From the NCBI GenBank assembly GCA_019638595.1, contig JAHBTJ010000004.1, forward strand, positions 62,001-126,000: 64,000 nt of DNA, given 5' to 3'. Below, one piece after another: positions 1 to 64,000 of the stretch. Position 1 is the first letter of the stretch. Each line of letters starts with the position of its first letter. The notes beneath the pieces were generated by a model, which was not told the DNA's origin, did no database searches, and saw nothing but the letters and a program-made list of their open reading frames with translations. The position numbers and the translations under genes are program-made. The stretch comes from Chitinophagaceae bacterium (GTDB lineage Bacteria; Bacteroidota; Bacteroidia; Chitinophagales; Chitinophagaceae).

Positions 1-1628
1 ATAAAACTTCCCAGCTCTTTATAGGCATTGTACCGCTTATTATATATTTCCACTTTTGACGCATCAGGCGTATACACGCTGTCAAACCCTTTTCCCATTG
101 CCTGCATCGCGTCTTCTACTTTGGGATATATGCCTGCCGCGGTCGCCGCAAACATAGCGGCGCCGATAGCGCAGGTTTGTTCGGATTTGTGAATGCGTAT
201 AGACATGTTGGCTATATCCGCCAGCGTTTGCATAGTGAATGCGGATTTACGCGCAACGCCTCCCAGCCCTATCAGGCCTTTTACCGGAATACCCTGTTCC
301 TTAAATCTTTCAATGATGGCTCTTGCGCCAAAGCAAATAGATTCATTCAACGCTTTAAATATTCTTGGTGCGTCTGTTCCAAGATTTAGCCGGGTAATGG
401 CGCCTTTCAGCAACTGGTTGGCATCCGGGGTTCTCCTTCCATTCAGCCAGTCAATAGCCAGCTCATCTTTTTCACTCAATGGTAGTTTGGATGCTTCTTC
501 GCTTAGTAACGCTATCATTTTATCATTCGCGGCATTTCTTTGCGTTTCGTCTGTAATAAGTTTTTGCAAAGGCCAACCCAATATATTTTTAAACCAGGCA
601 AACACATCCCCAAAGGCGCTTTGTCCTGCTTCCAATCCCATCATTCCGGGAATGACAGACCCTGGTACCTGCCCGCAGATGCCACTCACTAAAATATCCT
701 TTACTTCCTCCGCCGGCGCCACCAGCATATCGCAGGTAGAAGTGCCCATTACCCTGCTGAGATGATAGGGCTCTATCTGCCCGCCCACAGCGCCCATGTG
801 CGCGTCAAAAGCGCCAATGCCTATTACAACATCGTTGGGTAAGCCCAGGCGTTGCGCCCATTCGGCAGAAATAGTTCCCGCAGCCTGGTCGGCGGTATAG
901 GTATCGGTGAAAAGCTTTGACGTAAATCCACCCAGTAAAGGATCAAGCGATGCAAAGAAATCATCCGGTGGTAAACCGTTAAATTCCTTTGCCCATAAAG
1001 CTTTATGCCCCGCGGAGCAAACACCTCTTTTCATCTGCCGCACGTCTGTACCGCCGGTCAGTAAAAACGGTATCCAGTCGCAATGTTCTACCCACGAATA
1101 ACAGGCATCTCTTACTTCTTTGTCTGCCCGCAGAATATGCAGGAGCTTTGCCCAAAACCATTCTGAAGAATATATGCCACCTACATATTGCAGGTAGTTG
1201 GTATCAAATTTTTCAGCGTGTGCGTTTATTTGCGCCGCTTCTCTGGTGGAAGTATGATCCTTCCACAATACGAACATGGCATTGGGATTGTTATGGAAGG
1301 CCGAAAGCATTGCCAGCGGTGTACCGGTTTTATCTACCGCTACCGGTGTGGAGCCCGTGGTATCAACCGAAATGGCTTTTATGTTGTTGGCTACTACGGT
1401 TCCTGCCTGGCTGAGGCAGGATCTGATAGTTTGCTCCAGTCCTTCTATATAGTCCATCGGATGCTGGCGGAACCGGTTGGCGGAAGGATCGCAGAACAGG
1501 CCCTCTTTCCAGCGGGGATAATAAAAAACGGCTGCGCTGATCTCATCACCGTTGGCGGCGTTTACTATAACGGAGCGTACCGAGTCTGTACCATAATCCA
1601 CTCCTATAACAAAGCAATCTGTAAGCAT
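1..1628 (-). CDS. araB: Ribulokinase (partial, C-terminus beyond window)
   Basis: FGGY-family kinase that phosphorylates L-ribulose to L-ribulose-5-phosphate in L-arabinose catabolism. Reading back from an ATG at 1628, 542 codons are open to the window edge. The N-terminus has the phosphate-binding stretch GVDYGTDSVR, followed by the ribulokinase-typical LWKDHTS and GGIYSSEWFWAK segments and a late GLIGLGGVARKS ADP-binding stretch. Ribulokinases are usually about 550-570 residues, so only a short tail is missing. The gene follows the AraR-like regulator gene on the same strand, and a 17-bp dyad lies just ahead of its start. Identity is confident; regulation by the neighbour is inferred. Confidence 0.93.
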   Translation of the reverse strand, partial: MLTDCFVIGVDYGTDSVRSVIVNAANGDEISAAVFYYPRWKEGLFCDPSANRFRQHPMDYIEGLEQTIRSCLSQAGTVVANNIKAISVDTTGSTPVAVDKTGTPLAMLSAFHNNPNAMFVLWKDHTSTREAAQINAHAEKFDTNYLQYVGGIYSSEWFWAKLLHILRADKEVRDACYSWVEHCDWIPFLLTGGTDVRQMKRGVCSAGHKALWAKEFNGLPPDDFFASLDPLLGGFTSKLFTDTYTADQAAGTISAEWAQRLGLPNDVVIGIGAFDAHMGAVGGQIEPYHLSRVMGTSTCDMLVAPAEEVKDILVSGICGQVPGSVIPGMMGLEAGQSAFGDVFAWFKNILGWPLQKLITDETQRNAANDKMIALLSEEASKLPLSEKDELAIDWLNGRRTPDANQLLKGAITRLNLGTDAPRIFKALNESICFGARAIIERFKEQGIPVKGLIGLGGVARKSAFTMQTLADIANMSIRIHKSEQTCAIGAAMFAATAAGIYPKVEDAMQAMGKGFDSVYTPDASKVEIYNKRYNAYKELGSF

Positions 1629-1642
1629 GTCTTTAAAAAATC

Positions 1643-1659
1643 AGTGTCAAATTAACACT
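1643..1659. promoter_or_regulatory. Candidate AraR operator
   Basis: AGTGTCAAATTAACACT is a near-perfect 17-bp dyad with AGTGT/ACACT arms. It lies 15 bp upstream of the araB start, in the 69-bp gap between araR and araB. Its position suits a repressor site controlling araB. No second copy was seen upstream of araR or galM. Operator function is inferred from symmetry and position. Confidence 0.5.
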
Positions 1660-1697
1660 TATTGTTTTAAATTATCGTAAAAAGGAGAAAGTATTTT

Positions 1698-2414
1698 TCA
1701 GGGTCGCCGGAAATTATCGGGATTGGGAATAAAATTGAGAAAAGAATTAAACTGCGCCTGGTATTTTCTTTTATCAAGCTTATAATAGAAAGCGCCTCTT
1801 TTCGAGCTTTCTTTTTCCTTGTCTTTTTGCTTGATCAGCAAGCCGGTAGAAAGTATTTTCCGGCTAAAGTTCCGTTTATCAAGCACCTGGTCGTAAATAA
1901 GTTCGTAGAGGTTCTGTAATTGGGGCAGGGTAAACTTTTCGGGCAGCAGCTCGAATACTATAGGATGAAAGGCTGCCTTATAGCGTAACTTTTGGAGGGC
2001 AAGCCCGATCATTTCTTTGTGATCGAAGATCAATACCGGTAATTTAGTAAGGGGGAACCATTGCGCGTGATAATCATCATTCATTTGCCGGCGATATTCC
2101 CTGATGTTGATCAGGCTCGAAAAAACGATGGAGATGGTGCGTTCCGTAGGATCCCGTTTAATGGCGCTGAATGCGTGAAGCTGCTCCATATACACATCGT
2201 TCAGCCCGGTAAGTTCTTTTAATACTCTTGCCGCGGCATCCTCTATCGTTTCCTCTTTTTGCACAAACCCGCCCATCAGGCTCCATTTGCCTTTTTCGGG
2301 TTCAAAGCCACGTTGAATAAGCAGCAGATTCAACTGGCTTCCATCAAAACCAAAAATGATGCAATCAACCGCAACAAGCATTTTGTTTTTTGAGCTGTAA
2401 TGGCTTAACCTCAT
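1698..2414 (-). CDS. araR: Nudix-family transcriptional regulator, AraR-like
   Basis: A 238-residue protein with an N-terminal Nudix fold (about residues 10-150) and a C-terminal winged-helix-like part (about 150-238). This is the architecture of the Bacteroides arabinose regulator AraR and of NrtR. The Nudix box (G49 to L71) is degenerate: the canonical REuxEE reads RVLKEL, so hydrolysis is probably lost and the domain likely senses a sugar. In Bacteroides such proteins repress arabinose genes and are released by L-arabinose. It lies directly upstream of araB and divergent to galM, which supports the assignment. The ligand is inferred from context. Confidence 0.8.
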   Translation of the reverse strand: MRLSHYSSKNKMLVAVDCIIFGFDGSQLNLLLIQRGFEPEKGKWSLMGGFVQKEETIEDAAARVLKELTGLNDVYMEQLHAFSAIKRDPTERTISIVFSSLINIREYRRQMNDDYHAQWFPLTKLPVLIFDHKEMIGLALQKLRYKAAFHPIVFELLPEKFTLPQLQNLYELIYDQVLDKRNFSRKILSTGLLIKQKDKEKESSKRGAFYYKLDKRKYQAQFNSFLNFIPNPDNFRRP

Positions 2415-2555
2415 TCGCTTTTGAGATTTGTAGTGAGTGAAGCGTTAAAATAGAATCTTTTTATCATTCAAAAAAATAAAGCCTTTGCACATTCTTATCT
2501 GTTATCTTGCAGCCCGGATAAATCATATGTTACAGGTTATTTTAAAAATTAAAGT

Positions 2556-3587
2556 ATGACTGCGGAAAAATGGGGAATGGTAGATGGTAAAGAGGTATAC
2601 CAGTACAGCCTTTTCAACACAAACGGAACAGTTGTAAAAATTATTAACTACGGCGGTGCCATTACCGGTATATGGACGCCGGACAAAAAAGGAACGCCGG
2701 GTAATGTGGTGTTGGCCTTCGATTCGCTGCCCGGCTATTTGCAGGGGGGGAATCCATGCTTTGGCTGCCTGGTAGGCAGGTTTGCCAACCGGATAGCCAA
2801 TGCCGCTTTTACGCTGGATGGAAAACAATATAAGCTGGCGCCTAATAATAATGGAAATACATTGCATGGCGGTATTAAAGGGTTTGATAAGGTAGTATGG
2901 GATGCTACTCCTTTGCCGGAGCAAAACAGCCTGCAATTAAAGTATGTGAGTAAAGACGGAGAAGAAGGATTTCCCGGTGAGCTTTCGGTAACAGTGATAT
3001 ATACGCTTACCGGCGACAATGCCCTGCAGATCAGATACGATGCGGTTACAGATGCGCCTACACCTGTTAATCTCACCAATCATGCTTATTTTAATTTGTC
3101 GGCAGGAAAAGATGCGACTGTATTAGAGCATGAACTGTTGCTGAACGCTACGCACTATACCGTTGCGGACGAAAAATTAATACCTACCGGTGAAATTGCG
3201 GCAGTGAAGGGAACAGCGCTTGATTTTACTGCTATAAAAAAAGTAGGAAAAGATATTAAACGGGTAGCACCGGGATACGATCACAATTTTGTTTTAAATA
3301 ACCTTTCCGGGAAGCTGCAGGAGACCGGCTACCTGTATCATGCCGCCTCGGGCAGGAAAATGGAAGTGTTTACCACGCAACCGGGAGTTCAGTTGTATAC
3401 CGGTAACTTTTTGAACGGCAGTTTGCAGCATACAACGGATGGTATAGAGTATAACCAATATGCGGGGCTTTGCCTTGAAACACAGCATTATCCTGATTCT
3501 CCTAACCAGCCTTTATTTCCGTCAACGATATTAAGACCAGGTGAAAAATTTCATCACGAAACGGTATACCGGTTTTCGGTGAAATAG
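2556..3587 (+). CDS. galM: Aldose 1-epimerase (galactose mutarotase)
   Basis: Interconverts alpha and beta anomers of aldoses before phosphorylation or isomerisation. The 343 residues contain the GalM signatures NNNGNTLHGG (H104), NLTNHAYFN (general acid H176) and CLETQHYPDSPN (general base E308). No signal peptide is evident, so it should be cytoplasmic. It is transcribed divergently from the AraR-like gene across a 141-bp gap and probably serves arabinose or galactose use. Length is normal for the family. Confidence 0.92.
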   Translation: MTAEKWGMVDGKEVYQYSLFNTNGTVVKIINYGGAITGIWTPDKKGTPGNVVLAFDSLPGYLQGGNPCFGCLVGRFANRIANAAFTLDGKQYKLAPNNNGNTLHGGIKGFDKVVWDATPLPEQNSLQLKYVSKDGEEGFPGELSVTVIYTLTGDNALQIRYDAVTDAPTPVNLTNHAYFNLSAGKDATVLEHELLLNATHYTVADEKLIPTGEIAAVKGTALDFTAIKKVGKDIKRVAPGYDHNFVLNNLSGKLQETGYLYHAASGRKMEVFTTQPGVQLYTGNFLNGSLQHTTDGIEYNQYAGLCLETQHYPDSPNQPLFPSTILRPGEKFHHETVYRFSVK

Positions 3588-3664
3588 GAAGCAGAAATCA
3601 ATTTGTTGTTTGCCGTTATTTGATTAATTTTATAGATAGATCGCTATAACGCCGGAAAAACATT

Positions 3665-4840
3665 ATGCCAGGAAGACAGTCTGCTTTTACTCTTTTACTG
3701 CTTTTTTTGTTTACTTATCATGCTACACTTGCTCAAAGCAACGAAAAAGTGCTTTTTATTATTGATTCAATACCCGTATTCACAGATCCCGAACCATGGG
3801 ATGATCTGGACGGTGAAGATGTTTCAGATATCACTGTTGTAAAAAACAAAGATTCGTTGAAAGCGCGGGGATGGGAAAAAATGGATGGTATTATATATGT
3901 TTTTACTAAAGCCTACCGGAGTAGGCCTGATAGTATAAAAAAAATTCCGTCGCTGAAGCAGATGCTTTTAAAAGAACAGTCCTGGCATTTACACGATACG
4001 CCTTACAGCGGCCGATATATTGATTATTATAATAATGGCAATATACAAAATGAAGGTGTATTGCTAAATGGAAAGCCGGAGGGTGAGCTAATCGTGTATT
4101 TTAAGAACGGAAGCAAAAAATCAACTTTGAACTACCACATTGGAGTTTTGCATGGCTATTGGAAAGACTATTATAAAAATGAACAATTAATGCAGGCACG
4201 GCAGTATGACAATGGAAGGGAGATGCGGGGCAGCAAAACCTATTTTATCAACGGGCAACTGCAGCATGAAGTAAGGGTAAAAAAAGAAACCCGGTATGAT
4301 ACCGCGGTGGAATATTACTCCAACGGGAAAATAAGAAAGATGAAAGTAAGCCAAACCGGTGAGTTTCATCCGTCTTCCAATGAGCATGATCTGAATAAGT
4401 ACACTACAGCGTTTTATTCTTACATGAACGCAGGGAACCTGAAGCAGGCTAACAGGAATTTGTATCAGATATGGCGGAGAGATAGTACCAATATTGATAC
4501 TTATTTTAAGGAAGGTTTGCTTGCATTTAAGGAACAAAGATTTGATGCTGCTATTGCCTCGCTCAACAAAGCACTGGATATTGAACCGTTAATGCGGGAG
4601 TCGTTGGTGTACAGAGGACTGGCATGCATAAAAAAATATACAATTCCGGAGGCTAAACTATATACTCCTCAAAATGAAGAGCCGCTTACGCTCGAAGCGC
4701 TTTTGGCTGTTCCGGAAGCTGCACAATGTTTGATTTGTGCTGACTTAATAAAAGCCGAAGAAACCGATCAGGGCGAAGTATATGTAAGGAAACTTGTTCC
4801 GCCTGCTATTCTTAAGTATTGCCGGGAAAAAAGCAGATGA
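3665..4840 (+). CDS. Secreted MORN-variant/TPR protein with TonB-plug-like N-terminus
   Basis: 391 residues of unknown function. A signal peptide (about 1-24, ending LAQS) precedes a segment (about 28-85) with the pattern 'VLFIIDSIPV ... DISDITVVK ... GIIYVFTK' that resembles the plug region of Bacteroidota TonB-dependent receptors. Next come YwqK/MORN-variant repeats (about 110-230; YYNNGNIQNEG, YFKNGS, YYKNEQL, YFINGQLQHE, YYSNGKIRK) and a C-terminal TPR-like helical region (about 255-330). It stands alone between galM and the convergent pyrR. A periplasmic or surface scaffold is possible; I do not recognise a specific function. Confidence 0.65.
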   Translation: MPGRQSAFTLLLLFLFTYHATLAQSNEKVLFIIDSIPVFTDPEPWDDLDGEDVSDITVVKNKDSLKARGWEKMDGIIYVFTKAYRSRPDSIKKIPSLKQMLLKEQSWHLHDTPYSGRYIDYYNNGNIQNEGVLLNGKPEGELIVYFKNGSKKSTLNYHIGVLHGYWKDYYKNEQLMQARQYDNGREMRGSKTYFINGQLQHEVRVKKETRYDTAVEYYSNGKIRKMKVSQTGEFHPSSNEHDLNKYTTAFYSYMNAGNLKQANRNLYQIWRRDSTNIDTYFKEGLLAFKEQRFDAAIASLNKALDIEPLMRESLVYRGLACIKKYTIPEAKLYTPQNEEPLTLEALLAVPEAAQCLICADLIKAEETDQGEVYVRKLVPPAILKYCREKSR

Positions 4841-4858
4841 TAGTTTTTTACTAGTCTT

Positions 4859-5368
4859 TTAATGCAGTACCACTTCTTCCTTATCCCATTCCACCGTTAC
4901 TTTTTGTGAATTGATAGAATCTATAGCCTTGCCGCAGTAATCGGGCTGTATAGGCAACTCACGGCTGAAGCGCCTGTCAATCAGCACACAGAGCTCTACC
5001 TGATCGGGGCGTCCAAAGTCAAGTAATGCGTCCAGCGCGGCACGCGTGGTGCGGCCTTTATACAATACATCATCAATTAAGATCACTTTTTTACCTTCTA
5101 TGGAAAAAGGTATATCGGTTTTATTGGCGGCGTGCAACTGGTTGCGTACGTCATCGCGGTAGAAAGTAATATCCAGCTTGCCGTATTGCAATGCAAGGGA
5201 GGGGTAAAGGTTACGGATATGCGCAGCAATTTTGTCCGACAAAAACACTCCCCGGGGTTGTATGCCTATCAGCGCCATTTTGTCCAGGTCGGTATGCCTT
5301 TCTATAATTTCATAGCCCAGGCGTTGTATAGTAAGATTTAACTGGTATGTATCCAGGATAATTTTCAA
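4859..5368 (-). CDS. pyrR: PyrR-type phosphoribosyltransferase
   Basis: 169-residue type I phosphoribosyltransferase. The PRPP-binding loop VILIDDVLYKGRT sits at residues 95-107, and the PyrR pattern includes IGIQPRG (34-40), the LDITFYRDD stretch and a conserved C-terminal region. PyrR proteins have uracil phosphoribosyltransferase activity, and in some bacteria they bind pyrimidine mRNA leaders to cause attenuation. No pyr operon is adjacent, so its target, if any, lies elsewhere. It converges with the MORN/TPR gene and lies 30 bp downstream of pruA on the same strand, so co-transcription with pruA is possible. Confidence 0.88.
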   Translation of the reverse strand: MKIILDTYQLNLTIQRLGYEIIERHTDLDKMALIGIQPRGVFLSDKIAAHIRNLYPSLALQYGKLDITFYRDDVRNQLHAANKTDIPFSIEGKKVILIDDVLYKGRTTRAALDALLDFGRPDQVELCVLIDRRFSRELPIQPDYCGKAIDSINSQKVTVEWDKEEVVLH

Positions 5369-5398
5369 TGTTTCAAAATTTTAAAGAGCGAATATAAC

Positions 5399-7030
5399 TT
5401 ATTTTTCACCCAGGAACGGGTAGCCGTAATCTGTTGAGGGATTAAAAGTTTCTTTAATGGTCCTGGCGCTGAGCCAGCGATAAAGGTTCAGCATGCTGCC
5501 GGCTTTATCGTTGGTGCCGCTGGCCCTGGCTCCGCCAAATGGTTGTTGCCCAACCACAGCGCCGGTGGGCTTGTCGTTTATATAAAAATTGCCTGCTGCG
5601 TGACGAAGTGCGCGTGTTGCAAGATCAACAGCCTCCCGGTTGCGGGATATAACGGCGCCTGTTAAGGCATAAGGAGAGGTTTTGTTCACCAGTTCCAGGG
5701 TTTCTTCAAACTTTTTGGACTTGTATACATATATTGTAAGAACCGGCCCGAAAATTTCTTCGCACATGGTTACATAGCCGGGGTCTTTCGCTTCAATAAC
5801 AGTAGGCTGAATAAAGTAACCAATGCTTTTATCGCATTTGCCTCCCACAATGATCTCCGCTTTTTTGTCCTTACGCACGTTGTCTATATATTTTTTTATT
5901 TTATCAAAAGCGCGTTCGTCAATAACTGCATTAATGAAATTGCTGAAATCTTCCACGCTGCCCATTTTAAAGCTTTTTACACCTGCTATTAATTGCCGCT
6001 TCACTTCGTCGGCTATATTATCGGGTATATAAGCCCTTGAGGCCGCGGAACATTTTTGTCCCTGGAATTCAAAAGCGCCACGCAGCAGGGCCGTCGCTAC
6101 CACATCGGGATCGGCGCTTTTGTGCGCTATTACGAAATCCTTACCGCCGGTTTCACCCACTATGCGCGGGTAGCTTTTGTATAGCGGAATGTTTTCTCCA
6201 ATGGTCTTCCACATGCTGTTAAATACGCCTGTGGAACCGGTAAAATGCACGCCTGCAAAACCAGGATGCGAAAAGCATACTTTCCCAAGAACCGGGCCAT
6301 CTGCATACACAAGATTAATAACACCATCGGGCAACCCTGCTTCTTTTAAAATGCGCATAAACATTTGTGCAGAATAAACCTGTGTATAGGCCGGCTTCCA
6401 TACTACTGTGTTGCCGCACATGGCGGCCGAAGTGGGCAGGTTGCCGCCAATTGCGGTGAAATTGAATGGGGTAACTGCCAGCACAAATCCTTCCAGCGGG
6501 CGCCATTCCATACGGTTATGAGTACCTGCAGAGCTGATGGGTTGTTGTTTATATATCTCGCTTAAATAGTGTACGTTGAATTTCAAGAAATCTATGATCT
6601 CGCATGCAGCGTCTATTTCTGCCTGGTAAGCGTTTTTGCTTTGTCCCAGCATAGTAGTGCCGTTCATATACGAACGGTATTTGGTGGCGATAAGATCGGC
6701 TGCCTTCAGAAAGATATTGGCGCGGTTTTCCCAGGTGACAGCCTCCCAGCCAGGCTTCGCTTCCAGGGCGGCGTCTATAGCCTGCTGCACATGTTTTTCT
6801 GTACCTTCGTGAAAATAACCTAGCACATGATTTTTTTCATGCGGGGGATGTATAGCTATTTTTTTACCGGTCCTTACCTCCTTACCACCTATATACATAG
6901 GAATATCCGCTTCCTGCTTTTTAAGCAATGCCAGTGTTTTTTTCAGTGTTTCTTTTTCCTTACTACCGGGAGCATAGTTCAATACCGGTTCGTTGGCTGG
7001 CAGCGGATAGCTGAAATACCCTAAGCTCAT
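5399..7030 (-). CDS. pruA: L-glutamate gamma-semialdehyde dehydrogenase (P5C dehydrogenase)
   Basis: 543-residue aldehyde dehydrogenase that oxidises glutamate semialdehyde to glutamate in proline and arginine catabolism. Typical motifs are FTGSTGVF (264-271), the general-base glutamate E293 in GETGGKD and the nucleophile C327 in GQKCSAASR. The length and the opening 'PANEPVLNYAPGS' fit the monofunctional P5C dehydrogenase family rather than bifunctional PutA. No proline dehydrogenase gene is adjacent. Confidence 0.92.
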   Translation of the reverse strand: MSLGYFSYPLPANEPVLNYAPGSKEKETLKKTLALLKKQEADIPMYIGGKEVRTGKKIAIHPPHEKNHVLGYFHEGTEKHVQQAIDAALEAKPGWEAVTWENRANIFLKAADLIATKYRSYMNGTTMLGQSKNAYQAEIDAACEIIDFLKFNVHYLSEIYKQQPISSAGTHNRMEWRPLEGFVLAVTPFNFTAIGGNLPTSAAMCGNTVVWKPAYTQVYSAQMFMRILKEAGLPDGVINLVYADGPVLGKVCFSHPGFAGVHFTGSTGVFNSMWKTIGENIPLYKSYPRIVGETGGKDFVIAHKSADPDVVATALLRGAFEFQGQKCSAASRAYIPDNIADEVKRQLIAGVKSFKMGSVEDFSNFINAVIDERAFDKIKKYIDNVRKDKKAEIIVGGKCDKSIGYFIQPTVIEAKDPGYVTMCEEIFGPVLTIYVYKSKKFEETLELVNKTSPYALTGAVISRNREAVDLATRALRHAAGNFYINDKPTGAVVGQQPFGGARASGTNDKAGSMLNLYRWLSARTIKETFNPSTDYGYPFLGEK

Positions 7031-7242
7031 ATAATATGGTTATAATGTAAAAATATTGGCAAAGATACGAAGCTGTTGGGAAGTGGCTATCGTCCAGGAG
7101 CTATCAGCCGTCAGCAATGAGCTGTGAGCTATAAGTCGCAGGGGGATTTGAAATTTGAGATTTGATGGCTGTTGCAGGTTTCGCCATAAATCACAAATTA
7201 TAAACCTCAAACCCGGTACCAATTACCTTTTTATATTTGCGT
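7031..7242. repeat. Intergenic phrase-repeat block 1
   Basis: No gene. The block holds degenerate phrases such as GAGCTATCAGCCGTCAGC near 7098, a run of AAATTTGAGATTTG type near 7150, and TAAACCTCAAACC near 7202. The same phrase types recur in six further intergenic spaces up to 20.4 kb. The right end carries the promoter of the TrmH-like gene. Confidence 0.55.
7232..7239 (+). promoter_or_regulatory. -7 promoter element abutting a start codon
   Basis: TATATTTG matches the Bacteroidota -7 consensus TAnnTTTG and ends three bases before the ATG at 7243. Transcription would start at or within a few bases of the ATG, implying a leaderless or nearly leaderless mRNA. It also argues against the TTG at 7237, which lies inside the element. 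Confidence 0.5.
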
Positions 7243-7800
7243 ATGCGTAAGTTAAGCATGGACGAGCTGAACCGGAAATCGGTAAATGAATTCAGGGAAG
7301 CACAAAAAATGCCGATAGTGGTAGTGCTCGATAATATACGAAGTATGCATAATGTTGGAAGTGTTTTTCGCACCGCAGACGCTTTTTTAATTGAGTGTAT
7401 TTACCTGTGCGGGTATACTCCGCGGCCGCCGCACCGGGATATTCATAAAACGGCCCTGGGAGCCACAGAAACAGTGCAATGGCAATATACCGCTACTACT
7501 GTTGAAGCGGTAGCCGGTTTGCTGGAACAACAGTATAATATATGGGCTGTAGAGCAAACGGAGGGTAGCGTACCGCTGAATGATATACCGGTGCAAAAGC
7601 TGGTACAGCCAACCGGGCAACAAAGGATTGCGGTGGTTTTTGGAAACGAAGTGAGCGGGGTGGAAGACAATGTATTAAGATTATGCCACGGTTGCATTGA
7701 AATACCACAGGCGGGCATGAAACATTCGCTGAATATATCGGTAGCAGCGGGTATTGTGTTATGGGAACTGTTCCAAAAAACGACTGTTCCGGCGCGTTAA
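7243..7800 (+). CDS. TrmH/SpoU-family RNA 2'-O-methyltransferase
   Basis: 185-residue SPOUT methyltransferase that would methylate a ribose in tRNA or rRNA using SAM. The three SpoU motifs are present: DNIRSMHNVGSVFRTADAF near the N-terminus, VVFGNEVSGV in the middle and IPQAGMKHSLNISVAAGI at the C-terminus, which form the knotted SAM site. ATG 7243 was chosen because the N-terminus MRKLSMDELNR fits the family and the upstream TTG falls in the -7 element. The RNA substrate cannot be told from sequence alone. Confidence 0.87.
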   Translation: MRKLSMDELNRKSVNEFREAQKMPIVVVLDNIRSMHNVGSVFRTADAFLIECIYLCGYTPRPPHRDIHKTALGATETVQWQYTATTVEAVAGLLEQQYNIWAVEQTEGSVPLNDIPVQKLVQPTGQQRIAVVFGNEVSGVEDNVLRLCHGCIEIPQAGMKHSLNISVAAGIVLWELFQKTTVPAR

Positions 7801-7807
7801 ATCGTAT

Positions 7808-7815
7808 TATCTTTG
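7808..7815 (+). promoter_or_regulatory. -7 promoter element before the UbiA gene
   Basis: TATCTTTG, a perfect TAnnTTTG match, lies six bases before the ATG at 7822 and just after the stop of the preceding gene. As at 7232 and 9859, the predicted transcription start is at or very near the start codon. Confidence 0.5.
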
Positions 7816-7821
7816 TCCGCT

Positions 7822-8751
7822 ATGTCAACTGCAAAAAACTACCTGAGCCTCGTTAAGTTTTCGCATACCATATTCGCCATGCCTTTTGCGATGATCGGGT
7901 TTTTCCTGGCTGCCCGGGAGGAAATTATAATGAAGCTCCATGGTCTTTTCAGTGGTTATATCCCGTCAGGCTGGAGTCTTTCCGGCATCGGGGAAAGGAA
8001 ACCCTTATGGATCATTTTTTTATTGGTATTATGTTGTATGATCTTCGCCCGGAGCGCCGCTATGGCATTCAACCGTTACCTCGACCGCCATTTTGATGCA
8101 AAGAACCCCCGTACCGCCATCCGGGAAATCCCCGCGGGTATCATTAAAGCAAACAGCGCTTTATGGTTCACGGTTTTGTGCAGCGTGCTGTTCGTAGCAT
8201 GCACTTTTTTTATCAACCGCCTGTGTTTTTACCTGTCGCCGGTGGCGTTGCTGGTAGTGTTAGGATATAGCTATACCAAACGGTTTACCATGCTGTGTCA
8301 CCTGGTACTGGGGCTGGGGCTTAGCCTGGCACCTATCGGGGCATATCTTGCAGTAACCGGCAGGTTCGACTGGCTGCCGGTAATGTTTTCATTAACGGTA
8401 TTATTTTGGGTAAGCGGGTTTGATATTATTTATGCTTTGCAGGATGAAGAATTTGATAAATCGCAGGATCTCTATTCTATTCCGGCCTCATTAGGCAAGA
8501 AAAATGCTTTACGGGTGTCGGAAACGCTGCATGTACTATCTGCCATGCTGGTTATGAGTGCGGGTTTATATGGCCGGTTTGGTATTTGGTACTGGCTGGG
8601 TGTTGCTGTATTTGTGGGGATGCTTATTTACCAGCATTCCATTGTTACACCCAATGACCTGCGCAGAGTGAACCTCGCTTTTATGACTGCCAATGGTATT
8701 GCCAGCGTGGTATTTGCCGTGTTCGTGATAGGTGACTTGCTTTTTTCATAA
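7822..8751 (+). CDS. UbiA-family prenyltransferase, probably for menaquinone (MqnP/UbiA-like)
   Basis: 309-residue polytopic membrane enzyme that attaches a polyprenyl chain to an aromatic or quinone precursor. The two Mg-diphosphate motifs are clear: N84RYLDRHFD92 and a second DxxxD-type motif, LQDEEFDKSQD, about 120 residues later, separated by hydrophobic helices. The sequence type matches the UbiA-like proteins that act in the futalosine route to menaquinone in Bacteroidota. The exact substrate is inferred. ATG 7822 is preferred over the TTG at 7813, which lies in the promoter element. ruvX follows 13 bases downstream. Confidence 0.82.
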   Translation: MSTAKNYLSLVKFSHTIFAMPFAMIGFFLAAREEIIMKLHGLFSGYIPSGWSLSGIGERKPLWIIFLLVLCCMIFARSAAMAFNRYLDRHFDAKNPRTAIREIPAGIIKANSALWFTVLCSVLFVACTFFINRLCFYLSPVALLVVLGYSYTKRFTMLCHLVLGLGLSLAPIGAYLAVTGRFDWLPVMFSLTVLFWVSGFDIIYALQDEEFDKSQDLYSIPASLGKKNALRVSETLHVLSAMLVMSAGLYGRFGIWYWLGVAVFVGMLIYQHSIVTPNDLRRVNLAFMTANGIASVVFAVFVIGDLLFS

Positions 8752-8764
8752 TAAAATTTTGAAC

Positions 8765-9172
8765 ATGCCCCGCCTGTTGGCAATAGATTACGGATTAAAA
8801 AGGACCGGCATTGCCGTAACCGACCCGTTGCAGATCATTGCCACAGGATTGACCACTATTGAATCACCTAAGCTGATTGACTTCCTTAAAAACTATTGCA
8901 AGCAGGAAGAGGTGGAAAAGATCATTATAGGTGAACCCAAAAACCTCGACGATTCCGACACACATGCCACGGAACCCGTAAGAAAGATAGTGGAAAAGAT
9001 AAAAAAAGAATTTCCTGCTATGCCCGTGGTCATGGTAGATGAACGCTATACTTCCAGCCTGGCTAAAAAGGCGATGATAGATATGGGTATGAAAAAAAAG
9101 AAACGTCGCGATAAAGCTGCGGTAGATGAAATTGCCGCTACCATTATGCTGCAGGAATACCTGCATGGGTAA
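8765..9172 (+). CDS. ruvX: YqgF/RuvX Holliday-junction resolvase-like protein
   Basis: 135-residue RNase H-fold protein beginning MPRLLAIDYGLKRTGIAVTD, with the first catalytic Asp in AIDYG, the later VDERYTS motif and a terminal KDK/D-rich stretch ending in AVDEIAATIMLQEYL. YqgF/RuvX proteins act in 16S rRNA 5'-end maturation and have been proposed as Holliday-junction resolvases. An in-frame GTG at 8732 would overlap the ubiA gene; ATG 8765 fits the family length. It is probably co-transcribed with the prenyltransferase gene. Confidence 0.9.
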   Translation: MPRLLAIDYGLKRTGIAVTDPLQIIATGLTTIESPKLIDFLKNYCKQEEVEKIIIGEPKNLDDSDTHATEPVRKIVEKIKKEFPAMPVVMVDERYTSSLAKKAMIDMGMKKKKRRDKAAVDEIAATIMLQEYLHG

Positions 9173-9288
9173 CATTCCGCCGCTAAACGGATATTTGATA
9201 TTTATGATTTGTGGTTTATAGCTTATGGCTTGTACAACAAACAATAAATCTTACACCTTCTGCCATTTCACTTTAAAACTATATCATC
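9173..9288. repeat. Intergenic phrase-repeat block 2
   Basis: 116 bp without a gene. The part 9190-9250 carries short phrases of the TTTATAGCTTATGGC and TTGTGGTTTATAG kind, related to the other blocks between 7 and 20.4 kb. No terminator hairpin was found. Confidence 0.4.
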
Positions 9289-9843
9289 ATGGCTATTCAA
9301 AAAAAGAGCGTTGGTAAAAAAGCTACCGTTAAAGCTGTTACCGCTAAAAAAACAATTGTTCCCCAAAAGGTTGTTGTTCCCATCCCTCCTCCAAAAGCTA
9401 AAAAACGCACGCTGTATGTTCATTATTCGTCGTTTCACCCTTATATGGTAGGGCAGCCTGGCGGTTACAGCGATTTTTTCCAGGAAGGAAGAAGTGCGGC
9501 AAACGGAATGCTTATTTCACCGATCCTTTTACCGGTAGGCTCCGCTATGAAAAGCATAACCATTTATTATAAGAACAATACAGAAGAAGACATAATGGTA
9601 CTGGTTTTGAAGCACCATGTACAACACATAGCGCCTTCCGGTGAAATTGAAGTAGTGTTCATAACCTGCCCCCCCGGTACTTCCTCTCCCGACAATTTTT
9701 TATCTGTTACCTTCAACCTGGGGTCGGCAGGAAAGATACTTGACAAATACATGTACTTTGCCGAAGTAGAAAACATGGTGAAAACCGGAACACAGGAAAG
9801 AGTATTGCTCGGTATGAAGATCGTGTATACCGAACCTGCCTGA
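9289..9843 (+). CDS. Hypothetical protein with Lys/Ala/Val-rich N-terminal tail
   Basis: 184 residues, not recognised. The first ~40 residues are a low-complexity basic tail (alternating KK, A, V, T and P, ending PIPPPKAKKR). The remainder (about 42-183) looks like a compact beta-rich domain with YVHYSSFHPYMVGQ, ITIYYKNNTEEDIMVLVLKHH and a cysteine in TCPPGTSS. There is no signal peptide or membrane segment. The basic tail could bind nucleic acid or be cleaved, but nothing in the sequence decides this. Confidence 0.6.
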   Translation: MAIQKKSVGKKATVKAVTAKKTIVPQKVVVPIPPPKAKKRTLYVHYSSFHPYMVGQPGGYSDFFQEGRSAANGMLISPILLPVGSAMKSITIYYKNNTEEDIMVLVLKHHVQHIAPSGEIEVVFITCPPGTSSPDNFLSVTFNLGSAGKILDKYMYFAEVENMVKTGTQERVLLGMKIVYTEPA

Positions 9844-9858
9844 TAATTCGCCTTGCCC

Positions 9859-9866
9859 TATCTTTG
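9859..9866 (+). promoter_or_regulatory. -7 promoter element before the M20 hydrolase
   Basis: TATCTTTG lies four bases upstream of the ATG at 9871 and 16 bases after the preceding stop codon. This is the third such arrangement within 2.7 kb. The in-frame TTG at 9853 precedes the element and is therefore unlikely to be the start. Confidence 0.5.
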
Positions 9867-9870
9867 CCGG

Positions 9871-11055
9871 ATGTTAAAGGAAAAGATACGGAAGCTGGCT
9901 TCGGAATATGCAGGCGACCTGGTAAATATCCGGCATCATTTGCATGCCAATCCCGAGCTCAGCTATAAGGAGTTTGAAACGTCGGCTTTTGTTCGGCAAA
10001 AGCTGGAAGAATATGGTATACCCTGCGAAATAAAAGCCGTTACCGGGGTACTGGGGTTGATCAAAGGAAAAAACCCGGACAAGCGTGTTATCGCGTTACG
10101 CGCGGATATGGATGCTTTGCCGATCAAAGAAGAAAACAACGTTCCCTATAGATCGAAAAATGAAGGTGTAATGCATGCCTGCGGGCACGATGTGCACACT
10201 ACCTGCCTGTTAGGCGCATCGCGTATTTTAAATGAGCTGAAAAACGAGTGGGAGGGGACTGTAAAGCTGATCTTTCAACCGGGCGAAGAAAAAAACCCCG
10301 GTGGCGCCAGTATTATGATTAGGGAAGGGGTGCTGGAAAACCCGCGTCCTTCCGCTATTTTGGGTTTACATGTGCATCCGCAACTGGAAGTGGGCAGGTA
10401 CCGTTTCCGCGGTGGCAAAATTATGGCCAGCGCCGATGAAATTTATATCACCATCCGCAGCAAAGGCGGTCATGCCGCTGCGCCGCAGCAAACTGCCGAT
10501 ACCATCCTGATAGCCTCCCAACTGGTGGTAGCTTTGCAGCAGATCATCAGCCGTAACAAAAACCCATTCTCTCCTTCTGTATTATCCATTACTTCTTTCC
10601 AGGGCGGCTATACTACCAATGTAATTCCCAGCGAAGTAAAGTTGATGGGAACGTTCAGGGCAATGGACGAGCAGTGGCGGTTTGAAGCGCATACGCTTAT
10701 CCGTAAGCTTGCCACGGAACTGGTGCAAAGTATGGGAGCTGAAATTGACCTTCATATTGACGTTGGCTACCCTACCGTATACAACAATGAAAAATTAAAT
10801 GCCATAGCCGAAGCTGCCGCGGCGGAGTACGCGGGCGCTGACAACGTAGAAGAATCGGAACTGCGTATGGGCGCCGAAGATTTTGGCTATTACTCGCAGG
10901 TTATACCGGGTTGTTTTTACCGGTTAGGCGCCGGTAACGAAGCAAAAGGCATTACCGCCGGTGTACATACTCCTACTTTTAATATTGATGAAGAGGCCAT
11001 TGAACTGGGCGCCGGAATGATGGCCTGGCTGGGCGCTACAGTGGAGATGAGGTAA
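9871..11055 (+). CDS. M20-family amidohydrolase (N-acyl-amino-acid/hippurate hydrolase type)
   Basis: 394-residue metallopeptidase of the M20D type that would remove acyl groups from N-acyl amino acids. Metal and catalytic motifs are visible: HHLHANPELSYKEFET near the N-terminus, MHACGHDVHT (C104 and H106 region), FQPGEEKNPGGA and GLHVHP. A dimerisation domain lies between, with the SKGGHAAAPQQTADTI stretch. There is no signal peptide, so it is probably cytoplasmic. The substrate is not determined by sequence. Confidence 0.88.
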   Translation: MLKEKIRKLASEYAGDLVNIRHHLHANPELSYKEFETSAFVRQKLEEYGIPCEIKAVTGVLGLIKGKNPDKRVIALRADMDALPIKEENNVPYRSKNEGVMHACGHDVHTTCLLGASRILNELKNEWEGTVKLIFQPGEEKNPGGASIMIREGVLENPRPSAILGLHVHPQLEVGRYRFRGGKIMASADEIYITIRSKGGHAAAPQQTADTILIASQLVVALQQIISRNKNPFSPSVLSITSFQGGYTTNVIPSEVKLMGTFRAMDEQWRFEAHTLIRKLATELVQSMGAEIDLHIDVGYPTVYNNEKLNAIAEAAAAEYAGADNVEESELRMGAEDFGYYSQVIPGCFYRLGAGNEAKGITAGVHTPTFNIDEEAIELGAGMMAWLGATVEMR

Positions 11056-11537
11056 TGCTGTTACAGGTTGCAGGTTACAGGTTTGGGGTTTATAGTTTCG
11101 GGCTTGTAGTTTGTTTTCTCATAGCTGACAGCTATTTGTTCAAACTATAAATAACAAACCATAAACTATTAATTTCTATCAGTCTTCAATAAACTATAAA
11201 CTGTAGCCTGTAAGTTGCATCCGGTATCTCAAATCAAAAAATCGCCGCTCAGAAATACTTATCTAGTGGTTCCTGTACTATCCTGTATCGTTACTGAACA
11301 GCTTTTGTACGGTAATGATACATTGCATTTTCTTAACAAATCATCATAGCTGTTGATTTTCATGTAACTGTGTATTGGCATCCTTTTCGAAAACAAGGTT
11401 GGCATGCGCGCGTTCAAAAACACGTTACAAAAAAAATAACAGTTTTGTCCGCAGGCATGATGCAACAATTATTTAAAAACGCAGACACTCAATAATGGTT
11501 GCATGAAATAATATTCTTTATTATAAAACCATTTGTT
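11056..11537. repeat. Intergenic phrase-repeat block 3 and unassigned spacer
   Basis: About 480 bp without a convincing gene. From 11056 to about 11225 it is filled with the phrases seen elsewhere: GTTACAGGTTGCAGGTTACAGG, AACTATAAATAACAAACC and ATAAACTATAAACTG. From 11226 to 11537 I see no recognisable structure. A 69-codon minus-strand reading frame in this part has no protein-like character. Confidence 0.5.
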
Positions 11538-12011
11538 ATGAAACTTTCCTTTAAATCTTTAATAATAGTACTGGTAGCAGGCCTGGTATCGCCTGTAAAC
11601 ACTATAAACGCGGCAACGGCGCCTTATCCTGTAACTTTCTGTGCGACTAATATTACAGTCCATGATCAGCAACACGACAGGAAAAAGGATAAGGAAAACA
11701 AGGCAGAAAAAGATGTGGAAGCATTCCGCGTATCGTTGTTACCCGTAAAAAATGCTGAAGCAGTGCGCTTGTTCCTTCAGAAAGAGGAAGGAAAAAGATT
11801 GCGTGTACGTTTGAAATCGCCGGACGGGTATCCGCTCATTTACTTCCTGACTGATAGAAAACCCGCGAATATTTATCGTAAGCTTAATTTTACCGATGCG
11901 CCGGAAGGAGTATATACCGTAGAAGTATCCAATGGAAAACAAACCGTTGTTAAAAAGATTGTGCTGGAGCGTACCCGGTACGAAGTAAAAACCACACTGG
12001 CAGTTGAATAG
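11538..12011 (+). CDS. Hypothetical exported protein with beta-sandwich C-terminus
   Basis: 157 residues starting MKLSFKSLIIVLVAGLVSPVNTINA, a clear signal peptide. ATG 11538 was chosen because it begins the signal sequence; an upstream TTG would add a hydrophilic extension. After a charged linker (HDRKKDKENKAEKD) comes a domain (about 70-150) with GVYTVEVSNGKQTVVKKIVLE, resembling the fold of type IX secretion sorting domains or Ig-like modules. It is too short to be a normal T9SS cargo. Function unknown. Confidence 0.6.
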   Translation: MKLSFKSLIIVLVAGLVSPVNTINAATAPYPVTFCATNITVHDQQHDRKKDKENKAEKDVEAFRVSLLPVKNAEAVRLFLQKEEGKRLRVRLKSPDGYPLIYFLTDRKPANIYRKLNFTDAPEGVYTVEVSNGKQTVVKKIVLERTRYEVKTTLAVE

Positions 12012-12154
12012 TTATCGGCTGTCAGCTTTGAGCTATCAGCCGTCAGCGACCAGCAATTTATAGTTTATGGTTAACCCCAAAACTACAAACTATAAACCCG
12101 AAACCATAAACCAGTGGCTGTCATCAGTCAGGTATCGGCGTCAGCAATTCTAAT
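12012..12154. repeat. Intergenic phrase-repeat block 4
   Basis: The space between two convergent genes is almost wholly composed of phrases: TGAGCTATCAGCCGTCAGC near 12040, ATTTATAGTTTATGGTTAAC near 12056, ACTACAAACTATAAACCC near 12084 and CAGTGGCTGTCATCAGTCAGG near 12112. It is the clearest example of the family in the window. Confidence 0.6.
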
Positions 12155-15100
12155 TCACTTCTGTAATCCTACAGTCAATACCAATATATCGTTTTCACGA
12201 ATAGTTGTTTCGTTAAAGGTGGCAGTCAGAGTATTTTCTTTTACGGATACTGTGGCAGGGATTTCCTTTCCATTCAGGGTGAGTGTTACTTTTGCAGGAG
12301 TAGCTGCTGTTTCTATTGCAAAGGAGCTGATTGCCAGCTTGCCGTAGGCAACGGCTATTTTATTTACCTGTTGTTGTGTTGTTCTTTCCTGCTCAATATT
12401 TCCCCAGCCTTCGGCGGCCGTAAAAAAGCTTTTAAAGTTGTTTGGCTGTATGCGGGGTGCAAAAGAAATTGCCCCGGCAGGACCGTCGTATTTAAAGTCC
12501 TGTAATGCAAGTAATACGCCCCACGAGGCTAAAGCCCGTGCATAGTGATCTCCGCATTCAATCTCGTTCCAGGGATTGTGCTTTTCGGGACTGTAACGGT
12601 CGTGCACCGCTTTTACCAGCGACAAGGCTTGTTCTGTCATGCCTTCATAAATCATATTGGTGGCCACCTGGTATTCAATACCCGTCCATACTTCATCACG
12701 GTAACGCACACCTGCTTCTCCCATATGTTTGCTTTTTGGCCAGGTTGCAATAAACAGCCCGGCTTCTCCTGCATCGGCATATACTCTTTCCGGTTTGTGT
12801 ATTTTGTTTTGTATGGCTACATCAGGAGCCCAGTTGTATTTCCATACCGACTGCAGGGCGGTTTTTATATTTTGTTGGGGATAAATGTATCCCAGGTTAT
12901 TCAGGTGTGCCCAGGTTTGTCCGAATACCTGGTCGCTCAGGCATCCTGTTCCATACTGAAAATGCGGGTGTTTATTAAGATCAACATCCTGTATGAAGTA
13001 TTCACCATTCCATAATTTGGTTACGCTGTTTTGAAGACCATTACTGAAAATGCTGTCGCAATACAGCGAAAAACCTGTGTCTTTCATCAGCAAAGCCATT
13101 TTCGAAGCTGCTTTCAGCGAAGCGAGGTATAGTCCGCCCACGTACGTGTTTGCGCCATAAAAAGCAATGTCGTAAGTATTGGCCTGCTCTTTCTCGATCA
13201 ATCCGTCTGCATTGCCATCTTCCCTGATAATAAATTCCGTTGCCTTTTTTATCTTGTTCCAGTTGCGGGAGAGAAACAAACTGTTTTTAGACAGCATGTG
13301 CTCGCGGTAAGCTTTCAGTATTGCACCTGCATGCCCGTCTATTAAAATACCTCCCCAGCCATTGCGCGCCTGTATGCCACCATCTTCCTGGAAGGAAGTG
13401 CCAAAGTCAGTCTTCTCCCGGATATTACGTTCCAGTTCGGGAAACAGCCGCGACAATGCATGCTCGTAGTTCCATACATGTGTGCAGGTGCCCACGCAGG
13501 ATCCTACGCCTTCCCAGGCCCAGAATTTATCGGTAGCCCACCATTGGCAGGTTTCGGTAGCCAGGGTAGAGGCCGGCATCATAATACGCTGGTTCAGCCA
13601 GTAGGGCAGGGTGGAGTTGTTATAATAGGCATTGTGGAAAGCCATTGTTTCGCGGGTAAGGCGGTCAAGGTTCTCCTGGAGCCAGGAGGCTACGTTGAGC
13701 GAGTGGTCGTACCAGTTAGCGTACATATTGCCGATAGCCGGACCCTCGGTAGGAATGGGCAGATTCCAGTTGCCGCCTTCGCCATACTGCAAAGGCCGGT
13801 TAGGAAAATACCAACTGAGCAAAAAAGTTATTTCTTTCGATTCGCCGGGAGCCAGCTCTATAGAAACACCGGCCGCTCCTGTAAGCTTTTCGTCAAACGA
13901 TTGTACAGCTTCGGTATTGCCGTTTAATATCGTTTGTCCGTTATAGTTAGATGTTGCCAACCCGTTCTCTCCCAGTACGCTCAGTGATATATTACCAAAG
14001 TAAGGATGATTTTCCGGGAAAAATTTTTCTTTGAGCGGAAGATTGCCAAACGAAATTTCATCTACGTTGATATGTCCCCAACTGCCTGTTTCATTGTCTA
14101 CAATTTCCAGGTACGCTTTTTTACCTTTTGCATCCCTCACGTCCCAGCTTACCGGTTCCAGCTTTTCATCGCTGGCGCCCGTGGCTGTTTTTACCAGTTG
14201 GTTATTGATGTACAGGTTGATGCAGGTTTTGCCGCGATAAGGGCCTCCGCCTAATTTAAAGTTGATGTAGTTTTCTTTGATGGTAAACACAGGGGAGGTA
14301 AGTTTCCCCGTGCCGCTGTCGCCGTAGCTGGTAAGTTTTGAATTAACTAAAAAATTTCCTTCATGACCCGTAACAAAATCCGCTTCGGCATCTGCTTTTT
14401 TTACCGGCGCTTTTCCAAAAGCGTTGCCTTCTGTTTTCCACTTGCCGTATGTGCCCGATTCAAAATTCTGGAACATGATGGTTTGCCGGGGTGTAGAAGG
14501 CTGATGGGTAGCCCTTACCAGGTCCATTGTTACCGACGTTATGTTTTTGCCTGTAACTACCCTGTTGCGAAGATTTCCGTTCACCTGCCCCTTTAAATCA
14601 ATGCACACCAGGTTTTGCAGCCAGCCGGTAAGGGCTACCTGCATTTTTTGTTGGGTAGTATTTTTTAACGAATACTTTAATATGGTAGCGGGCGTGGCGG
14701 ATTCTTTTGCATTTAAAGGAATGAAAGGAGAGAAGACAGTAGCGTCTGCCTGCAACGGAAATGGATTGGAAGCAGAGGCGTAATGGATACGTGCAATGGG
14801 GTATTCGCCGGTAAAGGAAATGGCATCGAAATCATTTTTATTGAGCCGGCGCGATACCGTTTTATTATTTTGTGTAACGGTTACGGCAAAACCCTGGTCG
14901 ACATAGCTGAAAGGCTCAAAGGTTTGGTAGCAAACTTTCCACGGGCCCAGCGGCGTGTCAAAATTCAGGAGCCAGTCAATACCATAGCCGGTATTGTAGC
15001 CGTTATTGGCAATCCACCAGTTAGCCAGTGTGCCATCGCCCCTCACATACAATTGTCCCGCGGCTATACCCCCGCAAGGCATGCCGATGGTTTCCAGTTG

Positions 15101-15259
15101 CTTTCCGCTGTACGATCGGCGTTCCATGCTCCACAATGATTCTTTCCATGCGGGAGAGAGATTTTTATCAGCAGGAACCTTGTGCGTAGGATCGGGCGTT
15201 TGAGCGTTAACGGACAGGAATATGCAATGGAGCACAACAAAAAAAAGTGATGATTTCAT
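12155..15259 (-). CDS. GH116 family glycosidase (beta-glucosidase/glucosylceramidase type), secreted
   Basis: 1034 residues with a signal peptide (MKSSLFFVVLHCIFLSVNAQ; ATG 15259 preferred over TTG 15268). The N-terminal domain has GMPCGGIAAGQLYVRGDG. The catalytic alpha-barrel has WEGVGSCVGTCTHVWNYEHA, where the conserved Glu aligns with the GH116 nucleophile. NTYDIAFYGANTYVGGLYL carries the Asp that aligns with the acid/base. A module at about residues 262-405 (FESGTYGKWKTEG to GSWGHINVDEIS) looks inserted and resembles the concanavalin-like module of GH32 enzymes. The substrate is likely a beta-linked glucoside or related glycoside outside the cytoplasm. Confidence 0.87.
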   Translation of the reverse strand: MKSSLFFVVLHCIFLSVNAQTPDPTHKVPADKNLSPAWKESLWSMERRSYSGKQLETIGMPCGGIAAGQLYVRGDGTLANWWIANNGYNTGYGIDWLLNFDTPLGPWKVCYQTFEPFSYVDQGFAVTVTQNNKTVSRRLNKNDFDAISFTGEYPIARIHYASASNPFPLQADATVFSPFIPLNAKESATPATILKYSLKNTTQQKMQVALTGWLQNLVCIDLKGQVNGNLRNRVVTGKNITSVTMDLVRATHQPSTPRQTIMFQNFESGTYGKWKTEGNAFGKAPVKKADAEADFVTGHEGNFLVNSKLTSYGDSGTGKLTSPVFTIKENYINFKLGGGPYRGKTCINLYINNQLVKTATGASDEKLEPVSWDVRDAKGKKAYLEIVDNETGSWGHINVDEISFGNLPLKEKFFPENHPYFGNISLSVLGENGLATSNYNGQTILNGNTEAVQSFDEKLTGAAGVSIELAPGESKEITFLLSWYFPNRPLQYGEGGNWNLPIPTEGPAIGNMYANWYDHSLNVASWLQENLDRLTRETMAFHNAYYNNSTLPYWLNQRIMMPASTLATETCQWWATDKFWAWEGVGSCVGTCTHVWNYEHALSRLFPELERNIREKTDFGTSFQEDGGIQARNGWGGILIDGHAGAILKAYREHMLSKNSLFLSRNWNKIKKATEFIIREDGNADGLIEKEQANTYDIAFYGANTYVGGLYLASLKAASKMALLMKDTGFSLYCDSIFSNGLQNSVTKLWNGEYFIQDVDLNKHPHFQYGTGCLSDQVFGQTWAHLNNLGYIYPQQNIKTALQSVWKYNWAPDVAIQNKIHKPERVYADAGEAGLFIATWPKSKHMGEAGVRYRDEVWTGIEYQVATNMIYEGMTEQALSLVKAVHDRYSPEKHNPWNEIECGDHYARALASWGVLLALQDFKYDGPAGAISFAPRIQPNNFKSFFTAAEGWGNIEQERTTQQQVNKIAVAYGKLAISSFAIETAATPAKVTLTLNGKEIPATVSVKENTLTATFNETTIRENDILVLTVGLQK

Positions 15260-15310
15260 TATCTGCAAACAATTTTATTTCTGATCGTAAATTATGATGG
15301 TATGGGGAAG

Positions 15311-16102
15311 TTATTGAATGAAGTAGCTTTCAAACTCTGAATCAATCTGGAAATGGATCAATCCTGTTTGTTGTAAACGCTGCACATCCTTTGCAGCGTC
15401 TGCTCCGGGTGTGTGAGAGCGCCGGTACCGCCACGAGTTGATAACGCCCACCGCCAGTATTTTATTCTTCTTTGCCCATTCCACATCCTCTTTGGTGATT
15501 TCCGCGCCAAACAGGTAATAATGTGCCGGGCTATAGCCGGGCTTTTGCATATTTTCTTCCAGTTGCTTACGGGTACAGCTTAGTTTTACTTTTCCTGTAA
15601 AGAATGGAGTTGATTCTTCCGTGCCGATCATCAATGCCTCTTTATTTAGATTGTATTTTTTGAGCAGCGCTACCACTTTTGAAAACAGGACAGTATCGTT
15701 ACCGCTGATCTTATTATCAAGCATTACCTGCATTTTACCGCTGCAATATGCCAGGGCATCTTCCAGCAATAATACTTTACTGCCGGTAACGCCTGTAAGC
15801 TGCTGTATTTCCGGCCAGGTCATTTCAGTTACTTTTCTATCTACAGCAAAGTATCTTTTAAAGTTTGGATCGTGGTGGATGATGAGAACACTGTCTTTGG
15901 TGAGCCGCATATCTATCTCTACCATTTTATAGCCTCTTTTAAAAGCAGCTTCCAAAGCGGGCATGCTGTTTTCGGCTTTTGTGCTGTCTACCACGCCGCC
16001 CCTGTGCGCAATAAGATAATACTTCGCTTTCGGCTGTGCTTTCGTGTTTACGGTTATTCCGCATGCCAGTATTAAAAAGATATAAAGAAATTTTGCAGTC
16101 AC
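15311..16102 (-). CDS. Glycerophosphodiester phosphodiesterase family protein, exported
   Basis: GDPD-fold enzyme expected to hydrolyse glycerophosphodiesters to sn-glycerol-3-phosphate plus an alcohol. Motifs are AHRGG, ENSMPALEAA, VEIDMRLTKDSVLIIHHD (catalytic His and metal-binding Glu/Asp) and ALMIGTEEST. No internal ATG precedes the signal peptide. GTG at 16102 (VTAKFLYIFLILACGITVNTKAQ) is the most sensible start, giving 263 residues; a TTG at 16201 would add 33 hydrophilic residues. A near-consensus -7 box (TATCTTTA) lies just upstream of the GTG. Confidence 0.82.
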   Translation of the reverse strand: MTAKFLYIFLILACGITVNTKAQPKAKYYLIAHRGGVVDSTKAENSMPALEAAFKRGYKMVEIDMRLTKDSVLIIHHDPNFKRYFAVDRKVTEMTWPEIQQLTGVTGSKVLLLEDALAYCSGKMQVMLDNKISGNDTVLFSKVVALLKKYNLNKEALMIGTEESTPFFTGKVKLSCTRKQLEENMQKPGYSPAHYYLFGAEITKEDVEWAKKNKILAVGVINSWRYRRSHTPGADAAKDVQRLQQTGLIHFQIDSEFESYFIQ

Positions 16103-16218
16103 TTTTTTAAGTAAAGATAAGCGCTTGGGGGTAGAATGGCGGATAAAAAGGATATGGTTTTTTGCTTTGTATTTCCTAACTTTAAGTTTCCCATTCACCA
16201 AATAAAAAGGAGGTATTC

Positions 16219-16266
16219 ATGCAATCTACAGATAAATCATGGACGCCTTCGGTTATTATCGCGTAA
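16219..16266 (+). CDS. Leader-peptide-like ORF (15 codons)
   Basis: MQSTDKSWTPSVIIA then TAA, preceded at five bases by AAGGAGG (16207-16213), a strong Shine-Dalgarno site of a kind rare in this window. The last codons (GTT ATT ATC GCG TAA) overlap the first two arms of a 1:2/2:3/3:4 set of alternative helices that ends in an intrinsic terminator. That is the geometry of an amino-acid attenuator, with two tandem Ile codons placed in arm 1. Translation and function are inferred; the Shine-Dalgarno, ORF and helices are seen directly. Confidence 0.55.
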   Translation: MQSTDKSWTPSVIIA

Positions 16267-16338
16267 CCGGGCTACTCCATAAAAATAATCTGCGACAGCA
16301 ATGTCGGAAGTCACCGGTTACATTCCGGTGGCTTTTTT
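16250..16338 (+). promoter_or_regulatory. Attenuator-like alternative helices
   Basis: Arm 1 CGGTTA (16250-16255) pairs with arm 2 TAACCG (16264-16269). Arm 2 extended, GTAACCGG (16263-16270), pairs perfectly with arm 3 CCGGTTAC (16314-16321). Arm 3 also pairs with arm 4 in the terminator. A separate CGACA-GCAA-TGTCG hairpin lies at 16293-16306. Arms 1:2 and 2:3, and 2:3 and 3:4, exclude one another. No biosynthetic gene lies downstream on this strand. Confidence 0.55.
16309..16338 (+). terminator. Intrinsic terminator after the leader ORF
   Basis: AGTCACCGG (16309-16317) and CCGGTGGCT (16325-16333) form a nine-pair stem with one G-T wobble and a seven-base loop. The last base of the stem begins a T run that extends to 16338. 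The orientation is plus strand. Confidence 0.75.
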
Positions 16339-16523
16339 AGTTAGTGTGTAAGCTATGGGCAGTGAGCTTTCAGCTATCAGCGGTCAGTAATTTATAGTTT
16401 ATGTTTTTTTGTTTAACCTGTAACTTGTAACCTGCAGCCTGCAAACGGCTCTTTGCAATGATGCTATTGTTTGTTTGGAATGACGAGAAACCATAAACCT
16501 CAAATTCTCTGTGCCTCTGTGGT
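16339..16523. repeat. Intergenic phrase-repeat block 5
   Basis: Phrases include TTTCAGCTATCAGCGGTCAG near 16369, ATTTATAGTTTATG near 16391, AACCTGTAACTTGTAACCTG near 16413 and a CTCTGTGCCTCTGTGGTTT tail near 16508. No convincing gene is present. The minus-strand membrane-protein gene ends at 16524. Confidence 0.55.
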
Positions 16524-16910
16524 TTATTTCTTCACTTTTATATCAGGGAATAAGGCTGCTGCCAGCATAATAATGGAGCCGGATAATACAAAGTATAAGC
16601 CCGCTTCCCGTTCGGGACAGGTTGCCATTTCGCAACGGGCATACAATAAGAAATTGCGTACCGCCCAGGCCAGTCCCAGCGCGCAAAAAACCCAGTTTAT
16701 TCTTTTGGCCCATATACGGGGAATAATAAAAAGCAGGGAGGTGATGCAGCAAAATATGAGATGCAGCTTGCCCGGTTTGCCAAAATTTGTACCTGTGCCA
16801 TCCATGCCTGTAATTTTGTTTGCAATGCCCGGAATGCTTACCCAGGGTTGAAAACAGCCAATTATTACCAGGAAAACGGCTGCCAATCCTATCCAATACG
16901 AATATTTCAT
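16524..16910 (-). CDS. Hypothetical four-helix membrane protein
   Basis: 128 residues starting MKYSYWIGLAAVFLVIIGCFQPW. Four hydrophobic segments span about 5-22, 50-66, 73-90 and 107-120. The start at ATG 16910 places the first helix at the N-terminus; an upstream in-frame ATG would add 18 residues. A short extracytoplasmic loop has YARCEMATCPEREAG with two cysteines. No family recognised and no operon partner. Confidence 0.6.
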   Translation of the reverse strand: MKYSYWIGLAAVFLVIIGCFQPWVSIPGIANKITGMDGTGTNFGKPGKLHLIFCCITSLLFIIPRIWAKRINWVFCALGLAWAVRNFLLYARCEMATCPEREAGLYFVLSGSIIMLAAALFPDIKVKK

Positions 16911-16993
16911 TAAAATACCTTTATAACAATAAGGGTGCAAGTATACAAACATTATGATCTGCATTTACTTTTTGCTGCAGGAATGTACTTCAT

Positions 16994-17025
16994 TTTGGGA
17001 ATTATAATGTATTCCATTACCTTTG
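16994..17025 (+). promoter_or_regulatory. Promoter of the tRNA-Pro unit
   Basis: TTTG (16994-16997), a 20-base spacer and TACCTTTG (17018-17025) match both Bacteroidota promoter elements. Transcription would begin near 17032, ahead of a truncated tRNA-Pro copy and then the intact gene. Confidence 0.65.
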
Positions 17026-17069
17026 CAGCCCTTTCAGATAATAACAGTATCTAATTATTTGAAAAAGGA

Positions 17070-17097
17070 CGGGAGGTAGTTCAGCCCGGTCGTAGAA
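17070..17097 (+). pseudogene. 5' fragment of tRNA-Pro
   Basis: CGGGAGGTAGTTCAGCCCGG, repeated exactly from the 5' end of the intact tRNA gene 102 bp downstream, followed by TCGTAGAA, which is close to the intact TAGAA. It then diverges before the anticodon arm, so it cannot fold as a tRNA. It lies between the promoter and the intact gene, so it is probably co-transcribed. Confidence 0.75.
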
Positions 17098-17132
17098 AAT
17101 CATTATGACGAAAGGAATAATAGATTTTCAAG

Positions 17133-17151
17133 ATCCCGCTGCAAGCGGGAT
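17133..17151. repeat. Short perfect hairpin between the tRNA copies
   Basis: ATCCCGC and GCGGGAT pair perfectly across a five-base loop (TGCAA). It lies within the predicted tRNA-Pro precursor and is not followed by a T run, so it is not a terminator. It may be a processing landmark or a scar of the partial duplication. Confidence 0.4.
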
Positions 17152-17171
17152 AGAATACAAAGAGAACAGCT

Positions 17172-17245
17172 CGGGAGGTAGTTCAGCCCGGTAGAATACC
17201 TGGTTTGGGACCAGGGGGTCGCAGGTTCGAATCCTGTCCTCCCGA
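17172..17245 (+). tRNA. tRNA-Pro (anticodon TGG)
   Basis: 74 nt with acceptor CGGGAGG/CCTCCCG, a D arm, the anticodon arm CCTGG-TTTGGGA-CCAGG (anticodon TGG, reading CCA and other CCN codons), a TTCGAAT T-loop and discriminator A. CCA is not encoded. A terminator follows nine bases later. Confidence 0.95.
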
Positions 17246-17253
17246 CAAAAGCC

Positions 17254-17292
17254 AAACGGCGTCATTTGAAGGCAAGTGGCGCCGTTTTTTTA
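17254..17292 (+). terminator. Terminator of the tRNA-Pro unit
   Basis: AAACGGCG (17254-17261) pairs with CGCCGTTT (17280-17287), an eight-pair stem whose 3' arm runs into a T tract. It follows tRNA-Pro directly. The rest of the space to 17530 holds only a weak minus-strand frame. Confidence 0.75.
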
Positions 17293-17360
17293 TTAAATAT
17301 CTATATATCACGATAGAGCGATTTATACTCTAAAAGATCTGTTTGGGGTTAGGGATCTTC

Positions 17361-17474
17361 TTAAGCGCTAATTTCAAGCGTATATTCTTTGCCGCGTATA
17401 ACAGCAATCCTGATGTTCGGATCACATTCCATGCAAAAATGCGCAATACACGGGTTTCTGTTCAAATCTGTCAA
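17361..17474 (-). CDS. Possible small ORF or gene remnant (37 codons)
   Basis: From a TTG at 17474 the frame reads LTDLNRNPCIAHFCMECD followed by PNIRIAVIRGKEYTLEISA and a stop. The sequence looks protein-like, with a CMEC pair, and lies downstream of the small LETM1-like gene on the same strand. There is no ATG or Shine-Dalgarno. It may be a remnant of a longer gene or a chance frame. Confidence 0.22.
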   Translation of the reverse strand: MTDLNRNPCIAHFCMECDPNIRIAVIRGKEYTLEISA

Positions 17475-17530
17475 CCGATATCAGAAAATTAGTGTACATC
17501 CCGGTGAGTAAAACAAAGCTTAATGTCTGA

Positions 17531-17836
17531 TCAGGTATTTTCTGTATCAGTAAATGCAGAAGGTAATAATTGAATATGGTGTGCGTTTGCTACCCTGATA
17601 AGTATCGGCATTAAAACAGAAGCACCGGGTATCAATATAAAAGGAATGACAACGCCAATAATTTTCAGCGAGTCCCAAAGTTGCGTTCGCAATATAGTAT
17701 CATCTTCTTCATTCAGCTTATCGCCATGCAGGTATTTCTGTATAATGGTTACAGCTTTTTTGTCGCCTGTGTATTCTGTTCCCAGGTCTTGCAGAAAATG
17801 ATGTGCATGCGCTTCTATGATCTCTTCTATTTTCAC
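17531..17836 (-). CDS. Small LETM1-like domain protein
   Basis: 101 residues. The C-terminal half, WDSLKIIGVVIPFILIPGAS followed by VLMPILIRVANAHHIQLLPSAF, matches the conserved hydrophobic hairpin of LETM1-like proteins and of LETM1-related biofilm proteins in Flavobacteria. The N-terminal half (KAVTIIQKYLHGDKLNEEDD) is helical. It is much shorter than known LETM1 proteins, so it may be a stand-alone domain. Membrane association is likely. It lies downstream of der on the same strand, 58 bp upstream of the der end. Confidence 0.55.
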   Translation of the reverse strand: MKIEEIIEAHAHHFLQDLGTEYTGDKKAVTIIQKYLHGDKLNEEDDTILRTQLWDSLKIIGVVIPFILIPGASVLMPILIRVANAHHIQLLPSAFTDTENT

Positions 17837-17893
17837 TGGACGATCTTATGGAGGGGGTTAAAACTATTTTTAAGAAAATGGCTGCTGTTTTTA

Positions 17894-19207
17894 TTATTTT
17901 TTCCGGAAGAAGATACGTACCGGTACTCCTGAAAAGTTAAAATTTTTCCGCAACTGGTTTTCAAGATAGTTTTTATATGGTTGCTTTATATCGTCGGGGT
18001 AGTTGGTGAAGAACGCAAAGCTTGGAACAACTGTAGGTAACTGCGTAACATATTTTATTTTTACGGAATTACCTCTTACAACGGGCGCATGATAAGCTTC
18101 GACAGCTTTCAGCATTACTTCATTCAGTTGGCTGGTAGCAATTTTCCTGTGCCGGTTTTCGTATACCTGTAACGCGGTTTCTATTACCCTGAAAATACGT
18201 GTTTTTTCTTTGGCGGAAATGAACAGAACGGGCACATCCGTAAAGGGCGCTGTTCTCTCTTTCAGCTCTTTTTCATAGTCCCGGGCGGTATTGGTTGCTT
18301 TTTCCACCAGGTCCCATTTGTTTACCAGCAAAACAACTCCTTTCCCTTTGCGTATTGCCAGTGAAAATATGTTAAGATCCTGTGCCGCTATTCCCTTTTC
18401 CGCATCCAGCAGCATTAAGCAAACATCGGCTTCATCCATTGCCTTAATAGCACGTATAACCGAATAAAATTCCAGGTCTTCCTCTACTTTATTTTTACGA
18501 CGTATTCCGGCAGTGTCTATCAGAACAAACTCTTTTTGAAAAAGATTGTAATGAGTGTGGATGGTATCGCGGGTGGTGCCGGCAATATCGCTTACAATGG
18601 TCCGCTCTTCACCGATCAGCGCGTTCAGCAACGATGATTTTCCTACGTTGGGCTGACCAATAATGGCGAACCGGGGAAGCGCTTCTTTCTCCGTATTATC
18701 TTCTTCCTGCTGATCGGGTATCAGTGGTACCAGTTCATCCAGCAATTCGCCGGTGCCGCTTCCGCTGGCGCTCGACAGGAAAAAAGTATGGTCGAACCCC
18801 ATACTGTAAAATTCAGTGGCATCCAGCATCCTATCAGGATTATCTACCTTATTTACAACCAGGAATACGGGTTTGCTGGTTTCGCGTAGCAGCTCAACAA
18901 TGGCTTCATCTAAAGCCGTAATGCCTGTTTCTGCATCGCACATAAAAATAATGGCATTTGCTTCGTTGATGGCGATTTTTACCTGTTTGCGTATTTCCGT
19001 TTCAAACACGTCGTCGCTGCCTGCAACAAAGCCGCCTGTGTCTACCAGGTTGAAACTTTTTCCATTCCATTCTGCTACGCCATACTGCCTGTCGCGCGTA
19101 ACACCGCTTATATTATCAACAATCGCTTTGCGTTGCTCCAGCATACGGTTGAAGAACGTACTCTTTCCCACATTGGGTCTGCCTGTTATTGCTACTGTAA
19201 AACTCAT
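17894..19207 (-). CDS. der: Ribosome-assembly GTPase Der (EngA)
   Basis: 437-residue protein with two tandem G domains (GRPNVGKST at about 8-16 and GQPNVGKSS near residue 183) and a KH-like C-terminal domain (about 350-437), the unique architecture of Der. NKVD and NKWD give guanine specificity; DTGG and DTAG are the G3 motifs. It acts in 50S subunit maturation. ATG 19207 (MSFTVAITGRPNVG) was chosen; the upstream extension is made of intergenic repeat sequence. era lies upstream on the same strand. Confidence 0.95.
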   Translation of the reverse strand: MSFTVAITGRPNVGKSTFFNRMLEQRKAIVDNISGVTRDRQYGVAEWNGKSFNLVDTGGFVAGSDDVFETEIRKQVKIAINEANAIIFMCDAETGITALDEAIVELLRETSKPVFLVVNKVDNPDRMLDATEFYSMGFDHTFFLSSASGSGTGELLDELVPLIPDQQEEDNTEKEALPRFAIIGQPNVGKSSLLNALIGEERTIVSDIAGTTRDTIHTHYNLFQKEFVLIDTAGIRRKNKVEEDLEFYSVIRAIKAMDEADVCLMLLDAEKGIAAQDLNIFSLAIRKGKGVVLLVNKWDLVEKATNTARDYEKELKERTAPFTDVPVLFISAKEKTRIFRVIETALQVYENRHRKIATSQLNEVMLKAVEAYHAPVVRGNSVKIKYVTQLPTVVPSFAFFTNYPDDIKQPYKNYLENQLRKNFNFSGVPVRIFFRKK

Positions 19208-19280
19208 AATATTAAGATGTAAGGTGTAGGGGATAAGGTATAAGATATAAGATGTATGCCCCTGGGGCACTATACCTTAT
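19208..19280. repeat. Intergenic phrase-repeat block 6
   Basis: A short block between era and der reading AGATGTAAGGTGTAGGGG, then ATAAGGTATAAGATATAAGATG, and ending ACTATACCTTAT. It is low in complexity and of the same 'phrase' style as the other blocks, but with a different wording. No gene. Confidence 0.4.
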
Positions 19281-20147
<867 letters not shown>

Positions 20148-20199
20148 TATTCACAACAGGCTTGTTCAAAATTTTTGCAAAGGTAATTCATTTGTTGTG

Positions 20200-20440
20200 A
20201 GGGAAGAAAAGCTGAGCATCCGGCTTCAGAGCTATCAGCCATAGGAGCTATCAGCTATCAGCCATCAGCTATGAGTTAACCTTGTCCTGTCCTGGTATAA
20301 GTAGACAGATTTAAGAATAAAAAAATCTGTAATAACATGACAAGAGAAACCGAAACTTGTAACCTGCATTATAAAACACCAACCATAAACTATAAACAAC
20401 CTGTAACCTGTCTGCCGCGGCGGATATAAGCCCAGCGCAC
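20200..20440. repeat. Intergenic phrase-repeat block 7 with a small inverted-end unit
   Basis: Phrases GAGCTATCAGCCATAGG and CAGCTATCAGCCATCAGC lie near 20228-20268, and CCAACCATAAACTATAAAC and CCTGTAACCTG near 20380-20410. Between them, CTTGTC (20281-20286) and GACAAG (20339-20344) bracket an ACAGATTT/AAATCTGT hairpin (20305-20330). No gene is present between era and tRNA-fMet. Confidence 0.5.
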
Positions 20441-20487
20441 AATTGTTCCTCCAATAAAAAAAGCCTCCTGTTGGAGACTTGATTTTG

Positions 20488-20559
<72 letters not shown>

Positions 20560-20601
20560 ATATAATAAGTTATTCAGTTAAGCCTGGTCGTTACTTTCAA
20601 A

Positions 20602-20622
20602 AGTGTTCAACCATTGAACACT
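20602..20622. promoter_or_regulatory. 21-bp dyad in the tRNA-fMet leader
   Basis: AGTGTTCAA and TTGAACACT are perfect nine-base arms around a CCA loop. The dyad lies between the promoter and the mature 5' end of tRNA-fMet. It could be a leader hairpin that guides RNase processing, or a protein site. Confidence 0.45.
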
Positions 20623-20638
20623 GCCTGATAGTGAGGCG

Positions 20639-20670
20639 CAAAGGTAAGCGTATGTATGTTATCAGCCAAA
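20639..20670 (-). promoter_or_regulatory. Promoter of tRNA-fMet
   Basis: On the minus strand, TTTG (20670-20667), a 20-base spacer and TACCTTTG (20646-20639). This is the same two-element layout as the tRNA-Pro promoter. The predicted start lies about 70 bases upstream of the mature tRNA. Confidence 0.65.
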
Positions 20671-20833
20671 CAAATTTTAATCAATCTAAAAATTAACAAA
20701 GACCGTAAGCAGGAAAAGGTTGATATAGCATTTGCGAAATAAGCATATGCTGCTGACTATCCCGCCTTTCTGCCCTGCCCATTTTTGCCGTTTGCTATTT
20801 TGCAAGTATTTTCGCACATTCGTTCAGGAGAGT

Positions 20834-20857
20834 AATATGCATCATTATCTGCATATT
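20834..20857. promoter_or_regulatory. Dyad upstream of lpdA
   Basis: AATATGCA (20834-20841) and TGCATATT (20850-20857) are perfect eight-base inverted arms around eight bases, 36 bp ahead of the lpdA start. They could be an operator. The rest of the 334-bp space from 20560 to 20893 carries only the tRNA-fMet promoter and leader dyad described separately. Confidence 0.35.
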
Positions 20858-20893
20858 GCGCCTGTATCATTCTTATAAAACCTACCATCTCTT

Positions 20894-22300
20894 ATGGCAT
20901 ACGACGTAATAGTATTAGGCAGTGGCCCCGGCGGTTACCCGGCGGCAATCAGGGCTTCGCAACTTGGCTTTAAAACTGCTATCATTGAAAAAGAAAGTTT
21001 AGGAGGTATTTGTTTGAACTGGGGCTGTATCCCTACCAAGGCTTTATTGAAAAGTGCGCAGGTATATGAATCAATGAAACACAGTAAAGATTATGGTTTG
21101 GAGGCAAGTGATGTAAAACAAAATTTTGAGGCTGTAATAAAACGCAGCCGCGGTGTGGCCGATAAAATGAGCAAGGGTGTTACTTTCCTGATGAAGAAGA
21201 ATAAGATAGACGTGATCATGGGCTTTGGAAAGGTGAAGGGTAAAGGACAGGTAGAAGTTACCGGCGCCGACGGAAAAGTTCAGGTGGTGGACGGAAAATA
21301 TATTGTAATTGCTACAGGCGCGCGTTCAAGACAACTGCCTTCTATGCCTATAGATGGTAAAAAGGTAATTGGCTACCGCGAGGCGATGGTATTGCCACAA
21401 CAGCCTAAGAGTATGATTGTAGTAGGTAGCGGTGCGATAGGAGTGGAGTTCGCTTATTTTTATAACAGTATGGGCACAAAAGTTACTATTGTTGAATTTT
21501 TACCCAGGATTGTTCCGGTTGAGGATGAAGATATTTCGAAAGAACTGGAAAAGCAGTATAAAAAACAGGGGATAGAAATTTATACAAGCGCGGAAGTTAC
21601 CGGGGTTGATACCAGTGGTGCAGGCGTAAAGGCGAAAGTAAAAACAGCCAGCGGTGAAATAACACTGGAGGCCGATATTATATTAAGCGCTGCGGGAATT
21701 GTGGCCAATATTGAAAATATTGGATTAGAGCAGGCAGGCATTAAAGTTGAAAAAGGAAAAATAGTGGTGGATAAATACCAGCAAACCAATGTAAACGGTA
21801 TTTATGCCATAGGTGATTGCACACCGGGGCAGGCATTGGCGCATGTTGCTAGCAAAGAAGGGATTAACGCGGCAGAGCATATGGCATTTATTGAGAAAAA
21901 ACTGGCGCATGCTCCCGACCCGCTGGATTATAACAATATCCCGGGCTGTACGTACTGTACCCCTGAGGTAGCGTCTATCGGCTATACCGAAAAAGCGGCG
22001 AAGGACGCAGGATACGAAATTAAAGTTGGTAAGTTTCCGTTTATGGCTTCGGGTAAAGCCAGCGCTGCCGGTGCTACTGAAGGTTTTGTAAAAGTAATTT
22101 TCGACGCGAAATACGGAGAGTTCCTGGGAGCGCACATGATCGGCTACAATGTAACTGAAAATATTGCCGAGGTATCAGTAGCGCGTAAGCTGGAAACTAC
22201 TTATCATGAAATACTGAATGCTTCGCACCCGCATCCTACCATCAGTGAAGGAATAAAAGAGGCTACGGCTGCCGCATATGGAGAGGCGATAGATATTTAA
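20894..22300 (+). CDS. lpdA: Dihydrolipoyl dehydrogenase (E3)
   Basis: 468-residue FAD flavoprotein that reoxidises dihydrolipoamide in 2-oxo-acid dehydrogenase complexes. It has the FAD GxGxxG motif (LGSGPGGYPAAIRA), the redox disulfide C40/C45 in GGICLNWGCIPTK, the NAD-binding VVGSGAIGVEFAYF motif, and the interface His-Glu pair in ASHPHPTISE. It is monocistronic here, followed by a terminator; the E1/E2 genes are elsewhere. Confidence 0.95.
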   Translation: MAYDVIVLGSGPGGYPAAIRASQLGFKTAIIEKESLGGICLNWGCIPTKALLKSAQVYESMKHSKDYGLEASDVKQNFEAVIKRSRGVADKMSKGVTFLMKKNKIDVIMGFGKVKGKGQVEVTGADGKVQVVDGKYIVIATGARSRQLPSMPIDGKKVIGYREAMVLPQQPKSMIVVGSGAIGVEFAYFYNSMGTKVTIVEFLPRIVPVEDEDISKELEKQYKKQGIEIYTSAEVTGVDTSGAGVKAKVKTASGEITLEADIILSAAGIVANIENIGLEQAGIKVEKGKIVVDKYQQTNVNGIYAIGDCTPGQALAHVASKEGINAAEHMAFIEKKLAHAPDPLDYNNIPGCTYCTPEVASIGYTEKAAKDAGYEIKVGKFPFMASGKASAAGATEGFVKVIFDAKYGEFLGAHMIGYNVTENIAEVSVARKLETTYHEILNASHPHPTISEGIKEATAAAYGEAIDI

Positions 22301-22326
22301 GCTTTTGTAATTAAATAATTAAATGG

Positions 22327-22360
22327 AAAGACCCGGGTATCAATATGCCCAGGTCTTTTT
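22327..22360 (+). terminator. Terminator after lpdA
   Basis: AAAGACC and GGTCTTT arms, extended by GGG/CCC after one mismatch, enclose a loop of about nine bases and run into a T tract. It lies 27 bases after the lpdA stop codon. Confidence 0.75.
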
Positions 22361-22454
22361 AATATATTTATGATTGCCGACCCGAAAAAAGGGTATTAAG
22401 TATTGGTTAATTAATTGTAACTTAAAGGCGGTTTCAAATCTAAATCCACTTCCA

Positions 22455-23162
22455 ATGCCATTGTTTTTGAACGCACGTTCATTTATAAGATTACTTGTAA
22501 TATGCCTTACTGTAATTATTTCACTTAATCTTTTGTTCATCGTTCTTTATCATAACCGGTCGTTGAGTAATCAACTCACTACCGGGTTATATAAGCTGTT
22601 TTATGTAGACAGGGAGAGGAATGTTCCTTCGTTTTTTAATATGCTGCTGCTGCTTGTTTGTGCCATATTGAACGCATATGTTTTTTTGTTGTATAAGCAG
22701 AAGCGGTATGCCGGGAAATATTACTGGCTGATCCTTTCCGTTGCGTTCTTTTTTCTTGCGTTCGACGAGTCTGTATCTATCCATGAATCGCTGACTTTAA
22801 TTTTACCGGGGTATGGAATTGGCGGAAAAGGCGCTTTTACATTTGCCTGGGTGATTCCTTATGGCATTGCTGCCGTGTTGCTTTTTATTGTTTTTTTAAA
22901 ATTTTTATGGACGTTGCCGGTACGGACAAGGCTGGGATTCATGCTGTCAGGAGCTGTTTTTGTAATGGGAGCTGTTGGAGTGGAAATGATCGCGGCTCAA
23001 TTATACAATTCAAACGGGGGAGATACCGGAACCCTGGGTTTTGCATTGATCTCCACGCTGGAAGAAACGCTTGAGATGGGAGGACTGATATTGTTTATCT
23101 TTTATATTCTTCAATATACCGCTTCTCAAATAAGGCTGGTTCGTGTAGCGGACCATGGTTGA
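22455..23162 (+). CDS. Hypothetical polytopic membrane protein
   Basis: 235 residues from ATG 22455 (MPLFLNARSFIRLL); the alternative TTG at 22374 lies near the lpdA terminator. About six hydrophobic segments are visible. Acidic/His motifs in or beside membrane segments (FDESVSIHESL at about 100-110 and STLEETLEMGG near 195-205) suggest a metal site or catalytic pair. No family name is assigned. It converges with the phosphonate operon, ending six bases before it. Confidence 0.6.
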   Translation: MPLFLNARSFIRLLVICLTVIISLNLLFIVLYHNRSLSNQLTTGLYKLFYVDRERNVPSFFNMLLLLVCAILNAYVFLLYKQKRYAGKYYWLILSVAFFFLAFDESVSIHESLTLILPGYGIGGKGAFTFAWVIPYGIAAVLLFIVFLKFLWTLPVRTRLGFMLSGAVFVMGAVGVEMIAAQLYNSNGGDTGTLGFALISTLEETLEMGGLILFIFYILQYTASQIRLVRVADHG

Positions 23163-23167
23163 AAGGG

Positions 23168-24403
23168 TTATCCGCTTTTCTTTTTCGACCTGGCTTCGGC
23201 GCATTGCTGCAACCATTCTTTGCCAAGCGGATCAATTTTCCCAAAGCGTTGTATATCGAATGCCGTAAAATCGAATGGATTCGGACGGTTGGCCGCCATT
23301 TCGGCAAAGGCCAGTCCCACGCCGCCGCAAACAGAAATACCAGCACCTACACAACCCGTGGCTAATAAAAGATGTTGAACATTGGTAGCAATACCCATGC
23401 TCAGGTAATTATCGGGAGTATAGCCCGAAAATCCTGCTATGTAATGCTGCAAGCCTGTATCGTATACCGCGGGAAAGAAATGTGCAAGCTGGTTGATTAC
23501 TTCCGACAGATCCTGCATGCCTTTATCGGGGCTGAACGGATAATGGCTGATGTCGGAAGGAATATCGGCCGGGGAAGCGTACATCGAATTTTTCTCCCTG
23601 ATACCGAATAAGAGGCTTCCGCCTTCGGGGCGGGCGTAAGCCTGCGCATCGGGAAGTATAACAATGGGGGACTGCAATGGAAACAATGGGCTCTTTTCCG
23701 TGATCCAGTACTGGCTTCTTACCGGAGCCATAGGTAATGCAACGCCGGCCTGCAGGGCCAGCAACGGCGCCCAGGCGCCGGTAGCAAGCACTACTTTATC
23801 GGCATATATCTTTTGGTCTTCGGTTTCTACACCCGTTACTGTATTTCCATGCAGTAATAAATGCTTTACCTCTGCTCCTTTTTTTATTACTGCCCCCTGC
23901 ATTACAGCCGCCCTGGCAAAAAAAGTTCCTAATAAATACGGATCGCAGTAGGCTTCGGCAGCAATAAAACCTGCTTTGCTTATCCTTTCAGCATTGAGCC
24001 AGGGAACCAATCTGGCTATTTCGTCGTTCGAAAGGAATGTAGCAGCTTGTTTAAATTCCTCTGCGACCAGCATTAAGCTTTCAAGCTCAGCTATACTGGA
24101 GGGAGAAGAAGCTACATGCAGGACGCCGGTACGCTGTATATGCATGCTTTCACCCAGCAGCTTTTCCAGTTCCGGTATTACCCGGTATGTTTCAATAGAA
24201 AGGGGAATAAATTGCTTTTTAGCACGTATTAAAGTAATGAGTGCGGCCGCCCTGCTGGTGGCAGCATTACACAGCTCATTTCTTTCGAGCAATAATACTT
24301 TTTTACCGGGATTATTTCGAGTATAATAGTATGCTATGGCGCAGCCAAATACGCCTCCTCCAACAATCACTAAGTTCGTGTGCATATCCTGGTGAGGCTT
24401 CAT
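23168..24403 (-). CDS. FAD-dependent amine oxidase (DadA/glycine oxidase type), phosphonate operon
   Basis: 411 residues with an N-terminal Rossmann motif (VIVGGGVFGCAIAYYYTRN) and the DAO-family pattern LERNELCNAATSRAAALI and TGCVGAGISVCGGVG at the C-terminus. DAO enzymes oxidise amines or secondary amines using O2. It is the last gene of an operon with phnY and phnA, with 13 bases to phnY. A natural inference is that it oxidises 2-aminoethylphosphonate or an N-methyl derivative to phosphonoacetaldehyde, replacing the usual PhnW transaminase. A start at the internal ATG 24385 is also possible. Confidence 0.78.
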   Translation of the reverse strand: MKPHQDMHTNLVIVGGGVFGCAIAYYYTRNNPGKKVLLLERNELCNAATSRAAALITLIRAKKQFIPLSIETYRVIPELEKLLGESMHIQRTGVLHVASSPSSIAELESLMLVAEEFKQAATFLSNDEIARLVPWLNAERISKAGFIAAEAYCDPYLLGTFFARAAVMQGAVIKKGAEVKHLLLHGNTVTGVETEDQKIYADKVVLATGAWAPLLALQAGVALPMAPVRSQYWITEKSPLFPLQSPIVILPDAQAYARPEGGSLLFGIREKNSMYASPADIPSDISHYPFSPDKGMQDLSEVINQLAHFFPAVYDTGLQHYIAGFSGYTPDNYLSMGIATNVQHLLLATGCVGAGISVCGGVGLAFAEMAANRPNPFDFTAFDIQRFGKIDPLGKEWLQQCAEARSKKKSG

Positions 24404-24416
24404 AGCTTTTACATGA

Positions 24417-25829
24417 TTACCAGGGTAAAGAAAAGGTTTTTACAAACGTAAAGCATTTCATGGCCTCAATTACTCCTTCCTTAATTCCCAGTCCCGAATC
24501 TTTAATGCCGCCAAATGGCGAGCTTTCAATACGGTAGCCCGGAACTTCATTGATGTTTACGGTGCCCACTTTTAATTCCTTTACAAAACGGAGCGCATAT
24601 TCCATATTATTGGTTACAATACCGCTTGATAAGCCATAAGCTGTTGAGTTAGACAATGCAATAGCGTCGTCAATATCTTTAAATGTAAGAATAGGGGCTA
24701 AAGGACCAAAAGACTCATGTACCACCATATCGGCATCACGCGGCACATCTGTTATAACGGTTGGCTCCAGTAAAGCGCCTGTTCGTTTTCCTCCCAGCAA
24801 TACCCTGGCGCCCTGCGCTACCGCTTTTTTTACCACGTTTTCCAGGTAAATGGCGGCGGCTTCATCTATTACTGTACCCACCCTTGTTTCAGGATCAGCG
24901 GGGTCGCCGCAGTTATATTCTTTCGCCTTCGCTATAAATTTTTCGGTAAAAGCGTCTTTTATTTTTTCGTGCACCAGTATGCGTTTTACCGCTGTACAAC
25001 GTTGCCCGCTGTTCCTGAAAGAACCTTCTGCCGAAAGATAAACAGCGGTATCGAGGTCGGCATCTTCCATAATAATTACAGGATCATTGCCGCCCAGTTC
25101 CAGGATCACTTTTTTATAGCCGGCGGTAGAAGCAATGCGTTTTCCAACCGGCACGCTGCCTGTAAAAGATACAATGTCTACCCTGGGATCTTTTACGAGC
25201 GGTTCCGCGATTTCATTGGTAGGTCCCAGCAGCGTGCTGAGCATGTAGTGGGGCAAGCCCGCTTCATACAGCAGTTCTGTAAGCAATATGGCGGTTAACG
25301 GTGTTTTTTCGGAAGGCTTGAGTATAACGGGTACGCCCACTGCTAAAGCAGGCGCCAGCTTATGTGCTACCTGGTTCAGCGGGTGATTGAATGGCGTAAT
25401 ACAAACTGCCAGCGAAAGTGGCTCCCGCAGGGTAAATATTTTTCTTGCCTTGCCCTGTGGAGATATATCGCATGAAAATACCTGCCCGTCGTCTTTCAGG
25501 CTCTCCATGGCTGCGAACATTAATACGTCGTGTGCCCTGCCGGTTTCATACCTGGCTTCGCGTATGGCCAGCCCCGATTCGGCACTGATGGTTTGGGCAA
25601 ACAACTCTTTTCTTTCAACGAGCAGCAGTCTTGCTTTATCCAGTATGCTGAAACGATCGTACCGTGTGAGTTTTTTACCTCCTTTCAGCGCTGTGGTTAT
25701 AGCTTCTTCCACATGGGATGCGTTGGCTAAAGTAACGGTTCCAACCACCCTGTTATCGTAGGGGCTTTTTACTTCCAGTAGTTTGTCGCTTTTTACAGGC
25801 TTACCTGCAACATAGCTGGTAACATTCAT
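24417..25829 (-). CDS. phnY: Phosphonoacetaldehyde dehydrogenase
   Basis: 470-residue NAD(P)-dependent aldehyde dehydrogenase with general base E244 (LELGGNDP) and nucleophile C278 (GQRCTAVKR). The ALDH superfamily alone does not give the substrate. Its place directly between phnA and an amine oxidase gene identifies it as PhnY, which converts phosphonoacetaldehyde to phosphonoacetate. The gap to phnA is 15 bases. Confidence 0.83.
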   Translation of the reverse strand: MNVTSYVAGKPVKSDKLLEVKSPYDNRVVGTVTLANASHVEEAITTALKGGKKLTRYDRFSILDKARLLLVERKELFAQTISAESGLAIREARYETGRAHDVLMFAAMESLKDDGQVFSCDISPQGKARKIFTLREPLSLAVCITPFNHPLNQVAHKLAPALAVGVPVILKPSEKTPLTAILLTELLYEAGLPHYMLSTLLGPTNEIAEPLVKDPRVDIVSFTGSVPVGKRIASTAGYKKVILELGGNDPVIIMEDADLDTAVYLSAEGSFRNSGQRCTAVKRILVHEKIKDAFTEKFIAKAKEYNCGDPADPETRVGTVIDEAAAIYLENVVKKAVAQGARVLLGGKRTGALLEPTVITDVPRDADMVVHESFGPLAPILTFKDIDDAIALSNSTAYGLSSGIVTNNMEYALRFVKELKVGTVNINEVPGYRIESSPFGGIKDSGLGIKEGVIEAMKCFTFVKTFSLPW

Positions 25830-25844
25830 GTTTATTAAATATTT

Positions 25845-27089
25845 TTATGAGTGAGTACCATTGATGGTAAAATCAAAAACATCGAAATTACGCGGATCGC
25901 CGGACGCTTTCATTTGATAGGCTTTGTTAAGCGGATGAGAAATGATGAGCGGTACCATTTCCTCGTATCTTCCTCCATGCGAACGCAATGTTCCGTCCAG
26001 CGCAGACAGGTCGTGGTATTGGGGACGGCGTCCCACTACTACATCCCTTGCCGATAATACTACCAAGTCGCCGGTACGATCCCCGGGTTGCTCCAGTAAA
26101 CGGGTAGCCGTGGCTTTATCGTGCACTTCGGTTATGCCCGGCTGTATAGCCAGCCAGTTTTTAACTTCGCTTACATTGTGTTTTTTGTCTACATGCACCA
26201 CTACATAAGAGCCTAATGCGCCATGGTGTTTTACATACGGATCGGTAATGGGGCAAATTACCCTGAACCCTTCTCCGAACTTTTCCTCCAGCATATCTTC
26301 CACAAATAAAACATTCGGCTGTCCGTCCGCTTTTATCTTCGCGTTCATGCCATGATCGGCAGTGGCGCCTACTATGGCTCCGGCTTTCAGCAGCTTTCCA
26401 ATTTCGGCGTCCATCGCTTCATAAAATGCCAGCGATGGCTCGGCATCAGGCGCGTACGTGTGCTGCATATAGTCTGTAAGCGACAGGTATAAAAAATCGG
26501 CCAGCCCTTTTTCAATTAAGGCAACGCCAGCCCTCAATACAAATAAGCTGGCATCGGCGCTGTAAATAGCAGGCGTAGGATGCCCTACTATCTTTTCAAC
26601 CTCATCTATACCATGTGTATCTTTCCGGGCCAGATTTGCTTTTTCCGCCGAAAACGCAATACCCTTCAGTTTATAAGAGAGGATATCCCGTAACTTTTCT
26701 TTGGCGGTTACCACCGCTACCTTTCTTCCCGCGTTGGCCGCGGCAGCCAGGATGGTATCTGCCCGCAGGTATTCAGACGAGTTCATCATTACTTCCTGGT
26801 CTTTAGCGGCATCATAAAAAAAGTTGCCGCTGATACCATGAACCGCCGGGGATACACCCGTAACAATAGATGAATTATTTACATTGGTAAAAGAAGGAAG
26901 CGCACCTCTTACCATGCCCCTGTACCCGTTTTTGCTCATTTGTTGTAAATGAGACAATCTTCCATTGGCTGCGGTTACGTCCAGGTATTCATCTGCCGAT
27001 CCGTCAATACATATTACAACAACAGGTTTTGCGGCAGGATGATAGGTGATCCCGTTTGCCGAAAAAGTTTGGGTGGAAATAGCCGTCAT
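25845..27089 (-). CDS. phnA: Phosphonoacetate hydrolase
   Basis: 414-residue alkaline-phosphatase-superfamily enzyme that cleaves the C-P bond of phosphonoacetate to acetate and phosphate. It shows the metal ligand D29 in VICIDGS, the nucleophile region ALPSFTNVNNSSIVTG (T68), and the later TADHGMNAK and KHHGALGSYV metal motifs. The N-terminal half matches the PhnA pattern VHGISGNFFYD. It is the first structural gene of the operon, 109 bp downstream of the regulator gene. Confidence 0.9.
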   Translation of the reverse strand: MTAISTQTFSANGITYHPAAKPVVVICIDGSADEYLDVTAANGRLSHLQQMSKNGYRGMVRGALPSFTNVNNSSIVTGVSPAVHGISGNFFYDAAKDQEVMMNSSEYLRADTILAAAANAGRKVAVVTAKEKLRDILSYKLKGIAFSAEKANLARKDTHGIDEVEKIVGHPTPAIYSADASLFVLRAGVALIEKGLADFLYLSLTDYMQHTYAPDAEPSLAFYEAMDAEIGKLLKAGAIVGATADHGMNAKIKADGQPNVLFVEDMLEEKFGEGFRVICPITDPYVKHHGALGSYVVVHVDKKHNVSEVKNWLAIQPGITEVHDKATATRLLEQPGDRTGDLVVLSARDVVVGRRPQYHDLSALDGTLRSHGGRYEEMVPLIISHPLNKAYQMKASGDPRNFDVFDFTINGTHS

Positions 27090-27139
27090 GCAAAAAGTTT
27101 ATAAATACTAAATAATATATAGCAAATGTAAACAAATCA

Positions 27140-27147
27140 TTTAAACT
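27140..27147. promoter_or_regulatory. Shared octamer upstream of phnA
   Basis: TTTAAACT, identical to the octamer at 27802-27809 upstream of the regulator gene. It lies about 50 bp upstream of the phnA start. Such a short A+T-rich match could be chance; a shared regulator site is a possibility only. Confidence 0.25.
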
Positions 27148-27198
27148 TCCATATAAAGTTTTTGAATAGTAAAAGGGGCAGTTGTATACTGGCTATCC

Positions 27199-27789
27199 TT
27201 ACCCCTTATCTGAAGTAATAAAGAAGTATATTACCAGCATTAATGAATCGCCATTGCCGAGGTTGGCGGGTTTATGCGGAAGCCTTCCGTCAAAGAATAA
27301 GGAATCCCCTTCTTCCAGCACATATTTCTTGTCTTCAATCTGGTATTCTACTTTTCCTTTGATAATGTATTTGTATTCATAGGCATCGGTTTTTATCATT
27401 TGGGTGCGCCGGGCTCCTTTTTTAAGCTCAAGCAGTATGGTATCTACCGGGCCGCCGTCCATATTGCGGGTAAGAATCCTTTTGTATTTGAATCCTTTGG
27501 CGGGTTCTTTTTCAAACGCATGGTAATCCCCGGAAGTTTTGATGATGATCCTTTGCTGGCCTTCTTTATTGTGGCTGATGTCTTCAAAAAAATCTTTCAG
27601 GTCAATATTCAATGCAAGTACAATATTCATCAAGACCGGAAGAGAGGGCACCGTCCTGTTGTTTTCTATTTGTGATATCAGGCCTTTGCTTACCTGGGCT
27701 TTGGTCGCGAGTTCCTGTACGGTTTTCTTTTGAGCTTTTCTTATTTCTTTAATCTTATTACTGATCTGGATAAGCACGTCATCCTGCAT
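27199..27789 (-). CDS. XRE-cupin transcriptional regulator of the phosphonate operon
   Basis: 196 residues: an N-terminal helix-turn-helix (about 10-65, TVQELATKAQVSKGLISQIE) and a C-terminal cupin (about 110-190, EYKYIIKGKVEYQIEDKKYV and HKPANLGNGD). This class senses a small metabolite in the cupin and controls the adjacent catabolic genes. It lies upstream of phnA on the same strand, so the operon is likely under its control. The ligand is unknown. Confidence 0.82.
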   Translation of the reverse strand: MQDDVLIQISNKIKEIRKAQKKTVQELATKAQVSKGLISQIENNRTVPSLPVLMNIVLALNIDLKDFFEDISHNKEGQQRIIIKTSGDYHAFEKEPAKGFKYKRILTRNMDGGPVDTILLELKKGARRTQMIKTDAYEYKYIIKGKVEYQIEDKKYVLEEGDSLFFDGRLPHKPANLGNGDSLMLVIYFFITSDKG

Positions 27790-27893
27790 GGGTCATCGTA
27801 TTTTAAACTAAATTAAACGTTAAGGGAATATCGTGCAAATGTTTTCCCCCCGGGTTACCGTAATAAACAGGCGTTTTCCTGAAAATAAGCGGT

Positions 27894-27901
27894 TATCTTT
27901 G
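27894..27901 (+). promoter_or_regulatory. -7 promoter element before gpmA
   Basis: TATCTTTG, 21 bases upstream of the gpmA ATG at 27923. Unlike the promoters at 7232, 7808 and 9859, it leaves a short untranslated leader. No clear -33 element was found at the standard spacing. Confidence 0.45.
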
Positions 27902-27922
27902 TTTTAAACCAATATCATTGCT

Positions 27923-28528
27923 ATGCCATTACTGGTAATTGTACGACACGGGCAGTCACAATGGAATCTTGAAAACAGGTTCACCGGCAACAGGGATATT
28001 GCCCTTACACAAACTGGCAGGGAAGAAGCGCATGCTGCCGGGAAGAAGCTTAAAAACATAGTGTTTGATACTGCATTTACCTCCCTGCTATCGCGGGCGG
28101 AAGAAACATTACGTATTATATTGGAAGAGATTGAGCAGGTACAGATACCCGTTATCCGTAACAGCGCTTTAAATGAAAGGAGCTACGGCGACCTGCAGGG
28201 GCTGAATAAAGCTGATACTGCCGCTAAATATGGAACGGAGCAAATTGAAGCGTGGAGAAGAGGGTATGAAATTAAGCCGCCCGGGGGGGAGAGCCTGAAG
28301 GAAACAGCAGAAAGGGTAGTGCCTTTTTACAAACAGGAAATTGAGCCGTTGCTTGTTGCTGATAAAAATGTGCTGGTGGTAGCGCATGGAAACAGTCTGA
28401 GGGCTTTAATGATGTACCTGGAAAAGTTAAGCCCTGAAGCGATTGTTTCAGTAAATATTCCCACGGGAATACCACGTGTATACACATTCAGCAGCCACCT
28501 GAAGCTGGTAGATGTCCTGTATTTGTAA
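27923..28528 (+). CDS. gpmA: 2,3-bisphosphoglycerate-dependent phosphoglycerate mutase
   Basis: 201-residue histidine phosphatase-fold glycolytic enzyme interconverting 3- and 2-phosphoglycerate. The RHG motif (R8 H9 G10), NRFTGNRDIALTQTG, the ALNERSYGDLQG stretch with the general acid Glu, PPGGESL and VVAHGNSLR are all present. It is somewhat shorter than the E. coli enzyme (about 250 residues), which is usual in many Bacteroidota. Confidence 0.92.
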   Translation: MPLLVIVRHGQSQWNLENRFTGNRDIALTQTGREEAHAAGKKLKNIVFDTAFTSLLSRAEETLRIILEEIEQVQIPVIRNSALNERSYGDLQGLNKADTAAKYGTEQIEAWRRGYEIKPPGGESLKETAERVVPFYKQEIEPLLVADKNVLVVAHGNSLRALMMYLEKLSPEAIVSVNIPTGIPRVYTFSSHLKLVDVLYL

Positions 28529-28559
28529 AAGCCTGCTTACTGCTGTTGTGACATCTTGC

Positions 28560-29381
28560 TCAAAGCTTCCTGAAAACTTTTTCCAGCATATCCGCTATCA
28601 CCTTATATCCTTTGTCAGACGGGTGCAATCCATCATAAGTCATATCAATGGCATCCGGGGGATAAGGATATTCATCTGTTTCAGGGTTAAAAGGCACTTG
28701 CAGATAATCCGGGTACTGATAGTTTTTATAAATGCCCGTAGCCGGATCTTTCAACCGTTTGAATTTTACCAGGGTTTCCAGTGTCATACCGCTTTTGCTG
28801 TACAGGTCTATCACCGGTATTTTTTCATACTTTCCAATCATATTGATCGCGTCTGCAAACTGAGACAGCATCTGCCCGTTTTTTTCTTTGTACGATCCAT
28901 AGGCGTTGTTGGTCATGCCGCCGATATATACAAAGTCTGCTCTTTGCATGGGAGTGATGAGGATGATTTTGGCTTTTTTGTTCAAGCTGCGGATCTTATC
29001 AATAATAATGCGGAATGAGCCGTATACCGTATTATTTCCTGTGTTGTTTTTATAATCATCCGGCGTTCCTACCGGGCGTCCCTGCCACCAGTCGTTGGTG
29101 CCCAGGAAAATGGAGTAAACATCTGCTTTTACAAGCCCCAGGTTGTTGATCTCCTTTGCAATGCCGCCGGATGTCCACCCGTTATGCCCCTGGTTGATAT
29201 AGCTGATATGAGGAAGCCTTTCTTTCAGCATCGTCATATACCCTTTGGTAATGCGGTTGCCGGTTTCATCGGCATGTTCATTCAGGTAGGTAATAGAATC
29301 GCCTATGGCTATCCAGGTAACGGGTTTGGGCCGAAAGGAAAAACAGGCAACCAGTAATAAGACAAAAGCTATTTTTTTCAT
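28560..29381 (-). CDS. SGNH/GDSL-family hydrolase, exported
   Basis: 273 residues starting MKKIAFVLLLVACFSFRPKP, a signal peptide. ATG 29381 was chosen over an upstream ATG at 29417 that adds a hydrophilic stretch. Block I is IAIGDSIT (Ser29), block III FLGTNDWW and block V YDGLHPSDKGYK with the catalytic Asp-His. Members hydrolyse esters of lipids or carbohydrate acetyl groups. It converges with gpmA; the substrate is unknown. Confidence 0.78.
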   Translation of the reverse strand: MKKIAFVLLLVACFSFRPKPVTWIAIGDSITYLNEHADETGNRITKGYMTMLKERLPHISYINQGHNGWTSGGIAKEINNLGLVKADVYSIFLGTNDWWQGRPVGTPDDYKNNTGNNTVYGSFRIIIDKIRSLNKKAKIILITPMQRADFVYIGGMTNNAYGSYKEKNGQMLSQFADAINMIGKYEKIPVIDLYSKSGMTLETLVKFKRLKDPATGIYKNYQYPDYLQVPFNPETDEYPYPPDAIDMTYDGLHPSDKGYKVIADMLEKVFRKL

Positions 29382-29620
29382 GGTATGAATGTACGGTAAT
29401 ACCGGTAAGTTCGGCATATAAAAATACAGCCTGCATTTTAATATAAAGCAGGAGGCATAGGAGGAAAGAAGAACGCTTTTTTAACGATCGCATTAAAAAG
29501 TCTAACTAATATTTATTTCGTGCTACAATTTGGAATGCACCAGTAAGATGGGTTTGCAATAGTGTATCTCCCGAAAATCTTATTTTTGCTCTTTGCCATG
29601 TTCAGGCAGTTTTTGTGCTT

Positions 29621-30910
29621 ATGATCAATTTACCTTCATCTTTCAATACCAAAGAATATATTGCGCGTTTGCAGAATCAAAAGCTGAGTGAGCTTTTGCA
29701 GTACCTGCAAACCCATTCACCCTATTACAGGGAGATTTTTTCGGTTAATGATATTCCGCCTGGAAATATCCGAACTGTTTCTGATCTCACGGCATTGCCG
29801 GTAACAACAAAGGAGGACCTGCAGCAACGGAACAACGATTTTTTATGTGTGCCGGCTTCTGCGATCATAGAATATACCGCCACATCGGGTACATTGGGCA
29901 GCCCTGTAACGGTTGCGTTAACCGAAAACGATTTGCAACGGCTGGCACTCAATGAATATGGTTCGTTTGTATGCGCCGATGGAAAGCAGGAAGATATTTT
30001 TCAACTGATGCTCACGCTCGACCGCCAGTTTATGGCCGGCATGGCTTATTATTCCGGTATCCGTAAACTGGGAGCCGGTATCATACGCGTAGGCCCGGGG
30101 GTTCCCTCCCTGCAATGGGAGAATATTTTTCGGCTTAAGCCCACGGCAATTGTTGCAGTTCCGTCTTTTATAGTAAAGCTTATACAGTATGCGAAGGAAC
30201 ATCGTATTGATATTAACGGCAGCTCCGTAAAAAAGGCTATTTGTATAGGCGAAAACATACGCAATACTGATTTTTCGCTGAATGTTTTAGGAAGAAAAAT
30301 AGCGGAAAGCTGGAACATACAGCTATACTCCACATACGCGTCTACCGAAATGCAGACGGCTTTTACAGAGTGCGGGCAGGGCAGGGGAGGGCATCTTCAG
30401 CCGGAGTTACTGATCGTGGAATTGCTGGATGAAAACAACCAGCCCGTTAAACCCGGCGAACCGGGGGAAGTAACGATTACAACGTTGGGAGTAGAAGCCA
30501 TGCCGCTGCTGCGTTATAAAACGGGTGATATTTGTATGTTTTTCGATGAACCCTGCGCTTGTGGCAGGAATACCCTCAGGCTGTCGCCTGTTATAGGCCG
30601 TAAAAAGCAGATGATCAAATTTAAGGGTACTACACTTTTTGCCCCGGCATTATTTGATTTGCTGAACGGTATGGAAGATGTAAAAGATTATGTGGCGGAG
30701 GTTTATTCGAATGAAATCGGCACCGATGAGGTATTGCTGCACATTGTGGCTGCAAAAAACACCGAAGACTGCGACCACCGTATCAGGGCTTACCTGCAGG
30801 CCAAACTCCGCGTCAGTCCGCAGGTAAGGTATATAACTGCCGAAGAGATCCAGAAGATGCAGTTCCCCGGGGCGGGGCGTAAAGCTATTAAATTTGTAGA
30901 CAGGCGGTAA
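29621..30910 (+). CDS. Adenylate-forming acyl/aryl ligase (PaaK-like)
   Basis: 429 residues of the PaaK-type adenylate-forming family: the core motif YTATSGTLGSPVTVALT, the ribose/adenine region STYASTEMQTAF, and MPLLRYKTGDICMF with the hinge Asp. It begins the polyketide cluster. By analogy with flexirubin and aryl-polyene clusters, it probably activates p-coumarate made by the adjacent ammonia-lyase and loads it on the ACP. ATG 29621 is preferred to GTG 29615. A TATTTTTG box lies at 29581-29588. Confidence 0.78.
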   Translation: MINLPSSFNTKEYIARLQNQKLSELLQYLQTHSPYYREIFSVNDIPPGNIRTVSDLTALPVTTKEDLQQRNNDFLCVPASAIIEYTATSGTLGSPVTVALTENDLQRLALNEYGSFVCADGKQEDIFQLMLTLDRQFMAGMAYYSGIRKLGAGIIRVGPGVPSLQWENIFRLKPTAIVAVPSFIVKLIQYAKEHRIDINGSSVKKAICIGENIRNTDFSLNVLGRKIAESWNIQLYSTYASTEMQTAFTECGQGRGGHLQPELLIVELLDENNQPVKPGEPGEVTITTLGVEAMPLLRYKTGDICMFFDEPCACGRNTLRLSPVIGRKKQMIKFKGTTLFAPALFDLLNGMEDVKDYVAEVYSNEIGTDEVLLHIVAAKNTEDCDHRIRAYLQAKLRVSPQVRYITAEEIQKMQFPGAGRKAIKFVDRR

Positions 30911-30925
30911 CAGGCTCCGTTGCTG

Positions 30926-31053
30926 TTACCATATAGGCACATAGGGCAGATAGAAAATATAGTATTTTTTGAGCGGGGAATTGAAGTATCCACGCTTCAA
31001 GCGCTGAACCAGAAGAAAAAAAACAAAATGCCCTATATTTTTAATGTGGTAAA
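30926..31053. mobile_element. MITE-like element, copy A
   Basis: About 128 bp. The left end TTACCATATAGGCACATAGGG is mirrored at the right end by ATGTGGTAA, and the interior includes TATCCACGCTTCAAGCG. A second, clearly similar copy lies at 35918-36057, after the acyltransferase gene. It encodes nothing. Inverted ends and two copies suggest a small mobile or palindromic element. No target duplication could be confirmed. Confidence 0.6.
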
Positions 31054-31157
31054 CAGTAGCCCTGCTTTCGCCACTTATCAGAAATATTTGATACATTTAG
31101 TATTATTTATTTTTTTTGCGGTCGCATGTACCATAAAAGCAAAATAATATTCGTGAA

Positions 31158-32732
31158 ATGATAAATGTTGGAGGCAGTCATCTTTCCCTGAACGCTTTTT
31201 CTGAAGTTGTATTTAAACAAAATAAGGTTGAAATAGAGGCGGCAGCGCTTGAAAAAATGGAGGCTAACTTTCAATTCCTTCAGCATTTTTCTGATCAGAA
31301 ACTTATATACGGAATTAATACGGGCTTTGGACCCATGGCTCAATATAAGGTAAGCAAGGAAAATGTGCTGCAGTTACAGTACAATCTTATCCGCAGCCAC
31401 AGTTCGGGAAGTGGCAATTACCTTTCCCCTCATCTTGTAAAAGCATTAATGCTTGCCCGGCTCAACAGCCTTGCACAAGCTTATTCGGGTGTGCATACCG
31501 AGGTGGTGCTGCTTTTAAAGGAACTGATCAACAAAAATATCACTCCCTGCATTTTTGAGCATGGAGGAGTAGGAGCCAGCGGCGACCTGGTTCAACTGGC
31601 GCACCTGGGGCTGGTTTTGATCGGGGAGGGGGAAGTGCTGGTAGATGATAAACCCCAGCCAACCGCCGAAGTATTTAAAAAACATAATATAAAGCCGCTT
31701 TCTATCCATATACGGGAGGGATTGGCTATATTGAACGGAACATCTGCCATGACGGGGGTGGGGCTGCTCAATATCATCCAGGCTAAAAAGCTGTTGCAGT
31801 ATGCTGTTATACTTTCTGCCATGACCAATGAGGTGGTGGAGGCATACGACGATCATTTTTCTTATGAGCTGAATATTGTTAAAAAGCACAGGGGGCAAAA
31901 CAGCGTTGCGGCTATGTTACGCGATGTATTAAAAGACAGCAAGCTGATCCGTAGCCGTTCCGAGCATCTTTACAGGCCGGAAAATATAAAGCACGATGTA
32001 TTTGAAGATAAAGTGCAGGAATATTATTCATTGCGTTGTGTTACCCAGGTACTGGGCCCTATATTCGATACCATTGCCCATGCTGAAAAAGTAGTAGTGG
32101 ATGAGCTGAATTCGGTGAATGATAACCCGGTGATAGATCATGAAAATCATAATATTTTTCATGGTGGTAATTTTCATGGCGATTATGTGTCGCTCGAAAT
32201 GGATAAGCTGAAAACTGCCATTACCAAATTATCAATGCTTTCCGAAAGGCAGCTTAACTACCTTCTTAATAACAAGCTCAACGAAAAATTTCCTCCTTTT
32301 GTAAACCTGGGCGTACTCGGTTTCAACTTTGGAATGCAGGGCATGCAGTTTACCGCTACTTCTACAGTAGCCGAAAATCAAACCTTGTCGTTCCCCATGT
32401 ATGTGCATAGCATTCCCAATAACAACGATAACCAGGATATAGTAAGTATGGGTTGTAATGCGGCATTGATCGCCAAAAAAGTGATAGACAATTCTTTTGA
32501 GGTGCTGGCCATACAAATGATGACCGTATTGCAGGCGATAGACTATGCGGAATGCGCCGATAAGTTATCGCCAGTAACCAGACAAATGTATACTACCATC
32601 AGGAAGATATTCCCCAAGTTTGTAGACGACCAGGCACGTTATGGTGAGTTGAGAAAAATTAAAACATGGTTCCAGGAAAATGAAGTTCCTGTTTTCGGCA
32701 ATCCTGTAAACGCAACGGTTGCTGTAAATTGA
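31158..32732 (+). CDS. Tyrosine ammonia-lyase (FjTAL-like; HAL/PAL family)
   Basis: 524 residues with the Ala-Ser-Gly triad (A140-S141-G142 in GGVGASGDLVQL) that forms the MIO cofactor, the catalytic Tyr51 in LIYGINTGFGPM, and the selectivity loop LIRSHSSGSG. Stretches such as IPNNNDNQDIVSMG and NFHGDYVSLEMDKLK closely resemble the Flavobacterium johnsoniae tyrosine ammonia-lyase as I remember it. It should convert L-tyrosine to p-coumarate and ammonia, the starter for flexirubin-type polyenes. Histidine as substrate cannot be fully excluded, but no hut genes are adjacent. Confidence 0.82.
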   Translation: MINVGGSHLSLNAFSEVVFKQNKVEIEAAALEKMEANFQFLQHFSDQKLIYGINTGFGPMAQYKVSKENVLQLQYNLIRSHSSGSGNYLSPHLVKALMLARLNSLAQAYSGVHTEVVLLLKELINKNITPCIFEHGGVGASGDLVQLAHLGLVLIGEGEVLVDDKPQPTAEVFKKHNIKPLSIHIREGLAILNGTSAMTGVGLLNIIQAKKLLQYAVILSAMTNEVVEAYDDHFSYELNIVKKHRGQNSVAAMLRDVLKDSKLIRSRSEHLYRPENIKHDVFEDKVQEYYSLRCVTQVLGPIFDTIAHAEKVVVDELNSVNDNPVIDHENHNIFHGGNFHGDYVSLEMDKLKTAITKLSMLSERQLNYLLNNKLNEKFPPFVNLGVLGFNFGMQGMQFTATSTVAENQTLSFPMYVHSIPNNNDNQDIVSMGCNAALIAKKVIDNSFEVLAIQMMTVLQAIDYAECADKLSPVTRQMYTTIRKIFPKFVDDQARYGELRKIKTWFQENEVPVFGNPVNATVAVN

Positions 32733-32777
32733 CCTTTCACCCTAAAAACATTATTTTACAGTAAATTCTGCAGCAGA

Positions 32778-33506
32778 ATGAAATACGCATTAGTAACAGG
32801 CGGATCACGGGGGATTGGCAGGGCGGTATGTATTAAGCTGGCCGGCATGGGCTACCATGTGCTGGTTAATTTTAAAGGCAACATAACAGAAGCTGAAAAA
32901 ACATTGTCGGCCATTAATGAAAGAGGGGGAGAAGGAAGCTTATTACAGTTTGATGTATCAAACAGGCAACAGGTGCAGGAGGTTTTAGGCGGCTGGTTAG
33001 AAAACAACGCTGATAAATTCATTGAAGTACTGGTGAACAATGCTGGCATAAAAGACGATGTATTGCTGATGTGGATGAAGGATGAACAGTGGGATAATGT
33101 GATCAATACAAGCCTGAACGGTTTTTACATAGTAACAAAGCTGGTTTTGCAGAATATGCTGATGCAGAAGTATGGGCGCATTATCAATATTGTTTCGCTG
33201 TCGGGCTTAAAAGGATTGCCGGGGCAAACCAATTACGCTGCCGCTAAAGGAGGCGTAATAGCGGCCACCAAAGCTTTGGCGCAGGAAGTAGGCAGGCGGA
33301 ACATTACGGTGAATGCCATTGCCCCCGGTTTTATTAAAACGGATATGACAGAGGGGCTGGACGAAAAACAATTGCGCTCACTTATTCCTGTCAGCCGTTT
33401 TGGCGAGCCGGAGGAAGTAGCGCACGCGGTAGGATTTTTTGCCTCTGCAGAATCTGCTTATATTACAGGTGAAGTATTGTCGGTAAACGGGGGGATGTAT
33501 AGTTAA
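32778..33506 (+). CDS. 3-oxoacyl-ACP reductase (FabG-like ketoreductase)
   Basis: 242-residue SDR with the TGGSRGIG cofactor motif (7-14), NNAG (87-90), and the catalytic set S140/S142, Y153 and K157 (YAAAK). It would reduce the beta-keto group during polyketide chain extension with NADPH. It lies 45 bp after the lyase gene and 38 bp before the ketosynthase gene, in one transcription unit. Confidence 0.86.
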   Translation: MKYALVTGGSRGIGRAVCIKLAGMGYHVLVNFKGNITEAEKTLSAINERGGEGSLLQFDVSNRQQVQEVLGGWLENNADKFIEVLVNNAGIKDDVLLMWMKDEQWDNVINTSLNGFYIVTKLVLQNMLMQKYGRIINIVSLSGLKGLPGQTNYAAAKGGVIAATKALAQEVGRRNITVNAIAPGFIKTDMTEGLDEKQLRSLIPVSRFGEPEEVAHAVGFFASAESAYITGEVLSVNGGMYS

Positions 33507-33510
33507 TTTC

Positions 33511-33530
33511 AAATTTCAAATTTGAAATTT
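33511..33530. repeat. 20-bp perfect palindrome
   Basis: AAATTTCAAATTTGAAATTT reads identically on both strands and fills most of the gap between fabG-like and ketosynthase genes, followed by GGAGG before the ATG. It could form a cruciform or a weak RNA hairpin, or bind a dimeric regulator. Words of this type also occur in intergenic block 1. Confidence 0.6.
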
Positions 33531-33544
33531 AAAATGGAGGAATC

Positions 33545-34771
33545 ATGTATAAACGTGTAGTGATAACCGGGATGGGTATTTACTCCTGTTTGGGAAAAAA
33601 TCTCGAAGAGGTAAGGGCATCGCTGTATGCCGGCAGGTCGGGCATTATCCTGGATCCTGTCCGCAAGGAGCTGGGCTATCGTTCGGGGCTTACCGGTTTT
33701 GTTGAGCGTCCTGCCTTGAAGGGGCTACTCGACCGGAGGGCGCGTATCATGCTGCCTGAGCAGGGCGAATATGCTTATATGGCTACTATGGAAGCCTTAA
33801 AAGGAGCCGGGTTAGACCAGGATTACCTGAACGAAAATGAGATAGGTATAATATATGGCAACGACAGTTCGGCAAAGCCTGTAATTGACGCTATAGACAT
33901 TATGCGCGAAAAGAAAGATACCATGCTGATCGGTTCGGCTTCTGTATTTCAAACGCTGAACTCCACCATCACCATGAATCTCTCTACTATCTTCAAGCTG
34001 CGGGGTGTAAATTTTACTATAAGCGCGGCCTGCGCCAGCGGTTCTCATTCCATAGGTTTGGGCTATCATTTTATAAAAACCGGTTTGCAGGAATGTATTA
34101 TTGCGGGCGGAGCCCAGGAGATCAACCCCTATTCTATGGGCAATTTCGACGCGCTGTCTGCGTTTTCAACGCGAGAGTCTGAGCCTGAAAAAGCCTCGCG
34201 TCCGTTTGACAGGAGCAGGGATGGCCTGATACCGAGTGGCGGAGGTGCTACTGTTGTGCTCGAAAGCCTGGAGTCGGCCACGCGTCGCGGAGCCACTATT
34301 TTAGGAGAAGTGATAGGATATGGGTTCTCGTCGAACGGGGAGCATATTTCTAACCCTACAGTGAGCGGGCCGGTAAGATCTTTGGAAATGGCGTTGAGAG
34401 ATGCGCAATTGCAGGCATCTGAAATTGATTATATTAATGCGCATGCTACCAGCACACCGGCAGGCGATGCAAGCGAAGCAAGGGCACTGGCTACCGTTTT
34501 TGGAGAACATGCCACGCCGGTAAGCTCCACCAAATCCATGACCGGTCATGAATGCTGGATGGCGGGAGCGAGCGAAATTGTGTATTCATTGCTGATGGTG
34601 CACAACCGTTTTATAGCGCCTAATATTAATTTTGAAAGTCCGGATGAAGATTCGGCTAAACTGAATATTGTAAAAACTACAACGGAAAAAGATATAAACG
34701 TATTTTTGTCAAACTCCTTTGGTTTTGGCGGTACCAATTCGTCGCTGATAGTAAGAAAATGGAGTAAATAG
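33545..34771 (+). CDS. Beta-ketoacyl-ACP synthase (FabF-like)
   Basis: 408-residue condensing enzyme with an intact Cys-His-His set: C163 (SAACASGSHS), H300 (NAHATSTPAGD) and H335 (KSMTGHECWMAG). It would extend the aryl starter with malonyl units. A good Shine-Dalgarno (GGAGG) lies six bases ahead of the ATG. Only one ketosynthase is present, with no chain-length-factor partner. This differs from full flexirubin clusters. Confidence 0.87.
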   Translation: MYKRVVITGMGIYSCLGKNLEEVRASLYAGRSGIILDPVRKELGYRSGLTGFVERPALKGLLDRRARIMLPEQGEYAYMATMEALKGAGLDQDYLNENEIGIIYGNDSSAKPVIDAIDIMREKKDTMLIGSASVFQTLNSTITMNLSTIFKLRGVNFTISAACASGSHSIGLGYHFIKTGLQECIIAGGAQEINPYSMGNFDALSAFSTRESEPEKASRPFDRSRDGLIPSGGGATVVLESLESATRRGATILGEVIGYGFSSNGEHISNPTVSGPVRSLEMALRDAQLQASEIDYINAHATSTPAGDASEARALATVFGEHATPVSSTKSMTGHECWMAGASEIVYSLLMVHNRFIAPNINFESPDEDSAKLNIVKTTTEKDINVFLSNSFGFGGTNSSLIVRKWSK

Positions 34772-34777
34772 TTGCTT

Positions 34778-35038
34778 ATGTTACAGAAAGATGAAATTAT
34801 TGAGAAGATTAACCATTTCCTGGCGGAAGAATTTGAGGTGGATGAAGCCAGCATAACCCCCCAGGGCAATGTAAAAGAGGTGCTGGAACTGGATAGTCTT
34901 GACTACATAGACCTGGTAGTAGTAATTGAAAATAACTTCGCTTTTAAGGTAAAGCCCGAAGACTTTACCGGCATTATTACGTTTGAAGACTTTTATAATT
35001 ACGTTGAATCACGCGTAAAAGCTAAAGAACCTGCATAA
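34778..35038 (+). CDS. Acyl carrier protein
   Basis: 86 residues with the phosphopantetheine site DSL (S40 in LELDSLDYIDLVV). Acidic and helical, it fits the ACPs of aryl-polyene clusters. ATG 34778 follows the ketosynthase stop by six bases, and the stop TAA overlaps the ATG of the next gene (TAATG), so translation is probably coupled. Confidence 0.9.
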   Translation: MLQKDEIIEKINHFLAEEFEVDEASITPQGNVKEVLELDSLDYIDLVVVIENNFAFKVKPEDFTGIITFEDFYNYVESRVKAKEPA

Positions 35039-35916
35039 TGCCTTCCTGGCAGGGTAGATCATCAGGAAACAAGCTTGGCTACAGTATTTTCGTAACCATC
35101 CTGCAAAAGCTGGGATTAAGGCCTGCTTACCTGTTATTGCGCATGGTGAGTGTTTATTATTTCCTTTTTGCGCACCGTTCATCGCGCCATATATTATATT
35201 ATTTCCGCAACCGCCTGGGCTTTGGTAAGTTCAGGTCTGTGGGCCTGCTTTATAAAAATTATTACAGCTTCGGGCAAAGCCTGATTGATAAAGTGGCAAT
35301 TACCTCCGGTATGGCCAATAAGTTCAGCTTTCATTTTGACGGGGAAGAACACCTGCACGAACTGGTAAAGGCTGGTAAAGGAGGATTATTGCTGAGCGCA
35401 CACATTGGTAACTGGGAAGCGGCCGGTTTTTTACTGGAAAGGTTGCACACGAATATAAATATTGTGATGTTTGATGGTGAGCACGAAAAGATAAAACAAT
35501 ACCTGCAAAAAGTAAGCGGTGCAAAAAATGCTAATATCATTGTTATAAAAAATGATCTTTCACATATTTACGCTATCAGCGAGGCACTTTCTAAAAATGA
35601 ATTGGTGTGTATGCATGCCGATCGTTTTGTAGCAGGTAATAAAACCATTACTACGGATTTTTTAAACAAGCCTGCCAGGTTTCCCATAGGGCCGTTTATA
35701 CTGGCAGCCCGGTTCAAAGTGCCGGTATGTTATGCTTTTGCCATGAAAGAAGGATTGTTTCATTATCATTTCCGGTCAAGCCCTGTGTTGTGGTATGATT
35801 ACAACGATAAAACGGCAGCCACTCAAAAAATGGTGAACGACTTTGCCGTAAGCATAGAAAAAATGGCGAAGCAATACCCGGAGCAGTGGTATAATTATTA
35901 TGACTTCTGGGCATGA
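35038..35916 (+). CDS. LpxL/HtrB-like acyltransferase
   Basis: 292 residues of the LPLAT family, with the acyltransferase motif H122-x4-E127 (SAHIGNWEAAG) and a later GPFILAARFKVPVCYAFA stretch. A hydrophobic segment lies near 15-45. In flexirubin and aryl-polyene clusters this kind of enzyme transfers the finished acyl chain to its acceptor at the membrane. It is translationally coupled to the ACP gene and is the last gene of the unit. Confidence 0.85.
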   Translation: MPSWQGRSSGNKLGYSIFVTILQKLGLRPAYLLLRMVSVYYFLFAHRSSRHILYYFRNRLGFGKFRSVGLLYKNYYSFGQSLIDKVAITSGMANKFSFHFDGEEHLHELVKAGKGGLLLSAHIGNWEAAGFLLERLHTNINIVMFDGEHEKIKQYLQKVSGAKNANIIVIKNDLSHIYAISEALSKNELVCMHADRFVAGNKTITTDFLNKPARFPIGPFILAARFKVPVCYAFAMKEGLFHYHFRSSPVLWYDYNDKTAATQKMVNDFAVSIEKMAKQYPEQWYNYYDFWA

Positions 35917-35917
35917 A

Positions 35918-36057
35918 TTTTACCACACAGGCACATAGGGCAGATAGCAAGATATAGTGTTTTTTTGATCAGGCAATTGACGCATCCACGCTTCAAACAC
36001 AGAACCAGGAGCAAAAAATAAAATACCCCTATGTTCCTGTACTTCTATGTGGTAAAA
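35918..36057. mobile_element. MITE-like element, copy B
   Basis: About 140 bp. It begins TTTTACCACACAGGCACATAGGG and ends ATGTGGTAAAA, so the ends are inverted copies of one another with one seven-base indel. The middle shares GCATCCACGCTTCAA with copy A at 30926-31053. It lies two bases after the acyltransferase stop codon and could also fold as a long hairpin in the transcript. Confidence 0.65.
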
Positions 36058-36089
36058 CGGTAAGCCTGCTTTTGCCGGCTATTCTTATT

Positions 36090-37334
36090 TTATTTTTCAA
36101 CGTAATTCAGATCTTTACCGAAAGTTTCTTTGGTAAGAATAATGGCTGCTGTGCCGATAGCCATAATAATGATAGCGGCTATCCATCCGCCTGTATAATA
36201 ATCCGTAACGTTTCTCAATCCCTGGAAAAGAGGTAAGATAAATATAGCCAGCATGCCCCTTACCATATTAGGAATGGTAGTTGCTGCAGTAGACCTGATA
36301 TTGGTGCCAAACTGCTCCGCCGCCATTGTTACAAAAATAGCCCAGAAGCCTGTACCAAACCCAAGTCCGGCACAAACCCAATACAAAGCAGAAGCTGTTC
36401 CATTCTTTAACAGCACAAAATAGAGCAGCATGAAGATTATAGTGATTGCGTAAAACAACAATAAGGCCTTTTTACGGCTTCGCATCCATTGGCTAACAAA
36501 ACCTATTGCAATATCACCGATAGAAATACCAACATAGGCAAACATAATCGCCTTCCCGGGATCTATCTTATCTGTGATGCCCATTACTTTTCCAAACTCA
36601 CTGGAAAAAGTCACTAACACTCCTATTACAAACCAGGTAGGCAGCCCGATCAAAATTCCGGTTATATACCTCTTCAATCTATCACCATTATTGAAGAACA
36701 TCAACAGGTTTCCACGAGATACGTTGAGTTTTTTTGTTTCATGAAACATCCCAGACTCGAATACAGAAATACGCAATAGCAGCAACAATAGCCCTAAACC
36801 ACCCCCAATAAAATAGCAAATGCGCCATCCATCAGGATAACTAAATATCTCTTTCATTATAAAAGCAAGTACAGCGCCTGTTAAACCGATACCCGCAACC
36901 AATGAAGTGGCGATGCCTCTTTTTTCCTTTGCAGTAAGTTCAGATACAAGAGTGATGCCCGCTCCTAATTCACCAGCCAGGCCTATTCCCGCAATAAAAC
37001 GGATGATCTTATATTGATCTACTGTTTGAACAAAGCCATTGGCAATATTAGCCAGGGAGTATAATATAATAGAGCCAAACAATACGCTCAGTCTTCCTTT
37101 TTTATCTCCCATTACCCCCCATAAAATTCCGCCAATTAACAAGCCCCACATCTGCCAGGTAAGTATACCTTCGCCATCGGTTAATATCTGTTCTTGTGTA
37201 AGACCTAAATCGTGCAAACTTGGTATACGTATAATCCCAAACAGCAACAGGTCGTAGATATCTACAAAATAGCCAAGAGCGGCAACTATTACAGCTACGT
37301 TAAATATGGAAGCAGACGTTTTGGGTTGAGACAT
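36090..37334 (-). CDS. MFS transporter (metabolite:H+ symporter type)
   Basis: 414 residues, with about 12 hydrophobic helices. The MFS loop 2-3 motif is present as GVMGDKKGRLSVLFG and a second, weaker match (MRSRKKA) lies at the middle loop. The sequence type (SALGYFVDIYDLLLFG-like N-terminus) resembles sugar- or dicarboxylate-transporting MFS members. It is not coupled to neighbours. The substrate is unknown. Confidence 0.8.
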   Translation of the reverse strand: MSQPKTSASIFNVAVIVAALGYFVDIYDLLLFGIIRIPSLHDLGLTQEQILTDGEGILTWQMWGLLIGGILWGVMGDKKGRLSVLFGSIILYSLANIANGFVQTVDQYKIIRFIAGIGLAGELGAGITLVSELTAKEKRGIATSLVAGIGLTGAVLAFIMKEIFSYPDGWRICYFIGGGLGLLLLLLRISVFESGMFHETKKLNVSRGNLLMFFNNGDRLKRYITGILIGLPTWFVIGVLVTFSSEFGKVMGITDKIDPGKAIMFAYVGISIGDIAIGFVSQWMRSRKKALLLFYAITIIFMLLYFVLLKNGTASALYWVCAGLGFGTGFWAIFVTMAAEQFGTNIRSTAATTIPNMVRGMLAIFILPLFQGLRNVTDYYTGGWIAAIIIMAIGTAAIILTKETFGKDLNYVEK

Positions 37335-37345
37335 TGAATATGGTT

Positions 37346-38311
37346 TTATGAAGCTTTGGAAGATTTTTTACCGAAGAAAAGTTTCCAGAAAACGGGCAAT
37401 GTGGTTACCACCACAATAATAATCACGATCACTTCCAGGTGATCTCTCAGTTCAAATCCAAATTGTTTTCTCACCCATATTTGTAAAAAGTGGCCGGCGA
37501 AGATCATACTGATCACCCAGGCAAAGCAACCTACGATATTATAAAAGGCAAACTTCTTTTTGTCCATATTAACAATACCCGCTACAATAGGGGCAAATGT
37601 TCTGATGATCGGCAGGAACCGGGCAAATACGATAGCACCGCCGCCATGCTTTTCAAAAAAATCGTGCGCGTCGTGCAGGTACTTTTTCTTGAACAGGAAA
37701 CGGTCTTTCCAGGTAAACATGGCAGGTCCTATTTTTCTTCCGAACCAGTATCCCAATGTATTGCCGATAATACCCATGAATGATATCAAGCCTACCAGCA
37801 GGAATAAATCTATCCATTCGTTCTGTATGGCTTCAATACCAAAGTTTTTATAGAATTCATTCATAAGGTTGCTGCTGTAAATACCCGCTACGAACAGCAG
37901 GCTGTCGCCGGGTAAAAAGAAGCCGATAAATAACCCGGTTTCGGCAAATACTATGAACAATAAGAGCCATAATCCCCCATTAACAATGTAGAACATAGGG
38001 TTGAGCAGGTCTTTCCAGGTAAAATTTTTATGAAGCGTTACAGTGCTTTGTGATTTGATTTCCGCGAGTGTGGTAGTAGCTGCTGAATATCCCTCGAGGT
38101 GAATGCTAACCGGATCGGTAGCGTTTACTGAAATAACTGCAAAACCTTTTTCATCTGTGGTATATATGCTGTCTTTACCTCCATTTGAAACCATGATATT
38201 GGTCAGAGGTTCTTCATACTGGTTAATAAACTGAACGCTCACCTGGTCCTGGGCAAATGCTGTTGCCGTTAATACAATACTTACAACAAATCCTAAAAAT
38301 CTTTTCATCAT
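37346..38311 (-). CDS. DedA-family protein with N-terminal Ig-like domain
   Basis: 321 residues. After a signal peptide (to FAQD) comes a carboxypeptidase-regulatory/Ig-like beta domain (about 22-95). The DedA/VTT membrane domain follows, with ETGLFIGFFLPGDSLLFVAG and the signature FARFLPIIRTFAPIVAG. DedA proteins have been linked to undecaprenyl-phosphate and lipid recycling and to membrane potential. The periplasmic Ig-like fusion is unusual for the family. Start at ATG 38311 or 38308. Confidence 0.8.
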   Translation of the reverse strand: MMKRFLGFVVSIVLTATAFAQDQVSVQFINQYEEPLTNIMVSNGGKDSIYTTDEKGFAVISVNATDPVSIHLEGYSAATTTLAEIKSQSTVTLHKNFTWKDLLNPMFYIVNGGLWLLLFIVFAETGLFIGFFLPGDSLLFVAGIYSSNLMNEFYKNFGIEAIQNEWIDLFLLVGLISFMGIIGNTLGYWFGRKIGPAMFTWKDRFLFKKKYLHDAHDFFEKHGGGAIVFARFLPIIRTFAPIVAGIVNMDKKKFAFYNIVGCFAWVISMIFAGHFLQIWVRKQFGFELRDHLEVIVIIIVVVTTLPVFWKLFFGKKSSKAS

Positions 38312-38419
38312 AAACTTTAGTTGATATTTTTCCCGGCGCAAATTTGCAATTTCTGGCGTAATTAACCGCCTGTTTTTACAAGGATTTAAAAAAGATGGAA
38401 AAAAACTAACATTTAATTA

Positions 38420-39892
38420 TCATTCAGCCTCAAATGCAAGGGCTTTGGCGTCGTCAAACTCGCCTTCGGACCGTGCAATAACACAACTGGCAAGTGTGTT
38501 GCCGATAACATTTACAGAGGTACGCGCCATATCCATCAGTTCATCAATGCCATAAATTGCCATAATGGGCCATACCGGGAAGTTGAACGTAGAAGCCGTG
38601 GCTATCAGTATTACCAGCGATGCGCGGGGTACCGCGGCCACTCCTTTGCTGGTAAGCATCAGCGATAAACCGATCATGATCTGCTCGCCTATGGATAGAT
38701 CCATGCCTGCCGCCTGGGCTACAAAAACGGAGGCAAGTGAAAGATACAGGGTAGTACCATCCAAATTAAATGTATAGCCGGTGGGTATTACAAAGGACAC
38801 GATTTTGCGCGGCACACCAAATTTTTCCATGTTTTCGAGCGCTATAGGCAGGGCGGAGTCGGAACTGGTAGTGGCAAACGCAATAGATACAGGCTCTTTA
38901 ATGGCCTGTACGAATTTTTTTAAGGGCACTTTGGCAATGAACAAAGCAATAGGTACCAGTATGAGTATAATAAAACAAATTAAAGCGAGGTACAGGGTAA
39001 GGAGCAAAAGAAAGAGATTTTTAAGGATGTCAATGCCGAGATGCCCCACCGTAACCGCTATAGCCGCCCCCACACCAAACGGGGCAAAATACATGATGAT
39101 ATTGGTAAACCTGAACATGGTCTCGGCCAGGCTCTCGGTAAATTCCAGCAACGGCTTTTTTTTCTGCTCACTCAGCATAGCCAGCGCTATACCGAATATT
39201 ACGCTAAAAACCACGATCGGCAGTACATTGCCCTCATAGATTGATTTAATGATGTTTTCCGGGAATATGTCTATAATATGATCCTGCCAGGTTTTACCCG
39301 GGGCATCGGGAAGCTTTTGCAGTAAATCAGGCGGATGGGCAATGCCTGCGCTGTCAAGTACGGCAATCATCTTTTCCTGCATATGCTTTTCGGTAGATCT
39401 GGGAATTTCCTTCAACAGGCTTTCCGGTACATTAATGCCTTCGCCGGCTTTGGTAATATTTATAAATACAATGCCGATCAGCAGGGCAAGCGTAGTTACA
39501 ATTTCAAAATATACCAGCGACTTCCAGCCCATGCGCCCCACTTGCTTCAGGTTGGAATGGCTGGCAATGCCCACTACAAGCGTAGCGAATAGCAGGGGCG
39601 CTACGATCGTTTTTACAAGCCTCAGGAATATCTTGCTCAAAAACTGCAGGTTCTGCGAAAACTCCCGGAAATCAAGCCCAATTTCAACGCCGATGGCCAT
39701 TGCCACCAGTATCCAGGTAGTAAGAGATTTTTTATACAGGGCGAACAATACCAGGCTTGCAATAAATATCCAGCGGGAAGCAAATAAAACAGTTTCGGGA
39801 AGGATGATCCATTTTTCCAGGGCAACGAAATGAAGGACAGCAATAATGGTGAATAAAATAACAGCCAGTATTCCCGATTTCTTTTTGTTCAT
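38420..39892 (-). CDS. Dicarboxylate/amino acid:cation symporter (SDF family)
   Basis: 490 residues of the DAACS/SDF family (GltP/DctA relatives). The HP1 serine-rich motif TTSSDSALPIALE, the TM7 region GYTFNLDGTTLYLSLA and the HP2 stretch (SKGVAAVPRASLVIL) are visible. Two extra hydrophobic segments precede the conserved core. It imports glutamate, aspartate or C4-dicarboxylates with Na+ or H+. Which substrate is used cannot be told here. Confidence 0.85.
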   Translation of the reverse strand: MNKKKSGILAVILFTIIAVLHFVALEKWIILPETVLFASRWIFIASLVLFALYKKSLTTWILVAMAIGVEIGLDFREFSQNLQFLSKIFLRLVKTIVAPLLFATLVVGIASHSNLKQVGRMGWKSLVYFEIVTTLALLIGIVFINITKAGEGINVPESLLKEIPRSTEKHMQEKMIAVLDSAGIAHPPDLLQKLPDAPGKTWQDHIIDIFPENIIKSIYEGNVLPIVVFSVIFGIALAMLSEQKKKPLLEFTESLAETMFRFTNIIMYFAPFGVGAAIAVTVGHLGIDILKNLFLLLLTLYLALICFIILILVPIALFIAKVPLKKFVQAIKEPVSIAFATTSSDSALPIALENMEKFGVPRKIVSFVIPTGYTFNLDGTTLYLSLASVFVAQAAGMDLSIGEQIMIGLSLMLTSKGVAAVPRASLVILIATASTFNFPVWPIMAIYGIDELMDMARTSVNVIGNTLASCVIARSEGEFDDAKALAFEAE

Positions 39893-39993
39893 ATTGTAAA
39901 TGCTGGTAAAGTTTCAAAACTAACAGAAAGTTTACTGGTAATGAAAAAAAGAAATAATTCCTTTTATGCAGGCTGCATAAAAATGACGATCTT

Positions 39994-40026
39994 TTTGCCC
40001 GTTTTCAAATAAATCCCTTACTTTTC
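39994..40026 (+). promoter_or_regulatory. Promoter before the APC permease gene
   Basis: TTTG (39994-39997), a 21-base spacer and TACTTTTC (40019-40026), which differs from TAnnTTTG only in the last base. It lies 31 bases upstream of the permease ATG. Confidence 0.4.
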
Positions 40027-40057
40027 AAACTCAATACTAAAATTTTATACTAACGCT

Positions 40058-41542
40058 ATGAGTTTATTTGCAAAGAAACCCATTGACGTACTCCTTGAAG
40101 AAGCTAAAGGATCTGGCGAAAACTCCCTGAAAAGAACCTTAGGTTCCTGGGGACTCGTAGCATTGGGAATAGGGGCTATTATAGGCGCCGGATTGTTTGT
40201 AAGGACAGCCGCAGCAGCCTCTCAAAACGCGGGACCGTCTGTTACCATCGGTTTTTTAATAGCGGCGGTAGGATGTGCTTTAGCAGGTTTATGTTATGCA
40301 GAATTATCGTCTTCCATTCCAATATCCGGCAGCGCCTATACTTATACGTATGCCACCATGGGCGAATTGCTTGCCTGGATCATTGGGTGGGATCTCGTTC
40401 TCGAATATGCTGTTGGCGCTGCTACCGTTGGCATTGCCTGGAGCGAATATCTGAACAACCTGTTGGTAGAAGTATTTAATACATCGCCGATCCCCTATGA
40501 ATGGTGCCACTCTCCATTCCAGGTTTCTACTGAAGGGGTCAGGGGCATTCTTAACATTCCTGCATTAGGTATTGTAACTGCTATCAGCCTGCTATTGATC
40601 CGCGGGATACAGGAATCTGCCTTTGTCAATAACCTGATCGTTATTGTAAAAGTAGCCATCGTTATCCTGGTGATTGCTTTCGGTTGGTCATTTATAAACC
40701 CCGCCTACCACGATCCGTATATACCCGCTCCCCAAAAATATATTGATCACCAGGGTGTCTCTCACAATTTCGGAGGGTTTCTCGGTATACTGGGAGCCGC
40801 CGGTACTGTTTTCTTTGCCTTTATTGGTTTCGATGCCGTCAGTACTGCGGCACAGGAAACAAAGAATCCTAAAAAAGCAATGCCTTTCGGAATACTCGGT
40901 TCGCTGGTCGTTTGTACCGTTCTTTATATTTTATTTGCCCATGTTTTAACAGGACTGGCACCGCTGGAATTTTTCAGGGATCCTAATAAAGGAGGAGAAG
41001 CTTCTGTAGTGGCGGCAATACAGGAGGCGATGCCATCGTATGGCTGGCTGAGCAAATCTATAACAGTTGCTATTTTAGCAGGGTTCTCTTCCGTTATCCT
41101 GGTAATGCTGTTGGGTCAGAGCCGTGTATTCTTCTCTATGAGCAGGGATGGGCTGCTACCAAAAGTTTTCGCTGAAGTACACCCCAAATTCAAAACACCC
41201 TATAAAGGCAACCTGGTGATCCTGATCCTGGTAGCCATTTTTGCTGCTTTTATTCCCGGAGATGTTGTAGGGCACATGACCAGTATCGGAACTTTATTTG
41301 CCTTTATGCTGGTTTGTGCGGCGGTCATCATCCTGAGAAAAAAAGAACCTAACCTGCCCAGGCAATTCAAAACACCCTGGGTGCCGGTTTTACCTGTCTT
41401 AGGGATTCTCTCCTGTGGCTTGATGATTTTCGGACTGGGATGGGAAAACTGGGCACGCCTCGGAGGGTGGCTGGCGCTGGGCTTTATTATTTATTTCTTT
41501 TATAGCAAAAAACACAGTAAGCTGAATAACCCTGATAAATAG
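40058..41542 (+). CDS. APC-family amino acid permease (cationic type)
   Basis: 494 residues, about 12-14 helices. The TM1 motif GLVALGIGAIIGAGLFV, the TM6 AFIGFDAVSTAAQETKNP motif and QSRVFFSMSRDGLLP match the CAT/YfnA group of APC transporters for cationic or broad amino acids. A stable bidirectional terminator separates it from the convergent ric gene. Confidence 0.85.
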   Translation: MSLFAKKPIDVLLEEAKGSGENSLKRTLGSWGLVALGIGAIIGAGLFVRTAAAASQNAGPSVTIGFLIAAVGCALAGLCYAELSSSIPISGSAYTYTYATMGELLAWIIGWDLVLEYAVGAATVGIAWSEYLNNLLVEVFNTSPIPYEWCHSPFQVSTEGVRGILNIPALGIVTAISLLLIRGIQESAFVNNLIVIVKVAIVILVIAFGWSFINPAYHDPYIPAPQKYIDHQGVSHNFGGFLGILGAAGTVFFAFIGFDAVSTAAQETKNPKKAMPFGILGSLVVCTVLYILFAHVLTGLAPLEFFRDPNKGGEASVVAAIQEAMPSYGWLSKSITVAILAGFSSVILVMLLGQSRVFFSMSRDGLLPKVFAEVHPKFKTPYKGNLVILILVAIFAAFIPGDVVGHMTSIGTLFAFMLVCAAVIILRKKEPNLPRQFKTPWVPVLPVLGILSCGLMIFGLGWENWARLGGWLALGFIIYFFYSKKHSKLNNPDK

Positions 41543-41610
41543 GATGTGCGCAAACCTTACAGGCTGCTATTGACTTTCTAAGTAAGCCTTTTTTGCCTTT
41601 GACAATGCAA

Positions 41611-41644
41611 AAAAGTTTGATGAATATTATTTCATCAAACTTTT
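41611..41644. terminator. Bidirectional terminator
   Basis: AAAAGTTTGATGAA and TTCATCAAACTTTT form a perfect 14-base-pair stem around a six-base loop. The stem has an A run on one flank and a T run on the other, so it can terminate both the permease gene and the convergent ric gene. Confidence 0.85.
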
Positions 41645-41733
41645 GGCAAATCGTGCTTGCTGGTTGATTTTACCGGTCGTTTCTCAATAGTCCGTTGGAT
41701 TTTATTACGCGCATTTAGTATTGTACCAACAGC

Positions 41734-42456
41734 CTAAGCTTCCTTAACAAGCTGCTGCTCCATTGCTATGGCTTTTGGAAAAAGAATATTGTTCTCAAGG
41801 TGTATATGCAAATGAAGGTCTTCTTCAAACTCCTTTAGCAATGCGAAGCTCACCCGGTAAGTATTGCATGCGTCGGCAGGTGCTGTATAGTTACCGGTTA
41901 AAGCCGCTATTTTTCTAAAGCGCTCACCTTCCGTATCGTGTTCGTGCATCATTACGCTGATGGGGTTTTGAACCGTGCCGAACGGTGTATGCACAGGGCC
42001 GTCGCCCGCACCCACCATTTTCCTGATAAAAGGGAACAGCATCAGCTCTTCCTTTTTCATATGAGCCGTTAGTTCACCCGCACATTCATTGAACAGCTTC
42101 TCCACCTCAGCCAGCTCAGGATGCTGAGCGCCGTGCACTTTCACCACTTTGTTCAGCAGCGGCTGAATTTCAGGTATCCTGGTGGCTACATAGCGATGGT
42201 GTTTCTTTTCAATATAATCTGCCAGCAGGTCCAGGGGCCATGAATTATAGTTGGCTCCCGCGGGATCACCTGTTTCAACAGACTTTTGCAGGTCAGCGGT
42301 CAGGGTGTTGATCTTCGTATCATCGTTCCCGCAGGCCTCCGCTATAGTGCGGTTACCATTGCAGCAAAAATCAATGGAATGTTTTTTAAAAATGAGTGCT
42401 GTACGATAATCCAGCGCCGTTAATTCGCCAATAATGCTTTGCGGTGTAATGCTCAT
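41734..42456 (-). CDS. ric: Iron-sulfur cluster repair di-iron protein (Ric/ScdA/YtfE)
   Basis: 240 residues: an N-terminal DUF542 domain with the paired C31-C32 (SIDFCCNGN) and a C-terminal hemerythrin-like domain with metal-binding His/Glu (HHRYVATRIPEI, KVHGAQHPEL, HMKKEELMLFPF, HEHDTEGERF, HIHLENNILFP). These proteins repair Fe-S clusters damaged by nitric oxide and oxidants. Its place in line with the oxidase genes and an Rrf2 regulator suggests a shared response to NO. Confidence 0.88.
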   Translation of the reverse strand: MSITPQSIIGELTALDYRTALIFKKHSIDFCCNGNRTIAEACGNDDTKINTLTADLQKSVETGDPAGANYNSWPLDLLADYIEKKHHRYVATRIPEIQPLLNKVVKVHGAQHPELAEVEKLFNECAGELTAHMKKEELMLFPFIRKMVGAGDGPVHTPFGTVQNPISVMMHEHDTEGERFRKIAALTGNYTAPADACNTYRVSFALLKEFEEDLHLHIHLENNILFPKAIAMEQQLVKEA

Positions 42457-42460
42457 AATA

Positions 42461-42472
42461 ACTTAATTAAGT
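42461..42472. promoter_or_regulatory. 12-bp palindrome before ric
   Basis: ACTTAATTAAGT is a perfect palindrome four bases upstream of the ric ATG. It may be an operator for the Rrf2 or another regulator, but no copy occurs upstream of the oxidase gene or the Rrf2 gene. Confidence 0.3.
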
Positions 42473-42568
42473 GTTGTAAAAAGAATATTTAAAATGAATG
42501 GAACCGGAATTTTCATATAACCAGCAACGGCTGTAAGCATATAGTGCGTGCAAATCGCGATCTGTTTT

Positions 42569-42973
42569 TTAAGGTGAGGGTATATACCTGAATAAATAGT
42601 ACATAGCCCAACCGGTAAACGCCACAATCAGTATCCATACCCATGCCGGGATGCTTTGCGGTGTTTCGCTCCCTTTAATTAAAAAAGATTTTTGATCTCC
42701 CTTGCCATACGCGTTGATCATCAATGGCAATACACCGTCAACCACATCATTTTCCCTGATACCTTCAATAGCAATAGCCGGCCCGTTACGAACCACAAAC
42801 GGTATCTTGCGGATGCCTTCCTTACCGCTCGGGTCTTTGCTTACGATCTTCAATATATGATCTCCGTCTGCCAGTTTACGGGTATCGAGCTCAAAGCTTA
42901 CGGGCGATAGCACTTCCGCAACAGGATGACTGTCATCGTCAACAAAAATGAGGATGGTACTTTTGTCATTCAT
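42569..42973 (-). CDS. Small membrane-anchored protein of the oxidase operon
   Basis: 134 residues: a beta-rich N-terminal domain (about 5-95) and a C-terminal transmembrane helix (about 110-128, PAWVWILIVAFTGWAMYYLF). A cadherin/Ig-like fold is suggested by ILKIVSKDPSGKEGIRKIPF. It starts one base after the preceding stop, so it is tightly coupled to the cytochrome genes. It probably assists the oxidase; function unknown. Confidence 0.6.
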   Translation of the reverse strand: MNDKSTILIFVDDDSHPVAEVLSPVSFELDTRKLADGDHILKIVSKDPSGKEGIRKIPFVVRNGPAIAIEGIRENDVVDGVLPLMINAYGKGDQKSFLIKGSETPQSIPAWVWILIVAFTGWAMYYLFRYIPSP

Positions 42974-42974
42974 A

Positions 42975-43238
42975 CTATTGATTGTTTAGTATTACCCGCT
43001 TAATATGAGTATCCGATTTTTCACCGGGCCTCAGCAGCCATTTAACAGAAAAAAACAAGGTAAGCGCCACTATTGCCAGCATCGTCCATACGATCGCGTA
43101 ATCCCATTGACTTTCCGGGCCTGCGCCGTGCACAATGCCTTTTAAAACTTCCGGTTGCTGCCGCTCGCATACCGGGCATGCCATAGCCGGTACAAACGAT
43201 GTAGCTAACAGGAATAACAATAGCTTTATCTTTTTCAT
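42975..43238 (-). CDS. Small CxxC membrane protein of the oxidase operon
   Basis: 87 residues from ATG 43238, which overlaps the cytochrome c stop (ATGA). A signal peptide (to about residue 20, VPAMA) precedes CPVCERQQP and a transmembrane helix (WTMLAIVALTLFFSV). The CxxC may bind copper or take part in thiol redox during oxidase assembly. No named family is recognised. Confidence 0.6.
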   Translation of the reverse strand: MKKIKLLLFLLATSFVPAMACPVCERQQPEVLKGIVHGAGPESQWDYAIVWTMLAIVALTLFFSVKWLLRPGEKSDTHIKRVILNNQ

Positions 43239-44248
43239 TTCGTGTTGATTTTTTGTTGTAAAACATCCATCACCTTCTTTATATCTTCTGCCGTAACGTT
43301 TTTGGCGCCGTTGCTCCAACTGCTTCTTTCATAATTAATGATAGCCGTTACTTCCTTTTCTGTAAACTGCATATTGGTACCTACCGGGGGCATTGCACCA
43401 TATTCCTGCCGGGCATCGTAGCCGTTCATAATAATATCCACATACAATTCCAGGTTGTCGCCTTCCACTACGGGGCTGCCCTTTAACGGGGGGAAAGCGC
43501 CCGGCAGTCCTTCACCGTTAGCCTGGTGGCAGGCCTGGCAATTGGCGGCATACAATGTTTGGCCGTCAGCCAGGGCTTCTTCTGCAGGGCTACCACCTGC
43601 TGCATTTTTTTTCTGTTGCGGATACAGGAAACCCGGTACGGCTTTATTTTCCGGCAGGCTGGTTTGCTTTAACGACTGCAGATAGGCGAGCAGGTATAAA
43701 GCCTCCGGTTTGGCTACCACTTTCCCTTCTTTTTTTGACAGGAATGCTTCCGGCACATTTACCACAACATCTTTTTCCAACGGCTCTTTCTTAATAGTGA
43801 ACAGCCAGGGATAGGCAGGCATAACAGACTCTTTTACCACAATGCGGGGATTATACAGGTGCACCAGGTTCCAGTCTTTGGAAGGTTGCCGGTTACCAAC
43901 ATCCGTCAGGTCGGGACCGGTACGTTCGGTTCCCATCAGCGTGGCGGTGTTGCGCCAAAAATCGGTACGCGAAATACCTGCATAGTCGGCCGCAAGGCTC
44001 GGCCGACTACCCCATACTTTATCCATTTCCACATTCCTTACTTGCTGGGTGTGGCAGGCTACGCATCCATTCGCAATAAATAACGCCTTTCCTTTTACTA
44101 CATCCTGTTCCGGTTCCTTCCATGCAGGTAATGGTTTATTGTTTTGCTGATTACGTATGGCCGGAGATATGGCTACCAGCCAGGTCAATCCTACAAAAAG
44201 CAACGTAGCGGTTGTAAATAATTTTTTATGGTTATCAAATAATTCCAT
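43235..44248 (-). CDS. Membrane di-haem cytochrome c (CcoO-like plus c-type domain)
   Basis: 337 residues. An N-terminal anchor helix (about 10-30) is followed by a CcoO-like domain with haem motif C62-V-A-C65-H66 and axial-Met candidate in SVMPAYPWLF. A second cytochrome c domain has C237-Q-A-C240-H241 and AMPPVG. It thus combines the role of CcoO with a mobile-type haem domain normally supplied by CcoP. It lies 15 bp after the subunit I gene. Confidence 0.82.
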   Translation of the reverse strand: MELFDNHKKLFTTATLLFVGLTWLVAISPAIRNQQNNKPLPAWKEPEQDVVKGKALFIANGCVACHTQQVRNVEMDKVWGSRPSLAADYAGISRTDFWRNTATLMGTERTGPDLTDVGNRQPSKDWNLVHLYNPRIVVKESVMPAYPWLFTIKKEPLEKDVVVNVPEAFLSKKEGKVVAKPEALYLLAYLQSLKQTSLPENKAVPGFLYPQQKKNAAGGSPAEEALADGQTLYAANCQACHQANGEGLPGAFPPLKGSPVVEGDNLELYVDIIMNGYDARQEYGAMPPVGTNMQFTEKEVTAIINYERSSWSNGAKNVTAEDIKKVMDVLQQKINTK

Positions 44249-44263
44249 ATCAAAAAAATATAG

Positions 44264-46423
44264 TTAAACAACAGGTTCGGGAGTTTCCTCCATTTCATAT
44301 TGCAGCTTTTGTATAGCAGCTTCTCTTACATCCACCACGTTTCTGCGCACGATCATTTTATACATGTTATAGGCAAAAAACAGGTGCGATAGCCACATGA
44401 GGCTGCCGCCTATCGCGCGCCACAGCCAGTAAGGAGCCATCAGCGTAACTCCTTCCATGAATGGTTTTCCCTGCATCCATAACAGTCCTTTGAGCGTACC
44501 GCCGTACATTAACGGAATGCTGTAAAACATTAAGCCGATGAGGGCGAGCCAGAAATGAGCGCCCATAGTGATCTGTGGCGCTTCCCTGCCCGTAAGCCTG
44601 GGCACTATTGTGTATACGCAGGCCCACAGGAAAAAACAAATAATGCCGTACATGGTAAGGTGGGAATGGGCAACCGTAAAATCTGTAAAATGCCACGCAA
44701 GGTTGGTAAAGCGGAAAGCTTCCGCGGTGCCTTGCATGGAACCGGTAAAATAAAAGATGATGCCCGCCAGGAAAAAAGGCAATGTATAGCTGTCCTTCAC
44801 CTTATACCAGGCGCCTTTAAAAGTCATCAGGAAATTGGTAGTGCCCGCAATAACCGGTATTGCCATGCCGGCGCTCCCTACAATGGCTACTGTTTGCAAC
44901 CACCATGGAATGGCGCTGAACACAAAGTGGTGCGTGCCTATCAAAGTATAAAAAAGTATTTGCGTCCAAAATGCAAGAATGCCAAGACTGTAGGAATAAA
45001 TGGGCTTGTTTAACTGCTGCGGCAAAAAATAATATACAATGCCAAGCGTGAACAGCATGAACCACATGCCAACTCCCTGGTGCATATAATAGCCCTGTAT
45101 AATGGTTTCGCCCAAGCCGTTTTGCCAGTAAGGAATATAAGCGGCCAACGAAATAACAATAGTAAAAATAATGGCGGAAACCATGTACCAGTTGGAAATA
45201 TAAATTTCCGTGGTAGCCCGCCGCGCAATGGTTCGAAGAAAATTAATGAGTGTTAAGGCCAGTCCTAAGCCAAACAATAACATGATGGGCCATATATATT
45301 CCCGGTATTCACCGCCTCCATTGTTAATGCCCGCCATAAGGCTTATTGTTCCCAAAAGAACGGAAGCATTGATCAAATACAATGCATACCACCCCATTCG
45401 CATGCTGTATAATTTTATATTGCTTACGCGGGGCACTATATAATAACCTAACCCTATCATGGCAAGCGAAGCCCAGCCCCAAAACACCGCATTTGTATGC
45501 ACAGGGCGCAACCTGCCAAAGCTTAACCAGCTTACATGATCGGCATCGGGCGCAACAAATTTTATACCTACATATTGTCCAACTGTTGTTCCAAATAACA
45601 GCCAGCAGGTAGCGCACACCAAATACCCCAGTACCAGGCGCGCCAATGCCGGATCAATATTGGGACGGGGCAGCGCTTTCTTTTTTACAGATACTATAGG
45701 CAATCCCGGTTCGCGGGTAATGCTCAGCAGTCCTTTACTGTCTTCGGCAGGTTCGGTACCCGAAAGCTCGTGGTTCGTGAGCGCATAATCCAGCGCTTTT
45801 TTTCTTTTTTTCAGTACAGCATCTATTTCTTCATCGGGGAGGTCTTTCAGGTAGCCGGCCAGCTTTGAAGCTTCTTCCAGCCTCATTTTGTTTTTTTGCT
45901 GGTTAATGGCATTCCCTATTTTGATCATTAGCAGTATAAAGCCTGCGAGTATGGGTATTAAAACAAGCACAAGGGTAATTACAATGCCTCCTTCTCCCAA
46001 TAATGAGCTTTCGCCGGTTGTTGAGGCATCCTGTGCCCACCCCGTGTTAACGGAAAAAAGCGTAAAAGCAAGAAGCAGCCATGAAACCTGGAACAATACG
46101 CCGGAACGTTTTGTCTTTTTATATTGTAGCAGCTTTTCGATCTGCTGACTGTTAAACCTGTCTATATGTTCTTTAAGCTTGTCGCTATCATCCTCTTGTT
46201 TTTGATTTTGGTAACTTTTCCGAAGCTCCGTTACTTTTCTGCGAAGCAGCATTGCCACTACAAACAATACCGAAACTATCAGTAATACGATCCATAACCA
46301 CGCGCTTTCTGATGCAAAGGAAAAATCAGAAAGTTTCATCTCCTGCGCGTAAGCGGGTAAAACCCCGGGCCAAACAGCCACAGCGAATAGGATAATGACA
46401 GAAAAAAATGCCTTGGATTTCAT
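44264..46423 (-). CDS. ccoN: cbb3-type (C-family) haem-copper oxidase subunit I with N-terminal extension
   Basis: 719 residues. The catalytic part (about 260-700) has haem and copper ligands H309, H448, H498-H499, H586 and H588, in the C-family order. Tyr492, six residues before H498, matches the crosslinked tyrosine of C-family oxygen reductases, which argues against a pure NO reductase. The first 250 residues are an extension with two signal-like hydrophobic segments (ending AYAQ and GWAQ) and a third helix, so small accessory membrane proteins may have been fused on. It is the first structural gene of the operon. Confidence 0.82.
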   Translation of the reverse strand: MKSKAFFSVIILFAVAVWPGVLPAYAQEMKLSDFSFASESAWLWIVLLIVSVLFVVAMLLRRKVTELRKSYQNQKQEDDSDKLKEHIDRFNSQQIEKLLQYKKTKRSGVLFQVSWLLLAFTLFSVNTGWAQDASTTGESSLLGEGGIVITLVLVLIPILAGFILLMIKIGNAINQQKNKMRLEEASKLAGYLKDLPDEEIDAVLKKRKKALDYALTNHELSGTEPAEDSKGLLSITREPGLPIVSVKKKALPRPNIDPALARLVLGYLVCATCWLLFGTTVGQYVGIKFVAPDADHVSWLSFGRLRPVHTNAVFWGWASLAMIGLGYYIVPRVSNIKLYSMRMGWYALYLINASVLLGTISLMAGINNGGGEYREYIWPIMLLFGLGLALTLINFLRTIARRATTEIYISNWYMVSAIIFTIVISLAAYIPYWQNGLGETIIQGYYMHQGVGMWFMLFTLGIVYYFLPQQLNKPIYSYSLGILAFWTQILFYTLIGTHHFVFSAIPWWLQTVAIVGSAGMAIPVIAGTTNFLMTFKGAWYKVKDSYTLPFFLAGIIFYFTGSMQGTAEAFRFTNLAWHFTDFTVAHSHLTMYGIICFFLWACVYTIVPRLTGREAPQITMGAHFWLALIGLMFYSIPLMYGGTLKGLLWMQGKPFMEGVTLMAPYWLWRAIGGSLMWLSHLFFAYNMYKMIVRRNVVDVREAAIQKLQYEMEETPEPVV

Positions 46424-46471
46424 ATAAAGGAAATTAATACCTTTTTATCTTTTATTATTTTAAAAAATATA

Positions 46472-46903
46472 TCAGCGCCTCAGGTAAGCCATGCTGGTTT
46501 CCAGCGCTTCCGTAAAGTTATCAACTTTGGCTTTTTCCAGCATCTGGAACAATTGTTTCCGAACATTTTTAAACTCATGGTGAATAGGGCAGGGGTGGGT
46601 TTCTGAGCATTGCCTTAAGCCAAGACCGCAGCCCTGGAATATCTTATCGCCATCTACCGCCCTTACAACATCTGCCAGGGATTGTTTCATAGAATCCGCA
46701 TCAAGATAAAAGCCGCCATTGGGGCCTTTGGCAGACTGCACCAGCCCTTTCCTGCTCAGTTCCTGCAGGATCTTTGCAATAAAATGTTCCGGAGAGTCTA
46801 TGCCTTTAGAAATTTCCCTGATACCAATACGGTCGCCTTCTTTTGTTTTTTGAGCTATATATATCATTGCCCTGATGGCGTATTCGCATGTTTTCGAAAA
46901 CAT
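46472..46903 (-). CDS. Rrf2-family transcriptional regulator
   Basis: 143 residues with a winged-helix domain (about 1-65) and three cysteines C92, C99 and C105 (C-x6-C-x5-C), the place where NsrR, IscR and RsrR hold an Fe-S cluster. It lies directly upstream of the oxidase operon on the same strand. By analogy with NsrR it may sense NO or Fe-S status and control the oxidase and ric genes. Confidence 0.87.
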   Translation of the reverse strand: MFSKTCEYAIRAMIYIAQKTKEGDRIGIREISKGIDSPEHFIAKILQELSRKGLVQSAKGPNGGFYLDADSMKQSLADVVRAVDGDKIFQGCGLGLRQCSETHPCPIHHEFKNVRKQLFQMLEKAKVDNFTEALETSMAYLRR

Positions 46904-46920
46904 CGTTTCTTTTTACGCAA

Positions 46921-46928
46921 CAAAGATA
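46921..46928 (-). promoter_or_regulatory. -7 promoter element of the Rrf2 gene
   Basis: On the minus strand TATCTTTG lies 17 bases upstream of the Rrf2 ATG at 46903. The likely start of transcription is about 46914, giving a very short leader. Confidence 0.5.
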
Positions 46929-47095
46929 AAGGATAAATCACAAATAAAGGAGAGGAATATCTTCTATTTATTTTTCGCGTAGAAGAATTGTCTGCCAGAG
47001 TAAACGCTTCCGCCTGCAGGTGACGCCGTTAAGCTGTTACTGTTCCCGGAAAAAATACGTGGAAATAATAAAGGACTCATTCATCTTTTATCCTG

Positions 47096-47103
47096 TAACT
47101 TTG
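47096..47103 (+). promoter_or_regulatory. -7 promoter element in front of the hemerythrin gene
   Basis: TAACTTTG lies about 95 bases upstream of the hemerythrin ATG at 47199. The 295-bp space between this gene and the Rrf2 gene otherwise shows no gene or repeat. Confidence 0.4.
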
Positions 47104-47198
47104 CAGCCACATATGGTGTGCCGGGCATCTGCTAAATTTCACCGCGCACCATATTCAGCCCCTTATATGAAATATACCCTTTTTTATAACGCTTTACC

Positions 47199-47699
47199 AT
47201 GAGCAATAAACATTTTGATCACTTCAACTGTTTTCGCCCGCTTTGTGATAACCATCAGTCCGGATTATTGTTTTGCTGGCGTGTACGGGAAGGCATAAAA
47301 TTAAAAGTAACTCCCCAGCGTATTGCCCGGTATATATCGTATTTCTGGAGCCAGAACCTGAACCCTCATTTTAAAGAAGAAGAAGCATTGCTTTTGGGTG
47401 ATCCGTCTAACCCTGTTGTTGAAAAAGCGCTGCGTGATCACCTGTTATTATATAATAAGATCCAGCGGGTGATAAATAGGAGCGAACCGGCATCGGCAGA
47501 TGAGTTGGCTGACCTGGTAAATTTGTTAGATACGCATATCCAGTTTGAGGAACGAAAGCTTTTTCCCTACCTCAGGAATGTGTTTACTCATGAGCAACTG
47601 AAGCAGATCAACACGTGTTTGCAGGAAAACACGGCTTTGCATGATATAAAAAGCCAGTATTACGATGAATTCTGGAAAAATGAAAAATCATCGTTATAA
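47199..47699 (+). CDS. Hemerythrin HHE-domain protein
   Basis: 166 residues with a hemerythrin-type four-helix pattern: FDHFNCFRPLCDNH near the N-terminus, NPHFKEEEALLL, LRDHLLLYNK and THIQFEERKLFPYL supply His/Glu iron ligands. It may bind O2, NO or peroxide. The Rrf2 gene is divergent from it, so both may belong to the same nitrosative or oxygen-stress group. Confidence 0.8.
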   Translation: MSNKHFDHFNCFRPLCDNHQSGLLFCWRVREGIKLKVTPQRIARYISYFWSQNLNPHFKEEEALLLGDPSNPVVEKALRDHLLLYNKIQRVINRSEPASADELADLVNLLDTHIQFEERKLFPYLRNVFTHEQLKQINTCLQENTALHDIKSQYYDEFWKNEKSSL

Positions 47700-47761
47700 T
47701 TACAATAAACGGCCTGAATGCCGGTAATTGCTTATATCATTTTTTAAAATCATTGCCCGCA

Positions 47762-48709
47762 ATGGAGATCAGGTACCTGAAATTAATTAAGGCTATTGTT
47801 GAAGAAGGCAGCATTACCCGTGCCATGAACGTTCTGCATCTTTCGCAAAGTGCGCTGAGCTACCAGCTAAAGGAAGCTGAGCTACAGATAGGTACTCCTG
47901 TTTTCTATCGTCGGAACAAGAAATTAACGCTTACGCCTATCGGTAAAAAGTTATATGCCAGCGCCATCAGGGTAATAGCCGAAATAGATAAAACGGAAAC
48001 GGAAGTAAAGCGGATGATAAAAGGCGAGCATGGCGTTGTAAGGATCAGTACGGAATGTTATACCAGCTATCACTGGCTGCCCGCAGTGTTAAAAAAATTC
48101 AATGACCAGTTTCCGAACGTGGACGTGGAAATTGTGTTTGAAGCTACGCATCATCCTGTTGAAAAGCTGTTGGAAGGAGAGCTGGATATTGCTATTACCA
48201 GCAATCCCGAACATTTTGACAAAATAGAGTTCATTAAATTATTCTCCGACGAAATGCTGGCCGTTGTATCGGATAAGCATCCGTGGAGCAGGCGGCCTTA
48301 TGTAACAGCAGAAGATTTCCAGGAAGTAAACCTGATCATTCATTCCCTGCCGCTGGATACCGTTTCCATTTTCAGGAATGAGCTTACGCCTAATGGCATT
48401 AAGCCTGAAAAGCTCATTGTGCTTCCCTTAACAGAAGCCTCTATTGAACTGGTAAAAGCAAATATGGGTGTAATAGTAATGGCAAACTGGGCGCTGCAAC
48501 CGTATTTAAACAGTGGGATCAGAACGGTTAAGATCCGGCCGGAAGGCTTTTTCAGGCAGCAGTATGTAGCAAGGATGAGAGACAGGGTATATCCTGTTTT
48601 TTTTGATTATTTCATTAAATTTTTACGGGAAGAGATTGATCTGAACGGGAAAACGGCATCGTCTAAAAAACAAGCGCAGCTTATGGATATGCTCCTTTCA
48701 GAAAAATAA
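47762..48709 (+). CDS. LysR-family regulator (MetR-like)
   Basis: 315 residues from ATG 47762 (MEIRYLKLIKAI), with a preceding TTG at 47753 in frame. The N-terminal winged helix (SITRAMNVLHLSQSALSYQL) and the substrate-binding domain with RISTECYTSYHWLPAVLKKF resemble MetR, the homocysteine-responsive regulator. The only cysteine is in that stretch, so an OxyR-type disulfide is unlikely. A sulfur amino acid enzyme gene lies 2.1 kb downstream. Confidence 0.78.
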   Translation: MEIRYLKLIKAIVEEGSITRAMNVLHLSQSALSYQLKEAELQIGTPVFYRRNKKLTLTPIGKKLYASAIRVIAEIDKTETEVKRMIKGEHGVVRISTECYTSYHWLPAVLKKFNDQFPNVDVEIVFEATHHPVEKLLEGELDIAITSNPEHFDKIEFIKLFSDEMLAVVSDKHPWSRRPYVTAEDFQEVNLIIHSLPLDTVSIFRNELTPNGIKPEKLIVLPLTEASIELVKANMGVIVMANWALQPYLNSGIRTVKIRPEGFFRQQYVARMRDRVYPVFFDYFIKFLREEIDLNGKTASSKKQAQLMDMLLSEK

Positions 48710-48737
48710 ACGCAGTGCTGCGGTATGTTAAAAAGGC

Positions 48738-49934
48738 TTATTTTATTTTTCCTCCTACAGGCAGGCCGCTTGGTACTTTCTCCGGTATCTTCCTGTCGTA
48801 ATCATTGTCGTTTAAAGTATTCAGGAATTCTATGATCGCGTCTATATCCCTGAACTGAACTTTTAGCTGCACCGCCAGGGAATCAAGCTGGCTCCTGTTT
48901 AAATTTTTATTTGCCAGTTCTTTGCCATGAAGGTCTTCATAAAACAAAAGAACATTATCGAGCGTTTGAATAGTGCCGTTATGCATGTAAGGTCTTGTAA
49001 GCCGCAGGTTACGCAGCGTTGGAGTGCGGAAAGCGAAGGTTCCGTTAAAGCCCGAATCAATAAAGGGAAGCTTTTTATTTTCGGCAACCCCAAGCAAATG
49101 TGGCTTAAAATTAGAAAGCATCGGTCCGCTATGGCATCTTGCGCACCCCGAAGTCATAAAGGCTCTCATTCCATCCAGCTCACGGCTCGACAAAGCTTTT
49201 TTATCGCCACGCATATATTGATCGAACCTGGAGTTATTGGCTATCAGCGATCTCTCAAAAGTGGCAATGGCTTTAGCAACATTGGTGAATGAAACAGAAG
49301 TTTCTTCGGGAAAAACTTCAGCAAACAGCTTCCTGTACTCGGGAATTGCATTCAGCCTTTTTTCTACTTCAACCGAAATATCCGCTTCCTCAAAACCGTG
49401 ACCGCGCATTTCCTCAAAAGCCTTCACCGGCATAGAAACCTGCTCTTCCAGGCTTTTGGCGCGATTATCCCAGAACATAGGCGCTTCTTCGGGAACATAG
49501 TTGCCATTTGCATCAATTCCGTTAAACGCAGTGTTTAAAATAGAAGGAGCATTCCTTTTTACAAAAGGGATATTATTATTACTCCTAAAAATCCTTTTCT
49601 CGCCAAGCCCTGTTCCATTTACGCCGATAGACAGGTCAATGCTTTCGGCATATCCAAACTCAGGATGATGGCAGGTAGCACAGGCCACATCTTTGCTCCC
49701 GGATAATATAGGATCGTAAAAAAGCAACCTGCCCAGCTCAATTTTTTCAGGCGTGGAAGGATTGTCTGCCGGCGTTTTATAAGTTAAGGGAAGTGCGGCA
49801 ATAGTTCCTTCATCAAGCGGTTTTGTCTTTTTAGTAGTGGGCTGGGTCCTGTCGCCTGAAGATTTACAGGCATTTACAAAAAAGGCGGATACCGTAAGGA
49901 TCAAAACGATATAGCAAAAGATACGAAATGGCAT
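48738..49934 (-). CDS. Di-haem cytochrome c peroxidase, lipoprotein
   Basis: 398 residues from ATG 49934, with a lipoprotein signal (FFVNACKSS lipobox). Two haem motifs, CATCH and CARCH, mark the CcpA/MauG peroxidase family, which reduces H2O2 in the periplasm with electrons from cytochrome c. An upstream ATG at 50027 would add an unlikely 31-residue extension. It converges with the LysR gene and diverges from the peroxiredoxin gene. Confidence 0.87.
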   Translation of the reverse strand: MPFRIFCYIVLILTVSAFFVNACKSSGDRTQPTTKKTKPLDEGTIAALPLTYKTPADNPSTPEKIELGRLLFYDPILSGSKDVACATCHHPEFGYAESIDLSIGVNGTGLGEKRIFRSNNNIPFVKRNAPSILNTAFNGIDANGNYVPEEAPMFWDNRAKSLEEQVSMPVKAFEEMRGHGFEEADISVEVEKRLNAIPEYRKLFAEVFPEETSVSFTNVAKAIATFERSLIANNSRFDQYMRGDKKALSSRELDGMRAFMTSGCARCHSGPMLSNFKPHLLGVAENKKLPFIDSGFNGTFAFRTPTLRNLRLTRPYMHNGTIQTLDNVLLFYEDLHGKELANKNLNRSQLDSLAVQLKVQFRDIDAIIEFLNTLNDNDYDRKIPEKVPSGLPVGGKIK

Positions 49935-50101
49935 ATTATTATCTCTCACGGGATCATCCCGCATAATTGATTTCGGGGTAAAAACAAATATAGTAAAATA
50001 AAAGACATGGTTATCTTTTTTTATCACAAAAAATCAATTCTTTCCATATTATCCATCTGATTTTTTCATACAAATTGCCCCGATACGGGCCGCCGTTCTT
50101 T

Positions 50102-50109
50102 TACTTTTG
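50102..50109 (+). promoter_or_regulatory. -7 promoter element before the peroxiredoxin gene
   Basis: TACTTTTG matches TAnnTTTG, 38 bases ahead of the peroxiredoxin ATG at 50148. The best TTG upstream is at 24 bases, longer than usual, so the -33 assignment is weak. Confidence 0.4.
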
Positions 50110-50147
50110 ACTTACGAACATTATAGCATAAAAAATAAAAAAGCAAT

Positions 50148-50783
50148 ATGAGCTTAAAAATCGGAGACACTGCTCCAGACTTCAGTGCACAAACAACAGA
50201 AGGAAATATCAGCTTTTACGAATGGCTTGGTAACAATTGGGCTATCCTGTATTCTCATCCCGGCGACTATACGCCCATTTGCACTACTGAGCTTGGACGT
50301 ACGGCGCAACTGAAAGACGAATTTGCGAAACGAAATGCGAAAGTGCTTGCCATTAGTGTAGATGATCTTCAATCGCACCAGGGATGGATAAAAGATATTA
50401 ATGAGACCGCGGGTACCAATGTTGAGTTTCCCATTATTGCCGACCCCGATAAAAAAATATGCCAGTTGTACGGAATGATCCACGAAAAAGCTTCTGCTTC
50501 GGCTACTGTACGTTCTGTTTACTTTATTGATCCCGATAAAAAAATTAAAGCAACCATTACTTATCCCGCTTCTACAGGCAGGAATTTTTCAGAGATACTG
50601 CGTGTGCTGGATTCGCTGCAGCTTACCAGCCGGTTTGGCGTAGGCACACCGGTAGATTGGGAATACGGCCAGGAGGTGGTAATTCCTGCCGCCATGAAAA
50701 ACGAAGATATTCCCGCTAAATTTCCCAAAGGTTATCGCGAAGTGAAATCGTACCTTCGGTATACTGCACAGCCCGATAAATAA
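50148..50783 (+). CDS. 1-Cys peroxiredoxin (Prx6 type)
   Basis: 211 residues with the peroxidatic Cys45 in GDYTPICTTELGR and the C-terminal arm of the Prx6/AhpC-TSA group. It reduces peroxides. The long C-terminal domain (about 160-211, VDWEYGQEVVIPAAM) is typical of 1-Cys members. The next gene begins nine bases downstream, so the two are likely co-transcribed. Confidence 0.92.
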   Translation: MSLKIGDTAPDFSAQTTEGNISFYEWLGNNWAILYSHPGDYTPICTTELGRTAQLKDEFAKRNAKVLAISVDDLQSHQGWIKDINETAGTNVEFPIIADPDKKICQLYGMIHEKASASATVRSVYFIDPDKKIKATITYPASTGRNFSEILRVLDSLQLTSRFGVGTPVDWEYGQEVVIPAAMKNEDIPAKFPKGYREVKSYLRYTAQPDK

Positions 50784-50792
50784 ACAAACGGA

Positions 50793-52016
50793 ATGCATTT
50801 GGCAAATAAAATATCTTCAATGGCAACTGCCGCCATTCATGGCAGTGAACAGGAAATAGCGGAGCATGCTCACCTGTTTCCTGTTTTCGCTACTTCGTCG
50901 TTTACTTTTGACAGTGCCCAGCAGGGAATGAACCGTTTTTCGGGCAGGGAAAAAGGGTTTACCTATTCCCGTTTCGGGAACCCCACTACAAAAGCTGCGG
51001 CAAAGCTTATAGCGGATCTTGAAACTTTTGGATTACAGGATGGGTCGGGCAATCCCCTGCAGGCGGCAGCTTTACTAACGGCGAGCGGGCAGTCTGCCAT
51101 GGCGGTTATGCTTATGGCAAATATTTCGGCAGGCGACAGCATTGTGGCCAGCGCTTCCTTATATGGAGGAACGCACGAATTCCTGGCCGACCTGCTTCCA
51201 CGCTTTGGCGTGCAATGCCGGTTCGTTGATATGAACGATCCGGATAAGCTGGAAAGCATTTTGAAAGAAGACGCGTCTGTAAAGCTATTACACCTGGAAA
51301 CGCCTGCCAACCCGGGTATGGAGTGCCTGGATATTGAAGCTGTTACTTTCGTGGCCAAACGCTATAACAAGCTGGTAACAATTGATAATACGTTTGCCAC
51401 GCCCTATTTGCAGCAGCCTTTCCGCTACGGCGTGGATTACATATTTCATTCTACCACTAAATTTCTGAACGGGCACGGCAGCGCCATTGGTGGTATTGTA
51501 ATAGGCACAAATACGGAGTGGATGAACAGCAGGGTATACCAAACATATAAGTTACTGGGCTGCAACAGTAATCCCTTCGACGCTTTTTTACTGATGCAGG
51601 GAATTAAAACCCTGGCAACCCGTATGGACAGGCATTGCAGCAACGCGGAACAGGTAGCCAGCTTCCTGGCGGCACACCCGGCAGTGGGCAAAGTAAATTA
51701 CAACGGGCTTCCTGCCCACCAGGGATATAAAATTTCCCAAAAGCAAATGCGGCGCCCGGGTGCTGTATTAAGTTTTGAGCTGAAGGATGGGTTTGACCGC
51801 TCAGTGACTTTCATTAATAAGCTGCAGGTATGCGTAAGGGCGGTATCGCTGGGTACAACAGATACGCTTGTGTCGCACCCTGCTTCTATGTCGCATGCCG
51901 GCATGTCGAAAGAGCAAAGAGCGGCAGCGGGTATATCAGACGGGCTGATACGTATGAGTGTGGGGCTGGAAGATATTACCGATTTATTAAACGACCTGGA
52001 GCAGGCCCTGCTGTAA
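50793..52016 (+). CDS. PLP-dependent trans-sulfuration enzyme (MetB/MetY-like)
   Basis: 407-residue Cys/Met-metabolism PLP enzyme with the Schiff-base lysine K223 in HSTTKFLNGHG. At the position where methionine gamma-lyase has a cysteine it reads SLYGGTHEFL, so a cystathionine gamma-synthase or O-acetylhomoserine sulfhydrylase type is more likely. It shares a unit with the peroxiredoxin gene and a ferredoxin gene. The MetR-like regulator nearby fits a sulfur amino acid role. Confidence 0.83.
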   Translation: MHLANKISSMATAAIHGSEQEIAEHAHLFPVFATSSFTFDSAQQGMNRFSGREKGFTYSRFGNPTTKAAAKLIADLETFGLQDGSGNPLQAAALLTASGQSAMAVMLMANISAGDSIVASASLYGGTHEFLADLLPRFGVQCRFVDMNDPDKLESILKEDASVKLLHLETPANPGMECLDIEAVTFVAKRYNKLVTIDNTFATPYLQQPFRYGVDYIFHSTTKFLNGHGSAIGGIVIGTNTEWMNSRVYQTYKLLGCNSNPFDAFLLMQGIKTLATRMDRHCSNAEQVASFLAAHPAVGKVNYNGLPAHQGYKISQKQMRRPGAVLSFELKDGFDRSVTFINKLQVCVRAVSLGTTDTLVSHPASMSHAGMSKEQRAAAGISDGLIRMSVGLEDITDLLNDLEQALL

Positions 52017-52051
52017 GGCTGTACCCGGGTTCAGTAGCTGTAAAAAAAGAA

Positions 52052-52333
52052 ATGGATATTGAAAAACAAATGATTCATGTAACGCTGTTGCACAAAGGCG
52101 AAGCACACAACGTACAGGTGAGCAGGGATCAATATCATTCATTAATGAGCTTACTTTCCGACCATTTAGCCATTGCGGGCTTTGCCATATGCAATGGTAT
52201 GGGCAGTTGCGGCACCTGCCGGGTAGATATTGTTCAGCACCGTTCTTCTTCAGGGGTATCCCGTTTGTCGTGCGAGATACAGATCAACGAAGAGTTGGAA
52301 AACGCACAAATTATAATACCGGACCAATTGTGA
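52052..52333 (+). CDS. 2Fe-2S ferredoxin
   Basis: 93 residues from ATG 52052. Cysteines C47, C53, C56 and C74 (C-x5-C-x2-C and one further) match a plant-type [2Fe-2S] ferredoxin, smaller than usual at the N-terminus. It follows the trans-sulfuration gene by 35 bases, so it may supply electrons to a linked sulfur or peroxide step. An upstream frame from 51830 overlaps the previous gene and was rejected. Confidence 0.83.
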   Translation: MDIEKQMIHVTLLHKGEAHNVQVSRDQYHSLMSLLSDHLAIAGFAICNGMGSCGTCRVDIVQHRSSSGVSRLSCEIQINEELENAQIIIPDQL

Positions 52334-52365
52334 GGATGGCTCTTTTACATTTTCCCCAGCCTGTT

Positions 52366-55011
52366 TTACCGGTTATCTGCAGAAAAGCTAAACACATGCT
52401 CCCCGCCGCTTACTTCTTTTGCCTCCTGCCCGGGCAGTTCAATGGTTGCCTTGCTTGTTGAAGGAATGGTAACCTTCAGTGTGATCGTTTTTCCTTTACG
52501 CTCCCAATGGCTTTTGATGATGCCATATTGAGATGCGTAACTGGCGTCAACAAAATCAAGATCACCGATGAATGCCGGCCTGATGATTATCTTTTTAAAT
52601 GCGGGTACACCAGGCGCAGTATTGATCCCGGCCAACGTTTTATACATCCATGCTGAAACGGCACCCATCGAGGGGTGGTTTCGGGATGCGTCTCCTATAT
52701 TACGGCTGATATCCCAGGTTTCAAACAACGTAGTGGCATTAAAATTTTTGATCCAGTAACCCCAGGAGGGCAGGGTTTCTTTTGTAACCATTTTGTATAC
52801 CGACTCCGTATAACCAAATTCAGATAAAACTTCCGGAACGATCAAACTTCCGATAAACCCAAAATCAAGACTGTAATTGTTAGCCGCAAGCGTATCATTA
52901 AGGTTTTTCGCCAGTTGCTTACGGTATTGCTCAGGCGCTATATTCATATACAACGGCAGCGCATAGCTCAACTGCGTTTTGTTCCCGTACGATACCTGCA
53001 CCGGGTCAAAATAGTATTTATTGATGGAGTCTTTGATCTTTGCAGCTTTTACCTCGTACTGTTTTGCTTCATCGCCACGCCCAATGATGTTGGCCATTTT
53101 CGCCATCAGTATATTGTCGTGGTAATAATAACAGGAAACCATGAAATCAACAGGTGTGATGGCCTTATAATATAACCAGTCGCCAAGCCCCTTACTCAGC
53201 AGCCCTTTTTCATTTTCGATAGTGGCAGCAAAGGCAAGATATTTTTTAGCGGTGGGATATATATTTTTCATGCTCTCCTTATCACCGGAGTATTGGTACA
53301 ACAGCGAGGGAACGATAAAAATAGCCGCATCCCATATCGGGCCCGCCCATTCAGAATTCCATTTCCACGAAGTAGGAACAATGCCCGGTACGTCTCCGTC
53401 GGCAGACTGTGCATCTACCATATCCTTCACCCATTTGGCATATATATTCCTCGAGTCGTAATTGATCATTCCTGCTTCCTGCACCATGAATCCATCAGCC
53501 ATCCACCCATTCTTTTCGCGGGTAGGACAATCGGTTGGCAAACCAAATAAATTGCTGAGATAGGAGTTTTTACAGATGGCGTACATATCATTCAGCAGTT
53601 TGCTGGAAGAACGGAAATGTCCATGCTCTTTTACATCACTGTGCATTTTTAAGGCCTGGAGCTTCACGTTTGCAGGGGGGATCACCCTGTCTGAAGTCAA
53701 TTCAATATACTGGAAACCATGATAAGTGAACGGGGGAATAAAAGTTTCCGTTCCCTCTCCCTTCAATATATAAATGTCGGTCTGTATTACTTCCCTTGCA
53801 TTGCGCGGACGAAGATGCATGCTTATATTCCGCTGATCAACATTCCCGTTTTCATAGATCATTTCCGCGTGCCTCAACTTAACCTGAGTTCCTTTTTCGC
53901 CTCGTATTTGCAGGAATGGCACGCCGGCAAAATTCTGCCCCATATCAAAAACATAACAGGTATCGTTTATCTTTTTTACGTTTATGGAACGGATCGTATC
54001 AGACGTTGTAGCGGAAGGCATCAGGTGAGATTCTATGATGGGAGCAGTTGCCTGAGTAGCCGTAGCGCTCTTCCAGGAAGCATCGTTGAAGCCCGGTGTA
54101 TTCCAACCCTTTTGCTCCAGGCGGGCATCATAGGTAGCGCCCACATGTATATTATCAAACAGCAGCGGGCCGGTAGCTGTTTTCCAGGTATTATCCGTTG
54201 TAATGACTTCCTTGCTGCCATCTTTATAAGTAATGTGTATTTCACAGATCACCTGGGGGCGTTTGCGCCAGGGGGCCTGGTGAAAATTCCACACGGTGGG
54301 TGTTTGTTCATTGAACCAGCCGTTACCCAATTGCACACCTATGCAGTTATTCCCGGCTTTCAAAAAAGATGATATATCATACGTCATATACAATACCCGT
54401 TTGCCATAATCGGTAAAACCCGGATCAAGACTGTTTTTACTCAACGGTTTTCCATTAAAAGAAAGCGTGGCATATCCCAAACCGCTTATATAACATCTCG
54501 CCCCGGCAATGGCCTTGCGCACATTAAAAATTTTGCGGAACATGGGCGATGGTGCATAGGCAGTATCATATTCGTCGGTGATCCAGGCAGCTGTCCAGTC
54601 GTTTGCAGACATCTTTCCTGTTTCAAACCAGCTTTGATTGGAAATAGTTTTCCCGTTGTTCAGCCATACTTCTACCTTCCACCAGTATTTCGTATGCGAT
54701 CGTAATGGATTGCCTTCATAATAAACAAGCTGGTCATCCCCGTTTCTTTTGCCTGAATTCCACATGTCAGCCTTCCCGGTTTGCAGGTTTTCTTTTGAAG
54801 AAGCCACTGAAATTTGATAAGCTGTTTGCCCCGCTGCCGAAGCCGGAGCCGTGATCTGCCACATTAAACGTGGGTGTTGCACATCAACGCCCATCGGTTG
54901 ATCAATGTATTCGCACTGCATGGGTGAAATGCTTTCCTGGGCATGGATATATTGCAGGAAAAACAGGAACAATGAAGATATAAGTATGATCTTTGGAAGA
55001 TTTTTACACAT
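52366..55011 (-). CDS. GH78 alpha-L-rhamnosidase, secreted
   Basis: 881 residues with a signal peptide (MCKNLPKIILISSLFLFFLQ, then YIHAQ). N-terminal beta-sandwich domains (about 30-390) precede the catalytic alpha/alpha barrel, which has GLPTDCPTREKNGWMADGFM and DGDVPGIVPTSWKWNSEWAG. The C-terminal domain ends with a small beta-sandwich. It should release L-rhamnose from plant glycans or saponins. It is a single gene here without a susCD pair. Confidence 0.9.
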   Translation of the reverse strand: MCKNLPKIILISSLFLFFLQYIHAQESISPMQCEYIDQPMGVDVQHPRLMWQITAPASAAGQTAYQISVASSKENLQTGKADMWNSGKRNGDDQLVYYEGNPLRSHTKYWWKVEVWLNNGKTISNQSWFETGKMSANDWTAAWITDEYDTAYAPSPMFRKIFNVRKAIAGARCYISGLGYATLSFNGKPLSKNSLDPGFTDYGKRVLYMTYDISSFLKAGNNCIGVQLGNGWFNEQTPTVWNFHQAPWRKRPQVICEIHITYKDGSKEVITTDNTWKTATGPLLFDNIHVGATYDARLEQKGWNTPGFNDASWKSATATQATAPIIESHLMPSATTSDTIRSINVKKINDTCYVFDMGQNFAGVPFLQIRGEKGTQVKLRHAEMIYENGNVDQRNISMHLRPRNAREVIQTDIYILKGEGTETFIPPFTYHGFQYIELTSDRVIPPANVKLQALKMHSDVKEHGHFRSSSKLLNDMYAICKNSYLSNLFGLPTDCPTREKNGWMADGFMVQEAGMINYDSRNIYAKWVKDMVDAQSADGDVPGIVPTSWKWNSEWAGPIWDAAIFIVPSLLYQYSGDKESMKNIYPTAKKYLAFAATIENEKGLLSKGLGDWLYYKAITPVDFMVSCYYYHDNILMAKMANIIGRGDEAKQYEVKAAKIKDSINKYYFDPVQVSYGNKTQLSYALPLYMNIAPEQYRKQLAKNLNDTLAANNYSLDFGFIGSLIVPEVLSEFGYTESVYKMVTKETLPSWGYWIKNFNATTLFETWDISRNIGDASRNHPSMGAVSAWMYKTLAGINTAPGVPAFKKIIIRPAFIGDLDFVDASYASQYGIIKSHWERKGKTITLKVTIPSTSKATIELPGQEAKEVSGGEHVFSFSADNR

Positions 55012-55101
55012 GGCTTTGAATGCTGGCTTTTATGAGATAACAGGGAAAAACGGTTTAGTAGTAGTGCTACACATCATTCATACGAGGGTGCGAATGAGAA
55101 A

Positions 55102-55609
55102 TTATTTATTTTCGATTTGGTTCTGAAGTTCTTTTACCATCATCCTGAACACGCCAGCTATGGTGGCCGGGTTCATGCAGGGCTGCCCCCAATGCCATGA
55201 TGCATTTTGCATTTTTTGTTTCATTAAATCAAAAATTTGCTCTTCAGGAAGTTTAACGTCCAACAATTCCTGTACAACTGGTTTTTTATAAATAAGTTCA
55301 TATTCTTTCATCCCTTTTTCGATAGCTTTGTGTGCTTTAAAGCCAATCCCAGAAAAAATCAGGATCGCTGATATTGGGGCCTTCGGCATGGCACAAACGG
55401 CATAACAACACGAGGTTTTCAGGAGCGTCTTGTCGACCCAACGAGTGTGGAACAATATGGCATCTTTCCAATTTAGTTTTGTAACCGCAATGCCAGCATC
55501 GTTCATGTGCTTCGCTAAAGTCAATGCTTAAAGTGCTTTTATCTACCTTTGTTGCCCAGTAGGTTACTATTTGATCAACTGTGGTTTTAAGTATTCTTTT
55601 ATCACTCAT
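55102..55609 (-). pseudogene. HNH endonuclease, frame broken (or +1 frameshifted)
   Basis: The first frame (55609 to 55337) has a zinc-type HNH motif: C38-x2-C41, H51 in CHIVPHS, N65 and C70-x2-C73-H74. It ends WDWL followed by TAA. The frame then continues one base later from 55336 to 55102 as KAHKAIEKGMKEYELIYKKP. The junction is CTT TAA A: an extra T in CTTAAA, or a CTT/TTT +1 slip like that of RF2, would fuse the two into a protein of about 168 residues. It lies at the start of the accessory region. Confidence 0.7.
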
Positions 55610-55676
55610 GTATTTAAGTTTAACTATAAAACTTTTCAGGTAATTTTGTAAATGCGTTATTGTGAGTATGAGTAGA

Positions 55677-58600
55677 TCAACTTGTGATGATTGATTTTAT
55701 ATTCTCTAAAATCCGATCAATATAAGTTATCATGCCGGCGTCTTTAACGGCTTGGTAATTCCTTTCAGATTTAAGAAAATCAACTAATTTAATTTCATAA
55801 GCCTTTATTGACTTTTCCATAAACTTGTGATAATACTCTTCTGGCTTAATGGTCGTCCGAATTATCTGAACCAACGGTTTAACCATTTTAGTATTGATGT
55901 ATAATCGTTCAACACTATCTTTTCCCTGAAATTCCTCCATGAAGTATACTTCAAAGTCGTCTATGTAAAATTGGATATTGCAGAGTTGCAGTATTTTCTC
56001 ATAATGTACTTCTGCACCAGAACTGGAAACAGTTTCAAATGTTTTTTCTTCTATATTCCAGCTTAATTCAAAATCTATACTAAAGAAATCAATAAACGAG
56101 ATTGCCTTTGTTTTTTCGTCTGAAAAATCAATATGTTTAATCAGTTTATCAAGTTCCGGAACTATATAAAAATTCCAAAGTCTTGGCTTATCTATGGTTT
56201 GAAGAAATTCCAGGATCTGATTATTATCAGGGTCTGGAGGAGTTGTATTTATTATTTCTTCTTTAAATTGATCATTATCCTGAATGGCATAAATATGCTT
56301 AGCCAGAAAGTACTCTTCAAAAATTCCGGCGCTAAGCTTATACCAATTTTTATATGGGATAAGGATAGGCTCTAAATCCACTATAGGTAAATTCGTTAAC
56401 CCCAAATTGCTTAATAGTTGTTCCAGCTTGGATTTCGTTATACTATAATAATTAGACCATTCAAGTTCATTTATAATCTGATAATACAAACTCACTAATG
56501 TATCAGGGTTGATTTTGAGCCTGCTTGAATAAGTTTTAAAGTAGGAATCCAAAAGGTGAAATATGTTTGTATGCGCTACATCTATATCACTACCAGCAAG
56601 ATAATGGCAGATGTCTTCAAAGATCAGTTTGCTTTTCTTAAAGAGGGACAATATTGAATTGTTCTTCTTTATTTCTTTCACATAACGGTGATATTTATGC
56701 TCTTTTAAAAAGGGTATAGGGTTGTAGGTATCTTCTTCCTCAGGAAGGTATTCATCCACTATTGATTCATAAGATTTGGGTTTATATTTTTTCTTTGTTT
56801 TAGGCTGTTTGCTTTCTGCTTTTCTGTATTTGCGAACTTTCTGTTTCAGTAAAGAAGAAAAGCTAATGTCAAAAGTTGATTCTAATTCCTGGACAAACTT
56901 TCTGGTGATTCTTATTTTATATTTTTTCGATAGATCTTCAATAGTAAGATTGATTAATCTATCCAGTTCTATTCCTATTTTGCCATTATCTTGCCATAAG
57001 TAATAATCAATATTGTCAAACAGTAAATCTTTAATGTGTTGCTTTATCTTTACAAGATTGGTATTGTAAAATCTTTGAAACTCGGACGGGAAAATTTCGT
57101 TGAACTCATAAAAATCTTCATACTCACTTGCTGCTGTTATACTATTGTAATAGGCCAGTATAATATCATCTGCACTTATACCCAAGTATGGGTAAACTGA
57201 TTTAATTATGCCGGGAAAATACATTGTTGATCTCAGCGAAACAATTTTTTTCTGTTGCTTATTATAAGCATCAAAATCACTCAGCACCTGTTTAACAACG
57301 AATGCTTTTATGTCATCATCGTCGGTCAGCGCAAAATCAAACAATCTTCTAATCTCCAGAAGCTTAAGGTATTTTATATCTTCATCGGAATCAAATCTTG
57401 TGAGCTGATCGGAAAACTCTCTTTCTTCATAATTAGAAAAATGCAAATTGTCGAACTCTGAGATTAGCTTCTGCTTTAACGCTTTCTGTAAGCTGCCATC
57501 AAGTTTTATTTTCTTACCATATAAATGTATTTCTGAATCAGAATCCATAACATTTTTATCCTCATCGGTATCAAAAATGAATGTGAGTTGATTGAAGAAA
57601 ACAGCATTTGAAATAATCGGATTGATCCAGGAATAACCTTCAATTCTTAAATATTCTAATAAGTAGTCTTTAATCCCAGGGCTTTGAAATTCAATTAAAG
57701 TCGTTTCATAATTATCATCTTCAAGAATAGAAATGTAGAACTCTTCCAGTTTAATTAATTCCTTTTGAAATTCTAACGGAATAATATTCACATTTAACGT
57801 TTGCCTGGCTTCTGTTTGAACAGCATCAAAAGACTGCTTTAAACCTTGCAAATCAAGAGGGTCACTCGATACCAATAAGATAAGAAGTATAAGTTGTGCT
57901 GTAGGGTTAAGTTTTCCAAAAGCTTCTTTCCAGAATGCAAGCGGTTTTTCTAAATAATCTTGTAATGACTCATAAAACTGATAGGATGATTTATGTTCTA
58001 TGCTCGAATATATTTTTATAAAAAAATCAAGGTGCCTTGGGGAATAATTAGGATGATTAAGAATATATTCAAATTTATCATTATATTTCACCTGCGATAT
58101 ATACGACAAATCATAGTCATAGAATAACAAGTGATTGAGAAAAATTCTTAGTTTGTCTTCAAAGCTAAACGCTTCAATATTTATTAAGTACTTATTTTGA
58201 TTGACCAGAGTTTTGGTATCATATTCTGCATTTGCAAGCGCATCCTTTATAACATAATCTCTTGAAACAAGTATCAAATAGCTATTGGAGGAGGAGATAA
58301 AATATTTGATAATAGACTGAAGCTCTCTTTGAAACGTGCTGTGATTTTGTATAGAAGGGCTAAAATTCTGCCCCCAGAAGTCGTCAACAATAATTAACCT
58401 GTTTTCAGCAGCAAGCGCTAAAGTTTCCGGATAATCTCTTTCCTCAAGATAAAGTACATCGCATTTTTTTCTCGTGAAGAAATAATTGGCGATCATCATG
58501 GCAGTGGTTGTTTTACCAACACCAGGATTACCAGATAGAATGATTACTTTGTTATCTTCCAGCTTTTGTATTAAGTGAGGTAGCTGCTCTGTATTGTGAA

Positions 58601-59141
58601 ATAGCTTATGTTTTGTATTTAGCTCTTCCAGAAAAAGTTTGGTCTTGTTATAATATTTTTTATGGACAATTTTTTCGAGCGCAATCTCAATGGAGGATAG
58701 GTTGGGTACTAAAAGCTTAGAATAGGTTTTGAACAAATACCCATATTCTTTTTGACCTAAGTATTTATTGAGCTTAATGCCGTCAATAATGTCTTCTTCA
58801 TTAATAATGAAATTTCCAAAAAGCTTTTTTATTTCTTCAGCTCTGGATGGAGATAATTCTATATTAGTGCAGATTAAGTATCGGTCAGGCTTTTGCCTTT
58901 TACATTTTGCAACTTCTCTTTTTAAGCTGCTTAGTAGTCCATTATAGTTTTGAGGGTGATAAAGCTTACATTGACCGATTATCTTCAATTGTGAATTGGT
59001 AGATTTTATATCAATACCGCCATCCTTACCCTTTTTGTATGTTGTAAATTTTATATTAGGCTCTCGAATCTCTAATATATCCCTGCAAAAATTTTCAAAT
59101 TCAGTTGGAAATAACAGATTATAAAAGTCAAAGTTCAGCAT
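55677..59141 (-). CDS. Restriction-endonuclease/STAND NTPase (candidate anti-phage protein)
   Basis: 1154 residues from ATG 59141. The N-terminus is a PD-(D/E)xK nuclease of Mrr type: D44 in KDGGID and Q57-C-K59 in IIGQCKLY. The NTPase core has Walker A GNPGVGKTT (204-212) and Walker B LIIVDDFWG (249-257), an nSTAND/ATPase layout. A long helical C-terminal region (about 400-1154) with a basic patch near 770-790 would be the sensor. Such Mrr-STAND fusions are known as anti-phage (Avs-like) systems. The gene is A+T-rich compared with the core, consistent with transfer. Its exact sub-family is not assigned. Confidence 0.75.
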   Translation of the reverse strand: MLNFDFYNLLFPTEFENFCRDILEIREPNIKFTTYKKGKDGGIDIKSTNSQLKIIGQCKLYHPQNYNGLLSSLKREVAKCKRQKPDRYLICTNIELSPSRAEEIKKLFGNFIINEEDIIDGIKLNKYLGQKEYGYLFKTYSKLLVPNLSSIEIALEKIVHKKYYNKTKLFLEELNTKHKLFHNTEQLPHLIQKLEDNKVIILSGNPGVGKTTTAMMIANYFFTRKKCDVLYLEERDYPETLALAAENRLIIVDDFWGQNFSPSIQNHSTFQRELQSIIKYFISSSNSYLILVSRDYVIKDALANAEYDTKTLVNQNKYLINIEAFSFEDKLRIFLNHLLFYDYDLSYISQVKYNDKFEYILNHPNYSPRHLDFFIKIYSSIEHKSSYQFYESLQDYLEKPLAFWKEAFGKLNPTAQLILLILLVSSDPLDLQGLKQSFDAVQTEARQTLNVNIIPLEFQKELIKLEEFYISILEDDNYETTLIEFQSPGIKDYLLEYLRIEGYSWINPIISNAVFFNQLTFIFDTDEDKNVMDSDSEIHLYGKKIKLDGSLQKALKQKLISEFDNLHFSNYEEREFSDQLTRFDSDEDIKYLKLLEIRRLFDFALTDDDDIKAFVVKQVLSDFDAYNKQQKKIVSLRSTMYFPGIIKSVYPYLGISADDIILAYYNSITAASEYEDFYEFNEIFPSEFQRFYNTNLVKIKQHIKDLLFDNIDYYLWQDNGKIGIELDRLINLTIEDLSKKYKIRITRKFVQELESTFDISFSSLLKQKVRKYRKAESKQPKTKKKYKPKSYESIVDEYLPEEEDTYNPIPFLKEHKYHRYVKEIKKNNSILSLFKKSKLIFEDICHYLAGSDIDVAHTNIFHLLDSYFKTYSSRLKINPDTLVSLYYQIINELEWSNYYSITKSKLEQLLSNLGLTNLPIVDLEPILIPYKNWYKLSAGIFEEYFLAKHIYAIQDNDQFKEEIINTTPPDPDNNQILEFLQTIDKPRLWNFYIVPELDKLIKHIDFSDEKTKAISFIDFFSIDFELSWNIEEKTFETVSSSGAEVHYEKILQLCNIQFYIDDFEVYFMEEFQGKDSVERLYINTKMVKPLVQIIRTTIKPEEYYHKFMEKSIKAYEIKLVDFLKSERNYQAVKDAGMITYIDRILENIKSIITS

Positions 59142-59206
59142 TAAGCATCTTGATTTATAGCAGGTCAAATTTAAACTTTTTCTTGCACTGACTATTTGGA
59201 TAATAC

Positions 59207-59788
59207 TTGTTATCGTTGGGTGGTGAGTGGGCCTATAATGAGCTGTCATTATTTACCACACCTTTGGGGCAGGTAGTACAAATAGAGAATGTTGAAGCGG
59301 TACTGGGAAAAAGAGATGCAGGAACAGAACGTGCCTTATACATAGCTAGAGTTAATGATAGCCTCTCCTCAATTGCACAAAGTTTTTGGGATATAGAATT
59401 AACTATTAAATTGATCGAATTTGCCCATCCTAAAATCAAATCTTTTAAGATGACACGTGTTGATAGAGGTGAATATTTGAAGTACCACTTTGAGAATTAT
59501 ATTTTCCGCCTACCTAAACTCAAAGACCAAGTATTAAATCTATTAAATATCGTCTTTCAACTAGGTTATAGTCAATCAAATGGGTTAGAGAAAAAAATAA
59601 AGAACACTGCAATATTGCAAGAAAAAAAGTTACTCGTTTTTCTCAATTATTTTAATGATGCATTTTGCCAGATAAAGCCTCTAAGAGATACAATAGCACA
59701 CAGGGGAGATTTAGCCGATAGTAACCTGGCAATGCTCACTACGTATCTTTTGGTAAAATATGATCCGGAGCTTTATGACTATTGTTGA
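59207..59788 (+). CDS. HEPN-like protein with RX4H motif (possibly 5'-truncated)
   Basis: 193 residues, helical, with R160-x4-H165 (LRDTIAHRG), the catalytic motif of HEPN ribonucleases. The stretch HFENYIFRLPKLKDQVLNLL resembles the Cthe_2314-type HEPN family. No ATG precedes the conserved part; the frame opens with TTG at 59207, so the 5' end may be lost. It is divergent from the STAND-nuclease gene, with 65 bp between, and may be a partner or a separate toxin. Confidence 0.5.
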   Translation: MLSLGGEWAYNELSLFTTPLGQVVQIENVEAVLGKRDAGTERALYIARVNDSLSSIAQSFWDIELTIKLIEFAHPKIKSFKMTRVDRGEYLKYHFENYIFRLPKLKDQVLNLLNIVFQLGYSQSNGLEKKIKNTAILQEKKLLVFLNYFNDAFCQIKPLRDTIAHRGDLADSNLAMLTTYLLVKYDPELYDYC

Positions 59789-59929
59789 AAGGCCAGATCG
59801 CCTGTACTTATATTTTTCAAGAAAACTGAGTATATTAAAACAAGCGGTTATTATCTTATTGCTTATGTTGAACAATAATTTCAGCAAAATATTAAATCCT
59901 CTTTCTACTGAAAAATAGCTTTTATAGCG

Positions 59930-60214
59930 ATGAAGAAATTCACCTCTTCTTATAACAGGATGGGCAGGAAAATAGTTATCATGGCAGCAGATGAACCATT
60001 AAGTAAAGCAGCTCCGACAAGACGTATGACCGTTTGCAGCAAAGGATTTGAACGATTAACAGGACGACGATGCGTATTTTTTCCTATCATCAGCCTAAGC
60101 GTTAAATGGCTTTAGGATAGCGGTTTTAAAATTGGTCATACGGTAGATATTGCCTGTGAAGATGGCAAGCTAACCATTACTGTATCGAAAGAGCAACGAT
60201 ACATAGATATATAA
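59930..60214 (+). pseudogene. SymE-type toxin gene with internal stop codon
   Basis: The frame begins MKKFTSSYNRMGRKIVIMAA and has RRMTVCSKGFERL. It then reads SVKWL, TAG (60113-60115), DSGFKIGHTVDIACEDGKLT up to TAA at 60212-60214. This matches the SymE pattern 'sGKWLeeaGFkiGdkv', so the TAG probably replaced CAG or GAG. SymE is a type I toxin-like protein. The 95-codon frame is otherwise intact. The basis is family recognition from memory. Confidence 0.65.
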
Positions 60215-60228
60215 ATCCCGAATCAGCA

Positions 60229-60468
60229 ATGAAAAAGTCAAAGTATTTGAAACACTGGCGGCAACAGCATCCCGCTAAGCGTGTAAACCATCATCTGCGC
60301 CAGTTGTTAGCACATTACATTAGTTTTTTCCCCGAAGGTGCTATACCTGAATTAAGTGAGTTGGTATTGGATATAACTGCGTTAATGGAATTGGTGGATG
60401 TTTCAGAAAAGGAAAACATTATGTTAAGTAAGCAGAGTGCTTTAACGGCCTTAATGCCGCAGCGTTAA
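60229..60468 (+). CDS. Small hypothetical protein downstream of SymE
   Basis: 79 residues, basic N-terminus (MKKSKYLKHWRQQHPAKRVNHH), helical. It starts 14 bases after the SymE reading frame stop, so it is probably in the same transcript. I do not recognise the family. Its position next to SymE-like genes suggests a mobile-element accessory protein. Confidence 0.5.
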   Translation: MKKSKYLKHWRQQHPAKRVNHHLRQLLAHYISFFPEGAIPELSELVLDITALMELVDVSEKENIMLSKQSALTALMPQR

Positions 60469-60563
60469 GAAAATGAGCGTAGTGAAGCGTTAAAAAATGC
60501 CTGCTGTCCGATTTGCATCAAGGCAAAAGAACAAATAGATAAAGTCCGCGAGCGCCAGCCTGG

Positions 60564-60843
60564 AAAAATGCAAAAAAGTAAGCCGGCGGAGCGGCGCACA
60601 TTGCATTTTTTACAGGCAAGCGTAGCGACCATGTTTTAGAAGCGTTGGCAAGGGAAAAGAAAGAAAATTCCAAAACATAAATGAGCCATAGCGGAATTGG
60701 CGCCTGTAAAATTTTACTGCGTAAGTTTTTTCAACGCAGGAATTTTTACCAGCCAATGACGCGTATGCCATTACGGCTATTTTACCCGGAGGGCAAGGGC
60801 TGCACCAATACATTTTCAGAAAACGGAAAGTTTTTTGCAGCCC
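60564..60843. repeat. Cluster of stem-loop arms in the non-coding stretch
   Basis: Perfect arms are: AAAAATGCAA (60564-60573) with TTGCATTTTT (60601-60610); TTTTACAGGC (60608-60617) with GCCTGTAAAA (60702-60711); ATGTTTT (60631-60637) with AAAACAT (60672-60678), nested in the previous; CTGCGT (60717-60722) with ACGCAG (60734-60739); and GGGCTGCA (60797-60804) with TGCAGCCC (60836-60843). Five stems in 280 bp is dense. It is probably a structured RNA or regulatory region of the mobile element. The flanks (60469-60563 and 60844-60988) show no convincing gene. Confidence 0.5.
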
Positions 60844-60993
60844 GCCGACATAACGGCAATTATAGGAAAAAAGCGAAGCCGAGCCTGAACGGATTTTTCC
60901 TCCCCAACGAAATTCCCTTTTTCTTTTTTTACGTATAGGAAACGCGCGCTGGATTTTTATTTACCCGTCAGGGCAAGCGACGCAGGAGCGCCG

Positions 60994-61098
60994 ACATAAT
61001 ATTAAATTATAGGACAAAGAATGAAAAACGTACATTATTGATATTCAAATGATTGTATTAGTGCGACTGGCGCTTTTGTCCTATAATTTATATTATGT
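60994..61098. repeat. Near-perfect 24-base inverted repeat
   Basis: The left arm (60994-61018) and right arm (61075-61098) match as inverted copies with one indel. Each contains the ACATAATAT and AATTATAGGACAAA elements. The loop is 56 bases. It lies just upstream of the recombinase operon and could be an element end or a recombination site. Confidence 0.6.
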
Positions 61099-61123
61099 TA
61101 AATTAATTCTAGTGTAACATCTG

Positions 61124-61159
61124 TTCATATTTGAATATACCATATCTTTCAAATATGAA
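61124..61159. promoter_or_regulatory. 12-bp inverted repeat over the recombinase start
   Basis: TTCATATTTGAA (61124-61135) and TTCAAATATGAA (61148-61159) are perfect inverted arms separated by 12 bases, with the ATG inside the right arm and TATCTTTC in the spacer. It could be an operator for self-repression or the core of a recombination site. Confidence 0.45.
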
Positions 61160-62324
61160 AATAACACAATACGAATCAGGTTTAAGTAAAAAGATAATTC
61201 CAATAATTGTTGATGATAATGGAGTTCCCTTTCTCCATGTTTTTGTTTATTTAACTCTGTCAAAATTTAAGGGATTAAGTTACAATACTCAATATGCCTA
61301 CGTAAACATAATAAAAGAATTGTATCTAAACTTTGCATCAAAAGGTATTAAACTAAGTGAAGTACTCCTACAAGGGGATTATGATGTCTTTTTTAAGCAT
61401 TTCGAAGCATTATCTGGTAGCTTTATTTTTAAACAGGAATTAAGTTATCAATCTCAAGTAATTAAGCTTGCATGTATTAGAGACTATATTAGTTGGTCGT
61501 TAGCAAGGTATATTTCCTTAAACTACTCAAAAGAAAAATCAGAAAGGATTAAAAAATTGAACAGCATAAAAGTTCAAGATTTTTTTAATTCGTTCACCTT
61601 TAAATCGGTCACTAATGTAAAGGATTTCAAAAGTCTTGAATCAATTCAGGTTGATATGTTGGTTGAGATTGTACACCCTGAAAGTTCGATTAATCCTTTT
61701 AAAAGGGAATTTAGATTAAGAAACTTTCTGATTATTCAATTCTTGCTTGAAACTGGTTTAAGAATTGGTGAATTGCTAAATCTAACTACAAAAGATTTAA
61801 AAACATTTAATAATTCTTGTAATGTAATAATCGGGGAACATAGCTTTAGTGATTTAGACATAAGAAAAAATAAACCTCAAATTAAAACAAAATATTCTAC
61901 CCGTATAATTGCAATTTCTAGCCAATTGGAAAAACTGTTAGACATATACATCAAAAATGGTAGACGAAATTTTAATAAAATAAAACATCCATTCCTATTT
62001 ACAAGTAGTACAAGCCGTCCTCTGTCGTTGCCTGATATCTACAAGATATTTGATAGGCTAAACCTTACCGGACAAAAACAATATGAAAACAAATGGAAGC
62101 GAGTTTCGCCACATATGCTTAGACATACGTTTGCTTACAATTTTATAAAATACCTAATTGAAGAGAATGGTATTGATATGGAAAGAGCGAAGGATGAACT
62201 AAGAAAAATTTGCGGTTGGAAGAACGATTCAACAATGCCTATCCATTACGTCAAAAGATACATTTCTGAAGTGGCAAACACACATAATGTAACCCGATTA
62301 AATCAGCTATATGAAAAACATTAA
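61155..62324 (+). CDS. Tyrosine recombinase 1 of a tandem set
   Basis: 389 residues from ATG 61155. The catalytic set is R203 (ETGLRIGEL), H319-x2-R322 (SPHMLRHTF), W354 in the H/W position and a Tyr nucleophile at Y364 or Y368 (HYVKRYIS). The N-terminal arm/core-binding domain is about 1-170. It resembles the first recombinase of Tn554- or RIT-type elements. The stop overlaps the next start by 14 bases. Confidence 0.8.
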   Translation: MKITQYESGLSKKIIPIIVDDNGVPFLHVFVYLTLSKFKGLSYNTQYAYVNIIKELYLNFASKGIKLSEVLLQGDYDVFFKHFEALSGSFIFKQELSYQSQVIKLACIRDYISWSLARYISLNYSKEKSERIKKLNSIKVQDFFNSFTFKSVTNVKDFKSLESIQVDMLVEIVHPESSINPFKREFRLRNFLIIQFLLETGLRIGELLNLTTKDLKTFNNSCNVIIGEHSFSDLDIRKNKPQIKTKYSTRIIAISSQLEKLLDIYIKNGRRNFNKIKHPFLFTSSTSRPLSLPDIYKIFDRLNLTGQKQYENKWKRVSPHMLRHTFAYNFIKYLIEENGIDMERAKDELRKICGWKNDSTMPIHYVKRYISEVANTHNVTRLNQLYEKH

Positions 62325-63822
62325 GCAATTAGAAATCGAGTTTTTTTCAAAGGAAAGATTTGATGATATAAACCAGGACTACTATCGATTTAATCCTCCT
62401 GTATCAAAGACAGGAAAGTTTACAGCAGATTTACAAATGGAGAGTGATGTTTGGTCATTTTTGGCGAATGGAGAAAGAACAAAAATAAATTGGAGTAAAC
62501 TAACTCATTTATCCAACCAAATGAAAGAAGTATTGAAAGGGTTCATATTTAGCCAAATAAATAGAGTAGCGTCTTCATATATTAAGTCTTCTCACGTTGA
62601 GCTCCTTAAGTATCTCAACAAAAACGAAGAATTATGTACGCTTCCTTGGAGATGGGAGGACTTGAACTACCACATAGGCTCTGAATCATTCCTTATAAAA
62701 GGAAGGCTTTTCTACTGCCTAAAAGCATTTTATAAATGGGGAATTGATAGAGGTTTGTTTGGTTTCGAAAATGACCTCTATGATTTACTTAGTGAGATCA
62801 AATTGGGAAAATTGAACAGTTACTCTAAAGTATATCTGAGGCAGACAACAATTGATCTTGAAAAGATAAATAATTTACGAAAATTTGTGTCTGTTGAAAA
62901 TGAGAAATTAAATTTTATAAGTCGAAAAGAATTGACGGAAGTTATTCTGTTGCAGCTATGCCTAGAATTAGCCCCAAGACCCTCACAGATTTTCAATTTA
63001 AACAATAATGATTTAATTGTAATTGATGGGATAAAAGAAAAGTATTGCACACTCAATCTTCCGATGAGTAAAAAAAGAAATCCTATCATAGTAGAAAAAA
63101 GAGTAAGAAAAATTACAAATTCGTTAAGTGATAAAATTGCAAAGCTAATTGTCCTAAATCAAGCCTCATTTAATATTCAAGAAGACGGAGCACTTTTCAT
63201 AAGTGAAAGAGGTAGGCGAATGAGCGCAAATTCGATAATGATTATGATCTCTAAATGTTTAAAAAGCAAAGCAGGATTTGAATTAGATGAAAGTACAATT
63301 ATTCTACGCCACTATTTAGCCCAATCTCTTGCAGATCAAGGTGCGTCGGCTGAAGTAATTGCTGAATTATTAGGTCACAATTCAACCTTACCAGCCAGAG
63401 CATATATTGCAGCAACACCAAAAATCGCTGAGATCAAAACGAAAGCATTAGGTAAAAGTAATTCCTATAAAAATATTATTGAGATGCTAAATACTGGAAA
63501 ACTCATTTCCAGAATGGATGTACAAAAGGCAAAATGGGTAAAAGGTTTAATAGGGACACAATATATTGGCGATATCGGTTCATGCAGCCTTGAAAAGGCT
63601 TGTCCTAAAAACCCTGTTTTTTCATGCTACACATGCAAAAAATTTAACCCATTTAAGGATGGAGAGCATGAAAAAGTACTTCACGGTTTGGAGGAAAATG
63701 CTCAATTTTTTATTGACACAGGAGAAAAGAAAAAAGATATTCAATTTAATCGAACAATCACTCAACTCGAGGAGACAATTGTAGCAGTTAAAAATATTAT
63801 TACTTATATAAAGACTCAATGA
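62311..63822 (+). CDS. Tyrosine recombinase 2 of a tandem set
   Basis: 503 residues. The catalytic R223 (LAPRPSQIF) and an IILRHYLAQSL stretch with a Tyr in AYIAATP are visible, but the His of HxxR is replaced by Ile (IILR). After the catalytic domain comes a Cys-rich tail (GSCSLEKACPKNPVFSCYTC, near residues 423-442) of the kind I associate with the second recombinase of Tn554-like elements. It overlaps gene 1 by 14 bases, indicating coupled translation. Confidence 0.72.
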   Translation: MKNIKQLEIEFFSKERFDDINQDYYRFNPPVSKTGKFTADLQMESDVWSFLANGERTKINWSKLTHLSNQMKEVLKGFIFSQINRVASSYIKSSHVELLKYLNKNEELCTLPWRWEDLNYHIGSESFLIKGRLFYCLKAFYKWGIDRGLFGFENDLYDLLSEIKLGKLNSYSKVYLRQTTIDLEKINNLRKFVSVENEKLNFISRKELTEVILLQLCLELAPRPSQIFNLNNNDLIVIDGIKEKYCTLNLPMSKKRNPIIVEKRVRKITNSLSDKIAKLIVLNQASFNIQEDGALFISERGRRMSANSIMIMISKCLKSKAGFELDESTIILRHYLAQSLADQGASAEVIAELLGHNSTLPARAYIAATPKIAEIKTKALGKSNSYKNIIEMLNTGKLISRMDVQKAKWVKGLIGTQYIGDIGSCSLEKACPKNPVFSCYTCKKFNPFKDGEHEKVLHGLEENAQFFIDTGEKKKDIQFNRTITQLEETIVAVKNIITYIKTQ

Positions 63823-64000
63823 TGGATGAATCAATTTATAAGGCCAACTTAAAAGATTTTGTAAGTAAGGAAAAAGCCATCTTTTCATCTTTGCCTATTA
63901 AAGAAAGCTGGGATTCTATTCAATGGAATATTAAGGAATGGTTATTCCATAGGGGAACTGAGCACACCTTGAGTTTTAATGAATATAAAGTAAGAGTCAA
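63819..64000 (+). CDS. Third gene of the recombinase set (cut by window end)
   Basis: The frame starts ATG ATG overlapping the stop of recombinase 2. The 60 visible codons begin MMDESIYKANLKDFVSKEKA and include DSIQWNIKEWLFHRG. The overlap and A+T-rich composition fit one operon. It may be a third tyrosine recombinase (RIT type) or a TnpC-like helper; the visible part cannot decide. Confidence 0.5.
   Translation, partial: MMDESIYKANLKDFVSKEKAIFSSLPIKESWDSIQWNIKEWLFHRGTEHTLSFNEYKVRV

Follow-up and report, generated by a model that had tools for sequence, protein, structure and literature searches.

Between positions 16177 and 16338 on the forward strand of the window, by which we mean the whole 64,000-nt stretch of Chitinophagaceae DNA that was analyzed, lies what comparative evidence indicates is a real, conserved RNA that stands alone and is about 150 nt long, with transcription expected to start near 16192–16196. 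The parts of the element are as follows.

16177..16190 (+): putative promoter −7 region, TAACTTTA at 16177–16184 overlapped by TAAGTTTC at 16183–16190
16196..16202 (+): 5′ leader motif CACCAAA, one of six near forms of which occurs in 124 of 124 distinct copies
16203..16218 (+): complement of the 16S rRNA 3′ tail (an ultra-extended Shine-Dalgarno, SD), TAAAAAGGAGGTATTC, directly abutting the AUG
16219..16266 (+): 15-codon open reading frame (ORF) MQSTDKSWTPSVIIA with stop TAA, preceded by AAAAAGGAGG
16209..16221 (+): arm 1 of predicted structure A, consisting of the SD core and AUG (GGAGGTATTCATG); pairing in 96.9% of the cells of 103 rows
16238..16250 (+): switch segment CATGGACGCCTTC, internal to the ORF; its predicted partner is the SD/AUG (structure A) or alternatively, in the case of most bases, 16269–16280 (structure B)
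16229..16292 (+): predicted structure B, an extended hairpin (CAGAT/ATCTG, ATGGA/TCCAT, GCC/GGC, CGGTTAT/GTAACCG) whose 3′ arm holds the stop codon
16293..16306 (+): small hairpin CGACAGCAATGTCG of the minimum free energy fold
16309..16338 (+): intrinsic terminator, stem AGTCACCGG/CCGGTGGCT plus a T run

An earlier note on this DNA had read the locus as an orphaned amino-acid attenuator. Several of its observations hold: the ORF lies at 16219–16266 with a strong SD, AAAAAGGAGG, upstream; the stop codon falls within the 3′ arm of the hairpin that the note called the 1:2 pairing; and an intrinsic terminator is present at 16309–16338. The predicted fold of the window RNA has a z-score of −4.29 relative to dinucleotide shuffles, none of 200 shuffles being equally stable. 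An Rfam scan of the window returned only two tRNAs above threshold and left the element unmatched (its four hits were all sub-threshold, with E of at least 2), and a generic feature scan of the window did not list the promoter box or the terminator (16309–16338). Elsewhere in the window, a tRNA-Pro 5′ fragment of about 21 nt is repeated approximately 100 nt upstream of the intact tRNA (17070–17090 and 17172–17192).

A covariance model built from 14 copies identified the RNA in 58 of 244 sampled Chitinophagaceae genomes, representing 31 of 101 genera; in 10 of 198 genomes of an order-level sample, three of the ten belonging to a second family; and in two of 295 genomes of a class-level sample, both of the home family. 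A DNA search gave a match in 15 of 58 genomes, the source genome included; its 24-nt match in one genome (G018) was unconfirmed by the covariance model, and the RNA-negative status of three genomes (G009–G011) is by BLAST alone. The RNA is present as a single copy in the source genome and in 57 of the 58 carriers of the family sample. The carriers are described as soil bacteria of the Chitinophagaceae, and the distribution among them is patchy. Scanning with an exact pattern yielded at least 119 stretches in named genomes. Most of the 80 matches listed carry the label Chitinophagaceae, Chitinophagales or Bacteroidetes, and the 80 include Chitinophaga, Niastella, Segetibacter, Puia, Pinibacter, Ferruginibacter and other genera as well as one chance hit in a Clostridiales record (L131); the same pattern found no copy in viral contigs. 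One copy (L168) lies on a contig labelled Beijerinckiaceae, perhaps a misassigned contig of a metagenome-assembled genome (MAG).

In all, 142 copies were collected, 68 through the covariance model and 74 through the exact-pattern scan; the leader letters of the latter are guaranteed, because the exact pattern located them. Measurements were made on 135 copies, after leaving out the chance hit, a copy with a stop at codon 6 (L140), two truncated copies (L142, L177) and three with too little sequence 3′ of the element (L073, L126, L193). The 124 distinct cores, aligned on the near forms of CACCAAA, were used for the promoter, synonymous-codon, ensemble and terminator tests. Two loci carry more than one copy. 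In Sphingobacteriales bacterium Ww30 (L151) an intact copy is followed by two further, decayed copies in tandem (1114–1354, −), which comprise the hairpin part and have no leader, SD or AUG, and in genome G245 (L081) two copies lie about 960 nt apart, no terminator being found 3′ of the second.

TAnnTTTG is the promoter consensus of the Bacteroidota. Among the 124 distinct copies, the positions 13, 12, 9, and 8 nt before CACCAAA are T in 85%, A in 87%, T in 85%, and T in 81%, respectively, and a box of the type TAnnTTTR lies 13 nt 5′ of CACCAAA in most copies, at the position that TAAGTTTC occupies in the window. With a strict TAnnTTTG search, the box fell on this very position in 50 of the 124, and 28 yielded none. 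Terminators were detected in 122 of 124 distinct copies, compared with 17 of 123 in a control window; they start 87–117 nt 3′ of AAAAGG and give a predicted transcript length of 130–161 nt (median 150). The 600 ORFs flanking the RNA at 141 loci, which were clustered by relatedness and identified only in part, include none that constantly accompanies it; the widest clusters take in 14, 11 and 8 loci, the first varying in position and strand and the second being mostly downstream. Orientations of the neighbors are +>+ at 44 loci, ->+ at 32, ->- at 28 and +>- at 25, with one side undetermined at 12. Where a downstream gene could be called (132 loci), it shares the strand of the RNA at 78; this slight excess would be compatible with a degree of read-through. 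A linkage of the RNA to tRNA genes was dropped, a tRNA lying within the fetched stretch in just two of 68 copies, those of the source genome (L001) and L002.

The leader is complementary to the whole single-stranded tail of 16S rRNA, the mature end of which we take to be placed as in other bacteria. Positions 16203–16218 (TAAAAAGGAGGTATTC) form a perfect 16-nt complement of the 3′ end of the source genome's own 16S rRNA, whose gene end (L251) reads GGAATACCTCCTTTTTAGAG, finishing in GGCTGGAATACCTCCTTTTTAGAG and including TACCTCC. Neither this complement nor the possible pairing of the SD and AUG with the interior of the ORF had figured in the earlier note. All 68 model-found copies contain AAAAGGAGGTATTCATG, and their complement, ending without interruption at nt −1, measures 14 nt in 38, 15 nt in 15 and 16 nt in 15; the covariance model did not require the complement, but was built from copies having one. 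In the wider set of 135, which was located by the first 14 letters of the complement, the lengths are 14 nt in 71, 15 nt in 35 and 16 nt in 29. No other stretch of the RNA is as invariant. Where a 16S end was found in RNA-bearing genomes (14 of 14), the gene ends GGAATACCTCC and the tail is GGAATACCTCCTTTT; in a genome of another family of the class the gene ends GGAACACCTCC, with tail GGAACACCTCCTTTC. The search pattern held CCTCCTTT fixed and left the bases before it free, and it gave no match to a 16S end in 44 of the 59 genomes queried, including all three second-family carriers.

Pairing energies with the tail were predicted with ViennaRNA duplexfold over a 22-nt upstream window, in the same way for the RNA, for rpsU and for a sample of ORFs. 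The 68 model-found copies have a median of −21.5 kcal/mol (range −21.7 to −19.8), and 141 copies span −21.8 to −19.8 kcal/mol. These values lie beyond the mark of less than −13 kcal/mol for messages of bS21-lacking ribosomes, our energies being from ViennaRNA and not from the program used in PMC9976891. Pairing of rpsU, known in the phylum for its strong SD, is weaker than that of the RNA, with medians of −15.8 kcal/mol in RNA-bearing genomes and −15.4 in the others. Strong SDs are rare elsewhere: among 727 sampled ORFs the strongest SD pairing is −13.1 kcal/mol, two reaching −12 and none −16; this sample took the first ATG of ORFs of at least 150 codons from partly overlapping loci, and misplaced starts may hide SDs in it.

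Two folds are predicted for the remainder of the element. In structure B, the inner 15 pairs are matched in 89.1% of cells, compared with 28–51% in slid controls, and covary, with a score of 0.222 against 0.136 ± 0.005 in shuffled alignments (0/500) and changes on both sides in 10 of the 15 pairs; the outer CAGAT/ATCTG pairs are seen in folds and stand outside the pair count. Covariation of the arms, which the earlier note had proposed as a check, was thus found in this hairpin. In structure A, the SD and AUG pair with the middle of the ORF, and the 96.9% of paired cells compare with 41–58% in slid controls; the 103 rows of that alignment represent 100 loci and include the two decayed L151 copies and a partial copy (L127). 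The SD arm never varies, so structure A is beyond the reach of a covariation test. The complement of the ORF to the SD has a mean of −13.2 kcal/mol, versus −9.2 for random synonymous codons, and in every one of the 124 distinct copies this pairing beats the average of 30 such recoded versions. The TTC before the AUG pairs in structure A as well, so the tail need not be the only cause of its invariance. At the site of CGACAGCAATGTCG, inspection by eye showed a short hairpin, variable in sequence, in many copies.

Because both folds draw on CATGGA..CCTTC, they are mutually exclusive. The predicted minimum of the window sequence itself is structure B. Freeing the SD and AUG has a median predicted cost of 2.3 kcal/mol at 37 °C and 3.6 kcal/mol at 28 °C, and the probability of SD–ORF pairing exceeds 0.5 in 58 of 124 copies at the higher temperature and in 69 of 124 at the lower. 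According to these models, the SD and AUG can either be sequestered by the ORF or be freed while the covarying, stop-bearing hairpin forms.

The reading frame is maintained with considerable strictness. Of 140 readable copies, 139 have a frame of 14 or 15 codons (15 in 121, 14 in 18). The exception, L140, comes from a MAG and has a stop at codon 6, its RNA letters being otherwise similar; it is either an error or a natural test of the need for translation. Among 135 copies, the stop is TAA in 112, TAG in 15 and TGA in eight, and the distance from ATG to ATGG is 17 nt in 122, 14 nt in nine and 16 nt in two, both of the latter having a compensating +1 (the pattern scan admitted distances of 14–17 nt); L072 has no ATGG and L163 has an extra, earlier one. 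At the first base of the stop (pair 64–81), U stands opposite G in 22 copies and C in none, as expected if C is forbidden there because it would destroy the stop. The amino acids, by comparison of the sequences, look weakly constrained. In 105 fifteen-codon copies, the differences fall evenly on the three codon positions, with a synonymous fraction of 0.274 against 0.239 expected, a comparison confounded by the relatedness of the sequences and by RNA pairing. The test is blunt, since a shifted frame scores a higher synonymous excess (0.352) than the ORF frame (0.245).

These results bear on several explanations other than the one we favor. An orphaned Ile/Val transcription attenuator from an ilv-type operon, the reading from which the earlier note started, is suggested by the ORF, the stop codon within a hairpin, the terminator and the ATT ATC of the window ORF. 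The 2:3 antiterminator is indeed present in the window sequence (−7.8 kcal/mol), but over 122 copies it pairs no better than with swapped terminators (−6.16 kcal/mol matched versus −6.42 swapped, sd 0.17), and the tandem Ile codons are kept in just 20 of 124 copies. No downstream gene is shared: its absence, as described in the earlier note, is confirmed for the window and, to the extent that 141 loci can tell, for the family. On the swap test, the codons and the genomic context we reject an amino-acid attenuator, which we consider very improbable. Nor does the alternative of a relic of a lost ilv-type operon survive, since the same anatomy in 31 of 101 sampled genera, again with no shared downstream gene, is not that of a decaying relic. 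The other alternative in the note, a stand-alone regulatory RNA, fits a conserved element with its own promoter box and terminator and no constant neighbor at 141 loci. Searching relatives for the ORF and arms, as the note had suggested, found both conserved and no constant gene following them; with the hairpin arms covarying, the element stands. A repeat element, or an ORF that arose by chance next to a stray terminator, would account for the patchy presence (58/244) and for the rare tandem or decayed copies, but not for a single copy in 57 of 58 carriers and in the source genome, the covariation, or the same anatomy in 124 distinct copies; conservation refutes this possibility, and we give it almost no credence.

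A peptide acting in trans, as peTrpL of Sinorhizobium does, would be in keeping with the conserved length of the ORF, with Trp8 in 105 of the 105 fifteen-codon copies counted and with S3, T4, D5, S7, V12 and A15 in most of them. The CATGGA segment that holds Trp8 is paired, however, and pairing of the RNA can account for the residue; the synonymous fraction is close to expectation; and in L013 and L192, which were left out of the 105, a compensated −1/+1 frameshift alters residues 2–9, the Trp included, while most nucleotides and the stop are kept. We consider this explanation improbable. Hardly more probable is a small RNA that base-pairs with mRNA targets, its seed, for example the A-rich stretch after TCCAT, being exposed or hidden by translation of the ORF. 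The free-standing anatomy with promoter box and terminator would suit such an RNA, as would the succession of CCAT, an A-rich stretch and an ATCTG-like stretch seen by eye in many copies, but the highest invariance is in the tail complement and not in a free seed. The main rival, although still an unlikely one, is a hardly translated trap that would lock free-tail 30S subunits or protect the 3′ ends of 16S rRNA while subunits are assembled, with the ORF doing no more than setting a slow release. Since the fully paired tail would extend right up to the AUG, there would be little space to place that codon in the P site, which is why the RNA would lock the subunit. The complement reaches nt −1 in all 68 model-found copies, whereas in 139 rpsU genes the match ending there is 0–3 nt, and the GGAGG-to-AUG spacing is 5 nt in the RNA compared with 7–13 nt in the 94 of those genes having GGRGG. 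The RNA thus falls outside the rpsU spacing, a yardstick of our own and not a published criterion, and full pairing of the tail may impede initiation. Against the trap are the frame-keeping indels and the strictly kept stop, which argue that ribosomes do reach the stop codon.

The reading that we prefer, and to which we give about an even chance, is of a free-standing mini-mRNA of approximately 150 nt whose translation would be gated by 30S subunits with a free tail, and which would act as a sensor or as a decoy or titrator. In the Bacteroidia ribosomes studied, a pocket formed by bS21, bS18 and bS6 hides the 16S tail (PMC9976891), so ordinary ribosomes should skip the site. In state A the SD and AUG of the message would be masked by pairing to the central part of its ORF; in state B they would be free while the remaining ORF forms the second hairpin. 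A 30S subunit with a free tail, such as one that is immature or lacks bS21, could invade state A where it is formed, gaining about 21 kcal/mol of predicted pairing, and the ribosome would then read the 14–15 codons and terminate inside the second hairpin. If expressed, the RNA would sense or titrate free-tail 30S subunits. With frame and stop kept and amino acids apparently weakly constrained, capture and transit of the ribosome is a likelier object of selection than the peptide, and we suggest that the RNA may capture ribosomes in an unusual state, or sense them.

Such ribosomes have a precedent in the phylum. In Flavobacterium johnsoniae, ribosomes lacking bS21 preferentially read messages with a strong SD (PMC9976891), and rpsU, the gene for bS21, is autoregulated through them (McNutt et al. 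2023, PMC9976891); for the Flavobacteriales, SD-dependent control was concluded to be limited to rpsU (PMC9976891). The presence of the RNA shows no link to the strength of the rpsU SD in 53 RNA-bearing and 76 other genomes (medians −15.8 and −15.4 kcal/mol; P = 0.75), and GGAGG precedes rpsU in 33 of the 53 and 36 of the 76 (P = 0.11); one of the 53 belongs to the second family, and an unparsed rpsU (L234, of G014) was left out. The rpsU gene has no SD in several genomes, although it has a strong one in most of their sampled relatives; examples are L225 (G036) and L293 (G110), both from RNA-bearing genomes. The independence of RNA presence from rpsU SD strength, together with the SD-less rpsU genes of carriers, argues against the RNA being simply a partner in rpsU autoregulation.

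More tentatively, we consider it possible, if somewhat doubtful, that this is the first natural RNA family devoted to the 16S tail, a switch RNA capturing 30S subunits with an unsequestered anti-SD. A literature search, outside which lay preprints and most subscription journals, found no earlier description of such an RNA. If the reading is true, specialized ribosomes would have a second client besides rpsU, possibly a quality-control decoy keeping bS21-less or immature subunits off ordinary messages. The conserved RNA occurs in a different order of the class from the Flavobacteriales and has a tail complement longer than that reported for rpsU. It would give direct access to the question of whether ribosomes with a free tail constitute a genuine regulatory population, would serve as their natural reporter, and would provide an SD switch whose exactly defined parts can be mutated.

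With the leaders of ilv- and trp-type attenuators, the RNA has in common a short ORF, a stop codon in a hairpin arm and an intrinsic terminator; unlike them, it has no conserved antiterminator, regulatory codons or shared downstream operon. SgrS/SgrT is a dual-function small RNA encoding a peptide, and RNAs of this type are likewise small transcripts with an ORF and a terminator, but the conserved pairing partner suggested by the sequences here is 16S rRNA, no target seed having been identified. The rnTrpL RNA of Sinorhizobium meliloti derives from a working trp attenuator. It too is a small RNA, and its leader ORF, with the product peTrpL, may act away from its locus (PMC7298713); unlike rnTrpL/peTrpL, the RNA described here has no operon and its peptide looks weakly constrained. 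With the rpsU (bS21) mRNA of the Bacteroidota it shares an exceptional complementarity to the 16S tail, in a phylum that mostly ignores SDs (PMC9976891), and a short leader, predicted to be about 25 nt in the RNA and natively 25 nt for rpsU in F. johnsoniae (PMC9976891). Whereas rpsU is a ribosomal protein gene with reported tail helices of 9–13 bp (PMC9976891), the RNA is free-standing, with a frame of 14–15 codons and a predicted pairing of 14–16 bp that ends at nt −1, and, unlike rpsU, it has an SD and AUG that can be hidden by its own ORF and a terminator that follows directly after it.
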